From a virus: a stretch of 44,834 nucleotides of DNA. Within the stretch, counting starts at the first letter, position 1, and the number at the start of each line of letters is the position of its first letter. A program made the position numbers and the translations under genes. The stretch lies in the IMG/VR virus record IMGVR_UViG_3300047550_003680, positions 1-44,834 of that record; one strand, 5' to 3'. The notes beneath the pieces are model-generated. The model did no database searches. It was not told the origin of the DNA and was given only the letters and a program-made list of their open reading frames with translations. Below are positions 1 to 44,834 of this stretch, piece by piece.

Positions 1-2
1 TT

Positions 3-338
3 TACGACAAAATTGTTATTCAATTAGGTCGTTGTGATACGGCAGAAAAGAAAACTGAGGTTGCTACTTCTCCTTCCACACGTCTTGAAAGCATTGCTGG
101 CGACGTTGATCGTACGATTCGCTCCAGTAATGCACGAGAAGCATTAAAGGTTTGGGACGAAATCTACCTATACGAAACCAATCGTCTTGCTGGAATCCTT
201 TACGTGCCTAACTACAAGGATCCAATGCAGGCACGGTATCGTTACGAACGATCTGGCGCAGAGTTCATCCAAGCTCTCCCTGGCCCTGCTGACACGGCAA
301 TTGGTTCACGCATCTATTTACATGAGGTTTGGCGATAA
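3..338 (+). CDS. C-terminal part of an unrecognised protein, probably virion-associated
   Basis: An open frame enters from the left window edge and ends with TAA, giving 111 residues. It starts YDKIVIQLGR and ends IYLHEVWR. I recognise no family. The next gene's ATG shares the last A of its stop (TAATG), so the two are probably translationally coupled. The context of large virion-type genes downstream suggests a structural role, but that is inference. The real start lies outside the window. Confidence 0.7.
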   Translation, partial: YDKIVIQLGRCDTAEKKTEVATSPSTRLESIAGDVDRTIRSSNAREALKVWDEIYLYETNRLAGILYVPNYKDPMQARYRYERSGAEFIQALPGPADTAIGSRIYLHEVWR

Positions 339-1798
339 TGAATCCCCTTCAATTTTTGTATGGCGCTGCTCGTCAAGCTGCATCTGATCCAACAAATTAT
401 CGCTTTTTGCAAGAGGCAGCAGGCAATGTTTTGTCTCGTGCAATTCCCAAAAATGTAAATTGGGGAGCAATTCCCACATCGTTCTTAAATACGCTTACAG
501 ATATTTCGCGAATGCCCGTTGGTGCAACCAGAGAAGCTGCGCGAAATGATGCAAAACGTACATTAGTTCGGTCTGTAGCTCAACCGCCCTCTCGCCCTAG
601 CGGGGGAATTACTGGCAGTGGCGCTCTACGTGCACCAGCCGTTGGAGCAACCCGTGGTGGTTTCCCAACTGTTGTATCTGCTCCTAGTACGTCACTTCCA
701 GGGGGCGGACCATTTGGCATTGATTACGCTTTAAGGCGTGCAACTGGTTTTGTAGGTAGCCCACAACAACTTGTAAACAAATTAATTCCACCTCCACTTG
801 ACAATCCATTAACACGATTACAAGCCACTGGTCGTTATTACCAGCGACAACTGGGAAATGCAATTCCGGACATTAACTTAAGCGCTGGCGTTGACACGGC
901 AAAAGGTATTTTCCGTAATCTTCAAAACCTTGGCCCAACAGCGTTAAATCCACTCAGAACTAGGGAGCCTACAACTCTACTTGGTAAGGCTGGGAAACTT
1001 GTAAATCCTTTAAACCCATTAAACGCAATTGATGCTATTAATCCAATGCCCGGCGTATCCTTGGGTGCACGTGTTGCGGCTGGACTTGGTTTAACAGGCG
1101 GAGTTGGATTAGGGACAGCAGCCGGCATTGGTACTCTTGCGACAATTGGAGCAGACATGTTGTTCCCCAAGCCAACTGCAGAGGGAACTATAGATGCTGC
1201 CCGTAGGGAACGTTTTGGTTTTACTCCTGCAGTAGGCCAACGGGATGAAACAGGAAGGTACTGGGCCGGCTATGACTATGGCTACCAGTCACCTGAAAGT
1301 TTTAATAAATTATATGGTACTAGACTACCAACTGTCAGAAGTACTGATAGTTTTTCTGATGCTCCTGCCCCTTCAGGAGCAGGTGCTGATACTCGCCCAC
1401 CAGCTAGACCACCAGCCCCTGCAACACCCCCTGGAGCCCAGCAGCAAGCCGGACAACCGTCATTACCACCACCCCCAGGCGGAATGCTTGGTCAAGTGGT
1501 TCTGTCGAATGGGGCCGGTGTTCCCGCACAACGTCAGAATGTTCAAGAACGCGCACTCTCTCAAGAAGTACTTAATGCTGCTCAGCAGTACGCTGCTCCT
1601 ACAGGTGTCCCCCTTCCTTCCTTCTATGCGGGCCAGCAGCAATTGGGTAGGAGTATGGCACAGACTGGAGAGTTGCAACGGCGTCTGACGGATCTTGGAG
1701 CTGCTCCGGATATGCAACAGGAGGCTCTGAAGTCCTGGGTGAGAGAGAACCCTGGTCTTGCTTACCGCGAACTGATGAAACTCCAGAGAGGCCAGTGA
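338..1798 (+). CDS. Large Pro/Gly-rich protein, possible internal virion or ejection protein
   Basis: This is a 486-residue protein beginning MNPLQFLYGA. I chose ATG 338 because it overlaps the upstream stop by one base; a TTG at 329 is also in frame. The protein has a Gly/Ala-rich hydrophobic stretch near residues 240-275 (LGLTGGVGLGTAAGIG) that could insert in a membrane. A Pro-rich linker follows near residues 350-390, and the C-terminus is hydrophilic. No enzyme motif is visible. A similar design (polar N-terminus and a Gly/Ala-rich hydrophobic segment) recurs in the protein at 38477-40156. It lies directly upstream of a peptidoglycan transglycosylase, which fits a virion entry module, but this is inference. 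Confidence 0.75.
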   Translation: MNPLQFLYGAARQAASDPTNYRFLQEAAGNVLSRAIPKNVNWGAIPTSFLNTLTDISRMPVGATREAARNDAKRTLVRSVAQPPSRPSGGITGSGALRAPAVGATRGGFPTVVSAPSTSLPGGGPFGIDYALRRATGFVGSPQQLVNKLIPPPLDNPLTRLQATGRYYQRQLGNAIPDINLSAGVDTAKGIFRNLQNLGPTALNPLRTREPTTLLGKAGKLVNPLNPLNAIDAINPMPGVSLGARVAAGLGLTGGVGLGTAAGIGTLATIGADMLFPKPTAEGTIDAARRERFGFTPAVGQRDETGRYWAGYDYGYQSPESFNKLYGTRLPTVRSTDSFSDAPAPSGAGADTRPPARPPAPATPPGAQQQAGQPSLPPPPGGMLGQVVLSNGAGVPAQRQNVQERALSQEVLNAAQQYAAPTGVPLPSFYAGQQQLGRSMAQTGELQRRLTDLGAAPDMQQEALKSWVRENPGLAYRELMKLQRGQ

Positions 1799-2499
1799 AA
1801 ACCATGCCAGCAAATCCAATTCGTCAAAAATACGAACAGATCTTAAACAAACCTTATTCTCAAGGTTTGTTAAATATGATCCGGACCGGCGAAGGCACTG
1901 CTGGGCCAGAAGGATATCGCACGCAGTTTACTGGCAAGTTGTTTGATACATCCAGAGGATGGCGCCATCCTAACGAGGCAATTTCTTCTGGTGGATACAC
2001 AAGCACAGCCGCTGGAGCATATCAGTTTTTAACACCTACATGGAACGAAGCAGCAAGAACGCTAGGTTTAACCAGTATGGACCCACGTTCCCAAGATCTT
2101 GCTGCGTTGTATCTTGCTGATAGAAGAGGTGCTTTAGGCATCCTTCAACAAGGTGGCAAATTGGTCGATGTTGCAGATAAGCTGGCGCCTGAATGGGCTT
2201 CTATCCCAACAAGGGAAGGGAAAAGTTACTACGGGCAACCTGTTAAAAGTATGTCCGACCTTGCAAAAGCATACGAACAAGGCAAGGCGCGAGTTGTTGG
2301 ACCCCCTGCAGTAACAACAACAACAACAGTACAAAAGCCACAAGTACAACCCCAGCTTGCGGGTCAAAAAGACCCAGCTTTAATGAGCATGGCACAGCAA
2401 TTGGTTGCACCATTAGTTGGTTCATTTTTAAATCGAGGCAGTAGTCCAACTTCTTCTTTTGGTAATTTTTTGAATATGTTCGGATCAATGCTTCGGTAA
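1795..2499 (+). CDS. Lambda R-like lytic transglycosylase (GH104-type)
   Basis: The protein has 234 residues. Residues about 24-150 match the fold of phage lambda endolysin R, which cleaves glycan strands without water to give anhydro-muropeptides. Visible landmarks are IRTGEGT with the putative catalytic Glu33, the STAAGAYQFL block, the SQDLAALYL helix and a GALGILQQG turn. The C-terminal 70 residues are Thr/Gln-rich and end in a hydrophobic patch, unlike the 158-residue lambda enzyme, so this could be a virion-bound form. GTG 1795 overlaps the upstream TGA (GTGA) and follows GAGAGG. ATG 1804 is the alternative start. Confidence 0.85.
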   Translation: MKTMPANPIRQKYEQILNKPYSQGLLNMIRTGEGTAGPEGYRTQFTGKLFDTSRGWRHPNEAISSGGYTSTAAGAYQFLTPTWNEAARTLGLTSMDPRSQDLAALYLADRRGALGILQQGGKLVDVADKLAPEWASIPTREGKSYYGQPVKSMSDLAKAYEQGKARVVGPPAVTTTTTVQKPQVQPQLAGQKDPALMSMAQQLVAPLVGSFLNRGSSPTSSFGNFLNMFGSMLR

Positions 2500-2501
2500 C
2501 G

Positions 2502-2510
2502 TCTATAATA
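2502..2510 (+). promoter_or_regulatory. -10-type promoter for the 2533 gene
   Basis: TCTATAATA lies just after the upstream stop codon, and TATAAT (2504-2509) ends 24 bases before the TTG start. No TTGACA-like -35 is present. The motif recurs before many other genes in the window (see findings). Confidence 0.6.
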
Positions 2511-2532
2511 AGTAAAAATAGGAAGTATAGCC

Positions 2533-3318
2533 TTGGCCTCGACATCTACTAATAAACAACCAATGTTGGTTGATCGGCCGTTATTTGATTCGGTTCGAGT
2601 AACTACACAAACAGTTGGTAGTGCTTCTACGAATACATTATTTGTACAAGGCGGCCAGGCTCCATCCATTCTTGTTGATATGGATGCCGGATTAGAAGAA
2701 GATAATAATAGTGGTGGTGTTGTAGACTCCATTACAATCGCACGTAATGATTTTTATAGGGATGTAGATTACACGGTCAATGCGTCGACTTCTGGTACTC
2801 CTGTATCTCTTGTCAGTGGTCAAATTGTTTTTATTTCTTCCACTGGGGTCTTGACTGGTGGAGGTGCGCCGTTTAGTGGTTATGGTTACTATCAATACAC
2901 TGGTGCAACTACGTTGACGGGTATCAATACTGCTCTTAATTATTCAGGCGGTATTGCATCTGGTTTTGATTACAAAGGTGTTGCTTACGGTTATCAACCA
3001 GCGGTGACTTTTGTTTTCTACCAAACCCGTGGCACAACGACACCTATTCCCGCTTCTGGGGATTACCGCTTACTCTTTTCTAAAACAGTTCCGGCAGATA
3101 GTGGGATTGTTGATTGTTCTGATGTGATGCCACAATTGTCTGTGCCCTCTGTTTCTGCTGGTAATACCAATGGCTTAGGTGCAACTGCGCCACTACGCAA
3201 TAAAGGGATTTACCTGGAGCGCGGCGATCGTTTATACGTTGGCGTGTTTCCCGATGGCCCAAATAGTTCAGGTTATATTCCAGGTGTACACATTACTGCG
3301 CAGGGCGGGTTTTTCTGA
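2533..3318 (+). CDS. Predicted virion structural protein
   Basis: The protein has 261 residues and is rich in Ser, Thr, Gly and aromatic residues, with a beta-strand-like pattern throughout. It has no signal peptide, membrane segment or catalytic motif. It starts at TTG 2533 (MASTSTNKQP) after an AGGAAG ribosome-binding site. The gene has its own -10-type promoter and is followed two bases later by another structural-type gene. It could be a head decoration, collar or tail component; the sequence does not decide. The family was not recognised. Confidence 0.75.
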   Translation: MASTSTNKQPMLVDRPLFDSVRVTTQTVGSASTNTLFVQGGQAPSILVDMDAGLEEDNNSGGVVDSITIARNDFYRDVDYTVNASTSGTPVSLVSGQIVFISSTGVLTGGGAPFSGYGYYQYTGATTLTGINTALNYSGGIASGFDYKGVAYGYQPAVTFVFYQTRGTTTPIPASGDYRLLFSKTVPADSGIVDCSDVMPQLSVPSVSAGNTNGLGATAPLRNKGIYLERGDRLYVGVFPDGPNSSGYIPGVHITAQGGFF

Positions 3319-3320
3319 TC

Positions 3321-4955
3321 ATGGCCAAAAAGAGTGGCAACTCTTTTGGTGATTTTACACAAGTAAAAGACTTTGTGCCTCGCAAGGTACAGCCGATTAA
3401 AACTGAATTTTCCAAAGGATCAATTCCCGATTCTTTTTATGCAGTTAATAGGGAATCTTCATGGACGCGCTGGCGGCGTGGCTATGAACTGGCAACTGCA
3501 ACAGTAACCGATACAGCATACGAATATCCATTTACTTATCAAATTCCACTGCCACAAGGTGTGCAACAGAGTGGTAATAACCCACCTACAATTCCGGGAA
3601 TTTTCAAGGGGTTCCCAACTGTCCACAAAGAATTTGGTATGCACTGGGCAGGCATACGCGTTGCTGGAAGCCTAAGATTTGACAATATACGAAACACAAG
3701 AGTCACCAATCCTTTTTATTGGCACGACGCACAATTTAATGATTACGAAAATATCGGTCAATGGTTTGATCCGGAATTCTATATCACTAACAGTATTGCG
3801 TCCATTGAGTCTGTTACAGAAGACGATGAGTATTGGTACGTAAAGATTAAAGGTGATTGGAGTACTCAAAACCCACTTCCTCCACCGCTTTATGTGCCAA
3901 TCCCAGGTGTACCTGGCGGTCTAAAAGCAATTAATGGTGAAGTACTTGAAGATCGAATTATTGAAGCAAATGGTGTGCCAATCACCAGAGACACGATTGA
4001 TCCAACAACACAAAAACGTTATGGATATGTCCAAGCTATTTTGGTTGACACTAATCCTTTTACAGGTGTTTTAACACTAAGAAAAAGAGGATCAGTAGAA
4101 GCAACCCCAGACCGCGCTTTGGTTACGCCAGCAACAAGACCACCGAATGTGGGTCGATTTTTCATGACCGGCACACGTTATTGCTGTTCATGTCAAGATT
4201 TCAATCGTCGTGATTTCATGTTCATGACAAATTTAAAAGGAGGCAATTGGAAGCCATTCCCAAGAAATACTATTAGTACTGTTAAACCAGGTCGTCGTGA
4301 GATCATCACACTTAGCGGATTATTAAATAATGCAGCCATGACACCTGGTGCAACAAACCGTGACATGGCTATCATTTCACCCGCAGTGGAATATAACGTA
4401 CCTCCAACTATTACACCAACATCAACAACAGTATCTGGAACAGCACGCGACAACCCTGGTGTATATACAGATTTTGGATCTGTTTACCTACGCGGAACAA
4501 ACCCTGCCCTACCAGGGAGCAAGGCAGATGGTATGGTGACATATGAAGATTACGCAACTTCAAATGAAGAACTGACGTCTCTTACTGATACATGGACTCC
4601 GTTACTGGATGAGTTTCGCTATTGCAAACACATTTATGCCATGCGATTTAAAGAAGGCGTGTTTCCACCAGAGCCTTCTGATATCCCCGTTGAAAATGGT
4701 AGTCTTGTATCCTGGGAGCAAAAGCTAGTTTCTGATAATGAAAAAGACCAAGAAAAAATACGTGTAGAACTTGCACGTCAATCTTTGTCATACATGGATG
4801 TACCGCCCTATAACTGTCAATCTCCAATGATGATGCCAATGATGCAGAAACTATTTAACGTTCCAAGTAGCTTTGTTCGCATGCAAGGTTTTACCATGTA
4901 TGACAAAGAAGGCAATCAATACATTCCATCTCAGAATCAAAAACCAACAACTTAA
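3321..4955 (+). CDS. Predicted large virion structural protein
   Basis: The protein has 544 residues and begins MAKKSGNSFG. It lacks membrane segments and obvious enzyme motifs. It contains a CCSCQDFNRRDFMF patch with clustered cysteines near residues 287-300 and is rich in aromatic residues and prolines, as is common in tail or baseplate proteins. It follows the 2533 gene by two bases and is probably co-transcribed with it. The C-terminus has a Met-rich stretch (PMMMPMMQ). The exact virion role is unknown. Confidence 0.75.
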   Translation: MAKKSGNSFGDFTQVKDFVPRKVQPIKTEFSKGSIPDSFYAVNRESSWTRWRRGYELATATVTDTAYEYPFTYQIPLPQGVQQSGNNPPTIPGIFKGFPTVHKEFGMHWAGIRVAGSLRFDNIRNTRVTNPFYWHDAQFNDYENIGQWFDPEFYITNSIASIESVTEDDEYWYVKIKGDWSTQNPLPPPLYVPIPGVPGGLKAINGEVLEDRIIEANGVPITRDTIDPTTQKRYGYVQAILVDTNPFTGVLTLRKRGSVEATPDRALVTPATRPPNVGRFFMTGTRYCCSCQDFNRRDFMFMTNLKGGNWKPFPRNTISTVKPGRREIITLSGLLNNAAMTPGATNRDMAIISPAVEYNVPPTITPTSTTVSGTARDNPGVYTDFGSVYLRGTNPALPGSKADGMVTYEDYATSNEELTSLTDTWTPLLDEFRYCKHIYAMRFKEGVFPPEPSDIPVENGSLVSWEQKLVSDNEKDQEKIRVELARQSLSYMDVPPYNCQSPMMMPMMQKLFNVPSSFVRMQGFTMYDKEGNQYIPSQNQKPTT

Positions 4956-4961
4956 ACTTCG

Positions 4962-4994
4962 TCTACAATAGGAATACTGCTTCAAGGTATTGCC
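4962..4994 (+). promoter_or_regulatory. -10-type promoter plus leader hairpin for the collagen-like gene
   Basis: TCTACAATA carries TACAAT at 4964-4969, 28 bases before ATG 4998. It is followed by an imperfect inverted repeat, GGAATAC (4971-4977) with GTATTgCC (4987-4994). The predicted transcription start, about seven bases after the -10, falls inside the left arm. Confidence 0.5.
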
Positions 4995-4997
4995 AAT

Positions 4998-7871
4998 ATG
5001 TTGCTTCTTACGTCGACTGTCGATATCGTTCAGATCGTAGCGACAAGTGCAACACAATTAGAAATCCATGCTTCTTATGCAGATAATGCATCAGGAGTCG
5101 TTACTGCTGGGCGCAAAGATACTATTGTTACAACTGCTACAACCGCTACAATCGTTAGTTCTCCTGCTCAAAATATTCAACGTAATGTACGTACGATTGT
5201 TGTACGCAATGATGATCCATCAACTTCCAACACTATAAAAGTAGAGCATTACGATGGTACTAATACGATTACACTTTGGTACGGTGCCTTAGCAGCAGGA
5301 GAAGAAGCAATACTTAGCCAGGAAGGTACATGGCATGTCTACGATATTACCGGGTTAGAAAAAAACTATAATGTAATTGGACCGACTGGCCCAACAGGTC
5401 CTTCTGGTGGGCCTACTGGTCCACAGGGGGCAACAGGCCCACTAGGTCCTACTGGACCCACAGGACCAACAGGTGCAACAGGTCCACAAGGTGCAACAGG
5501 ACCGCAAGGAACAACCGGTCCTATCGGCCCTTCTGGTGCGACAGGCGTACAAGGTGCAACCGGTATTCAAGGCAGCACAGGTGTACAAGGTGCCACTGGT
5601 GCCACTGGCGTACAAGGTGCCACAGGTATTCAAGGTCCAACAGGAACACAAGGTTCGACTGGCCCTCAAGGTACAACAGGCCCCACGGGATTACAGGGAA
5701 CTACTGGTCCTACAGGCGTACAAGGTGCCACGGGTCCACAAGGTGCTACTGGAATTGAGGGTCCAACTGGGGTAACAGGCGTACAAGGTGCCACAGGTCC
5801 GCAGGGTACAACAGGTCCCACTGGAGCAACTGGTGTTACAGGCGTTCAAGGAGCCACAGGTATACAAGGAGCTACTGGCCCGCAGGGAACTACTGGCCCC
5901 ACTGGAGTACAAGGTGTTACTGGACCGATTGGTCCCACAGGCGCTACTGGTATTCAAGGGCCTACGGGAGCCACGGGTCCGCAAGGATTTTCGTCTAGTG
6001 TTTTTAAATATCAAGCTAAAACAACGGCAACCAGTGGATATCCAGGGGACGGTTTTATCTTATGGAATAACGCCACCCAAACCAGTGCGTCAACTATTCT
6101 TGTTAGTCATTTAACATTTGACAATGTTGATGCAGATATTTTTCTTTCTCAATTAGAGCAAACAGAGCAAATTACGATTCAAGATCAAAGCGCAAGTGCC
6201 AATTTTCAAGTATGGACAATTAATGGTACGCCAACCAACACAAACCCTGGCGCCGCTAATAGTTATTGGTCTTATCCTGTAACACTTTCAAGTTCTGGTG
6301 GAACAGGAACAACAAATTTTGCGAATAACCTCAATATTTTTATTGCCTTAACAAGTGGTGTTGATGGTGCCACAGGTGCCACTGGTGTTGCCGGCCCAAC
6401 AGGTGCCACTGGTCCACAGGGCGTCACTGGTGCTACAGGTATTGGCATCACTGGTGCCACAGGTGCGACAGGGGTACAAGGTGTTCAAGGCACTACAGGT
6501 CCCACTGGGGCAACTGGTGTTGCCGGCCCAACAGGCGCTACGGGTCCGCAAGGCACTACAGGTCCCACTGGAGTGCAAGGTATAGAAGGACCAACCGGAG
6601 CCACAGGCGTACAAGGTGCTACTGGTATTCAAGGCACTACAGGTCCCACAGGCGTACAAGGTGCCACTGGTATTCAAGGCCCAAGCGGTCCCACAGGCGC
6701 TACTGGAGTACAAGGTGCCACAGGTATTCAAGGTGCTACTGGTGCCACAGGTGTACAAGGAATTACAGGACCTACAGGTGCAACTGGTGTGCAAGGCGCC
6801 ACTGGTGCAACAGGTGTACAAGGAATTACTGGACCCACCGGTGCCACTGGCGTTGAAGGACCCACTGGTGCAACAGGAGTGCAAGGGCCAACAGGCGCTA
6901 CAGGTGTGCAAGGTGCTACGGGTGCCACTGGTGTTGCGACCATCGGCGGCAGTAATGGCCAGGTTCAGTACAATAACTCTGGAGCATTTGGTGGTGCCGC
7001 TGATGTCACCATCCATGACGGCGATCTGGTTCTGGCTGACAACGTCACGATCACGACGCCAACAGCAGGGAGCAAGATCACCTCGCGATCAATCGGCGGG
7101 CGGTCTTTACCAACCTGCAAGAACAGCTCCACGTCTGTTGCCGCTGCGCTGCAAGTAACGCTCGCCCAGAACCGGGTGATGATTTGGCAAGGAGTTAGTG
7201 GATCGAACTCGCCGGCGCTCGTCGGGACTATTGGTCTTACAGCTGCGGGCACCGCCACCTCAACTACGATCGCCACGACCAACCGGCACACACGAACGCA
7301 GCGCGTCGAGTACCTCGTCACCACCGCAGCAACAACGGCAGTCGCGGGCTGGCGCTACGCGAACACCGGCTGGACAGTCGGCGGCGCCGCAGCAGATGAA
7401 GGCGGGTTCTTCTTTGTCTGCCGCTGGGGGCCTGCTACCGGCGTCGCAACGACCACGAACCGCGCTTTTGTCGGCATGGCTAACAGCACCGCTGCACCGA
7501 CCGACGTTGAGCCGAGCACGATCGCCAACATCGTCGGTATGGGTTGGGATGCGGCTGACGCCAACATCCAGATCATGCACCGTGGCGCGGGCGCAGTCAC
7601 CAAGATCCCTCTCAGCGCGAGTTTCCCGGTGCCAACCGCCGACCGTACCAAAGTCTACGAGCTGGTGATGTTCTCACCCCCCGGCAGCACGCAGTCAGTC
7701 GGCTACGCCGTGACCGACCTCGGTACCGGCGCCACCACCTCCGGCACCATCAACACCAACATGCCCACCAACACCACCCTCCTAGCGCCTAGGGGCTGGA
7801 TGAGCGTTGGCGGCACCAGCAGCGTGATCGGCATCGCCCTGATGAGTCTGTATATAGAGACTGACTACTAA
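4998..7871 (+). CDS. Collagen-like phage fibre protein
   Basis: The protein has 957 residues. Residues 1-127 form an N-terminal domain that probably anchors to the virion. Two long Gly-X-Y tracts follow (about residues 128-331 and 454-649), dominated by triplets such as GAT, GVQ, GPT and GIQ, typical of bacterial and phage collagen-like triple helices. A non-collagenous insert of about 120 residues separates them. The C-terminal domain (about residues 650-957) begins near [13 protein letters not shown], a junction motif I associate with phage tail proteins, and ends in a probable receptor-binding tip. The tip is visibly richer in GC than the rest. It has its own -10-type promoter. Confidence 0.88.
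5379..5990 (+). repeat. Collagen-like Gly-X-Y coding repeat, tract 1
   Basis: About 200 codons form uninterrupted Gly-X-Y triplets with Thr very frequent in the Y position. Degenerate 9-base units (GGT-NCA-ACA type) repeat in tandem. Antisense and shifted frames stay open here only because of this repetitiveness. Confidence 0.9.
6358..6945 (+). repeat. Collagen-like Gly-X-Y coding repeat, tract 2
   Basis: A second tract of about 195 codons of Gly-X-Y has the same triplet vocabulary ([12 protein letters not shown]). It follows a non-collagenous insert at about 5991-6357. Confidence 0.9.
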
Positions 7872-7877
7872 TAAACT

Positions 7878-7886
7878 GTTATATTG
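7878..7886 (+). promoter_or_regulatory. -10-type promoter for the glycosyltransferase-methyltransferase gene
   Basis: TATATT at 7880-7885 ends 28 bases before ATG 7914. No -35 element is seen. It fits the spacing of the other -10-only sites. Confidence 0.45.
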
Positions 7887-7913
7887 AGTTAGGTTGTTAT
7901 TGTATTTAATACC

Positions 7914-9530
7914 ATGCGCTTGCATTTGGTCGGCATTTTTCATACGCAAGCAACAAGTGAATACTCCCACTGTGCATTTACTGGGAAAGCCCTTCGTTTT
8001 CCGCGCATGATGCAAGCGCAAGGATATGAAGTCATTGAGTACAGTAATGAAGGAAGCGAAGCAAATGCAACTGAGCATGTCACCATGCTTACGTCATCCG
8101 AATTTGACGAGCTATATGGACAACGAAAAGACACTGAATTCTATGGTGATAATGCAACGGTAGGTAGTACCGGTCATCAAAAATTTGAAGAACGCCTAAT
8201 CGTTGAAATGCGCAAACGTCTGGAGCCAGGCGATATTATCTGTCATCCATTTGGACACGCACATCAAATCCTGATGGATAAATTTCCGGATTACAAGCAT
8301 GTAGAAACCGGAATAGGTTATCCAACATTAATGCCTAATAGTTTTCGTATCTTTGAGTCGTACGCCTGGATGCACTATCATCAGGGCAAAGAAAACAGAC
8401 AGGGACGTAACTACGAATGGGTTGTACCCAACTATTTTGATATTGAAGAATGGGAGCCAAATTATGAACCTGGACAGTATTTAGCATTCCTCGGTCGCAT
8501 TTGCTCTGTCAAGGGAATGGATACGATTTTAGAAATAGCTAAATATAGTCCATGGCCCATTGTTATCCACGGGCAAGGTGATCCCATGCCCTGGAGCCAT
8601 CCAAACATTCACTATGGAGGTCCAATTTCTGGTAAGGCGCGTTCTGATTTTCTGCGTAACGCACGTGCAGCTTTAATGCCCACAAACTTTACAGAACCAT
8701 TTGGCGGCAGTGGAGTAGAAGCAATGCTGTGTGGCACACCGTTAATTGCAGTTGATTACGGGGCATTTACAGAAACCATATCTAATGGCATCACTGGATT
8801 TAGATGTCATACCCTCCAGGAATGGCTTGATGCCATTGTTGATGTTGATCTATTAGATCGAAGAGTAGTTGCAGCTAATGCACGCAGTCGATATAGCCTG
8901 GATGCATGCGGTAAACAATACGATCAAATCTTTAGAACGCTAGATAATTTGCAACACAAGGGATGGTATGAATTACGTGGCATTGAAACGCAAGCCATTG
9001 ATTACTCTTTTTTAGATCAAGAAGAAAAGCCATTTGCACAACGTCTTGTTCCTTATCTTGTTGATACTTTTAAGCCAGATACTGTACTTGATCTTGGCTG
9101 CGGCCCAGGTACATATGTCAATGTATTTAATGACTTAGGCGTTGACTGCATTGGTTACGACACAGACGTGCGCGTAGAAGGTATGCCAAATATTTATTGC
9201 AAGAGCCTACATGAAGCAGAGGAGAAAGCAGATCTTGTTTTGTGTATGGAGGTAGCAGAACACATTGATTCTTCTCAGAATGAATCAATTGTTCAAGTTA
9301 TGCATGACACTTTAAACCCAGGGGGAGTTTTAATTTGGACCGCTGCAAAACCAGGTCAAGGCGGCGTAGGACACATTAATTGCCAAGAAAAAACGTATTG
9401 GGAAAAACTATTAAATGCAACTGGTTTAGTTCGTGATACTGTTGAAGAACAAAAAACCATCGAATATATCCGCAATGGATATCATATGGGTTGGTTTTTA
9501 CAAAACCTTATGATCTATAGAAAACCATGA
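7914..9530 (+). CDS. Bifunctional GT4-type glycosyltransferase / SAM-dependent methyltransferase
   Basis: The protein has 538 residues and two fused enzyme domains. Residues about 1-345 are a GT-B glycosyltransferase of the GT4 type. The donor-binding region FGGSGVEAMLCGTPLIAVD holds the family Glu, and AFLGRICSVKGMD marks the start of the second Rossmann half. Residues about 385-538 are a class I methyltransferase with motif I LDLGCGPGTY, a motif resembling VLCMEVAEHI and the post-motif NPGGVLIWT. It probably adds a sugar and methylates it or its acceptor, decorating a virion or host-surface polymer. Placement right after the collagen-like fibre makes the fibre a candidate substrate. The stop overlaps the next ATG by four bases. 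Confidence 0.88.
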   Translation: MRLHLVGIFHTQATSEYSHCAFTGKALRFPRMMQAQGYEVIEYSNEGSEANATEHVTMLTSSEFDELYGQRKDTEFYGDNATVGSTGHQKFEERLIVEMRKRLEPGDIICHPFGHAHQILMDKFPDYKHVETGIGYPTLMPNSFRIFESYAWMHYHQGKENRQGRNYEWVVPNYFDIEEWEPNYEPGQYLAFLGRICSVKGMDTILEIAKYSPWPIVIHGQGDPMPWSHPNIHYGGPISGKARSDFLRNARAALMPTNFTEPFGGSGVEAMLCGTPLIAVDYGAFTETISNGITGFRCHTLQEWLDAIVDVDLLDRRVVAANARSRYSLDACGKQYDQIFRTLDNLQHKGWYELRGIETQAIDYSFLDQEEKPFAQRLVPYLVDTFKPDTVLDLGCGPGTYVNVFNDLGVDCIGYDTDVRVEGMPNIYCKSLHEAEEKADLVLCMEVAEHIDSSQNESIVQVMHDTLNPGGVLIWTAAKPGQGGVGHINCQEKTYWEKLLNATGLVRDTVEEQKTIEYIRNGYHMGWFLQNLMIYRKP

Positions 9531-9760
9531 CTAACACGCCAAGCTTTGGTGACGTGGTGGATTCAACTTCACCAGCATCCCAAGAACAATTAGCTAAGCG
9601 CCAATACGGTTTTAGTACCATTTCTTACGACGGTTCTCCAACTGTTTACAAAGGAGGTGACGTTGTTCATCTCCCATATGAAATAACAGAAAAATCAACG
9701 ATGGAAGCAATAGGGCTTGCTTGGGCAGCATATGCGGAAGGTATTCCCGCACAAGAATAA
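9527..9760 (+). CDS. Small unknown protein coupled to the glycosyltransferase gene
   Basis: The protein has 77 residues (MTNTPSFGDV). Its ATG overlaps the upstream TGA (ATGA), so translation is probably coupled. It has no membrane segment or known motif. The middle is Ser/Tyr/Gly-rich and the end is short and acidic. Function is not recognised. Confidence 0.65.
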   Translation: MTNTPSFGDVVDSTSPASQEQLAKRQYGFSTISYDGSPTVYKGGDVVHLPYEITEKSTMEAIGLAWAAYAEGIPAQE

Positions 9761-9816
9761 GAATACTTAATGGATTAAAAGCAATAGATTAAAATATCTT
9801 TAAGCACTTGCGAGGG

Positions 9817-9844
9817 TGCACCGGCTTTTTCTATGGTCGGTGCA
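9817..9844 (+). promoter_or_regulatory. Inverted repeat around a possible -10 box upstream of the recombinase-like gene
   Basis: TGCACCG (9817-9823) and CGGTGCA (9838-9844) form a perfect seven-base inverted repeat with a 14-base loop. A weak -10-like TATGGT (9832-9837) lies inside the loop, 23 bases before ATG 9861. This may be an operator or a leader hairpin. A T-run also lies in the loop. Confidence 0.4.
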
Positions 9845-9860
9845 TCTAGCTCAATTCAGT

Positions 9861-10292
9861 ATGTCCCACTCTCCTCCGCTTGATCAACGCATTGTCGATG
9901 AGTATTTCTCACTGGTTTCCAGGCGTAAAAACGAAGGCATCGCCTGGCTTTTTGGTATGACAGCAACCTTTGGCCTTACGCCAGAGCAATTTAAAAATGC
10001 AGGTGGTTTTACCTGGGATGGCAACAACTTGATTATCGCAGGACGTAAACGAGCCATACGTCCTCTACATCCACAGTGGGTGCTTCTTTTCCAGCTAAAA
10101 GAAAAGCAGCCCCACGATGTGTGGAGCTGCTGGAGTCCCCTTGTGTCACGTCTGTATCGGGCTATGGCTCTCCAGGAGATCAGTATGAATGTCACTGATT
10201 TGATCCTGGCTCATAGCATGCGTAAAAGATATTATTCCTCCATCAAGCGGCAGCGGCAACGGGCTGCTCAATCTTTCGCAAGTGCTTCCTGA
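9861..10292 (+). CDS. Degenerate tyrosine recombinase-like protein
   Basis: The protein has 143 residues from ATG 9861; an upstream GTG-type extension would run through the inverted repeat. Residues about 17-85 resemble the start of an integrase catalytic domain: FGMTATFGLTPEQF corresponds to the usual GLRxxE helix, and an IIAGRKRAIRPLHPQW strand follows. The first catalytic Arg is replaced by Thr in GLTPEQ. The C-terminal HSMRKRYYSS segment is a poor match to the HxxR...Tyr region, and the N-terminal core-binding domain is absent. It is probably not an active integrase. Its 3' end overlaps the opposing HTH gene by 50 bases. The assignment is tentative. Confidence 0.5.
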   Translation: MSHSPPLDQRIVDEYFSLVSRRKNEGIAWLFGMTATFGLTPEQFKNAGGFTWDGNNLIIAGRKRAIRPLHPQWVLLFQLKEKQPHDVWSCWSPLVSRLYRAMALQEISMNVTDLILAHSMRKRYYSSIKRQRQRAAQSFASAS

Positions 10293-10464
10293 CAGCGTTT
10301 ACGTTCCACAGATAGCCATCCCTGGAGCGCGTCTCGGGAAACGCTGCGTAGTGAGGACCCAGCTTCAGGGTGCCGTCATCCCGGTACTTGAACAAGGTTT
10401 TCTTGTCAATGCCGAGAAGCTCTTCTGCTTGCTGGGCCGAGACCCAACCTGGATGCTTAGCCAT
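10243..10464 (-). CDS. Excisionase/MerR-like helix-turn-helix protein
   Basis: The protein has 73 residues (MAKHPGWVSA). The pattern WVSAQQAEELLGIDKKTLFKYRDDGTL is a winged-helix HTH like that in phage excisionases and small regulators. A wing-like GYLWNVNAVRKHL follows, and the tail is Ala-rich. ATG 10464 is preferred over ATG 10488 because the strong promoter upstream would start transcription near 10482, downstream of 10488. It may regulate early phage genes or act with the recombinase-like protein it overlaps. Confidence 0.7.
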   Translation of the reverse strand: MAKHPGWVSAQQAEELLGIDKKTLFKYRDDGTLKLGPHYAAFPETRSRDGYLWNVNAVRKHLRKIEQPVAAAA

Positions 10465-10488
10465 AGGTAAGCAAATGTGTACTTCCAT

Positions 10489-10516
10489 ACAGTACGGAGT
10501 AAAACGACCTTGTCAA
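10489..10516 (-). promoter_or_regulatory. Sigma70-type promoter for the HTH gene
   Basis: On the minus strand TTGACA (10516-10511) and TACTGT (10494-10489) are separated by 16 bases, close to the bacterial consensus. The -35 box sits in a perfect palindrome, CCTTGTCAAGG (10508-10518), a possible operator. The -10 box ends 25 bases before ATG 10464. Confidence 0.65.
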
Positions 10517-10569
10517 GGGTCTTAATTAAAGCTTTATCTCTTCTTGCAAGCTAAGTAACGTGTGTTGAA

Positions 10570-10578
10570 ATTAGAATA
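10570..10578 (+). promoter_or_regulatory. -10-type promoter for the HNH gene
   Basis: ATTAGAATA contains TAGAAT (10572-10577), ending 22 bases before ATG 10600. No -35 is seen. It diverges from the HTH-gene promoter across a gap of about 110 bases. Confidence 0.5.
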
Positions 10579-10599
10579 AATTAACGGCAACTAAAGAGT

Positions 10600-10938
10600 A
10601 TGTATTGCAACGAGCATGAGCCTCTCGCCCTGCTAGTTGAATTAACTCCTAAATTGGCTAAGAAAAAATTTCGCGAAAGTATTTATCAGGCTTGGAATAA
10701 TAAATGCGGTTACTGCCAGGAACAAGCAACAAGCCTAGATCATATTGTTCCACGGTTTAAATCAGGCTCGTCTAATCGCCATAATTTATTACCTTGTTGC
10801 AGGAAGTGCAATGCAAATAAAGGTTCAGAAGATATGAAAACATGGTACGAAAAACAAGAGTTTTTTTCTTTAGAAAAACTTGATAGGATTGAAGCCTGGA
10901 CCAGGCAAACATCAGTATTTATTTTTGGTGACGTTTAA
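10600..10938 (+). CDS. HNH endonuclease
   Basis: The protein has 112 residues. It carries a complete HNH signature: CGYC (first zinc knuckle), LDHIVPRFKSG with the catalytic His, the NLLPCCRKCNANKG block with the Asn and the second cysteine pair, and a basic/aromatic tail. HNH proteins in phages act as homing or packaging-associated nicking enzymes. The stop shares its last A with the ATG of the next, very long gene (TAATG). It could be a free-standing homing endonuclease inserted in the virion block. Confidence 0.85.
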   Translation: MYCNEHEPLALLVELTPKLAKKKFRESIYQAWNNKCGYCQEQATSLDHIVPRFKSGSSNRHNLLPCCRKCNANKGSEDMKTWYEKQEFFSLEKLDRIEAWTRQTSVFIFGDV

Positions 10939-13900
10939 TGGCTTATTGGGATCCAAAGCAGGGATGGCAAGTTCTTTCTTATTCAACCGACTACAAAACA
11001 AACTACACAACAGTCGATCCGTTAGCTTTATATCCATATAAAACTGTTAATGATTTTTTTGTAGAAGCGCCATATAAAACAATTACAGATTTTGAAACGC
11101 TTTTTCCTTATAAAACTGCAGCGGACATTGCCGCTGGCTTTACACCAAAAACTGCCGATGATTTTCTTACATTATTTCCCAATAAAACAGATCAAGATTT
11201 TGCAGATCAATATCCAGCTAACAGGCCAACAACTGTAACTTTCTGGACAAAAATTGATTCAGATGGCAACAGACAAATAAGCTGGACAGAGCCAAATAAA
11301 CCAGCTAATTGGAATCAAAAAAGCATCACATACCAAGGAACGCTTAAACAACAGTTTTCTGACGGCTTCCGCAATAGTTTAAGTGACAATCAAAAGGATT
11401 TACTTTTAGCCAAAATTGCCGAATTAAACACAAATAACACAAGCAATTTAAACGATATTGACGCCAGAACTATTGCAGTTAATACGTATAATCAGCAACA
11501 AGCAATATTAAGAGATCAACAAGCAAATACTTACAATACAGAAGAACAACAGGCTGGACAACAAACTCTAGCGGAATACAATCAACAACAAGACCAACGC
11601 AGGCAGGAAGCGTTAACTACATTTAATCAGAATCAAGATACGCTTCGCCAACAATTAGCTTCAATCTACAACCAAGGGCAAGACACTCTTCGCGCCACAG
11701 CACAAAGTAACAATTTAACTGCAGCAGACATCAATCAAAAAAATCTTCAACTTAATCAGAAAAACCAGATACTTAATGAATGGAGCCAGGAAGTAGTTAA
11801 TTATTTACAGGGTAGCAAAACAGGAACTCCAGATAATCCTACATATGTATCTACACGAGATGGATTGCCTACTCAAAAATTATCTAATTTATTGTCGCAA
11901 GGATTAATAACACAGAATGAATATGACACTTACGTTAATACAGCAAAAAGTGGATTTAAAGCTTATTACTTAATTGATAGATTATCTCCTTGGAATCCCA
12001 AGGAAGGACTGCAACCTCCCACGGGGGTATTTAACTCATTGTATTACCGTACCCAGACCGGTGATATAGGAAACAGTGTTGATCAACGATTTAACGCCGC
12101 ATTGCAAAATGATGATTTAGATATTTTGGGTCGTTTTGATCGCGATCTTTATGCGCATTATCATTACACCACTGTCGGAAATAAATTGGGTGCGCGTGGA
12201 AACGACGTAGACGACGCACAACTTGTACAAAAGTATGCAGAATTTTTAACTGATGCAGATTATCAACTTTATAGGGATCGCGTTCTTGGCGTAGGTGACC
12301 AATCTTTACTTGGTGAGCAGGTATCTCAGTTAACAACAGAAGAAGAACAACAAAAAGAAAAAATGTTTGGCGCAATGACGCTGGACGCACTAAAAGAATC
12401 ACTCCAGGCTTTGCAAAACGCAAAAGCACAAGAACAGCAATTTGATTTATATGCACAACTAGACGGATTTAAAGAAATTACAACATTAAATCAAGATATC
12501 AGTGCGTCTATTCTTGGTGATTTTGGTGCAGGCGGCATCATGGGTTGGATGGGAGGACAAGAAGATACAGAAGAAAAGTTTTCAAAAGAATTAGGAAAAA
12601 TTACTGGAATCCCAAGTCGCAGCACGGCTGTATATAACTGGCAAAAGTGGTTTGATGAACAATTGACTACAAAGTACAAGGAAGGAACAACTTTCCAGGA
12701 TCTGGAAGACCCCACTAAAACCTATGTGTTGGATAAAGAATTTGCGGATAAGTACATTAATACTTACTTGAAGCCACGCTTTGATGCTTCCAAGTCAATG
12801 TCTGAATTCACAAGTTATCTGGATGTGTCACAAGCAGAACAAAACATATTCCAAACACAAAGCTCTATTAGCGCATTAAAAGATATTGCAGATCTAAGGG
12901 CGAAGGCGTATTTAGATCAAATTTATCGGCAGTCCAATACGCAAAAATCAAATTTTGATCCTGAGTTTTATTTAAATCCGACAGGTAATTTTAGCGCAGA
13001 TGATCCAAGGCTTACTAAATATGCCGAACAAAAAGCAAAAGTTGATTCAGATTATCAATTGGCCAAATCTAATCCCAATACTGTTGTTGAAGGCATAGGA
13101 AAAACATGGGCGCAACTTGCATATCAATATGGTTTAGATATCAACGATCCACTACAATTTGCCAGATTACATTATGAAGTTGTGGGCGGACCTAAATATA
13201 ATTTTGACGGCGCAAGAGACGTTTTAACATTTCAAGATGCAAATCAATATATTCAAAATACAATATTGCCGCAAATTTTAGAGGAGAAAAACAATCTTGG
13301 CGATGTAACATTTATGAATTTTGTGACGCCAGAATCTTTTGCTGATGAGCTTTTGCGTGGCGTAAATCCTGAAACAAATAAAGAGGAATGGAATAAACTA
13401 CTTGAGTCCCAGGGGTTGGCAGGTAGCGATGCTGGCATAGATGAAGTAAGGCAATATATCATCGATTCTTTTAGGACTAATGCCGCGCAACAAATTCGAG
13501 AATCTATTAAGTACTTAAACGAGAAAAGGTTGCGTCCAACACAAGAAAGGTTGGGAGTTGATTATATTGAAAGGACCAGTGACGCAGCAACAACTGGTTC
13601 GCCAGAAGAAACCGAATTATACAAAGTGTTTCGCAATGCTGGTTACCAAGGAACAGAAGATGATTTTTATAACTCTTTTATGACCGATATTGATAGAGGG
13701 GAAATGGAATTATTTACACAAGGAAGTAAGGCCGGTGGAATTCAATTAGGCGGCAGTTACTCAGGATTGACCAGTAGTGATCCCTTTGAAAGCATGGCAT
13801 CAATGGAAAGTTTATTTGACAACGCAAAAGAAACAACAACAACAGAAGATAAACAAGCGCCTAGTTACTTTAGACTGTTTGATGAAGAAGATACAGATGA

Positions 13901-13970
13901 CGATTACAAGTCTGCAACAGGACAAAAAATTCTTGGTGAATTTACATCAATGTTTAAAGGATTTAGCTAA
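10938..13970 (+). CDS. Very large Gln/Asn-rich protein with N-terminal KT-x-x-D repeats, probable virion protein
   Basis: The protein has 1010 residues. Residues about 28-95 hold five tandem units of about 13 residues built on P-x-K-T-x-x-D-F. Residues about 170-290 are very rich in Gln and Asn and predicted coiled coil (QQQ, NQNQDTL, NQKNQ). The rest is hydrophilic and helical without membrane segments or catalytic motifs. Its size suggests an internal virion, ejection or tail protein; it is not a typical hydrophobic tape measure. It overlaps the neighbours by one base at each end (TAATG both times), so translation is probably coupled across three genes. Confidence 0.75.
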   Translation: MAYWDPKQGWQVLSYSTDYKTNYTTVDPLALYPYKTVNDFFVEAPYKTITDFETLFPYKTAADIAAGFTPKTADDFLTLFPNKTDQDFADQYPANRPTTVTFWTKIDSDGNRQISWTEPNKPANWNQKSITYQGTLKQQFSDGFRNSLSDNQKDLLLAKIAELNTNNTSNLNDIDARTIAVNTYNQQQAILRDQQANTYNTEEQQAGQQTLAEYNQQQDQRRQEALTTFNQNQDTLRQQLASIYNQGQDTLRATAQSNNLTAADINQKNLQLNQKNQILNEWSQEVVNYLQGSKTGTPDNPTYVSTRDGLPTQKLSNLLSQGLITQNEYDTYVNTAKSGFKAYYLIDRLSPWNPKEGLQPPTGVFNSLYYRTQTGDIGNSVDQRFNAALQNDDLDILGRFDRDLYAHYHYTTVGNKLGARGNDVDDAQLVQKYAEFLTDADYQLYRDRVLGVGDQSLLGEQVSQLTTEEEQQKEKMFGAMTLDALKESLQALQNAKAQEQQFDLYAQLDGFKEITTLNQDISASILGDFGAGGIMGWMGGQEDTEEKFSKELGKITGIPSRSTAVYNWQKWFDEQLTTKYKEGTTFQDLEDPTKTYVLDKEFADKYINTYLKPRFDASKSMSEFTSYLDVSQAEQNIFQTQSSISALKDIADLRAKAYLDQIYRQSNTQKSNFDPEFYLNPTGNFSADDPRLTKYAEQKAKVDSDYQLAKSNPNTVVEGIGKTWAQLAYQYGLDINDPLQFARLHYEVVGGPKYNFDGARDVLTFQDANQYIQNTILPQILEEKNNLGDVTFMNFVTPESFADELLRGVNPETNKEEWNKLLESQGLAGSDAGIDEVRQYIIDSFRTNAAQQIRESIKYLNEKRLRPTQERLGVDYIERTSDAATTGSPEETELYKVFRNAGYQGTEDDFYNSFMTDIDRGEMELFTQGSKAGGIQLGGSYSGLTSSDPFESMASMESLFDNAKETTTTEDKQAPSYFRLFDEEDTDDDYKSATGQKILGEFTSMFKGFS
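11022..11222 (+). repeat. Five tandem KT-x-x-D coding repeats
   Basis: The units read YPYKTVNDF, APYKTITDF, FPYKTAADI, FTPKTADDF and FPNKTDQDF, each spaced by about 12-13 residues. The KT and D positions are constant while the codons vary, so the repeat is conserved at protein level. Confidence 0.75.
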
Positions 13971-14269
13971 TGGCAGATAAGGCACGCAAAGCAGCAAAAG
14001 CAGCAAAATTACATAAAGATTCAATGGCGTGCAACAAACCACGCCGCACCCCTGGACATCCAACCAAATCACATGTTGTTAAAGCATGTAAAGGCGGAGA
14101 GGAAAAAATTATCAGGTTTGGTCAGCAAGGCGTAGAAGGTGCTGGTAAACACCCAACAACAGAGAAGGACAAAGCAAGAAAACGTTCATATTACGCACGG
14201 CATAATGCACAAGATCCTAATCCAAGCATCATGTCTGCCAGGTACTGGTCAAACCGTGTAAAGTGGTAG
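13970..14269 (+). CDS. Small basic conserved phage protein (DUF6321-like)
   Basis: The protein has 99 residues and is Lys/Arg/Ala-rich at the start. Landmarks are RTPGHPTKSHVVKAC, EEKIIRFGQQGVEGAG, KARKRSYYARH and SARYWSNRVKW. From memory these match a small family present in many phages (I know it as DUF6321); its role is unknown. The ATG overlaps the preceding stop by one base. The high charge suggests nucleic-acid or virion-internal binding, which is inference. Confidence 0.7.
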   Translation: MADKARKAAKAAKLHKDSMACNKPRRTPGHPTKSHVVKACKGGEEKIIRFGQQGVEGAGKHPTTEKDKARKRSYYARHNAQDPNPSIMSARYWSNRVKW

Positions 14270-14287
14270 GGCCACTCATTCAATTAC

Positions 14288-14413
14288 ATGGCAAAACCTA
14301 AGTCATCTGCATCCATTAAGATCGAGTCTCGCCCTAAACTAACGCGACAGGGTGATGGCAAGCACTCAAAGCCAAATCATGGTCGCAAGTTAAGTCGCGG
14401 TCAAGGCAAATAA
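14288..14413 (+). CDS. 41-residue basic protein
   Basis: A short frame, MAKPKSSASI to LSRGQGK, with about a quarter Lys/Arg. It lies 18 bases after the DUF6321-like gene in the same direction and ends just before the lysozyme promoter. It resembles the small Lys/Arg/Gly-rich proteins common in phage virion operons. No fold or function can be assigned. Confidence 0.55.
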   Translation: MAKPKSSASIKIESRPKLTRQGDGKHSKPNHGRKLSRGQGK

Positions 14414-14419
14414 ATTGTG

Positions 14420-14448
14420 TATGATTGGAAGTAATTATTGTTACTTCC
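14420..14448 (+). promoter_or_regulatory. Lysozyme promoter and start-codon hairpin
   Basis: TATGAT (14420-14425) is a -10-like box ending 23 bases before ATG 14449. GGAAGTAA (14427-14434) and TTACTTCC (14441-14448) are a perfect eight-base inverted repeat with a six-base loop, and the right arm touches the ATG. A transcript from this promoter would begin near 14432, inside the left arm, and could not form the hairpin. A read-through transcript from upstream could. This parallels the known T4 lysozyme (e) leader. Confidence 0.6.
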
Positions 14449-15108
14449 ATGTCGGATTTTTCGTCTGCCATTAACATCATTCGTAAATACGAAGGATTTA
14501 ACGAAAAGGCATACCCAGATCCGAACACAGGAGGAGACCCATATACCATCGGGTATGGAAGCCAATTCTATCCCGATGGTTCTCCTGTTAAAAAGGGACA
14601 ATGCTGCAGTAAACAAAAAGCACTGGAGTATTTGTTTCATGAGGTTAATGTAATTGAAACACAGCTTTTGAAATTGAATTTGGGGTTAGATGACTGTATG
14701 CGTCAAGCCCTAATTTCTTTTATTCACTCGATTGGCTGGGAGCCTTTTTTGTACAGCCATGTTATTGATGCTATTGAGCACGAAGACTTTTGCGGTGCCA
14801 CAGAAGAAATGGGTAGATGGATTTTCAACGAAGATCATAAGGTTGTTGGTGGATTACTTGATCGCCGCAGGGAAGAAATTAGTTTATTCCTACGGGAAGT
14901 TGACGCCAATTCCTGGTCCTCAACCGAAGTTTTACTGACAGCATTTCGTAATTACACCGCAGCACCACACGAAGTACGCGCTATCAGAGGTTTAGAAGAA
15001 AGCATCAGTCCTTATGTCTTATCAAAATTTGCTAACGATTTTTGTATTGATGAAAATCCCTGGTCAGATTTTAGTGCTGATGACGCAAATCTAGTATTTG
15101 GCGGCTAG
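14449..15108 (+). CDS. GH24 phage lysozyme (endolysin)
   Basis: The protein has 219 residues from ATG 14449; the longer frame from 14425 would run through the hairpin. The T4-type muramidase signature is clear: KYEGF with catalytic Glu15, YPDPNTGGDPYTIGYG with Asp24 and Thr33, then ISFIHSIGW and GGLLDRRREEISLF. It hydrolyses the MurNAc-GlcNAc bond of peptidoglycan. There is no signal peptide or SAR segment, so a holin is needed for release. About 70 residues follow the core, longer than T4 lysozyme, ending FSADDANLVFGG. Expression may be controlled by the leader hairpin. Confidence 0.9.
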   Translation: MSDFSSAINIIRKYEGFNEKAYPDPNTGGDPYTIGYGSQFYPDGSPVKKGQCCSKQKALEYLFHEVNVIETQLLKLNLGLDDCMRQALISFIHSIGWEPFLYSHVIDAIEHEDFCGATEEMGRWIFNEDHKVVGGLLDRRREEISLFLREVDANSWSSTEVLLTAFRNYTAAPHEVRAIRGLEESISPYVLSKFANDFCIDENPWSDFSADDANLVFGG

Positions 15109-15109
15109 G

Positions 15110-15118
15110 CTTAGAATA
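15110..15118 (+). promoter_or_regulatory. -10-type promoter for the NblA-like gene
   Basis: CTTAGAATA contains TAGAAT (15112-15117), directly after the lysozyme stop. It ends 15 bases before ATG 15133 or 27 before ATG 15145. The usual spacing in this window favours 15145. Confidence 0.45.
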
Positions 15119-15132
15119 ATTGCATTGAGAAC

Positions 15133-15435
15133 ATGCAGAGCGGGATGGAGAGGTCAGTTGAGCCACGGGAATTTGAACTCCCCCTAGAATTGCAGTTCTC
15201 AATGCGTAAAGCAGAACTTGCTGCGCAAGAGATGACATGGGAGGAGTTGTACTGTGCACTTCTCAATCTGTACCACCAGCGCCTTATGGAGTGGTACGCC
15301 ATTAAATCCTTGATGGAAGATGAAAACATTTCCATTGATTTTGACATCCCAACTGAGATTGAGTTAGCAGAACTCGCCGCCGCCTGTATTGACGACGACG
15401 AGGATGAAAACGAAGACGATCTTCAGCCTTTTTGA
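15133..15435 (+). CDS. nblA: NblA-like phycobilisome degradation protein
   Basis: The protein has 100 residues. Residues about 13-62 match NblA: FELPLELQFSMRKAELAAQ corresponds to the host LTLEQQFSLRAFE-type helix, and the LYCALLNLYHQRLMEW helix and YAIKSLM follow. In cyanobacteria NblA binds phycobiliproteins and Clp chaperones and delivers phycobilisomes for proteolysis under nitrogen stress. Phage copies are known in Microcystis phage Ma-LMM01 and Planktothrix phage PaV-LD. Unlike the roughly 60-residue host form, this one carries an extra helix and an acidic tail (CIDDDEDENEDD). ATG 15145 is an alternative start. The 3' end overlaps the opposing gene by 13 bases. Confidence 0.75.
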   Translation: MQSGMERSVEPREFELPLELQFSMRKAELAAQEMTWEELYCALLNLYHQRLMEWYAIKSLMEDENISIDFDIPTEIELAELAAACIDDDEDENEDDLQPF

Positions 15436-15713
15436 ATTTCGTCTAACTGAATCAAGCGATCAATATACCACTGCGCTTTCTTAAGGGATTCAGTGCCCCC
15501 CTTCAAGCGTTCACGCCATACATATTTTTGAATGTTGCCTTTCAGGTAACCACGATACTCATCTGGTGTTAATGAAGCCTCAATGGCCTCAATACACTCA
15601 ATACTCCCACTATCTGTGTAGTGCGTTGGGTGGTTGACATTATCGCCCTGGAGCACAGGAGCCTCTTCTTTGACAGCCCATGGTACTGGGCATACGCCAC
15701 CAGGGCAATCCAT
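15423..15713 (-). CDS. DUF3310 protein (T7 gp1.7-like nucleotide kinase family)
   Basis: The protein has 96 residues from ATG 15713 (MDCPGGVCPV). Residues about 30-92 are DUF3310: NHPTHYTDSGSIECIEAIEA, YLKGNIQKYVWRERLKGG and the terminal LKKAQWYIDRLIQL helix. The family includes T7 gp1.7, a nucleotide monophosphate kinase. The frame can be extended to 15932, but the extension is low-complexity and overlaps a better coding frame at 15731-16081. ATG 15713 lies 17 bases after that gene's stop, so I prefer it. It probably belongs to nucleotide metabolism with the nearby dCTP deaminase. Confidence 0.8.
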   Translation of the reverse strand: MDCPGGVCPVPWAVKEEAPVLQGDNVNHPTHYTDSGSIECIEAIEASLTPDEYRGYLKGNIQKYVWRERLKGGTESLKKAQWYIDRLIQLDEIQKG

Positions 15714-15730
15714 TACTTCAGGCACTGGAT

Positions 15731-16081
15731 CTACCGGAGCAAACCACGTCGTTTTGCCGACAACACTCGTTCCTTCTCCGAGGGCGCCTCCAGTTCCAGT
15801 ACTAAGTTCTTCGGTCGTGGCGAGGAAGCTGGGTACTGCTCCAGTGCTTCCTCCATCGATGGGATGTAACCCGTCATTCCGGGCCGTTGCCCCTCGAGAT
15901 TCAATGGATTCCGATCCAACCCTTGTTCGCATGCAACTAAACCGCGATTATACATATCGTACAGCGGCACATCATTTTCTGCGTTATCAAGAGGTGCGCC
16001 AAAATCTTCTTCTGTCAAACAACGACATTTAATTTCGTCCTGAACAAAAGCATCCAAAAATCCAGCTGCAGAATGCATCAC
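15731..16081 (-). CDS. Unknown 116-residue protein
   Basis: Begins MMHSAAGFLDAFVQDEIKCR and is mostly acidic and helical in the first 60 residues, then Pro/Glu-rich with a basic end (SAKRRGLLR). No family is recognised. It precedes the DUF3310 gene on the same strand with a short gap, and its start faces the divergent gene at 16118. A long competing frame overlaps its 3' half; I consider this one the real gene because its amino-acid mix is more natural and the spacing fits. Confidence 0.55.
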   Translation of the reverse strand: MMHSAAGFLDAFVQDEIKCRCLTEEDFGAPLDNAENDVPLYDMYNRGLVACEQGLDRNPLNLEGQRPGMTGYIPSMEEALEQYPASSPRPKNLVLELEAPSEKERVLSAKRRGLLR

Positions 16082-16103
16082 AACTAACCAACGATTTACT
16101 GCT

Positions 16104-16112
16104 TCTACAATA
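16104..16112 (+). promoter_or_regulatory. -10-type promoter, possibly bidirectional
   Basis: TCTACAATA holds TACAAT (16106-16111), only six bases before ATG 16118, so its transcript would be nearly leaderless. On the minus strand TATTGT (16112-16107) lies 26 bases before ATG 16081, so one site could serve both directions. Confidence 0.4.
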
Positions 16113-16117
16113 ATAAG

Positions 16118-16492
16118 ATGGCAAATACATATAGCTCTAATTACGATCCACGGATCAGCTCTGGAACCTCCGGGGCAGAAGCATCTGATTTACGGCCTGA
16201 ACAGGCGTACGACATTGATTTGCGGCGCTTAGATCCAGAAGAGCGAGCCGCTGCATCTTCTTTAAACAAAGATCAAGAACGTATTGGGCGTTTTATGCGA
16301 GCAGCACGAACTGCTGGTGAATACAGACAAAGGGCAAGTATTGATGAACCAATGATTCGTGGCAGAACACCCAGAACAGGTGCAGTTATTAAGGGCGTAG
16401 AACTACCAACTAGAGGAGACTCTGGAGGGCGTACCGGTTCAGTTGGATACGCCCGCACTCCTAAATCAATGTTTGGCCAGCCATTTGTTTAA
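16118..16492 (+). CDS. Unknown 124-residue protein
   Basis: Begins MANTYSSNYDPRISSG. It is Arg/Gly/Ser-rich and probably disordered at both ends, with a helical middle (DLRRLDPEERAAASSLNKDQERIGRFMRAARTA would be its core; key residues are the RRLDPEER turn). No motif is recognised. The 3' end overlaps the opposing dCTP deaminase gene by four bases. It is a single-gene unit behind a -10-type promoter and may be a virion-associated small protein. Confidence 0.6.
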   Translation: MANTYSSNYDPRISSGTSGAEASDLRPEQAYDIDLRRLDPEERAAASSLNKDQERIGRFMRAARTAGEYRQRASIDEPMIRGRTPRTGAVIKGVELPTRGDSGGRTGSVGYARTPKSMFGQPFV

Positions 16493-17076
16493 ACTTGAGA
16501 AAACACCACGTTTTTGGGCTGGTCCTGGTACTTGCCCTTTCGATGCTGATAAGTCACCTCACAAGGTTTACCACGATAGAAAAGAAGCTGTGTAATACCC
16601 TCGTTGGCATAGATACGATTAAATAATCCAGTGCAATTACTAATTTCTAAAGTCAGATATCCCTCCCAGCCCGATTCGGCAGGAGTGATATTAACCAATA
16701 TCCCTGATCGCGCATAGGTAGATTTACCTACTGCAACAACCGTTACGTCGCCAGGTAACTTTAAACGTTCTTGTGCTACACCAAGACAATAACCATATGG
16801 AGGCAAGATAAAATAATCACCTCTTTCATCAGACTGCAATTCAGCAGGCTTCAAAATATCAGGTTTAAAATTCTTCGGATCGCATTCCCCCTCTGAAATC
16901 CTTCCAAAAATTAAACATTGCTTGGGAGAAAGGCGGATATCGTAGCCGTAGGAACTGAGGCCATAGCTCAATAGACGACGATTGTCTTCTTCGTTGACCA
17001 GATGGCCAACAAAAGGCTCAATCATGCCTTGTTCTTCGGCCAGCTCACGAATTTCCCAGTCAGCAAGAACGCTCAT
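16489..17076 (-). CDS. dcd: dCTP deaminase
   Basis: The protein has 195 residues, the family's normal length. It converts dCTP to dUTP for dTTP synthesis. Landmarks are LSSYGYDIRLS (residues 40-50), the nucleotide-binding GKSTYARSGI (117-126), PAESGWEG (132-139) and LTLEISN with the putative catalytic Glu144, then a QLLFYRG strand. A bifunctional dCTP deaminase/dUTPase cannot be excluded from sequence alone. It has its own TATACT -10-type promoter 22 bases upstream and converges with the gene at 16118. It probably serves phage DNA precursor supply together with DUF3310. Confidence 0.92.
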   Translation of the reverse strand: MSVLADWEIRELAEEQGMIEPFVGHLVNEEDNRRLLSYGLSSYGYDIRLSPKQCLIFGRISEGECDPKNFKPDILKPAELQSDERGDYFILPPYGYCLGVAQERLKLPGDVTVVAVGKSTYARSGILVNITPAESGWEGYLTLEISNCTGLFNRIYANEGITQLLFYRGKPCEVTYQHRKGKYQDQPKNVVFSQV

Positions 17077-17097
17077 AGTTCCCTGTTATCGTTTCTT

Positions 17098-17103
17098 AGT
17101 ATA
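17098..17103 (-). promoter_or_regulatory. -10-type promoter for dcd
   Basis: The minus strand reads GTATACTAAG, with TATACT ending 22 bases before ATG 17076. A TTGACT lies only four bases upstream of the -10 and is too close to act as a -35. Confidence 0.5.
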
Positions 17104-17109
17104 CAGAAG

Positions 17110-17697
17110 TCAACAAAGAATGCGCCCTTTGTGACCATAGATATCAATAAAATTACTGATTGCCTGATCGGTGTCCGTGGTAGGCGGAAAATAAACTAAA
17201 AATGAAGTTGCTGTTTTGTGTTTCTTTACTTCATTCTTAATTCTTCGCATGAGAATGGGAGCAGTTTTTAAGATGCACACAGGAAAATCAAATAACTTTT
17301 GTTCATAGCGAATCATGTCAGGGCAGTTGGTGAAATAAAGTCCTTGTTTTACTTCTCCTGCCATCCACTCACGGTATAGACGCCGAAACCACACAGCATG
17401 AGAGGAGGTCAATGTACTGGAAGAAGCTCTGGTCATCTTCCAGCGTTGATTTTTTTCTTCCCAAAAGTAGCATCCACTAGGAGGGAATAAATACACGTTT
17501 CCATACCAGGGTTGAGCATTTAAGCCGTCATCCAATGGTGTGTAAAAATGTTTTGCTTCTACATAAGTATTAGCCAATGTAGAGCTTGCAACATCAAGAT
17601 CAATGCCGCCCATTAATGCATGAGCGGCTGTAACAAGATCTTTATTTGTAATTAACTCAGCATCTTCTCTGCGAAGACTAGGAACAAATGTTGTCAT
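17110..17697 (-). CDS. Phage Dam-like N6-adenine methyltransferase, atypical catalytic motif
   Basis: The protein has 195 residues. The layout matches phage-type DNA adenine methyltransferases: a GIDLDVASS strand (31-39), a FYTPLDDGLNAQPW loop (51-64), then a strand leading into the catalytic motif. Where the family has DPPW or NPPY, this protein has LFPPSG (70-75), lacking both the acidic/amide residue and the aromatic residue. It may be inactive, or may modify another base or bind DNA. It is the last gene of an overlapping minus-strand operon; its start overlaps the previous gene by 20 bases. Confidence 0.7.
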   Translation of the reverse strand: MTTFVPSLRREDAELITNKDLVTAAHALMGGIDLDVASSTLANTYVEAKHFYTPLDDGLNAQPWYGNVYLFPPSGCYFWEEKNQRWKMTRASSSTLTSSHAVWFRRLYREWMAGEVKQGLYFTNCPDMIRYEQKLFDFPVCILKTAPILMRRIKNEVKKHKTATSFLVYFPPTTDTDQAISNFIDIYGHKGRILC

Positions 17698-18073
17698 CTA
17701 CTTTGTTATAGTCCACTTCAAAATAACGCATCCCATCAGAATCGTTAATAACATATCCAGCTTTTTCTTTTGGATCGATTTTCTGCGCTGCAGACAGGAT
17801 ACGCCTAAAACTTTCTGCCATATCGCCGTCATTGGATCGCTCACACTCCTCTTGTGCAGTATGCAATTCTTTTAATGTTAAGAAAAACATGGAACGTTCG
17901 CCAGATTCAGGCTGAAACACCATCACTCCTGGGCCTTCCACCTCCCAGAATTTACAGTACTGCTGGCCCATGTCACCAAGGATGAGCCGAACCGTTGCAT
18001 CCAACATACGTGCTTTTGTTTGGTCCATTTTGGGACCAATGACAGAAGCGATTAATTGTTCTCTTTTACTCAT
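17678..18073 (-). CDS. Unknown 131-residue protein
   Basis: Begins MSKREQLIAS and is hydrophilic and helical, with one strand-like segment (GPGVMVFQPESGERSMFFLT). The tail is acidic. No family is recognised. It overlaps the preceding gene by four bases and the following methyltransferase by 20, so it is part of one operon led by an HTH gene, perhaps early-expressed host-takeover functions. Confidence 0.65.
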   Translation of the reverse strand: MSKREQLIASVIGPKMDQTKARMLDATVRLILGDMGQQYCKFWEVEGPGVMVFQPESGERSMFFLTLKELHTAQEECERSNDGDMAESFRRILSAAQKIDPKEKAGYVINDSDGMRYFEVDYNKVDDNICS

Positions 18074-18534
18074 CGTGCAATTAAATTTTGTTTGTAGAGG
18101 GCTTCCAGTAGCTTAGGCGTTGGCTGGTACATAACAACAAGCTTTCCCAGAGCGCCGCGTTTTTTTAAAAGCTTACCATTTTCATCTCGTAGTTTATCAA
18201 ATTCCCCAGAGCGAATGAGATACTCAGCTACACAACGCAGCCGACGTTTCAAAGGCAGCTCTGCCTGGGGAAATTTACCACAAATTGTATCTGGCATCAT
18301 ATCTTTAAATGCCAAACGAAGACGATTTGCAAGTGTCATGCCAGAGTTTTCGTCTTCTTCTTCAAATGCATGTAAATTTTCTAAATAACGTTGCAGGCAC
18401 CCATCATCAAAAGAGCCGTCAGGCGGCAAAAACATCTGCACTTGCAGGGCAAGGGATTTTGGTAGCAGTTCTAAGCAATTAGAAACCGTAAGGATGGATA
18501 TATCAACACCCCTAAAACGATATGCCATAATCAA
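18070..18534 (-). CDS. Unknown 154-residue protein
   Basis: Begins MIMAYRFRGV. A short N-terminal segment is hydrophobic (ISILTVSNCLELL) but not a clear membrane span. The C-terminal half is basic and helical (LPLKRRLRCVAEYLI, GKLLKKRGALGKLVV), which suggests nucleic-acid binding. No family is recognised. It overlaps its operon neighbours by four bases on each side. Confidence 0.65.
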   Translation of the reverse strand: MIMAYRFRGVDISILTVSNCLELLPKSLALQVQMFLPPDGSFDDGCLQRYLENLHAFEEEDENSGMTLANRLRLAFKDMMPDTICGKFPQAELPLKRRLRCVAEYLIRSGEFDKLRDENGKLLKKRGALGKLVVMYQPTPKLLEALYKQNLIAR

Positions 18535-18953
18535 AGGCGGCCAAAAGGTTTCACGTTATACAGCTCCTTGCGTGTATTTTCATCGGCGCCTATTTCTTTG
18601 TAGCTAATATCTTTATTTTTTGCAAAGGATTGAATTAATCGGTTCCAGGGGATCCTAATCAATGCCTTGCGTTTGTTATCAGGAGATACATTGACATAAT
18701 GAACACCTTCGACCCATCCTTTCGTTGGTTGTTTTCTGCCAATAGCAATCCAATTTCTTATGGTTTGATCTGAAACTCCAAGCCGGCGACCGCATTCTTC
18801 AGTTGAAATGTATTCATCTGCGTATGCGTCTGGATTGAGGACATCAGTTTCTCCTTCTCCATACCTGCTATGCCAAAGAGAAGAGAGGATATTTTTGATG
18901 CCTTTTAATTCGTAGGCGACATCTTCAAATCCTTTACGAATACCGTACTGCAT
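18531..18953 (-). CDS. Helix-turn-helix DNA-binding protein heading an operon
   Basis: The protein has 140 residues. Residues about 48-70 form an HTH of the excisionase/MerR type: YISTEECGRRLGVSDQTIRNW. It is followed by an aromatic/basic wing (GWVEGVHYVNVSPDNKRKAL). It is probably a transcription regulator or DNA-packaging/terminase-small-like DNA binder. It leads the four-gene operon ending in the Dam-like gene and diverges from the gene at 19003 across 49 bases, where a weak TACACA box sits about 26 bases upstream of this ATG. Confidence 0.72.
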   Translation of the reverse strand: MQYGIRKGFEDVAYELKGIKNILSSLWHSRYGEGETDVLNPDAYADEYISTEECGRRLGVSDQTIRNWIAIGRKQPTKGWVEGVHYVNVSPDNKRKALIRIPWNRLIQSFAKNKDISYKEIGADENTRKELYNVKPFGRL

Positions 18954-19002
18954 ACCAAGACCGTTTTTTAAATGCTAATGTGTAAGAAAATCACTTGCAA
19001 CA

Positions 19003-19308
19003 ATGGAAGAACAACAGGTTCCCCCTAGTCAGCCAGCCTTCCAAGTTCCCCTGGAACAGATCACACCGGATCAACTGAATGAACTTAAGGCTCGTGCGCG
19101 TGAGCTTGCCGTCCGTCAAGCAATGGCAGAGAGGCAGGTTTTGCCACAACCAGCTCAACCCCCTCAAGTTGTTTATGTTCGACGAAATTTAACTGTTGCC
19201 GAACTGCTGATCGTCCTCTTGATATCTTGTGGAATTGTAACAGGAATTCAGTTGGCTTGGAAAGGTGTTTCTCATGTTATTCCACGCATTGAAGTAAAGG
19301 TGAAATAA
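19003..19308 (+). CDS. Single-pass membrane protein, possible holin or lysis accessory
   Basis: The protein has 101 residues. The first 58 residues are Gln/Pro/Ala-rich and probably cytosolic. One transmembrane segment follows at about residues 63-85 (LTVAELLIVLLISCGIVTGI), then a short basic C-terminal tail (RIEVKVK). The shape would suit a one-span holin-like or spanin-like protein, or a virion membrane anchor. It lies alone in front of the fibre genes and no family was recognised. Confidence 0.65.
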   Translation: MEEQQVPPSQPAFQVPLEQITPDQLNELKARARELAVRQAMAERQVLPQPAQPPQVVYVRRNLTVAELLIVLLISCGIVTGIQLAWKGVSHVIPRIEVKVK

Positions 19309-19316
19309 ATAGAACA

Positions 19317-19325
19317 TCTATAATA
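19317..19325 (+). promoter_or_regulatory. -10-type promoter for the 19353 fibre gene
   Basis: TCTATAATA holds TATAAT (19319-19324), ending 28 bases before the GTG start. It is identical to the site before the gene at 2533. ACAAT and ATTGT arms just downstream form a weak five-base inverted repeat. Confidence 0.6.
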
Positions 19326-19352
19326 AAACAATAGAGTGCATTGTAACCGTAG

Positions 19353-21131
19353 GTGGCCAATAGAAAAATTACCGAATTTCCGTCTATCGATAGTGCTTCT
19401 ATCGACGACGCAGATGTATTAACTCTTGTCCACGTTTTTGAAGTAGATCCCACCCTAAGAAATAAAAAAATTACTTTTACTGAATTCAAGGAATACTTGA
19501 ATCAGTATTACATCAGCCCTAGCGGCACTGCTACATTTAGCGGTAATGTTGTAATTCAAAGTGGATTAACGGTTAGCGGAACAGCTCTTTTGGGGGCCTT
19601 AACTGCTACGGGTGCGGCAACCTTTAGTGGCGTTACTGTTCAAAATAATATTACTATTACCGGAACAACAAGCGGTACTATTGCCAGTTTTGCGACAGGT
19701 ATTTTTACCAATACAGTTTCGGGCAATACGTTAACTGGGCAAACTGTAAACGCTACAACAGGTAATTTTCAGTCAGTTACCAGTGTCACTGGTGTTTTTA
19801 CGGGAACGCTGTCAGGTGCAACAGTAACTGGCACTGCAGCCCAATTCACTACTATTACAGGACAAAGCATTTCCGGAGCAAACGTTACTGGTGTATCGGG
19901 TGTATTTACAACCCAGCTCTCTGGGGCGACAGTCACTGGCAACACAGGATTATTTACAACGGTAACAGGACAAACACTTAGCGGTGCTACCGGTGTTTTT
20001 CAAAATTTAACAGCTAATTCACAAGCAATACAAAACAATTTAACAGTCACTGGAACCATTGTTGCTAATGGATCAATTACAACAACAGGAAATTTAAACA
20101 CCAGTGGTAATCTTACCGTTGCTGGCTCAGGTGTTTTTGCATCTGGGATTCAAGTTACTGGTACTATTAGTGGCACAACTGTTACAGGTGCAACGGGTTC
20201 TTTTACTAATATCACCGGTGTTAATGGTACTTTCACTACACAGGTATCGGGTGCAACAGTAACAGGCAATACGGGACGATTTAGTAATATTACTGGTGTT
20301 TCCGGAGTATTTACAAGTTATTTATCAGGTGCAACGGTCACAGGAACAACCGGTCAATTTACAACTGTTACTGGTATTAGTGGTGCATTTACAGCGTTAA
20401 CTGGTACTACCATTACTGGAACCACGGCTCAATTTACAACAATAACTGGTATCAGTGGTGCGTTCACCGTAGTCACAGGTGTCACGGTAACTGGAACAAC
20501 AGCCAATTTTGTCTCAGGTGTATTTACGACTCAGCTTTCTGGGGCCACAATCACAGGTAATATTATCCGTGGTACCAGTGGAATTTTTGATACATTAACA
20601 GCGCTTAACCAAACATTCTCCGGTGGCTTAACTTTTTCTGGTGATACTAATACTATTGGCAATGCACAGTTTCGATCTGGCGTAACAGTCACCGGAACTT
20701 TAAGTGGCACTACCATTACAGGAACAACAGTACAAGCCACAACTGGCACATTTGTTTCTTTAACTGGAACAACAACAACTGGTGTAACTGCAACTTTTGT
20801 TACTGGAATATTTACCACAGTTGTATCGGGTGCAACTGTTACTGGCACGACTGCTCAGTTCATTACTGTTACAGGTGCATCAGGCGCATTTACTTCTCTT
20901 ACAGGCGCCACGGTTACTGGCACAACTGCTAATTTTGCAAGCGGTAACTTCAGTACAAGTGTTTCCGGTGCGACAGTCACGGGGAATACCGGTTTATTTA
21001 CAAACATCACTGGCAGCACAATAACAATCACTACACCTTCTGGCGCAACGCCAGCGGTTATTTGTTCAGGTGTAGTGTCCGGTGGAACTTCTGGATTTAT
21101 TATCCAAGGGCCTTTAACGATTTTGCCTTGA
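19353..21131 (+). CDS. Repeat-built tail fibre protein (beta-helix-like)
   Basis: The protein has 592 residues from GTG 19353. Residues 1-50 (KITEFPSIDSASIDDADVL) form a short domain found at the start of many phage tail proteins, probably a virion attachment point. From about residue 55 to 570 it is made of imperfect units of about 20 residues on the pattern SGATVTGTTAQFTTITGISG, rich in Thr, Gly and Val, consistent with a beta-solenoid shaft. There is no separate globular tip. It probably works with the next gene's product as a long fibre. Confidence 0.8.
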   Translation: MANRKITEFPSIDSASIDDADVLTLVHVFEVDPTLRNKKITFTEFKEYLNQYYISPSGTATFSGNVVIQSGLTVSGTALLGALTATGAATFSGVTVQNNITITGTTSGTIASFATGIFTNTVSGNTLTGQTVNATTGNFQSVTSVTGVFTGTLSGATVTGTAAQFTTITGQSISGANVTGVSGVFTTQLSGATVTGNTGLFTTVTGQTLSGATGVFQNLTANSQAIQNNLTVTGTIVANGSITTTGNLNTSGNLTVAGSGVFASGIQVTGTISGTTVTGATGSFTNITGVNGTFTTQVSGATVTGNTGRFSNITGVSGVFTSYLSGATVTGTTGQFTTVTGISGAFTALTGTTITGTTAQFTTITGISGAFTVVTGVTVTGTTANFVSGVFTTQLSGATITGNIIRGTSGIFDTLTALNQTFSGGLTFSGDTNTIGNAQFRSGVTVTGTLSGTTITGTTVQATTGTFVSLTGTTTTGVTATFVTGIFTTVVSGATVTGTTAQFITVTGASGAFTSLTGATVTGTTANFASGNFSTSVSGATVTGNTGLFTNITGSTITITTPSGATPAVICSGVVSGGTSGFIIQGPLTILP

Positions 21132-21140
21132 TCTTTTGAA

Positions 21141-21149
21141 CTAAAATAA
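21141..21149 (+). promoter_or_regulatory. -10-type promoter for the 21173 fibre gene
   Basis: CTAAAATAA holds TAAAAT (21142-21147), ending 25 bases before ATG 21173, with a GTAGAGAA ribosome-binding region between. Confidence 0.55.
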
Positions 21150-21172
21150 ATAAAAGACAGTAGAGAAAACAA

Positions 21173-24100
21173 ATGCCTTACGGTACCATCAAAGTTGACA
21201 CGATTACGTTTACGAATGGTGGCGTAGATAAAAGTATTTCAATTTCTGGCTTAGCTCAGAATCCAACATTTACAGGTAACGTAACAGCTACTGGTACTAT
21301 TTCTGGGAACATTATTCAAGGTGGTACCACTGTTTCAGGTTTAACAGTTACTGGTACAACGGCTAATTTTGTTTCTGGTGTATTCACGACACAGATTTCT
21401 GGTGCTATTGTCAAGGTCCCAGCAGGAACTGCTGCTATACCTAGTTTGCAGATAGGTACTGGCACAAGTGTTTCTCCTGGTTTATATAGTGCAGGTACCG
21501 ATTTACTGGGAATTAGCACGGGCGGAGCTAGTGCTGTAATTATTGATTCTGTTGGTCAGTTACGTGTTATTAATACAGGTTCTGCTGCCGCACCAGCACT
21601 TGTTGTAGGCAATGATTTAAATACCGGCATCTACAGCCCCGGCGCGGATCAGCTGGCGATCAGCACGGGTGGTACGGGGCGGGTGTTTGTAGATGCGAGT
21701 GGGAATATTGGAGTAGGCACTGCAAGCCCAGCATCTCTGTTGCACGTTGATAACGGAGTGCTTAATAGCGGCAGATACGGAGCACCTGGGTCAATAGTTC
21801 TGCGTAGTGCTGCAGGTACACAAGCCTCACCTACTGTAATTAGCACCAGCACCAACGTCGCGGTGGTTGTTGGACGTGGCTATGACGGGACTGCTTATCG
21901 AGATGTTGCGGCAATCGGTGTAAACAGTGACGGAGCAATTAGCTCAACTTCTAGCCCTGGTTTTATTTCCTTTAATACGACGCCATCGGGATCAGTTGCA
22001 ACTACTGAACGCGCCCGCATTGACTCCTCCGGCCGACTGCTGGTGGGTACGAGCAGCTCAATTACTGCTGTAACTTTCCCCGCACAAGTTCAGACTAATT
22101 CGTTCTATAGCTATAGCGCATCGCTATTTAGCGCAGATGCAAGCGGCTCTAACTTTTTCTTCCTAAAATCACGCAATGCTACAACCGGCAGTCATACTGT
22201 CGTCCAGGCAAATGATGTTCTAGGTCAGACGCAATATGCCGGCTCTGATGGCACGGCATTTATTACAGGCGCCGCTATCTCCGCAGCCGTAGACGGCACC
22301 CCCGGCACCAACGACATGCCAGGGCGTTTGGTGTTTAGCACTACGGCCGATGGTGCTAGCAGCCCTACGGAGCGCCTGCGGATTGACAGCAGCGGCAGGG
22401 TTGGGATTGGCACGACTGCGCCTGGAGACATTGTTTCTGTCACGGGTGGCAACCTTGCGCTTCAGTCCACAGGTGGCGCTGGAGCTGGAGACAGACCAAC
22501 CGAACGACGCCTGCTTCGCTCTGACATAGGCAGCGTCAATGGCTTGGCCGCCATTGGCATGAATGGCGCAGGCACAAATGGATTTCTTGGAGAGATTAAG
22601 TTCTACACTGGGTCAGCTGACTTATTCAACACTGCACTAGCCGAACGCGCCCGCATCGACTCCTCCGGCCGTCTACTGGTGGGGACGAGTAGTGTTTATA
22701 ACGTTCCAACTGGTGATGGCGCAGCCAGGAGCCCTGGCCTACAAAGAGTCGCCTCAACATTTGCGGATAGCTCAATTTCTTCAGTGTTGTTTAACACTGC
22801 ATCAGGTGGAGGCGGTACTTTACAGCTTGGACGTAGCAACACAACAACAGTTGGGACAGAAGCGATTGCTGTCAGTGGCGATGTAGCCGGTTCGATTTAC
22901 TTCAGCGCGTCTGATGGAGCAGCGCAAATACGTGCAGCTCAGATTTTCGCAGCCATAGACGGCACCCCTGGCCTCAACGACATGCCAGGACGGCTTGTCT
23001 TTAGTACCACTGCCGATGGTGCATCCAGCCCCACGGAGCGGCTGCGCATTGCTTCCACCGGTGCCTTTGGTCTATCTGGCGCCAACTACGGTACTAGTGG
23101 TCAGGTTTTAACCAGCAACGGTTCTGGTAGTACTCCTACATGGACAACAATCAGTACAGGTGGCGATGTCTTTTTATCAGCCAATAATGCATTTACTGGT
23201 GCCAACACGTTTTATAACAGCACTGGTCAGACATTTGGCACAGCAACATCAACACAAGATGGAATTGTCCTTGCAGGTCGAGTGGGAGGCACAACGTCTT
23301 TACGTGTTACTCTTCAACCAACAACTCTAACAGCATCAAGAACGCTTACTCTACCCGACGTAACAGGGACGGTTGTTGTAACAGGCAGCTCGGGAACTGT
23401 TAGCAACACGATGTTGGCTAATAGTTCTGTAACCGTTAATGGCACAGCTATTTCTCTTGGTGGTACTGGCACGGTTACAGCAAATACAACTAATGCGCTT
23501 ACTCTTAATAATGGAGGTGCAGGTGCCTCAAGTGGATCAACCTTTAACGGTAGTGCTGCAGTTACTCTTTCTTATAACACTATTGGCGCAGCTGGCTTAA
23601 GCGCTGCAAACGCTTTTACTGGAGCCAATACTTTTTATAACGGCACTGGTCAGACATTTGGCACTGCAACATCAACACAAGATGGAATCATCCTTGCAGG
23701 ACGTGCTGGTGGCACAACTTCATTAAGAGTTACAATTCAACCCGGAACTCTTACTACAAATAGAACACTAACGCTTCCAGACGCAAGCGGTACAGTTGTT
23801 CTAAGCGACGCAAACAATAGTTTTACTGGTACCAACACGTTTTATAACAGTACCGGCCAGACGTTTGGTACTGCAACATCAACACAAGATGGCATAGTTC
23901 TTGCGGGCCGCGCTGGCGGTACCACATCGTTAAGGGTCACTATTCAACCAGGGACGTTAACAACATCAAGAACACTTACTCTTCCTGATGTAACAGGAAC
24001 CGTTGTCACAACAGGTGATACGGGTACAGTTACAAGCAACATGATTGCTAATGGAACTATTGCTGATGCAGACATTAATGCAAGCGCTGCAATTGCATAT

Positions 24101-24817
24101 AGCAAACTAGCAAATATGACGGCGGGTTCTATCCTGCTTGGTAACGCGAGTAACGTACCGACCGTTACCGCAATGAGCGGTGATGTAACCATTACAAGCG
24201 GTGGGGTTACATCAATTGGCACTGGTGTCATTGTTAATGCTGATGTAAATGCTTCGGCTGCAATTGCGGGAACAAAAATTAGTCCTGATTTTGGTAGCCA
24301 AAATATTATTACTACCGGATCAGTACAAGGAAGCCTTAAAGCGGAATCTGCTATCTCAACAGTTTCTGTTAGTACTGCAACATTCTCTTCTATCCCAAGT
24401 TGGGTAAAACGAATTCATCTTTTATTTAGTGATGTCAGTACCACAGGGGCAGATACTTTTGGAATTCGGGTTGGTACTTCTGGTGGAATTGTTTCAACTG
24501 GATATTCAGGTGCAAATTTCCGTGTTTCAGATGGTGGCACACCAAGCGTAGCTGCTTTTTCAACAGAGTTTACAATAGTTTTTGCAGGCTCCAGTGGAGC
24601 AGCTAGCATCTATTCCGGCAGCCTGACTCTTTCTAATATTACGGGAAATACCTGGGTCATAGGTGGGACTTTTGCTGCAAACGCAACTGGCACAAATAAT
24701 AGGACAGGATGTTTAAACGGCTATATTGCCCTGGCCGGAGCATTGACCCAAGTACAGCTTGTTGATATTACTTCGGCATTTGACGCTGGATCCTTTAATA
24801 TCTTATATGAAGGTTGA
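21173..24817 (+). CDS. Modular tail fibre protein, 1214 residues
   Basis: The N-terminus GTIKVDTITFTNGG is a phage tail-fibre start I recognise from cyanophages. It is followed by a piece of the TVTGTTANFVSGVF repeat shared with the preceding gene. The central part carries several copies of ERARIDSSGRLLVGTSS-type segments and of a DMPGRLVFSTTADGASSPTE block. Three copies of a module starting NTFYNSTGQTFGTATSTQDG follow. The last 200 residues form a distinct C-terminal domain, probably the receptor-binding tip. The middle (about 22000-23060) uses more GC-rich codons than its flanks, suggesting recombination of fibre modules. Confidence 0.82.
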   Translation: MPYGTIKVDTITFTNGGVDKSISISGLAQNPTFTGNVTATGTISGNIIQGGTTVSGLTVTGTTANFVSGVFTTQISGAIVKVPAGTAAIPSLQIGTGTSVSPGLYSAGTDLLGISTGGASAVIIDSVGQLRVINTGSAAAPALVVGNDLNTGIYSPGADQLAISTGGTGRVFVDASGNIGVGTASPASLLHVDNGVLNSGRYGAPGSIVLRSAAGTQASPTVISTSTNVAVVVGRGYDGTAYRDVAAIGVNSDGAISSTSSPGFISFNTTPSGSVATTERARIDSSGRLLVGTSSSITAVTFPAQVQTNSFYSYSASLFSADASGSNFFFLKSRNATTGSHTVVQANDVLGQTQYAGSDGTAFITGAAISAAVDGTPGTNDMPGRLVFSTTADGASSPTERLRIDSSGRVGIGTTAPGDIVSVTGGNLALQSTGGAGAGDRPTERRLLRSDIGSVNGLAAIGMNGAGTNGFLGEIKFYTGSADLFNTALAERARIDSSGRLLVGTSSVYNVPTGDGAARSPGLQRVASTFADSSISSVLFNTASGGGGTLQLGRSNTTTVGTEAIAVSGDVAGSIYFSASDGAAQIRAAQIFAAIDGTPGLNDMPGRLVFSTTADGASSPTERLRIASTGAFGLSGANYGTSGQVLTSNGSGSTPTWTTISTGGDVFLSANNAFTGANTFYNSTGQTFGTATSTQDGIVLAGRVGGTTSLRVTLQPTTLTASRTLTLPDVTGTVVVTGSSGTVSNTMLANSSVTVNGTAISLGGTGTVTANTTNALTLNNGGAGASSGSTFNGSAAVTLSYNTIGAAGLSAANAFTGANTFYNGTGQTFGTATSTQDGIILAGRAGGTTSLRVTIQPGTLTTNRTLTLPDASGTVVLSDANNSFTGTNTFYNSTGQTFGTATSTQDGIVLAGRAGGTTSLRVTIQPGTLTTSRTLTLPDVTGTVVTTGDTGTVTSNMIANGTIADADINASAAIAYSKLANMTAGSILLGNASNVPTVTAMSGDVTITSGGVTSIGTGVIVNADVNASAAIAGTKISPDFGSQNIITTGSVQGSLKAESAISTVSVSTATFSSIPSWVKRIHLLFSDVSTTGADTFGIRVGTSGGIVSTGYSGANFRVSDGGTPSVAAFSTEFTIVFAGSSGAASIYSGSLTLSNITGNTWVIGGTFAANATGTNNRTGCLNGYIALAGALTQVQLVDITSAFDAGSFNILYEG
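23191..24010 (+). repeat. Three tandem fibre modules
   Basis: Units beginning near 23191, 23617 and 23823 each encode NTFYN-S/G-TGQTFGTATSTQDG, an AGRxGGTTSLRVT block, and a RTLTLPD turn. Copies are near-identical as protein with many synonymous differences in DNA, so the duplication is not recent or is maintained by selection. Confidence 0.75.
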
Positions 24818-24825
24818 TTTTAACC

Positions 24826-24990
24826 ATGGCTAAAAAGTACTCTATTGTTTTTGATTGCGACACTAAAACAACGTCTTATTACGAAGAAGACGAAAATGGG
24901 ATTGTCACTGAAATTGACAGTATTCCAGAACAGCCATTGGTTAATGAACAGATTTTACCGACGCAAGATCCATTGCTCGGCACAAATTGA
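24826..24990 (+). CDS. Small acidic protein, 54 residues
   Basis: Begins MAKKYSIVFDCDTKTTSYYE and is acidic in the second half. It starts eight bases after the fibre stop and ends where the next -10 box begins. Function is not recognised; a fibre assembly or virion accessory role is possible from position only. Confidence 0.6.
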   Translation: MAKKYSIVFDCDTKTTSYYEEDENGIVTEIDSIPEQPLVNEQILPTQDPLLGTN

Positions 24991-24997
24991 TATACTT
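24989..24997 (+). promoter_or_regulatory. -10-type promoter for the endolysin operon
   Basis: GATATACTT holds TATACT (24991-24996), ending 22 bases before ATG 25019. A GTAAGGTGA ribosome-binding region follows. No -35 is seen. Confidence 0.5.
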
Positions 24998-25018
24998 TAT
25001 GTAAGGTGAACTAAAACC

Positions 25019-25204
25019 ATGACCTGCACAAAAGAAGACCTGGTTTCCGCAATTAATTCGTTTGGCGCAGCCAAAGCAACTAATGACATCAACCTCATTA
25101 CATTTGCTGGTAACTTGCTTGCTGAATTACTAGAAACCATTGAATTTGGAGAAGCTGTTCCACAAGGCGAAACGCCTGTAGTGACACCCGATGTCATTGA
25201 ATGA
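25019..25204 (+). CDS. Small protein upstream of the two-domain endolysin
   Basis: The protein has 61 residues (MTCTKEDLVS). It is mostly helical (INSFGAAKATNDINLITFAG, LLAELLETIEF) with an acidic/Pro C-terminus and no membrane span. Its stop overlaps the endolysin ATG by four bases (ATGA), so the two are translationally coupled. Possibly an endolysin partner; no family is recognised. Confidence 0.65.
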   Translation: MTCTKEDLVSAINSFGAAKATNDINLITFAGNLLAELLETIEFGEAVPQGETPVVTPDVIE

Positions 25205-26268
25205 TAAGAGGTGACTTAGAGTTAGTAAAAGACTCTAGGTCAATGGCAATAAAGCTTGTAGAGGCAGCCGAGTTTTTTAAAGGTCTGCCTCATCAAATCA
25301 ATGCTTTTGAATGGCTTCAGGGCAGAGTTTCTACTTCTGACCTGGAGCTTTTTGCACGTAAATACAGAAATCAAGATAAACCTAAAGTCGAAATAGAAAA
25401 CTTTACCAATGATTGGGCAGGTCTTATTGCAGCAGCAAAACAAGCAGGATCTAAATATCCAGAAGTAGTTGCTGCACAGTGGGCTCTGGAATCAGGCTGG
25501 GGCAAACACACTTCCGGTACCCATAATTATTTTGGGCTTAAAGGAACAGGGTCAAACGTTAATACACAAGAATTTTTAAACGGTAAATGGATCACAATTA
25601 AAGCTGGGTTTATTGATTTTCCAGATCTTTATACCTGTGTCTGTTACTTAGTAGAAAGATGGTACAAAGATTTTGGAAAGTTTAAAGGAGTAAACCGTGC
25701 ACAAAATAGAAATGAATGTGCACGATTATTAGTAGTAGAAGGTTATGCAACGGATCCGTCTTATAGTGACAAGTTGATGCAGATTATGGACAGAGAGCTG
25801 GATATGAAGCCAGCACCAGCCCCTAAGCCAAGCCCTGCACCAGCCCCTAAATTCAATCCGTGGAGCCCTTTCACATATAAAATAACACCAAATATTGCAT
25901 ATGGTGAATTAACCCTTAATCAAGAAGGTCGTAGGTTTAATAAACAATACCAATGTGACACTGCGCTAGAAATCTGCAAGTTTCTTGAAAAAGCTCGTTC
26001 AAAATTTGGAAACAAACCTTTAATTATTACTAGCGCAAATCGACCTCCAGCTGTTAATGCAGCAGTAGGCGGTGCATCAAATTCTGAGCATTTATATTCC
26101 GCACCCAATGTAGGTGCTATTGACTTTTATATTGAAGGAATTAATTTGTGGACTTTACAAGATTGGTGTGATAATAATTGGCCATACTCAGTTGGCTATG
26201 GAGCACCAAAAGGTTTTGTCCATATTGGAATTAGAGCAGGGAAACCAAAAGTAAGATGGGATTATTAA
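25201..26268 (+). CDS. Two-domain endolysin: GH73 glucosaminidase + M15 peptidase
   Basis: The protein has 355 residues. Residues 1-65 contain a short KGLPHQINAFEWLQ motif typical of cyanobacterial/phage wall enzymes. Residues about 70-200 are a GH73-type N-acetylglucosaminidase (VVAAQWALESGWGKH with catalytic Glu97, HNYFGLKG, then YLVERWYKDF). A Pro/Ala linker follows (203-220). Residues about 222-355 are an M15 D-Ala-D-Ala-type peptidase with zinc ligands His297 (SEHLYS), Asp308 (GAIDFY) and His341 (FVHIGI). It cuts both glycan and peptide bonds. No signal peptide is seen. Confidence 0.88.
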   Translation: MIRGDLELVKDSRSMAIKLVEAAEFFKGLPHQINAFEWLQGRVSTSDLELFARKYRNQDKPKVEIENFTNDWAGLIAAAKQAGSKYPEVVAAQWALESGWGKHTSGTHNYFGLKGTGSNVNTQEFLNGKWITIKAGFIDFPDLYTCVCYLVERWYKDFGKFKGVNRAQNRNECARLLVVEGYATDPSYSDKLMQIMDRELDMKPAPAPKPSPAPAPKFNPWSPFTYKITPNIAYGELTLNQEGRRFNKQYQCDTALEICKFLEKARSKFGNKPLIITSANRPPAVNAAVGGASNSEHLYSAPNVGAIDFYIEGINLWTLQDWCDNNWPYSVGYGAPKGFVHIGIRAGKPKVRWDY

Positions 26269-26271
26269 AGG

Positions 26272-26433
26272 ATGAAAAAGTATAAGGAGCCTTATATCAG
26301 GGTAAATATCTGCTGGGAAGTAGGAGAAGAAAAAAAATGCGTAACCTTGTCAAAAGAACAAGCTTACGCAACACGAGAATGGGTTGAAAAAAATGATGGA
26401 ACAGTATTTTGGTTCCAAGCATTACCAAATTAA
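26272..26433 (+). CDS. Small protein, 53 residues
   Basis: Begins MKKYKEPYIRVNICWEVGEE and contains a strand-rich core and a WVEKNDGTVFWFQ end. It starts three bases after the endolysin stop. Its stop directly abuts the stop of the opposing gene. The fold resembles small phage ligand-like domains but no family is recognised. Confidence 0.55.
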   Translation: MKKYKEPYIRVNICWEVGEEKKCVTLSKEQAYATREWVEKNDGTVFWFQALPN

Positions 26434-26598
26434 TCAACGCTGTTTGGCACGTCCAATAACTAAACCAGCAATTTCAATAAGACGATACGCTTTACGAGCA
26501 AGTGCATCATCCTTGGGCGTGGGAGTTAATGCGCAAATTGCAGAACATGCTGCATGAATAGCTAAAGCAACTTCTAAATACTGATTAAGGTGAGACAT
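26434..26598 (-). CDS. Small hydrophobic helical protein, 54 residues
   Basis: Begins MSHLNQYLEVALAIHAACSA, with a largely apolar first half (residues 8-25) and a second apolar helix near IEIAGLVIG, ending in basic residues. A strong AGGAGA ribosome-binding site precedes the ATG. It may be membrane-associated or a two-helix regulator. It is the last gene of the minus-strand block. Confidence 0.6.
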   Translation of the reverse strand: MSHLNQYLEVALAIHAACSAICALTPTPKDDALARKAYRLIEIAGLVIGRAKQR

Positions 26599-26649
26599 TG
26601 TTATCTCCTGTTTCTTTTATTCTAAGAGCAAATATAATCTTTTAAATCT

Positions 26650-26766
26650 TTAAACATCGTAAATGCGGCACCCAGAAGCATGCGGGTTTTGGCTGCAATA
26701 CTCAACCCAGGTTGCATTTGGTTTTTTAGAGGTTTGTTTAAATAATGCGAGTAAAAATTTAATCAT
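26650..26766 (-). CDS. Small protein, 38 residues
   Basis: Begins MIKFLLALFKQTSKKPNATW and contains two Cys. Its ATG overlaps the preceding gene's TGA by four bases (ATGA), which argues that it is translated. Function is unknown. Confidence 0.5.
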   Translation of the reverse strand: MIKFLLALFKQTSKKPNATWVEYCSQNPHASGCRIYDV

Positions 26767-27509
26767 GCTCGATTAGCCAAAGGAACCAAGACTGAGGGAA
26801 ATTTATCTGTATCTTGATGTGATGCAGACCAGATTTCCTTCCATTCTGACAGAGAGTGATCGTGAATAGACTCGTAGAAAGAATCATCAACAGGATCTAA
26901 GATAATATTAAAGCCATCTTCTGTCAAAAACAACCCGCCCTCAAAATCTTCAACTTGAAAATAACCTTCAGTAGTTGGAAATTCAACAACTAACGCAAAG
27001 GCGTAATTTTGTGGTTCATTCCTGGTAGTAGAAACACAAATTAAATAACTACCTTTGGTCAAAGGATAGTAGCGATCATCTCCTCGATCAAGGCGTACGG
27101 GAGAAAATGTATTATACAGATCAGATTGAGCGGCCATGACATCGCCAAAATATGGATAATATGTTCCGCTTGTAGTAGGAACAGCTACAGAATCTTGATC
27201 AAAAATTGAATGACCTTGAATTGGATTAACGTTTAAATCGTATGCTGATAAATGAATATATTGAGGCCTGGGAGAATCATCAACTAGGATGATCCAAGCA
27301 GGAGAAGTAATTTCAACTTTAAACCAATGGTTATAAGTGCCGCCGCCAAAGCCCCCACGTGATTGATCCCAGGTATCTGTAGATCCTACTAATTGATTCT
27401 TGGGACCTAGCGAACCACGTAGATATTTAATTGCAGTAGAACTAAATGAACCAAGCATCAAAGGATTTTTTTGAGTCCTTTGCTGTTGAGTTACTGTTGA
27501 TCTTGACAT
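26763..27509 (-). CDS. Predicted structural protein, 248 residues
   Basis: The first 40 residues are Gln/Ser/Thr-rich and basic. The remainder is beta-rich with repeated aromatic/Gly turns (GGFGGGTYNHWFKVEI, AWIILVDDSPRPQ, YYPYFGDVMAA). It has no membrane span or catalytic motif. The C-terminus is acidic. The shape suggests a virion or adhesive jelly-roll protein, but no family is recognised. Its start overlaps the HNH-type gene by 19 bases. Confidence 0.7.
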   Translation of the reverse strand: MSRSTVTQQQRTQKNPLMLGSFSSTAIKYLRGSLGPKNQLVGSTDTWDQSRGGFGGGTYNHWFKVEITSPAWIILVDDSPRPQYIHLSAYDLNVNPIQGHSIFDQDSVAVPTTSGTYYPYFGDVMAAQSDLYNTFSPVRLDRGDDRYYPLTKGSYLICVSTTRNEPQNYAFALVVEFPTTEGYFQVEDFEGGLFLTEDGFNIILDPVDDSFYESIHDHSLSEWKEIWSASHQDTDKFPSVLVPLANRA

Positions 27510-28207
27510 TCTATCTTGTAATACTGCCTGTATTCATCATCATAATCTGGGCAATTCCGGTGCACCAATGGATGTTGAATTGTCCGTTTGTACTTATGTT
27601 CACGTAACATTTTTAATTGTTTTTCCTCCCGCACCCTTGCAAACTGCATTAGTTTTTCTGGTTTAAATACATATTCAAATGGACTAATAGCACCAGGGGG
27701 GAAGGTGCGATTCCAACTAGAGATTAAATGCAGAGGATTTAAACAATGTTTATTGCCGCATACTCTGGTAACAAACATTGAACCAATATCGCCCCAGGCG
27801 GATTGATAAATAATTTTGTGAACAGTAACATTAGCTGAATTTTGCTTGGCATATAAAGATCGATAGGATGGCATGCACAATCGTTTCTTAGTCAGCTTGG
27901 GAGCTTCCCAGCAATCTTCTAAATGACCGACAGGTATTTGACGCCAGAGATCCGCATATTTATGTTTGTAGTTTGCATTCATGTAATTAATATCAAAACC
28001 ACAGATGTTGTCACGAATTTTTAACGCACAGTGATAACACCAATGCATTTCTTTGTCACGAACAACATGATCATGGGCGCATGGAAACCCTTTGTAATAA
28101 CCAAGCTCATCTAGCTGTTTTTCCGATAAATGGTCAATATCAGGAATCCAGGTAATAGTTGGAAGTGTCTGTAAAACTTGAACTGCTTTTCTCGGAAGAT
28201 TAGCCAT
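27491..28207 (-). CDS. HNH_3-type homing endonuclease-like protein
   Basis: The protein has 238 residues. A zinc-loop HNH region is visible at about residues 120-165: VHKIIYQSAWGDIGSMFV, then RVCGNKHCLNPLHLIS with the Cys/His ligands and the NPLHL motif. An upstream region with CAHDH, CYHC and several Cys/His may form another zinc site. The remainder is basic. Such genes move between phages as free-standing homing endonucleases. It is followed by a structural-type gene and preceded by another HNH-like gene. Confidence 0.75.
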   Translation of the reverse strand: MANLPRKAVQVLQTLPTITWIPDIDHLSEKQLDELGYYKGFPCAHDHVVRDKEMHWCYHCALKIRDNICGFDINYMNANYKHKYADLWRQIPVGHLEDCWEAPKLTKKRLCMPSYRSLYAKQNSANVTVHKIIYQSAWGDIGSMFVTRVCGNKHCLNPLHLISSWNRTFPPGAISPFEYVFKPEKLMQFARVREEKQLKMLREHKYKRTIQHPLVHRNCPDYDDEYRQYYKIECQDQQ

Positions 28208-28209
28208 GG

Positions 28210-28581
28210 TTAATTGCAGTGAGTTTTGGAATACATCCCACTTTTGACGTAAGGACGTTTGTGGAGCTTTGGCGGCTCATGTACGTGAAACACCAACTCT
28301 TTTCGGTTGTCTTTGTCTATATTGTCTCGCATGTGTCTCACGTATCCACTCCCTGGATCGTGACCAGTACGCAAGTAATACACAATTCGATGCGCTGAGT
28401 AGGGAATGCCCCCCAGATAAACCGTGTAGTAACCAGTACGTTTGTTCTTTTTTCCTGCCATATCCCCCACCTGATGCCGCCCATTTGTCTCCGCCCACGC
28501 CAGGCCGCTGGGGTATGCGTCAGACAAGTTCAGCTTCTCCTCCAGGTGCCAGAGCGGAAGCATTTGAGTGTACTCACGCAT
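28210..28581 (-). CDS. HNH_3-like protein, 123 residues
   Basis: Begins MREYTQMLPLWHLEEKL. The core GGIPYSAHRIVYYLRTGHDP followed by VRHMRDNIDKDNRKELV matches the HNH_3 layout (HRIVY, RTG, then the V-x-H-x-x-x-N-x-x-x-D-N-R segment). The N-terminal part resembles NUMOD4/AP2-type strands (KRTGYYTVYLGG). It ends two bases before the next HNH gene. A TACTCT box lies 26 bases upstream of its ATG. Confidence 0.7.
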   Translation of the reverse strand: MREYTQMLPLWHLEEKLNLSDAYPSGLAWAETNGRHQVGDMAGKKNKRTGYYTVYLGGIPYSAHRIVYYLRTGHDPGSGYVRHMRDNIDKDNRKELVFHVHEPPKLHKRPYVKSGMYSKTHCN

Positions 28582-28779
28582 CTTTAACGCACCACCACTA
28601 AGGACAGAGTACCAGGGGGGAGCAGGCCCCTGGTGGAAACAGAACCAAAATTCATGTCAAAACATAGATTCTTCTTTAGTTAAACACGGATTACACTTCA
28701 CTACCCAAAGTGTATTGTTTTGTCAGTATTTCTCAAGTGAGATCAACCTGAGAATACTAATCTTAACTTGAGACTCCTT
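28582..28779. other. Intergenic region with a GC-rich hairpin
   Basis: About 200 bases without a supported gene. It holds a perfect inverted repeat ACCAGGGG (28611-28618) / CCCCTGGT (28627-28634) with an eight-base loop and no T-run, just upstream of the gene at 28581. Further along, TTGAGAC-like and CTGAGAA-like short repeats occur near 28735-28775, a possible binding region. Nothing else is recognised. Confidence 0.5.
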
Positions 28780-28807
28780 TTGACACCCTGAGTCAATTTC
28801 ATACACT
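28780..28807 (+). promoter_or_regulatory. Sigma70-type promoter for a possible small gene
   Basis: TTGACA (28780-28785) and TACACT (28802-28807) are separated by 16 bases. TTGAC (28780-28784) and GTCAA (28792-28796) form an inverted repeat over the -35 box, a possible operator. The -10 ends 26 bases before ATG 28834. Confidence 0.5.
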
Positions 28808-28833
28808 TTTACACCCAAACTGTAATTAGCGTC

Positions 28834-28989
28834 ATGGTAAGAGTAAATCGACCCTTTGACATGAATTCTGCTGCACCCGCCTCTAACAAGAAGCAAGTCC
28901 GCGACTCAGGTGGTACTGGTGAGACAGGAGGGGCACAAAAAAGCCCCCGCAGAGCGGAGGCCCGGACCCCATGCAATCGACCGTTTTAG
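28834..28989 (+). CDS. Possible small basic protein, 51 residues
   Basis: The frame begins MVRVNRPFDMNSAAPASN and is Gly/Ser/Lys/Arg-rich. It lies at the right distance behind a good promoter. Its 3' third runs through the minus-strand terminator hairpin and overlaps the opposing glycosyltransferase stop, so the end may not be coding. ATG 28861 is an alternative start. Confidence 0.35.
   Translation: MVRVNRPFDMNSAAPASNKKQVRDSGGTGETGGAQKSPRRAEARTPCNRPF
28937..28961 (-). terminator. Rho-independent terminator after the GT4 gene
   Basis: Read on the minus strand, GCCTCCGC (28961-28954), a three-base loop and GCGGGGGC (28950-28943) form an eight-pair stem with one G-U, followed by six T. It lies about 25 bases after the glycosyltransferase stop. 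Confidence 0.85.
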
Positions 28990-30266
28990 TTTAAGGCGCC
29001 TACAAGCCGGCGCTCCTTACGTTCTTTTTTCTTCTTGTTTTTCTTTTTTGGTTGAGTCTCATCTTGTTGAGTCTCATGTGATACATCTTTGAGTACGTCT
29101 TCAAAGATGCCACCGAACTGAGAAGCGACTGTATCCCAGTCAAATTGGCTGTCAGTGACACGTTCGTAGCACCGCTGGGCCACAGCATCTAGCTCTGCCC
29201 GATCGTGGTACAGGCGGTTGAGGATCTCAGTGAGATGGTCAACAGATGGGCATGGCAGCTCTCGTGCGTAGTTGGTATCGACATCAACGTGATCGCAACG
29301 GATGAGTTCACCATATCCTTCAAAGATCTCCTTACATGACGTGTGGTCAGGAACCACCTGGGCGACACGGCAAGCAGCATGTTCAAAGTTAACAAGCCCC
29401 CAACCTTCACCCTTACATGTATTGATGCCGATATCAGCGGAGTTATAAATCCAGTTCAATACTTCCACAGAAACATTGGGAGGATTTGGTGTGTTTGCTG
29501 TCAAGACGATCCTTCCGTTTGGATCAAGGCCCACACGATCCATCGCACGCGCAAATACGGACATGACATCCCAGCCTTGATCTTTCATTCCCATGTGAAG
29601 GTACAGCTGCGCCTCTGGTTTATCTACAGCAAACTGGGCGAAGGCATCAATGGTGATGTCAATTCGTTTGCGGAATTGATTGCGATTACCATTGAATACA
29701 ATAAATGCATCCTGTTTAATGCCAAGACGCTCTCGTGCTTCTTTTTTATCACATGGTTTGAATTGACCAGCGGTCACCCCATGTGGAATGACTGCAATTG
29801 GCTTAGTAATACCCCCACGAATAAATTCGTGGGCACCAAATTCAGTGTAAGAAATGACAGCATCCCAGTTATTGGCTGTATCAGAAAGGCAACCAATCCA
29901 CGAATACGAATCCATGGGCGCATAACCCACAAACTTAAACTTACCTTCTTTGTGTAGATCTTCGATCCGCCTGTACTGTTCATTAATGATCCACATATCA
30001 TTAATAGTGAACACAACATCCGGCTCTTCTTTTTCTACCACTTCTCTGATTCGTTCTTCACCAAAGGGTGCCTGCTGGAACCTATTGGAGGAAGGATACA
30101 TTTTATACTCAGCCTGTAGCGGAGTTGGATCACCCCACCAGTTATGGCCAAGGACAACAATATCAAAGTTGTCTTTCAATCGGCTGAGTACATTTTCTGT
30201 TACACGAGCAAATCCCGTCATGGCAACGATGTCACCACACCAAAGCAGCTTAGGTTTTTTGGTCAT
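28986..30266 (-). CDS. GT4-type glycosyltransferase
   Basis: The protein has 426 residues. GT-B features: an N-terminal GDIVAMTGFARV loop, VIPHGVTAGQFKP at the inter-domain strand, FNGNRNQFRKRID starting the second half, and the donor site NTCKGEGWGLVNFEHA with the family Glu pair. The C-terminal 35 residues are extremely Lys/Arg/Glu-rich, perhaps for binding an acidic partner or nucleic acid. It probably glycosylates virion proteins or host-surface polymers, as does the fusion gene at 7914. It has its own TATACT -10 box and a strong terminator, so it is a single-gene unit. Confidence 0.88.
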   Translation of the reverse strand: MTKKPKLLWCGDIVAMTGFARVTENVLSRLKDNFDIVVLGHNWWGDPTPLQAEYKMYPSSNRFQQAPFGEERIREVVEKEEPDVVFTINDMWIINEQYRRIEDLHKEGKFKFVGYAPMDSYSWIGCLSDTANNWDAVISYTEFGAHEFIRGGITKPIAVIPHGVTAGQFKPCDKKEARERLGIKQDAFIVFNGNRNQFRKRIDITIDAFAQFAVDKPEAQLYLHMGMKDQGWDVMSVFARAMDRVGLDPNGRIVLTANTPNPPNVSVEVLNWIYNSADIGINTCKGEGWGLVNFEHAACRVAQVVPDHTSCKEIFEGYGELIRCDHVDVDTNYARELPCPSVDHLTEILNRLYHDRAELDAVAQRCYERVTDSQFDWDTVASQFGGIFEDVLKDVSHETQQDETQPKKKNKKKKERKERRLVGALN

Positions 30267-30288
30267 TTAACTGATGATTACTCGCCTT

Positions 30289-30294
30289 AGTATA
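30289..30294 (-). promoter_or_regulatory. -10-type promoter for the GT4 gene
   Basis: The minus strand reads AGATATACTAAGG, with TATACT ending 23 bases before ATG 30266. It lies just past the speD stop. No -35 is seen. Confidence 0.5.
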
Positions 30295-30295
30295 T

Positions 30296-30649
30296 CTAAT
30301 TTTGTGGAGTTACAGATCGCAAGATTTCTTTTTGCTCTATTGTTTTTGCTCGCAATTTTTTCTTCAAAAATTCGGCAGCTCTATGGGTTTGTGTTGTATC
30401 TCCGCAGGTATACAGATCAATAGCGCAATATCCCATCTCCGGCCATGTATGAATGGACGCATGAGATTCCGCCAGTAATGCTAGAAGCGTCACTCCTTGT
30501 GGCTGGAACTTTTCTCCAAAGATACGGAGAATTGTTGCATTGGCCATGACGAGCGAAGCTTCCAGCAAACGCTGCAGTTCTTCATAATCATCCAAGATTC
30601 CATGATCACAGTCATAGAGGTCAAGGATTAAATGGCGACCATTGCTCAC
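30296..30649 (-). CDS. speD: S-adenosylmethionine decarboxylase proenzyme
   Basis: The protein has 117 residues, the length of the bacterial class Ib enzyme. The self-cleavage site AESHASIHTWPE is present: Ser62 should become the pyruvoyl group, His67 the proton donor, and Cys82 in YTCGD the catalytic acid. It makes decarboxylated SAM, the aminopropyl donor for spermidine. Polyamines may neutralise packaged DNA. Several cyanophages are known to carry speD. Its ATG overlaps the stop of the primase-helicase gene (ATGA). Confidence 0.93.
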   Translation of the reverse strand: MSNGRHLILDLYDCDHGILDDYEELQRLLEASLVMANATILRIFGEKFQPQGVTLLALLAESHASIHTWPEMGYCAIDLYTCGDTTQTHRAAEFLKKKLRAKTIEQKEILRSVTPQN

Positions 30650-33294
30650 ATATCGATAGCATTTTCATCTATTATGGCATCAGTAGTTGCAGTCAGCACA
30701 ACACCATACAACTGTTGATACTCTTCAGGCTTGGCAGCGACTTCAACAATGGATGGGTAATTATCATACTTAGTCTTATTTGATTCACGTACTGCTGCAT
30801 TGATAATGCGCATACCCTTAGCCCCTTTCATGCCGTAGACATTCAGTTTGAGCTGGTGCTTACAGATATCAAGGAACAAGGGTTCAAAACGACCACGAGA
30901 CATGATGCCAACATTGCAGCTCCTGCTGAATTCCGCGTAGCTGGCATAGAGCCATTCACTCCAGTTCATGTAGTAACCAGAGCCACCAGCAGGTTGTGCT
31001 TTACAGAATCCAACAGGTGAGGACACGCCTGGATCAAAAACAATTTTGTGTTCCATCCAATCCAGCATTGGGTTGGAACGCAGGGATTGCGTCTTCTCAT
31101 ATTTCTGGAAGAACGAGACATTTTTACCGGTTTCCATGAGGTAAGAGCGCATGTCTTCTTCTGTCATATCAAGCAGCCAGTTCACCAAACCAGACAGCAG
31201 TGGAGCAAAGACACCCTGCGGATTGCCCTTGGTATCGAACTTGATCAGTTCTTTTTGTTCTGCTTGACCTCCCTCGAAGGGGCGATCGAATGGAATGGTA
31301 AGACGACGGCGGGCAAGACCAGATGTGTAATCAGTGGACTGGATGGCTTCGTTAGCCGTGATCATGACCATCCCGTGGTACTGAAATGGATCTTGGCTTT
31401 CAGTTTGGTATTTACGTTCGGAGCGAATCCAATCATTACCTGTGATGGCTTTGAGTTTGGAAACAGAACCACCCCAACGGTCAGCATCCTGGAAGAGCAG
31501 GAGTTTTTTACCCATGTAACTGGCGGCTTCAAACCGATTTTTCTCTAGGTTTTCGAAGTCTGTGGAGTAGGTATTTTGTTTACCGACCAGTGCGACTGCC
31601 AGGTTTGCGTAGGTAGATTTACCTGATTTACCAGGACCCACAATCTCTACAAACTTCTGGATCTCGTAGCGACCAAGGAGTGTGGCACGCAGCCAGGCAC
31701 GCAGAACTTGAGTGCGATTCCAGCTGTTGTGTTGCGTATGCTTCAGCCATTTAACAATGTCTTCACACGTCGCCCCTGGATCGTATTCGTAGGGCATCTG
31801 TTGGATGAGGTGGAGGTTGCGATCAAACGGCAAGAGTTCTCTTGAGGTGACATCAAGGACACCATTTGTGAAAAGCAGGTAGTCCGACCCGTCATACCAG
31901 TCATCAAATGGCACCTCAGATTGCAATTGCGCATATACATCATTCATGAGGTTAGTGCTGAATCCTTTGGGAAGAAATTCAGATGCCACCAACACCTTAA
32001 GCTTGGAGCGAATATCACCAAGCATTTCAACTTTTGTTAATGGCTCCCAGAGTCCTTTGCGTTTGTTGTATAAGAAGAACTGACCATGGGGTTGACTGTA
32101 CCGCAGATCCCCTGTATACATTGTCAGCACCGTATCTGCGACAAGGTCCGATGAAGGGTTACGTGAGCGGTTGTTGTCTTGGTCTGATTTCTTTTCTTTG
32201 CTGCCAAACGACGCACGCGGCTGTGTATTCCACGTATCAGTTGTGTGAGAAGTGCGCGGTTTTTCAGCCAGTGCCATCGCCGTCTGTCCTAAATCGTTTT
32301 CAATTTTTTCAATTAATGCAGACACATGTTCAAGTGTCGCATCATCAACAGGCATTACCTTGTGATCTTGAGAAGGCTGCCAGCCATTCTCCTGAGCAAT
32401 ATGAATCAATGACCCAAGAGTTCTGCCGCCACCACGACTAAAGGAAAGCCAGCGGCGGTGACATTCACCATCCCTGTATTTCTCTGATTGCTTGGACCAG
32501 TTATCCCACTCTTCTAACAGGGATTCGTCTAAGGAGTGCAGGGATTGCCCAACAGTGATCCAGATGTCGTAGTCATCTGCAGCCTCTGGGGGCATTGCCC
32601 ACATTGCCTCCCGAGCAACTTGGATATCACGATCTAGTCCAACTTCAGCTTGGATAGCGAAGTTTGCACCAGCCATGCGTGTGGTTTCTGTGGCTGGCTT
32701 CCCTTGCTTGACATTTTTATTGATGATGGCGTTCAGGATCCAGGCAGGGAATTGCGGCAGGTTTTGCACCCACTCAAAACCATGTCCTTCAACGGTGTAG
32801 TAACCATCTGTCTCAGGGTGTAAACCCATGAGAACACCCTGGTGGCGTTTCCATAGGATCTCTAATTTTTCTTTATTTTCTTCACCGTGCCATGTGTATT
32901 TATTGCGGATGATGTGTTTATGGGACTCACGGTCTAGTTTGTACAACCGACGTTCACGCCCTTCTTTGCCGCTGAAAACGGTCAGCGTGGGAGGCAATGC
33001 ATCTTTAAAAGAGGTGCCAGCCAGTTCTTCTACGAGTTTGTAAACGCTGGGACCATCAACATCAACCCAGATCAAGCCGTAGGGATGGTTATAGACAGGA
33101 CCACCAAGCAGGCCAATTGCCTTACAACGACCCGTAGTAAGTTCTTCTTCTATTTCGTGAACACTGAATGGTTTGGCTTGCCAGCCAACAACGTATGGAT
33201 CTTTGTTGGCACCGAGTGGTGTGAGAGGCCAGTCAACGGGGATGTAGTCGAGGCGGATTTCACCAGGCTTAAGGGAGTATTGATTTGTATTCAT
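30646..33294 (-). CDS. PrimPol - PriCT - SF3 (D5-like) primase-helicase
   Basis: The protein has 882 residues. Residues about 10-190 are an archaeo-eukaryotic-type primase/polymerase domain with catalytic WVDVD (Asp78, Asp80) and GREGRERR-like RRL residues. Residues about 225-310 resemble PriCT-2 (DDYDIWITVGQSLHSL, SFSRGGGRTLGSLI). The C-terminal half is a superfamily 3 helicase of D5 type: Walker A GPGKSGKST (about 551-559), Walker B LLLFQDAD (about 595), motif C MVMITANE (about 640) and Arg finger SGLARRRL. It probably primes and unwinds phage DNA at the origin. It is flanked by ATGA overlaps on both sides. Confidence 0.9.
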   Translation of the reverse strand: MNTNQYSLKPGEIRLDYIPVDWPLTPLGANKDPYVVGWQAKPFSVHEIEEELTTGRCKAIGLLGGPVYNHPYGLIWVDVDGPSVYKLVEELAGTSFKDALPPTLTVFSGKEGRERRLYKLDRESHKHIIRNKYTWHGEENKEKLEILWKRHQGVLMGLHPETDGYYTVEGHGFEWVQNLPQFPAWILNAIINKNVKQGKPATETTRMAGANFAIQAEVGLDRDIQVAREAMWAMPPEAADDYDIWITVGQSLHSLDESLLEEWDNWSKQSEKYRDGECHRRWLSFSRGGGRTLGSLIHIAQENGWQPSQDHKVMPVDDATLEHVSALIEKIENDLGQTAMALAEKPRTSHTTDTWNTQPRASFGSKEKKSDQDNNRSRNPSSDLVADTVLTMYTGDLRYSQPHGQFFLYNKRKGLWEPLTKVEMLGDIRSKLKVLVASEFLPKGFSTNLMNDVYAQLQSEVPFDDWYDGSDYLLFTNGVLDVTSRELLPFDRNLHLIQQMPYEYDPGATCEDIVKWLKHTQHNSWNRTQVLRAWLRATLLGRYEIQKFVEIVGPGKSGKSTYANLAVALVGKQNTYSTDFENLEKNRFEAASYMGKKLLLFQDADRWGGSVSKLKAITGNDWIRSERKYQTESQDPFQYHGMVMITANEAIQSTDYTSGLARRRLTIPFDRPFEGGQAEQKELIKFDTKGNPQGVFAPLLSGLVNWLLDMTEEDMRSYLMETGKNVSFFQKYEKTQSLRSNPMLDWMEHKIVFDPGVSSPVGFCKAQPAGGSGYYMNWSEWLYASYAEFSRSCNVGIMSRGRFEPLFLDICKHQLKLNVYGMKGAKGMRIINAAVRESNKTKYDNYPSIVEVAAKPEEYQQLYGVVLTATTDAIIDENAIDM

Positions 33295-33479
33295 CGCACA
33301 TCCAGTGAGTCGTCAAGCTTTACTTTAAAGTCTCGATCGGGGAAATAGCCCTCCTTTAGGAGCGAGAAAGCATGCATATGCATACTGGTGGGCAGACAAA
33401 AAATGTCCCCTTCCACCGCATTATTCATGCGGTTCATGAGGCTATTTGTCCACTCACCCACAGAAACGTGGATGTCCAT
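33291..33479 (-). CDS. Small unknown protein upstream of the primase
   Basis: The protein has 62 residues (MDIHVSVGEW). It is amphipathic with a Met/His-rich middle (PTSMHMHAFSLL) and a charged tail. Its stop overlaps the primase ATG by four bases, so it is probably co-translated with replication genes. No family is recognised. Confidence 0.6.
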   Translation of the reverse strand: MDIHVSVGEWTNSLMNRMNNAVEGDIFCLPTSMHMHAFSLLKEGYFPDRDFKVKLDDSLDVR

Positions 33480-33532
33480 GAGGAGGGATTTGAGTGTCTC
33501 TTTATCCTACGCCTGGCAATCCAGAGAGAAGG

Positions 33533-33727
33533 TTACGCATTTCCAGAGATTTGAGACTCATTAGTCTCAATAATATTGTTTAATTTAGTTTCTATTTTTT
33601 TATTGCTATCCATTAATTTTTCATAAAGCAGCACAGGATCCTCCCTGGTTACAACAGCAGTTGATGTAGCAACTTCCCATGCAATGCGTTTTTGTTTTTG
33701 AATTGGGTTTTCTGGATCCCAAGTCAT
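33533..33727 (-). CDS. Small unknown protein heading the replication operon
   Basis: The protein has 64 residues from ATG 33727 (MTWDPENPIQ); a TTG extension to 33757 would run through the promoter. The C-terminal half is a polar coiled-coil-like helix (LMDSNKKIETKLNNIIETNE). No family is recognised. A TATTAT -10 box ends 22 bases upstream, so transcription of the primase and speD genes probably begins here. Confidence 0.55.
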   Translation of the reverse strand: MTWDPENPIQKQKRIAWEVATSTAVVTREDPVLLYEKLMDSNKKIETKLNNIIETNESQISGNA

Positions 33728-33747
33728 ACCCAAAGAACTACTGCTTT

Positions 33748-33754
33748 TATAATA
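33748..33754. promoter_or_regulatory. Bidirectional -10-type site
   Basis: The near-palindromic TATAATA serves as TATAAT on the plus strand (55 bases before ATG 33809) and TATTAT on the minus strand (22 bases before ATG 33727). The spacing supports the minus direction better. A GATACT at 33787-33792 may serve the plus gene. Confidence 0.45.
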
Positions 33755-33808
33755 CAAAAAGAATTAACTACTGTAGCAACTTTAAAGATACTTTGCTTTG
33801 TGAATAAA

Positions 33809-34195
33809 ATGGATGAAGAACGCGCATTAAGGCGAGAGGCCAGGGCTGCAGCACGAGAAGCGAGGAGAGAAGCGAGAGCCGATCGTCGTCAAGAAAGGAA
33901 AGAAGAAGCTAAAAATTTTGCTGAAGATTACAAAGAAAAAGTAAAACAAAACCAAGCTTCTCAATCGGGGTCCGCTCCTGCTCCATATCAAGAGCCAGTC
34001 AATGTAAGTCCTCAAGATGCCTGGAAAGAAGCTTCAAGACAAAATCTTGCCAATTACGAAGCAGCAAAGGCAAACGTAAAACCAAATAGCTTGGCAGCAC
34101 AACGCTTGTTTCATGAATATGAAGCAGCACAAGCACGTTCTTGGCGTGATACAGGCATGTCTTCCCTGCCAGGACACGCTTCCTACAACTGGTGA
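33809..34195 (+). CDS. Highly charged helical protein, 128 residues
   Basis: Begins MDEERALRREARAAAREAR. The first 60 residues are almost entirely Arg, Ala, Glu and Lys and predicted to be one long single helix or coiled coil. The remainder is Ala/Gln/Ser-rich and ends GHASYNW. No family is recognised; such proteins can be virion-internal or DNA-binding. It is an isolated plus-strand gene between minus-strand genes. Confidence 0.65.
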   Translation: MDEERALRREARAAAREARREARADRRQERKEEAKNFAEDYKEKVKQNQASQSGSAPAPYQEPVNVSPQDAWKEASRQNLANYEAAKANVKPNSLAAQRLFHEYEAAQARSWRDTGMSSLPGHASYNW

Positions 34196-34197
34196 AG

Positions 34198-35052
34198 TTA
34201 AATTAAATCAGGATCATGCACGTTAGAGGTTTCAACCTGCGTGTAATATTCTTCCACAATTTTGTACCAGTCAGCATGAAGCGCATCCAGGAATCGCCTG
34301 GAGATCTTAAAGATTTGAGTGCGTACTGGCGTTGACACCAGGATGGCTGCTTGTTGAACCGTCATGCCAAGTGTTTGCGTAATGGCAATGTCGTATGCCG
34401 CCAGTTGCTTAAGAGTTTTTTTAAATTTCATGTGACCACCTAGGAGATCACGCCATTCAGGTGAACCTTTCTCCAGATCCTTGGGCCATTTGCGGCTATA
34501 TGGTTTAACGCTTGTCTTTAAGTCAGCAAGAGTGAGCTTATTATTAACCACCCCAATAATGTCGGGAGCACCAGCCCAAGCTCGCCCGTCAGGATCGCAA
34601 CCCCACACACGAGCCACGTCATCAGCACCAACAGTAAAACTGAACTTATCAAGAACAGGTGTTTCAGCCCATAGTACCTCTTGGAATTGATCCAGAATTG
34701 CTGGCATACCTGACCAAAAATCCGCATATTCAGGTGGTATTTCTGGTTCTTTATTGCCTTTAAGGTACTGCTCCATGCCATAATGAATGGCTGTACCACG
34801 TTCCGCAGCAGCTTCTTTGACCCCAGGGTTAGCCTTGGACCACATTTCAAGCTTCCGTTTGTTTGCTTCGGATGCTGTTTCACTGATGATGGTGGTTACG
34901 GACGGTGCAGGACCAGATGGAAGCGGAGTGGTATAGTGCCTTTTACCATTAAGCGTAATTCTGGTTGCGGTCCTATTAAGGTTCCGCATAAGATCTGGCT
35001 GCTGATCCTGGAGTTTTACCCAGGAATCTTGTGATTCAAGTCTAGCAACCAC
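34198..35052 (-). CDS. RecB-family PD-(D/E)XK nuclease
   Basis: The protein has 284 residues from GTG 35052. The Cas4/RecB-like exonuclease motifs are in order: AERGTAIHYGMEQYL (motif I His), WAGAPDIIGVVNNKLTLADLKTS (motifs II-III, Asp then Asp-x-Lys), and LKQLAAYDIAI (Gln-x-x-x-Tyr motif). Such enzymes process DNA ends in phage recombination and replication. A GATACT box lies 27 bases before the start. It converges on the charged-helix gene with two bases between stops. Confidence 0.85.
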   Translation of the reverse strand: MVARLESQDSWVKLQDQQPDLMRNLNRTATRITLNGKRHYTTPLPSGPAPSVTTIISETASEANKRKLEMWSKANPGVKEAAAERGTAIHYGMEQYLKGNKEPEIPPEYADFWSGMPAILDQFQEVLWAETPVLDKFSFTVGADDVARVWGCDPDGRAWAGAPDIIGVVNNKLTLADLKTSVKPYSRKWPKDLEKGSPEWRDLLGGHMKFKKTLKQLAAYDIAITQTLGMTVQQAAILVSTPVRTQIFKISRRFLDALHADWYKIVEEYYTQVETSNVHDPDLI

Positions 35053-35104
35053 GTTTGGTTTTGTATATTATTCTCAGAGTATCACACTTAGAGGCTTACT
35101 GCGA

Positions 35105-35203
35105 ATGGATGATTTTAAGTATGCAATTGCTAGTATTTTATTTGCCATGCTTGCAGTAACCGCCATGGATGCCTATGTTATTTTTATTGCATCCAAACCG
35201 TGA
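35105..35203 (+). CDS. 32-residue single-span membrane peptide
   Basis: Begins MDDFKYAIASILFAML; residues about 7-29 form one hydrophobic span, ending in SKP. Its TGA overlaps the GTG of the next gene (GTGA), so it is probably real and co-translated. It could be a small holin-like or regulatory membrane peptide. It does not match the photosystem small subunits I know. Confidence 0.55.
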   Translation: MDDFKYAIASILFAMLAVTAMDAYVIFIASKP

Positions 35204-35442
35204 ACGGTCTGCAAAAAACTTGGTACTGGATCCAAGGCTGGTACTCGTGCCTTTCATGGATTGTGCTTGTACTGCTTCAAGAATTATTTCGTTTTATTAA
35301 AAACATGGGCTGCAATTTAACACGGTTTTATTACGACATTGATGGTTGGCCAGTAACAGAAGATATTGAAACAGTAGAAGCTGATGAATATGAAAAAAAA
35401 CTAGAGGAACAGGATATTGACTATACTCGAATTGATTTATAA
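35200..35442 (+). CDS. Membrane-associated protein, 80 residues
   Basis: Starts at GTG 35200, coupled to the 32-residue peptide. Residues about 5-35 are hydrophobic and Trp-rich (WYWIQGWYSCLSWIVLVLLQ), followed by a basic stretch and an acidic C-terminal half (IETVEADEYEKKLEEQD). One membrane span is likely. With the upstream peptide it could form a two-component membrane function such as a holin pair, which is inference. Confidence 0.6.
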   Translation: MNGLQKTWYWIQGWYSCLSWIVLVLLQELFRFIKNMGCNLTRFYYDIDGWPVTEDIETVEADEYEKKLEEQDIDYTRIDL

Positions 35443-35453
35443 ATCATCCAACG

Positions 35454-36026
35454 ATGTGGGAAGAGTATTTTGCTGGCATCAAATCTGAACTTGGCGCCAG
35501 GTCTCACGGCTTTGAAAGAATTTTTGCACATTTAAATCAACGCCCAAATCCAACGATCATTGAAACCGGTACATACCGAGAAGAAAACAACTACCGTGGT
35601 GACGGTTGCTCCACATTATTGTTTGATAATTATGTGCACCACCAAGGTGGCACACTAATATCTGTTGACATTGATCCCAAGGCTTGTGAGTTGGCACGAA
35701 TGTCAACAACACATGCGGAAGTTGTGGAATCAGATTCAGTTGAATTCCTTTCTACGCTAAAAGGAAAAGCCGATTTACTTTATTTAGATTCTTATAACAT
35801 TGAAAATTGGGCAAACGACTGGGCACCTGCCGCACATCACCTCAAGGAATTGTTTGCTGCAAAAGATGTAATCAAAGATGGAACCTTAATTGTTGTAGAT
35901 GACAACATTAAGCAAGGGAGTAAGCGCCTTGGAAAAGGTCGATTAATTTATGAGTTGATGGACTCCCTTGGCATTGAGCCATTCCTGGATGAATATCAAG
36001 TTGGTTGGGTTTGGTACGAAATGTAA
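35454..36026 (+). CDS. Class I SAM-dependent methyltransferase-like protein
   Basis: The protein has 190 residues. It has a Rossmann layout similar to the Methyltransf_24 group: motif I TIIETGTYREENNYRGDGCS (Glu/Gly replaces the usual DxGxG), then the LISVDIDPKACELAR strand with the ribose-binding Asp, DLLYLDSYN, and TLIVVDDNI. It probably methylates a small molecule or sugar. The glycosylation genes elsewhere make a glycan target possible. It lies eleven bases after the membrane-protein gene. Confidence 0.72.
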   Translation: MWEEYFAGIKSELGARSHGFERIFAHLNQRPNPTIIETGTYREENNYRGDGCSTLLFDNYVHHQGGTLISVDIDPKACELARMSTTHAEVVESDSVEFLSTLKGKADLLYLDSYNIENWANDWAPAAHHLKELFAAKDVIKDGTLIVVDDNIKQGSKRLGKGRLIYELMDSLGIEPFLDEYQVGWVWYEM

Positions 36027-36043
36027 ACCGTACTCATTTGTTG

Positions 36044-36108
36044 TGGATACCGTATTTACAATTTAACGGTATCCATTGATCATGTTTATAGGTTAATTAC
36101 TACCTATA
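36044..36108 (+). promoter_or_regulatory. Two tandem inverted repeats upstream of the 36151 gene
   Basis: Repeat 1 is TGGATACCGT (36044-36053) with ACGGTATCCA (36066-36075), a perfect ten-base arm with a 12-base loop. Repeat 2 is TATAGGT (36087-36093) with ACCTATA (36102-36108), a perfect seven-base arm. Repeat 2 lies where a -35 element would be for the TATACT box that follows, so it may be an operator. Repeat 1 may be a transcript-end or processing hairpin; it has no T-run. Confidence 0.6.
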
Positions 36109-36122
36109 GATATGGTCTCATA

Positions 36123-36128
36123 TATACT
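36123..36128 (+). promoter_or_regulatory. -10-type promoter for the 36151 operon
   Basis: TATACT ends 22 bases before ATG 36151 with AGAGGACC between. This decides the start against ATG 36112, which lies upstream of the predicted transcript start. Confidence 0.5.
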
Positions 36129-36150
36129 GAGAGGACCAAAAATTTCTGAA

Positions 36151-36369
36151 ATGGCGTTATCTAATCAAGTTAAAGATGCTATTGATCAAGCAAGTAATCA
36201 TCTGCGAGACGCTTTGGCATTTGCTGCACGAGCCGAGCATCCGATCACGATCTCCACCATCACAGACATCTTGGTACGCTTGGAGTCCTTAGAGTGCATG
36301 GACGAACTCATGCAGAAATTTCGTAAGACAGGCAATGGCAGGGAAGTATCGGATACCTACGGAAGCTGA
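36151..36369 (+). CDS. Small helical protein, 72 residues
   Basis: Begins MALSNQVKDAIDQASNHLRD and is helical and amphipathic throughout (LRDALAFAARAEHPITIS, DILVRLESLECMDELMQKF). No family is recognised. Its 3' end overlaps the next gene by 35 bases in another frame. Confidence 0.6.
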   Translation: MALSNQVKDAIDQASNHLRDALAFAARAEHPITISTITDILVRLESLECMDELMQKFRKTGNGREVSDTYGS

Positions 36370-36517
36370 ACGGCTAGAGCAATACTTCATGGATCTTGCT
36401 CGTGTGATTCCCAACCCTGGTCGGGATTGGGCTAAGAGTGCTGTACCGTGTAAGTACCTTAAACTATTAAAAGAACGTAAGGAGCGTTTACAAAATGCCA
36501 AAGAAGAAACCAGGTGA
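36335..36517 (+). CDS. Small basic protein, 60 residues
   Basis: Begins MAGKYRIPTEAERLEQYFMD and ends in a Lys/Arg/Glu-rich helix (LKLLKERKERLQ). It is nested between two overlapping genes in a tight run. No family is recognised. Confidence 0.6.
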   Translation: MAGKYRIPTEAERLEQYFMDLARVIPNPGRDWAKSAVPCKYLKLLKERKERLQNAKEETR

Positions 36518-36662
36518 CCCCGGCTTGTATGACAACATCCACGCCAAGCGTGAGCGAATTGCAAAAGGCAGTGGCGAAAAGATGCGTAAGCCTGGTGAGA
36601 AAGGTGCGCCTACTACCAAAGCATTTAAGGACTCTGCCAAGACAGCAAAGAAAAAGAAATAG
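36495..36662 (+). CDS. Small Lys-rich conserved phage protein, 55 residues
   Basis: Begins MPKKKPGDPGLYDNIHAKRE and continues RIAKGSGEKMRKPGEKGAP, ending in Lys. From memory this pattern (GLYANIHAK, GSGEKMRKPG) is a small protein found in many phages, of unknown role, possibly virion- or DNA-associated. It overlaps the preceding gene by 23 bases and ends two bases before a new -10 box. Confidence 0.7.
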   Translation: MPKKKPGDPGLYDNIHAKRERIAKGSGEKMRKPGEKGAPTTKAFKDSAKTAKKKK

Positions 36663-36664
36663 TT

Positions 36665-36769
36665 TATACTGATTGCGCTCAACTGTACACGCTCGCGAGT
36701 CTTCGGCCCGTGAAGTTGGAGTCGGTAAGGAAGAACTTAATTCCTGGCTTGAGCAACCAGGAATTTTTT
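36665..36769 (+). ncRNA. Candidate small RNA of about 93 nt with its own promoter and terminator
   Basis: TATACT (36665-36670) predicts a start near 36677, and the terminator ends at 36769. No open frame fills the gap. A nested helix is possible: CAACT (36680-36684) with AGTTG (36714-36718), and CACG (36688-36691) with CGTG (36709-36712), enclosing a CTCGCGAG/TTCGG-containing loop. The 3' part is the terminator stem. It could instead be a tRNA-operon leader ending early. Confidence 0.4.
36739..36769 (+). terminator. Rho-independent terminator before the tRNA genes
   Basis: AATTCCTGG (36739-36747), a nine-base loop and CCAGGAATT (36757-36765) form a perfect stem, followed by a T-run to 36769. 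It separates the upstream protein genes or small RNA from the tRNAs. Confidence 0.85.
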
Positions 36770-36788
36770 GTGTTATCTTGAGTGTGAT

Positions 36789-36862
36789 CGGGGTGTAGCG
36801 CAGTTTGGTAGCGCAATTGCTTTGGGAGCAATGGGCCGCAGGTTCAAATCCTGCCACTCCGA
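36789..36862 (+). tRNA. tRNA-Pro (anticodon TGG)
   Basis: The cloverleaf is complete. The acceptor CGGGGTG pairs with CACTCCG (one G-U), the D arm is GCGC...GCGC, the anticodon stem ATTGC/GCAAT encloses loop TTTGGGA, and the T arm is CAGG-TTCAAAT-CCTG. The discriminator is A and no CCA is encoded. It may boost translation of CCA/CCN-rich phage genes such as the Pro/Gly-rich virion proteins. Confidence 0.95.
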
Positions 36863-36866
36863 TATT

Positions 36867-36940
36867 GCTGATGTAGCTCAGTTGGATAGAGCAGGGTTTT
36901 TGTAAAGCTCAGGCCAGGAGTTCAAGTCTCCTCATCAGCT
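36867..36940 (+). tRNA. tRNA-Thr (anticodon TGT)
   Basis: The acceptor GCTGATG pairs with CATCAGC and the D arm is GCTC...GAGC. The anticodon stem GGGTT/AGCTC includes G-U pairs and holds loop TTTGTAA, and the T arm is AGGAG-TTCAAGT-CTCCT. It starts four bases after tRNA-Pro. Threonine (often ACA) is very frequent in the fibre genes of this window, so extra ACA decoding would be useful. Confidence 0.92.
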
Positions 36941-36978
36941 TTTAATTTGTTATATTAATTGCAGCATATTTGATATGG

Positions 36979-37269
36979 ATGCCAAGCGCATCACGTAAGC
37001 AACGTATCAATAAAAATCGAGAGAAGCTTCTTGAATACAAGAAGACTTTGGAGTGCGAGCAGTGTGGGTTGAAGGATTATCGCGTGATTGAATTCCATCA
37101 CGTCAGTGAAAAAGATATGAACGTATCAACGATGGTAAAAGATGGATACGGCTGGAGCCGCATCCAAGAAGAGATTAGTAAATGTATACCACTATGTTGT
37201 AATTGCCATAGGGTAACACACTGGAAACAACCAACTGTTAATACATTTGTATTTAATTGTTGGTTTTAA
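36979..37269 (+). CDS. HNH-type zinc protein, 96 residues
   Basis: From ATG 36979 (MPSASRKQRI). The N-terminus is basic (RINKNREKLLEYKK). The core has CEQCG, VIEFHHVSEKD (double His of HNH nucleases) and CIPLCCNCHRVTHW (second Cys pair and His). It is compact and probably a nicking endonuclease. It follows the tRNAs, a common place for phage HNH genes. Its stop overlaps the opposing gene by four bases. Confidence 0.78.
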   Translation: MPSASRKQRINKNREKLLEYKKTLECEQCGLKDYRVIEFHHVSEKDMNVSTMVKDGYGWSRIQEEISKCIPLCCNCHRVTHWKQPTVNTFVFNCWF

Positions 37270-38369
37270 TATTTAGGAACAATTACTCTATTTGGATCTG
37301 TAATAAAGTTATATAGTTCTTTTTCCATTTGATTGCGTTTATTAATTTGGATTTCATTTCCTTTAGAAGTTAAACCGTATTCTGCCGGGTTGTATCCATA
37401 TTGAGACAAAGCTTGTTCCATTGGATTTAATTTATTTCCTTGCGCAGCTCGCATAGCGCTTCCTGTTAAACCTGTAATTGCATTTGCTCCTCGTCCTAAT
37501 AATTCTCCTATTACGCCTTGAGTAAAACCAGGAAACATACCTGTTGTTAAGTAACTGCCTTTAGCCAAAAGATTTTGTTTATGGTTCCAGGGGATACCAG
37601 CAGCTTTTGCTAATGGCATTCCATAACGATCTGCTTGTGCTTCAGCAATTAAAGTGTGTTGGCTAGCTCCTAATCCAGCTAAAGCACCTTCAATTCCTGC
37701 TCCTAATAATGAGCGATCATCATTGTTTTTAAAGTTTCCGCTAGTAATTACTAAAGCTCCAGGGCTTGTGTTTTTTACTGAAAAGTTTGTTTCAGCGCGT
37801 GCTAATTTTGCCGGGTCATTAAAAATATCTTTTGCGTATTCAAATGCTTTAGGACGTTTGAAAAAATCAATTGCATGACCAAATTCATGTGCAGCAATCC
37901 AAGCCGGAACTTTTGAATTAGTGCGTATAGCTTGATCATGAAGATCAAAATAAGGACCCATAGATACATAACTTCCACCTCCTTGAGTATCAAGTTGCAC
38001 TCCTTTTGGCAGCGTGCCTTGACCAAAATCTTTTGGCAATGTTTTTGGGAAGTCAACGCTCCAAGAACCTGGCTGACCTAAACGTTGCATCTGCACATTA
38101 GCAGCATCCATTAATTTAGGTAATGCTTTTATATTGGTTCCCCAAGAAGAAGAATCAAGAACTTTTCTTAGATTAGAACGAATTGCTTGTGTTGCAGGAG
38201 CCAAGCTTTCATTAACTACATATCCAGCAACGTCTTGTGGATTAATTGCCCTGATTGTATTGCTTAAAGGATTAGGCGTTCCACCTCCTGGTAAATATCC
38301 ACCAAGGCGTTTATCCGCTTCGCGATAACCGCGACCAACTGTATTAAGTAATTGTTGAAAAGGATTCAT
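37266..38369 (-). CDS. Large virion-like protein with an M48-like zinc protease motif
   Basis: The protein has 367 residues and begins MNPFQQLLNTVGR, similar in style to the 338-1798 protein (MNPLQFLYGA). Residues 157-170 read AWIAAHEFGHAIDF, a full HExxH zinc-binding helix (His161, Glu162, His165). Residues 241-250 read IAEAQADRYG, the ExxAD pattern that supplies the third ligand (Glu243) in M48 gluzincins. A Gly/Ala hydrophobic stretch lies between. It is probably an ejected or processing protease. It has its own TATAAT box 26 bases upstream. Confidence 0.75.
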   Translation of the reverse strand: MNPFQQLLNTVGRGYREADKRLGGYLPGGGTPNPLSNTIRAINPQDVAGYVVNESLAPATQAIRSNLRKVLDSSSWGTNIKALPKLMDAANVQMQRLGQPGSWSVDFPKTLPKDFGQGTLPKGVQLDTQGGGSYVSMGPYFDLHDQAIRTNSKVPAWIAAHEFGHAIDFFKRPKAFEYAKDIFNDPAKLARAETNFSVKNTSPGALVITSGNFKNNDDRSLLGAGIEGALAGLGASQHTLIAEAQADRYGMPLAKAAGIPWNHKQNLLAKGSYLTTGMFPGFTQGVIGELLGRGANAITGLTGSAMRAAQGNKLNPMEQALSQYGYNPAEYGLTSKGNEIQINKRNQMEKELYNFITDPNRVIVPKY

Positions 38370-38370
38370 A

Positions 38371-38535
38371 TTAACGGATTAAACCATATCCTTGATTATA
38401 AACTCGCTGCATTAATGGATCTGCTGCGGCAAAGATTCGTTGAACTTCTCGACGTTCAAAGGATCGGCCATTTTTATTACCTTGTATAAGGTATCCTACC
38501 GCGCAATAATTGTTGCCACATATAACGAGCTTCAT
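38371..38535 (-). CDS. Small overlapping protein, 54 residues
   Basis: From ATG 38535 (MKLVICGNNYCAVGYLIQGN), with a convincing second half (FERREVQRIFAAADPL, QRVYNQGYGLIR). It overlaps the 3' end of the 38477 gene by 59 bases in another frame and stops one base before the zincin-gene ATG. The natural composition of the non-overlapping part supports coding. Confidence 0.5.
   Translation of the reverse strand: MKLVICGNNYCAVGYLIQGNKNGRSFERREVQRIFAAADPLMQRVYNQGYGLIR
38395..38400 (-). promoter_or_regulatory. -10-type promoter for the zincin gene
   Basis: The minus strand reads TTTATAATC, with TATAAT ending 26 bases before ATG 38369, inside the end of the small overlapping gene. Confidence 0.5.
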
Positions 38536-40156
38536 TACCTATTGCTCGCCCAGCACGTGCACCAATATCAGTTTGTGGATTAGGTTTTACAGAAGGTAAC
38601 CAGGAGACAGGATTTGCCGCAGCTTTACGCGTAATGACATCTGTTAATGAGCTAGGTTGACCTTGCGCAAACAAGGCAGCACCTGTTGCTACCGGACCAG
38701 CTAAACGTGCCACAGGAGCAGCTGCTCTTACAAGCCCTGGCGCAAATTTACCAGCGATTGGTATTGCCGTTTTAATTCCCGCTTCAGCTAAAGCTCCAGT
38801 AACAACGTCTTTTGCAACCGTGCTTGCTGCCTCGCCATAACGATTGTTTTCAATAGCTTTTGCTACATCTGGATTTAATAGCGATGTAGAAGCTCCTATT
38901 GCAGTACCGGCAAGGTTTTTCCCAAATAGATTTGCTCCACCAGCCAATGCACTTGTTGCTGGATCAGCTGCAAAATAAGTGTTTTTAAATAGAGTGTTAA
39001 AAGCAGGGGATACTTTACTTCCTGTAAATTCTGACAAACCAGCTTCTGCTTCATTAAATAATTGAAGTTGTTGTGCTGTTTTTAAATCACGAGCATAAGG
39101 CAGAATTGCTTTATTCATTAAAGATGAAACATCTTTTGGGTCTACACTTGGATATCTTGCTCTTGCAGCGTTTCTAAAGCTTTCGTTAATCGATGGAGAA
39201 CCAGGAATTTGTTTTACCAATGGATCAATTGTTGGATCAAGTTCGGTTCCATAAAGATTGACATAGTTCTCTTTTTTTGCTTGGTCTAAATATTTTTCTA
39301 CAAAATAATCCGCTTCTTGGTTGACATCTATTTCAGATGTTAATTGTTTTTGCAGTTCAGGTATTAGTTTTGATTTAGGTGTAATTACTTTTTCTTTTCC
39401 TGTCAAAAGCGGTTTACCACCAAATCCAATACCCAATGACTCATCAATTAAAGTTGCTCTAGACTCATCGGCAGCAGTTAAAGCATTAGGCAATGTTTTG
39501 TCTACGATACCCATGTATTTTTCTGGATACCCATGAGAAAACACATCGTGTGCAAACAATCCTCCAACATCTGTTTCTTTGACTTCACTGGTATTTAAAC
39601 CACTTAAACCATATGTTTTTAAAAAAGTATTGCCTATGTCATACGTTGATTCAGCATCTGTTGGAAAAAGATTTTGTTTTTTTATCCAGTTTACGTGTTT
39701 GACGTAAGGATCAATGTTTCCTTTGGCTGCTTCAGCTTGGATATAAGCGCCACGTTTTTGTAAAAGGTCTTGTTTATCTGTTAAAAATTTTTGTACTTCA
39801 GGGTTGTTTGTATACCGCTCCGTATAAGGCGTTTCAAACCAAACATTTTGAGATGCATTGGGGTTTAAAATTGGCTGAAAATCGGAGACTATTGTAGAGA
39901 CGGGAGTGTTATTAGATGCAGGAAATCCTGTGCTGTATTGATTAAGAAGATTAACTGCTTTTTCTTTGGCAGATGTTGGAAATTTTTGAAATAAAGTTTC
40001 TAATGCTTCACGGCTTCCTTCTTGCTGTTTTAAAAAAGAACCCAATAAATCTTGCGCTTTTCGTGTTGAAATTCGCGGTCCTAATTGTCGATTAAAATCC
40101 TGGTATGCAGAATTAATCCATGCATTTAAATCTTCATTTCCCATTGCCTTAGCCAT
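38477..40156 (-). CDS. Large protein, possible internal virion or ejection protein
   Basis: The protein has 559 residues. Residues 1-370 are hydrophilic and helical. From about 405 to 520 it becomes Gly/Ala/Val-rich with several apolar segments (ALAGGANLFGKNLAGTAIGA, AAPVARLAGPVATGAALFA), ending basic (LRGRIPYTR). This design resembles phage internal proteins that enter the host membrane, and the 338-1798 protein. A His-rich VGGLFAHDVFSHGYPEKY segment near residue 205 is notable but no zinc motif is complete. Its start overlaps the Dps-like gene by eight bases. Confidence 0.7.
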   Translation of the reverse strand: MAKAMGNEDLNAWINSAYQDFNRQLGPRISTRKAQDLLGSFLKQQEGSREALETLFQKFPTSAKEKAVNLLNQYSTGFPASNNTPVSTIVSDFQPILNPNASQNVWFETPYTERYTNNPEVQKFLTDKQDLLQKRGAYIQAEAAKGNIDPYVKHVNWIKKQNLFPTDAESTYDIGNTFLKTYGLSGLNTSEVKETDVGGLFAHDVFSHGYPEKYMGIVDKTLPNALTAADESRATLIDESLGIGFGGKPLLTGKEKVITPKSKLIPELQKQLTSEIDVNQEADYFVEKYLDQAKKENYVNLYGTELDPTIDPLVKQIPGSPSINESFRNAARARYPSVDPKDVSSLMNKAILPYARDLKTAQQLQLFNEAEAGLSEFTGSKVSPAFNTLFKNTYFAADPATSALAGGANLFGKNLAGTAIGASTSLLNPDVAKAIENNRYGEAASTVAKDVVTGALAEAGIKTAIPIAGKFAPGLVRAAAPVARLAGPVATGAALFAQGQPSSLTDVITRKAAANPVSWLPSVKPNPQTDIGARAGRAIGNEARYMWQQLLRGRIPYTR

Positions 40157-40700
40157 TCCTTAACGTAGCTTTAACAAACCAAGCAGCTTTAAACATCTGG
40201 CCAACAAGATCAGCCATGTAGTTAGCAATATCAATAGCACCAACCTTTTGTGCAGCAGGCTCTAGTTTCTTGCAAAGGTTGGCACACTGCTCCAGGTTTT
40301 TGTAATAGGTAGCGAGCATGTCATTTCCTTTGTAGGAAGTGACGGCTGTAAACGGGGGAGACGCATCCCGAAGTCCACATCCACACATAGGCATGAGGTA
40401 GTCCATGCTTCGGATAAACTCAGCCAGTGCGTCAAACTGCTCCAGATGGCTCTCGTACTGGTCTTTAAGGAACCCATGCACCCCGAGGAAGTTCGCCCCC
40501 TCGTAGTTCAAGTGAATGAGATGGGACTGTGTCTCAAGTTCCTTGAGGTAGGCGGTGAGGGCAATGCACTGCTGGATGAAGGACCCGACGTCACCATCCT
40601 TTGATTTAGCAGGCCCCTTGGGCTTGGGCTGAGCCTGTGGTACAGCTTGAAGAACAGGAGCTTCGGGCTGTGGTGCTTGACCAGGAGCAGGAGTATACAT
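40149..40700 (-). CDS. Dps/ferritin-like protein with Pro-rich N-terminal tail
   Basis: The protein has 183 residues. The first 35 are Pro/Gln/Ala-rich. Residues about 40-180 fit a Dps-type four-helix bundle: HLIHLNYEGANFLGVHGFL then LEQFDALAEFIRS. The putative ferroxidase residues His63, His75, Asp90 and Glu94 have exactly the 12/15/4 spacing of Dps (His31, His43, Asp58, Glu62). Cysteines at CGCG replace part of a loop. Dps oxidises iron with H2O2 and binds DNA. In a phage it may protect DNA from oxidative damage or be a virion part. It heads an operon with the 38477 gene. Confidence 0.72.
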   Translation of the reverse strand: MYTPAPGQAPQPEAPVLQAVPQAQPKPKGPAKSKDGDVGSFIQQCIALTAYLKELETQSHLIHLNYEGANFLGVHGFLKDQYESHLEQFDALAEFIRSMDYLMPMCGCGLRDASPPFTAVTSYKGNDMLATYYKNLEQCANLCKKLEPAAQKVGAIDIANYMADLVGQMFKAAWFVKATLRNG

Positions 40701-40726
40701 AGTTTTTAATTAGTACTTACAGTTTA

Positions 40727-42061
40727 TCAGCGGCTAATTTCTTCCCAGTCAACAGCTGCATGAACAGTGGAAGTATTAGCACTTGCAGAGATTAATAAGG
40801 ATAGCTCATACGGCGTACTCGTTAAGCCATCACGTTCTAATTGAAATTTAAACAACGCTTCTCTAAGAATATCAATCGATGCATTTGATTGATTACTGGC
40901 AGAAAAATATCCCTGGGTTAAAACACGACCACCGGATGTACCAGTTCCAGTGAGGTTGTACTCAACTGCTGAATCGGTACCGGCACTTACCCAGCTACCG
41001 CCACTTGTTGTTGCACTAGCAACCAACTGCCAGACATAGTTTGCAGTACCAGCGGCTGGCATAACAGACAATGCACTTAAGATAACGATGGCATCAAGTG
41101 CAGCAGCTTTCAAACGTAAGGAAACTACAGGATAGAATGTACCAGCAGTTGCCATGCTATAGGGTGCTGTGATTGAGGTACCAATGGCCTGCTGGAGACC
41201 ACGCAATTCATAGCCACCTTCTGAAATAACGGTAGAACAAACTTGTTTCATTGTGCTGCTACTGGCCGTAGCAGCAGTATTTTTGATTTCATAACGCAAA
41301 GGAAGAGATGCAGTTGTAATGTAAGTAGATGTAATTAAATTTGCATGATGAAATGAATGACAATGAACAAATTTACCATTAATAACAAAACCAAGACGAA
41401 CAGTGCCAAGTCCTAGCCATTCAATATCCATCCATAGGATTTGAGCTTTTGTTAGATCAAGAGTAAATCCTGATTTACCCGTGCCATTTAATGGATCAAC
41501 ATTCCAACTTGATTGCGGCACACTGGTTTCTGTGACAACACCTGTCACAAAATTACGTTCAACAAAAGCCGGAGCAGAAGTACCGTTTTGTTCTAGATAA
41601 ATGCCATTGTTAGCACCATAGTAACCAACACGCTGCCGTAGGCCAGCCTTTGCAGTATTCATTACAAAAGTAGACATAACCAGAAGTGATTTTCCTGGCT
41701 GATATGAAAATACTTTTGTTGTTTCTCGAATAATTTCAGAACCAGATGTTGTTGTGACGTTAAGGTTTACAAGCCCAGCATTAGCATCGAACGATGTAGT
41801 GCCGCCGGTTCCACTAGATGTAGCCCAAAGATTATTGTCTCGATAGCGATGACTTGAATCAAATAATGTGAATGGATCACATGTACGTAAACGTCCAAAA
41901 GCGTCAGATCCTGTACCACCACCTTGGACATTAACAACACCACTAGAAGATGTTGTAACTTCAACAGGCTGTCCACTGGCTGTAGTAACAACAATGCCAG
42001 AAGCGTAATCTAGATAACCAGAGGTGCCATCACCATAGTCATTGATATAACGAATAATCAT
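40727..42061 (-). CDS. Predicted virion structural protein, 444 residues
   Basis: Begins MIIRYINDYGDGTSG. A FGRLRTCDPFTLFDSSHRY block near residues 60-78 matches, from memory, the start of a widespread phage structural family (FGRLRTS-PFTLFD). The remainder is beta-rich with many Ser, Thr and Gly, including YQPGKSLLVMSTFV and WMDIEWLGLGTVRLGFV strands. It is probably a capsid decoration or tail surface protein. It has its own TAAAAT -10 box and follows a strong terminator of the upstream operon. Confidence 0.78.
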   Translation of the reverse strand: MIIRYINDYGDGTSGYLDYASGIVVTTASGQPVEVTTSSSGVVNVQGGGTGSDAFGRLRTCDPFTLFDSSHRYRDNNLWATSSGTGGTTSFDANAGLVNLNVTTTSGSEIIRETTKVFSYQPGKSLLVMSTFVMNTAKAGLRQRVGYYGANNGIYLEQNGTSAPAFVERNFVTGVVTETSVPQSSWNVDPLNGTGKSGFTLDLTKAQILWMDIEWLGLGTVRLGFVINGKFVHCHSFHHANLITSTYITTASLPLRYEIKNTAATASSSTMKQVCSTVISEGGYELRGLQQAIGTSITAPYSMATAGTFYPVVSLRLKAAALDAIVILSALSVMPAAGTANYVWQLVASATTSGGSWVSAGTDSAVEYNLTGTGTSGGRVLTQGYFSASNQSNASIDILREALFKFQLERDGLTSTPYELSLLISASANTSTVHAAVDWEEISR

Positions 42062-42084
42062 TGGTGAAGCACAGTATTTCTTTT

Positions 42085-42090
42085 ATTTTA
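42085..42090 (-). promoter_or_regulatory. -10-type promoter for the 42061 structural gene
   Basis: The minus strand reads ATTAAAATAAAAG, with TAAAAT ending 24 bases before ATG 42061. It matches the site before the fibre gene at 21173 almost exactly. Confidence 0.6.
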
Positions 42091-42109
42091 ATTCCGATAA
42101 CGTCTCAAC

Positions 42110-42137
42110 AAAAAACCCAGGGCATTGAATCCCTGGG
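42110..42137 (-). terminator. Rho-independent terminator of the 42162-44834 block
   Basis: On the minus strand CCCAGGG (42137-42131), an eight-base loop and CCCTGGG (42122-42116) form a perfect stem followed by six T. It lies between the zinc-protein gene and the next promoter, insulating the two units. Confidence 0.9.
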
Positions 42138-42161
42138 CTATACCCTTTTAACTAGACTTAT

Positions 42162-42422
42162 TTATTTTAGGACAATACCATCGAGGTTACGAGTGAGGTG
42201 CCCATAATCCCTGGGTTCTGTGACGGCAATGTTAGTGGTACCACAGACCTCACAGACGCCATGATGGTAGGTGGCACAGTGATTCTTGGGACCAATGTAG
42301 GCACCATCATCTTGGTACCACCCACCGTGCTTAATGCCACAGGAATAGCAAACCCAGTCTGGCCCGTAAGATTTTTTATTTAGCTTCACAGTTTTTTTGA
42401 CAGGTCCGGCCGTGAACGACAT
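42162..42422 (-). CDS. Small Cys/His-rich zinc-binding protein
   Basis: The protein has 86 residues from ATG 42422 (MSFTAGPVKK); a longer frame to 42500 is Asn/Thr low complexity inside the upstream gene. It has VCYSCGIKHGG, HCATYHHGVCEVCG, two Cys-x-x-Cys knuckles and several His, suggesting one or two zinc sites. The layout resembles HNH-like zinc folds without a clear catalytic motif. It overlaps the end of the upstream gene by 47 bases. Confidence 0.65.
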   Translation of the reverse strand: MSFTAGPVKKTVKLNKKSYGPDWVCYSCGIKHGGWYQDDGAYIGPKNHCATYHHGVCEVCGTTNIAVTEPRDYGHLTRNLDGIVLK

Positions 42423-42768
42423 CGTGGAATTGTTTGATGTTGTCAAGTTGTTTTTGTTGGTTGGTGTAGTAGTTAGTAACTGCTTGTTTAAAACAGTCAA
42501 ATAGTTCTGGGCCGGTCATTTCATCAATGAATTCACAGATGGTGTCCGAGAAGTACTCAATTGCTTTTTCTTTGTAAATGTTGTTGTTTTCCATGGAGGG
42601 TGAGAAATTAAATTTTGTCATGCTCGTTGGCGACTCAGCGCCAACGTAAAGTTTTTTATCTGAGTCTTGTGAAACCAAAGATGTGTCAAGGATGTTGACT
42701 TTGCGTTGAGCACGGTACCATTCCTGCCATTGCTGAATGGTTTCCATTGGTTTGTCTGTGATATCCAT
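42376..42768 (-). CDS. Unknown 130-residue protein
   Basis: From ATG 42768 (MDITDKPMET); a GTG extension to 42783 would enter a hairpin. It is acidic/polar and helical, with a FDCFKQAVTNYYTNQQKQL helix and a Cys pair at the end (CQKNC). No family is recognised. It lies directly behind a terminator-like hairpin, which may regulate it. Confidence 0.6.
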   Translation of the reverse strand: MDITDKPMETIQQWQEWYRAQRKVNILDTSLVSQDSDKKLYVGAESPTSMTKFNFSPSMENNNIYKEKAIEYFSDTICEFIDEMTGPELFDCFKQAVTNYYTNQQKQLDNIKQFHDVVHGRTCQKNCEAK

Positions 42769-42774
42769 AAATAG

Positions 42775-42801
42775 AAAAGGCACATCCCAGTGTGATGTGC
42801 C
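42775..42801 (-). terminator. Terminator-like hairpin just before the 42768 start
   Basis: On the minus strand GGCACATC (42801-42794), a seven-base loop and GATGTGCC (42786-42779) form a perfect stem followed by TTTTC. Only seven bases separate the T-run from ATG 42768, so it may act as a terminator, attenuator or processing site. Confidence 0.6.
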
Positions 42802-42827
42802 ATGTAGTGTTTGGGATATTGTAAAGC

Positions 42828-43154
42828 TTAAGACATAGAAACAGTTGGTTCTGTATCTACAACAACTTGTTGAGCTTTACTTTCTTCGTACATACGTACT
42901 GCTTCTAGCATTTCAAAGTACTGGTTACGTACCAAAGGTCCAGCTTCTTTGACGCAGAAGTCATGCCATAGGCACGTGTACAGACCATGCAAGGGATGGG
43001 CAGGATCCTGGCGACCAGCACAGTTGTACATGTGTTCCATGAAGTCAGCTTTCTTTTGTTCTTCAATGGCATTCCAATTGCGCAGTTGCTCTTTAAGCCA
43101 TGGCGTATCAAAGGCACCAGCAGTGTTAAGTTTAGTTGCCAGGTCGTCAGTCAT
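42828..43154 (-). CDS. Unknown 108-residue protein
   Basis: From ATG 43154 (MTDDLATKLN); the longer frame to 43274 lies over the upstream gene and reads as unnatural. It is helical with Trp and Cys residues (NWNAIEEQKKADFMEHMYNC, GLYTCLWHDFCVKEAG). No family is recognised. Start and upstream stop overlap by eight bases, so it is probably coupled. Confidence 0.65.
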   Translation of the reverse strand: MTDDLATKLNTAGAFDTPWLKEQLRNWNAIEEQKKADFMEHMYNCAGRQDPAHPLHGLYTCLWHDFCVKEAGPLVRNQYFEMLEAVRMYEESKAQQVVVDTEPTVSMS

Positions 43155-43344
43155 TGGAATCAATTGCTGTAATGGAAGTGTAGACAGAAGAAACATTAGA
43201 TGCTGCTTCGTAGAGGAGATCATCAATCTCATCCTGAAGAGCAATAGCAATATCCTGTGGAGTTTTACCGCCAAAGGAATCGTATTCTACGTCAATGTCA
43301 ACAGCAAAAGAGACAGTAAGTTTTGGCACTACAACCAGTTCCAT
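43147..43344 (-). CDS. Unknown 65-residue protein
   Basis: Begins MELVVVPKLTVSFAVDIDVE, a strand-rich start followed by an acidic helix (DIAIALQDEIDDLLYEAASN). No family is recognised. A TACACT box ends 23 bases upstream. Confidence 0.65.
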   Translation of the reverse strand: MELVVVPKLTVSFAVDIDVEYDSFGGKTPQDIAIALQDEIDDLLYEAASNVSSVYTSITAIDSND

Positions 43345-43366
43345 AGCAAGGATTTACTACGAGAAC

Positions 43367-43372
43367 AGTGTA
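43367..43372 (-). promoter_or_regulatory. -10-type promoter for the 43344 operon
   Basis: The minus strand reads GATACACTG, with TACACT ending 23 bases before ATG 43344. It touches the stop codon of the upstream gene. Confidence 0.45.
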
Positions 43373-43792
43373 TCAGAAATAGTTGTAAAGACGCCCAGCT
43401 AAAGCGTTATTTAACATTGTCGGACCAAATTCAATTGCTTTGTTCATTCGGTTTTGATAATCTACCGCTTGACTCAAATCAATATTTCTTTTTGCTTGTG
43501 TAGCATTAGAAAAAACATTTGAAAAAACATCTTCAGGAAACCCTGATAAATTAAATGGTTGCGTACGTAAATTCCTGAGATCAGGAATTAATGAAAACCT
43601 GACATAATAATTGGGTTGTGATGGTATATCAGATCTAGAGTAATTAGGTTGCGCTGGTATATCAGATCCAGCATTAAGACTATTAAAAAATTTTTGCCTA
43701 TGTTGTGGAGCCGCACTGTAGTCATAGGCATTTGTATTGCCTATAAGCCTATCAGTTGAAAAAGCATTTAAATATCTTTGCGCCAAGGACAT
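43373..43792 (-). CDS. Unknown 139-residue protein with a short internal repeat
   Basis: Begins MSLAQRYLNAFSTDRLIGN. Residues about 43-62 hold an adjacent repeat (SDIPAQPNY, SDIPSQPNY). The rest is polar and aromatic with a C-terminal helix. The style matches the virion-like proteins at 37266 and 38477. It starts one base before the stop of the upstream gene on this strand. No family is recognised. Confidence 0.6.
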   Translation of the reverse strand: MSLAQRYLNAFSTDRLIGNTNAYDYSAAPQHRQKFFNSLNAGSDIPAQPNYSRSDIPSQPNYYVRFSLIPDLRNLRTQPFNLSGFPEDVFSNVFSNATQAKRNIDLSQAVDYQNRMNKAIEFGPTMLNNALAGRLYNYF

Positions 43793-43793
43793 T

Positions 43794-44057
43794 TTAATTT
43801 CCCAGTAAACGCTCTAAAGAATGTGCTTGATGCTGCTGGTAGTAGCCCAGCCGTTCTTGAATTAAGTTGTAGTAGTTAATAGAAGCATCAACCATTTCCT
43901 CTGCGTCCATGGAGGACGCAAGGTTTTCATTGGCAAGCATACCAGCAGTCAAGATAACAACACCTAGTTCTTGTTTAGAACCAAGCAATGCGGTAAGAGG
44001 TGTCCCGTCCTGCGTGAAACCAGCAATCAATTTATTTAAAATGCTGTCTCCACCCAT
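43794..44057 (-). CDS. Unknown 87-residue helical protein
   Basis: Begins MGGDSILNKLIAGFTQDGTP. It has a short apolar segment (LGVVILTAGMLA) and a helical polar C-terminus (YYNLIQERLGYYQQHQAH). A TACAAT box ends 24 bases upstream. No family is recognised. Confidence 0.65.
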   Translation of the reverse strand: MGGDSILNKLIAGFTQDGTPLTALLGSKQELGVVILTAGMLANENLASSMDAEEMVDASINYYNLIQERLGYYQQHQAHSLERLLGN

Positions 44058-44080
44058 GGGACACCTCGTGTTGTTTCTTA

Positions 44081-44086
44081 ATTGTA
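44081..44086 (-). promoter_or_regulatory. -10-type promoter for the 44057 operon
   Basis: The minus strand reads CATACAATTAAG, with TACAAT ending 24 bases before ATG 44057 and GAGG between as a ribosome-binding site. Confidence 0.55.
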
Positions 44087-44093
44087 TGACAGT

Positions 44094-44411
44094 TTATTTA
44101 CCTATCTTGGCTAGGTAATACCAATAGGCGTTCATGGCATTTTGATGGAACCGTTTGCCAAGCAACAGTTTGAGTTTTTTTTGCTCTAGTTCATCAGCAC
44201 GGGATTCATTGTATGGAAGGATTTCCCCATGATCTTTAAGCATGTCAAGTTCTAAGTCATTCATTTCAATTTGCAAATCAAAATCGCTGACTGCATGTTG
44301 ATGACAATTCATCCGGATACGTGCATCATCACTGGATGCAGGAGGTTCAATCTTTTGGTAGAAGCTCTCCTGGATACTCGGATGTTTGTAGTTCCACTCG
44401 TGGTTCGACAT
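44094..44411 (-). CDS. Unknown 105-residue protein
   Basis: From ATG 44411 (MSNHEWNYKH). It is helical and acidic/basic mixed (LQIEMNDLELDMLKDHG, ELEQKKLKLLLGKRF). A longer frame to 44669 overlaps the better coding frame upstream and is rejected. Its start overlaps that gene by 65 bases. No family is recognised. Confidence 0.55.
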   Translation of the reverse strand: MSNHEWNYKHPSIQESFYQKIEPPASSDDARIRMNCHQHAVSDFDLQIEMNDLELDMLKDHGEILPYNESRADELEQKKLKLLLGKRFHQNAMNAYWYYLAKIGK

Positions 44412-44834
44412 AGATTCGTTTGGAGCGGACGCTGTATTCTTGAGTGACTTTGACTCCAGACGGTAGGTGTTGTCCTGTTTGGTAGGCATTACGTATGGCA
44501 TCGAGGTTAGGGAGAACTTTAGTTTTGGTTGTAGGTTCTGTTGTGTCTGAGATAACAGCACCTGAGATTGACCGTAGCACAACTCGTTTTGTTGTGGTGG
44601 TTTCTTCTTCAACGCAATAACGTTCTCTTTCTTCAGGACTCCATACGTCCGGATCCGAGGAGATTTCAACAGTTAAGTCCCTTTTCTTAACGAGTGTGAA
44701 CTGGTAGTTGCGTCCCGTGATCTTGTTGGTGTTGAAGGGGAGGGAACGCTTGAGCCAGTTTAACAATCCCTTAAGCGACCGCAGTTGGGATTCGTGGTGA
44801 CGTTTGGCATTCGTGATGAGTTCAGATTCTTTCT
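44347..44834 (-). CDS. Unknown protein, 5' end outside the window
   Basis: The frame stays open to the right window edge (it reads KESELITNAKRHHESQLRS before LLNWLKRS), so the start is not in the window. The visible 162 residues are basic then Thr/Val-rich (TTTTKRVVLRSI, TTEPTTKTKVL) with a strand-like end (YSVRSKRIYVEPRVELQ). No family is recognised. A TTG at 44766 is in frame but unlikely to be the true start. Confidence 0.6.
   Translation of the reverse strand, partial: KESELITNAKRHHESQLRSLKGLLNWLKRSLPFNTNKITGRNYQFTLVKKRDLTVEISSDPDVWSPEERERYCVEEETTTTKRVVLRSISGAVISDTTEPTTKTKVLPNLDAIRNAYQTGQHLPSGVKVTQEYSVRSKRIYVEPRVELQTSEYPGELLPKD

Follow-up and report, generated by a model that had tools for sequence, protein, structure and literature searches.

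A leader-bearing zincin gene of S-EIV1-like cyanophages, a candidate virion-packaged protease with exchangeable bodies

The window, which is the whole stretch of DNA analysed here, comprises the 44,834 bases of an IMG/VR virus record. On its minus strand it carries the gene P0001 (37266..38369), which encodes a zincin-like protein of 367 aa with a short N-terminal leader. In our preferred reading, to which we give a probability of roughly 45%, P0001 is an exchangeable, leader-addressed and probably virion-packaged effector protease, which would be a cargo of S-EIV1-like cyanophages. The observations behind this reading are the conservation of the zincin motif and its ligands, the modularity of the leader, two recurrent genomic sites, a breakpoint at the junction of leader and body, and a swap of the cassette.

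Zincin motifs and conservation of P0001

Two motifs of P0001, HEFGH and EAQADRYG, were pointed out in a preliminary description of this DNA, and both are indeed present. HEFGH occupies residues 161-165 (37875..37889, minus strand) and provides the predicted zinc ligands H161 and H165 as well as the predicted general base E162. EAQADRYG occupies residues 243-250 (37620..37643, minus strand) and contains the predicted third zinc ligand E243. The distance to E243 is 82 residues from H161; the 78 residues given previously for the first zinc His are counted from the second one, H165. The pattern HExxH occurred in 0.18% of 200,000 shuffles of P0001, and HExxH followed 15-110 residues on by ExxA[DEN] in 0.0045% of as many.

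Five further full-length homologues could be identified (L163, L164, L165, L166 and L199), which are 47-55% identical to P0001. The first two were found by a degenerate DNA scan for HExGHA-DF and then phmmer, the remaining ones by an alignment-based DNA scan and the leader scan. None of the residues H161, E162, H165, E243, A246, D247 and R248 varies among the six members, which share the patterns HExGHA.D and E..ADR.G. The motif is thus conserved in the homologues, and its loss from them, named beforehand as counter-evidence, was not what we found. The C-terminal ~110 residues of P0001 are conserved as well. The reading frames are intact in all six members. Four pairs, two of which are from the P0001 family and one each from two other body types, have pN/pS values well under 1. 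Because of this purifying selection and the intact frames, a spurious ORF or a sequencing error could be ruled out as an explanation of P0001.

A seventh copy of the family (L207, 6445-7545 of contig IMGVR_UViG_3300049043_000087) keeps the motifs, and frameshifts break the gene. This broken copy lies at the second of the two genomic sites described below, site B, and the same contig has another leader gene at site A. It is possibly a decaying copy or an assembly error.

Family assignment and predicted structure

The P0001 family is not claimed by any Pfam, PHROG, NCBIfam or PDB sequence family. Single-sequence searches of phage records, IMG/VR, PDB sequences, PHROGs, NCBIfam and PADLOC were empty, and in prokaryote genomes no relative was found by alignment or by the leader pattern. 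Of the previous designation as M48-like the ExxAD signature stands, whereas Peptidase_M48 (PF01435) gave no match at E <= 10 in any of five members and was not found in four related phage genomes either. Zn_peptidase_2 (PF04298) matched P0001 with 10.8 bits (E 0.35) and the best member with E 0.049, all members being below the curated cut-off of 27 bits. Besides the leader, P0001 has one recognisable catalytic domain, and Pfam searches gave no further domain for it, the conserved C-terminal ~110 residues included.

Two AlphaFold2 models, for which only five or six sequences were available, have a mean pLDDT of 48 and 53. The better-predicted stretches of P0001 are a helix at residues 76-96, the HExxH helix at residues 156-171 and the part around E243 in the helix 221-256. 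Short strands are placed between the first helix and the HExxH helix, which is the zincin order. The gluzincin-like core may therefore be delimited, from low-confidence secondary structure and a second look with VIA, to about residues 76-256 (37602..38144, minus strand), with the predicted order helix, three strands, HExxH helix and Glu helix. Foldseek found nothing at E <= 0.001 for either model and no match below E 0.4, so that the structure adds little weight to the proposed fold.

The matches of the VIA second look are nearly all gluzincins, with best Z scores of 4.7 and 5.7 for the two low-confidence models. They include 3c37, a putative Zn-dependent peptidase (Z 4.7), and IrrE (3dte, Z 4.5 and 5.7), as well as minigluzincins, lethal factor, ACE-type enzymes and collagenases; the absence of a family from these lists does not exclude that family. 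If the last helix is aligned without gaps, E243 would fall on E735 of lethal factor and E113 of IrrE, which we take to be the third zinc ligands of those proteins. The assignment of P0001 as a putative zinc metallopeptidase of the gluzincin type is well supported by the motif conservation, the predicted order of the fold and the second-look structural matches. A zincin fold with a metal site is graded as highly probable, and we infer that P0001 binds zinc and is catalytically active.

A common leader on unrelated bodies

Residues 1-40 of P0001 (38250..38369, minus strand) comprise an amphipathic helix and ADKRLGGYLPGGG. The leader is ~35-40 residues long, and its motif after the helix takes the form ADKxLGGxLPGGG. 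This segment, which recurs on interchangeable bodies, is the main finding here and had no part in the preliminary description. The hydrophobic moment of the helix is 0.69, a value which none of 5000 shuffles matched. A DNA scan for ADK[RQ]LGGxLPGGG returned 26 contigs, and in all of those examined the motif is N-terminal in its ORF. Two more contigs, L204 and L206, came from a relaxed scan. Five hits of that scan were discarded, in L200, L202, L203 and L205 because the ORF with the motif lacks the remaining leader, and in L201 because no ORF carrying the motif was found. Altogether the leader is present in 29 viral contigs, the window included, from the S-EIV1 lineage of Synechococcus phages and a neighbour. 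The strict motif occurs once per contig in 15 contigs, and G022 has an additional degenerate second copy. The codons of the motif vary freely, which indicates that selection acts on the peptide.

At least four unrelated bodies carry the leader, namely two zincin groups and two non-zincin types. Type a is that of the window (HExGHAID...ExxADR). Type b (HELGH...EEDRAERFA) and type c (HEAGH...EEDYAERF) are homologous to each other, and both keep HExxH together with a downstream Glu. Types d and e are without HExxH. In profile-profile comparison the leader is the sole part that aligns between unrelated bodies: the alignment of the P0001 family with group b was limited to residues 1-40 (E 2e-19), and that is also true for group d. 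Between body types the leaders are on average 67-81% identical and the bodies 24-31%.

The leader bodies without HExxH have a D[RE]xYxF-type motif in common (L186, L192, L196, L197 and L206; L046, L182 and L193). No Pfam family was found for these non-zincin bodies. A colicin-M-type site was considered for the motif, and Pfam gave no support for it.

The leader helix also resembles the N-terminus of a late gene located upstream of the terminase (8.2 bits, the best of 1080 shuffles reaching 6.4), a likeness which covers about 18 residues only. We consider it fairly likely that the leader is a sorting or docking module. It could have a role other than packaging, such as membrane binding, partner docking or regulation.

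A further zincin of 239 aa with the motif HEGAH is encoded by L005 (11962-12681). Homology of this protein to P0001 is not detectable, and it has no glycine-rich leader motif. It starts with MADPSLFQDYMN, which resembles the leader of L046 (MPDPSLFQQFLN) and the second gene of G022 (MADPNIFQQFLN). Judged from these sequences, its N-terminus is perhaps a degenerate leader.

Two genomic sites

The leader genes were found at two sites. The exceptions are L204 and L206, whose neighbourhood has no match to the reference genes, and fragments which are too short to tell. Both sites hold bodies of types a, b and d.

Site A is located downstream of a Dps-like gene. In the window this fixed flank is the Dps/ferritin-like gene P0003 (40149..40700, minus strand), which matches Pfam Ferritin (E 1.9e-11) and PHROG 3636 and has a homologue in S-EIV1. 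Upstream of it lies P0004 (40727..42061, minus strand), which encodes a virion structural protein (PHROG 1645, E 2.2e-145) with homologues in cyanophages and HMO-2011. The other flank is an HNH-type endonuclease gene (36970..37269, plus strand; Pfam HNH E 0.044, below the cut-off), which is tail to tail with P0001. It holds the same position beside most leader genes of site A, usually tail to tail and a few bases past the stop. Two tRNA genes, tRNA-Pro(tgg) and tRNA-Thr(tgt), are found at 36788-36940 just past the HNH gene and beside the variable site.

Site B lies between a DUF5872 gene and a small basic gene (s69). The gene order in L163, L176, L192 and L199 is DUF5872-X-s69-portal-MCP, with the terminase upstream where visible. 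In L163 the brackets of the site are a DUF5872-like gene at 9705-9989 (E 2e-5, just under the cut-off) and the gene of a 69-aa basic protein at 11095-11304. The earlier description of P0001 as a virion-type protein is plausible on this positional basis, since homologues are encoded in a terminase-portal-head operon, although site A in the window lies outside the head operon.

The partner of P0001 in the cassette is P0002 (38477..40156, minus strand; 559 aa). Neither a pattern scan nor the phage records yielded any relative of it. The C-terminal 166 residues are found again in L182, where the gene at site B joins them to a different N-terminus, and residues 485-557 share 41% identity with a segment that overlaps the S-EIV1 late-cluster gene AHV82233. 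The hydrophobic C-termini of P0002 and of a 712-aa cassette protein from L005 matched with E 0.02-0.1, and elsewhere with 0.24 and worse; this was not counted as homology. P0002 also contains FAHDVFSHGYPE, an HDxxxH arrangement, with acidic residues further on. As HExxxH variants of peptidases have been described among polyvalent proteins (PMC5512222), the cassette may here encode a second metal-binding domain, of an unusual kind.

The nearest named relative of the window is the freshwater Synechococcus phage S-EIV1 (KJ410740, 79 kb), whose primase is 57% and whose Dps-like protein is 63% identical. Both share the gene order primase, exonuclease, HNH, cassette, Dps. S-EIV1 differs in that its cassette is another gene of 488 aa, annotated as sulfate adenylyltransferase, and in that the strict leader motif is absent. 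Despite this annotation the gene (AHV82152; L174 17153-18619) follows the Dps-like gene in the place of the cassette, and the C-terminal tail of its protein (VPRGSVAG...GIFGR) resembles that of the 712-aa protein of L005. The annotation deserves checking.

Exchange of the bodies

The comparison of L176 and L192, which have bodies b and d at site B, locates the breakpoint. Upstream the two contigs are 90-97% identical, with 97% just upstream of the leader; the leader is 90% identical and the next 120 bp only 42%, in comparison to a shuffled baseline of 46%. The same step of identity at the junction of leader and body was observed for pairs from site A with differing bodies. Leaders on different bodies are 78% identical within the same site and 69% across sites. 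The identity steps and the greater likeness of same-site leaders indicate that leaders tend to be retained in place and bodies to be replaced.

Whole cassettes are exchanged as well. The flanks of L005 and L006 are 99.7% identical to the window on one side and about 96% on the other, and in these contigs the cassette consists of the 239-aa HEGAH zincin and the 712-aa protein instead of P0001 and P0002. As revealed by translation, the window contains a fossil of the 3' end of such an L005-type zincin gene, ERREVQRIFAAADPLMQRVYNQGYGLIR followed by a stop (38371..38458, minus strand). The fossil corresponds to the last 28 codons of that gene and lies just upstream of P0001; positions 38340-38458 of the window are 92% identical to L005 12594-12712. 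L007 and L012 have no cassette. The shared leader on unrelated proteins at the same two places of the genome points to a plug-in slot, whose proteins may be carried in the virion.

Proposed function and alternative explanations

According to the proposed mechanism the leader, with its amphipathic helix and LGGxLPGGG, would be a common address tag, which most likely docks P0001 to the assembling head or portal. The docked protein would be packaged and would enter the cell together with the DNA, and its body would then cleave a host protein, the likeliest target being a defence or regulatory protein. The leader would keep the genomic site, and recombination at its junction with the body would swap the bodies; at site A the HNH gene adjoins the cassette. 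The link to the virion is drawn from gene position, from the modest likeness of the leader to the late-gene N-terminus and from the likeness of part of the P0002 C-terminus to a late-cluster segment of S-EIV1; packaging of P0001 has about even chances. An action against the host after entry is a little less probable than that. Still more tentative is a general cargo-loading code of these cyanophages, in which a leader of ~35 residues would direct otherwise unrelated effectors to the virion, from at least two groups of zincins and two types of non-zincin proteins; bodies would be exchanged at the junction, at two fixed loci of which one adjoins an HNH gene.

P0001 might also act within the cell, as a protease for takeover or counter-defence, and never be packaged. 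The leader would then be a membrane- or partner-binding helix, which agrees with its strong amphipathicity, and HNH-assisted hot-spot exchange would explain the variability, as the highly variable site adjoins an HNH gene and presence/absence variation is typical of accessory genes. We regard this explanation as rather unlikely, because the placement in the head operon recurs in four contigs, the gene lies beside a virion structural gene elsewhere, and the leader resembles a late-gene N-terminus.

Slightly less likely again is a late maturation protease, which would process scaffold, ejection or cargo proteins during head assembly and perhaps cut its own leader, or a different one, within the glycine-rich stretch. 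In L163 and L199 the gene is placed between the terminase and portal genes, and a zincin is thought to process DdrB of phage P1 before packaging (PMC5512222). However, the protein is dispensable: the cassette is missing in L007 and L012, and other zincins or bodies without HExxH are found in its place. Such replaceability, which extends to bodies lacking HExxH, speaks against a maturation protease that is essential. Moreover, most contigs have a single leader gene, so that the protease would usually be without another leader-bearing substrate. A zincin fold without catalysis, serving as a structural or binding domain, would be in line with the weak structural models and with an activity that is predicted only, but is very improbable, since six divergent members have kept every ligand and the general base amid varying sequence and the leader-bearing groups b and c also retain HExxH and the downstream Glu.

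If the leader of the preferred reading is a packaging tag, proteins could be loaded into phage heads by means of a short signal that can be transferred, and its sequence would help to find injected effectors in uncultured and mostly unannotated phages. Phages of ecologically important freshwater cyanobacteria would in that case swap injected proteases rapidly, and the host targets would be under arms-race pressure. The cargo-loading code, if true, would mean that these effectors form a polymorphic system, delivered by the virion, whose basis is a packaging tag that can be transferred.

Comparison with known systems

The internal proteins and Alt of phage T4 carry a capsid targeting sequence, a short N-terminal tag on different cargo proteins. 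The leader of P0001 is likewise a short N-terminal tag on different proteins, with a putative cargo role. The two sequences are unrelated, and the phage lineages differ. MuF-fused effectors are similar in that enzymatic bodies of variable kind are joined, within the head gene cluster, to a constant part linked to the head; in contrast to the leader of ~35 residues, this part is a domain of the MuF or portal kind. Like P0001, peptidase family M48 (PF01435) and Zn_peptidase_2 (PF04298) have HExxH and a downstream third-ligand Glu, which lies in ExxAD in M48. They differ from P0001 in the profile searches, with no M48 match at E <= 10 and E values of 0.049-0.35, below the cut-off, for PF04298.

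A precedent comes from the polyvalent proteins of phages, which include P1 DdrB and the virion RNA polymerase of N4 (Iyer et al. 2017, PMC5512222). The preliminary description stated that M48-like proteases of virions are not commonly described, which was too strong: zincin-like peptidases are the commonest domain of polyvalent proteins, and some of these are packaged in heads (PMC5512222). P0001 shares with them a predicted phage zincin domain with HExxH and a downstream Glu helix, the predicted packaging and injection, and the swapping of domains. One clade of polyvalent zincins has an Asp three residues past the motif (PMC5512222), and P0001 reads H-E-F-G-H-A-I-D. The polyvalent proteins comprise 2-15 domains, whereas in P0001, which is small (367 aa), a single catalytic domain can be recognised behind the short conserved leader, and a significant Pfam match is absent. 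The new element in comparison to the polyvalent precedent is the short leader together with the junction-specific exchange of the bodies.
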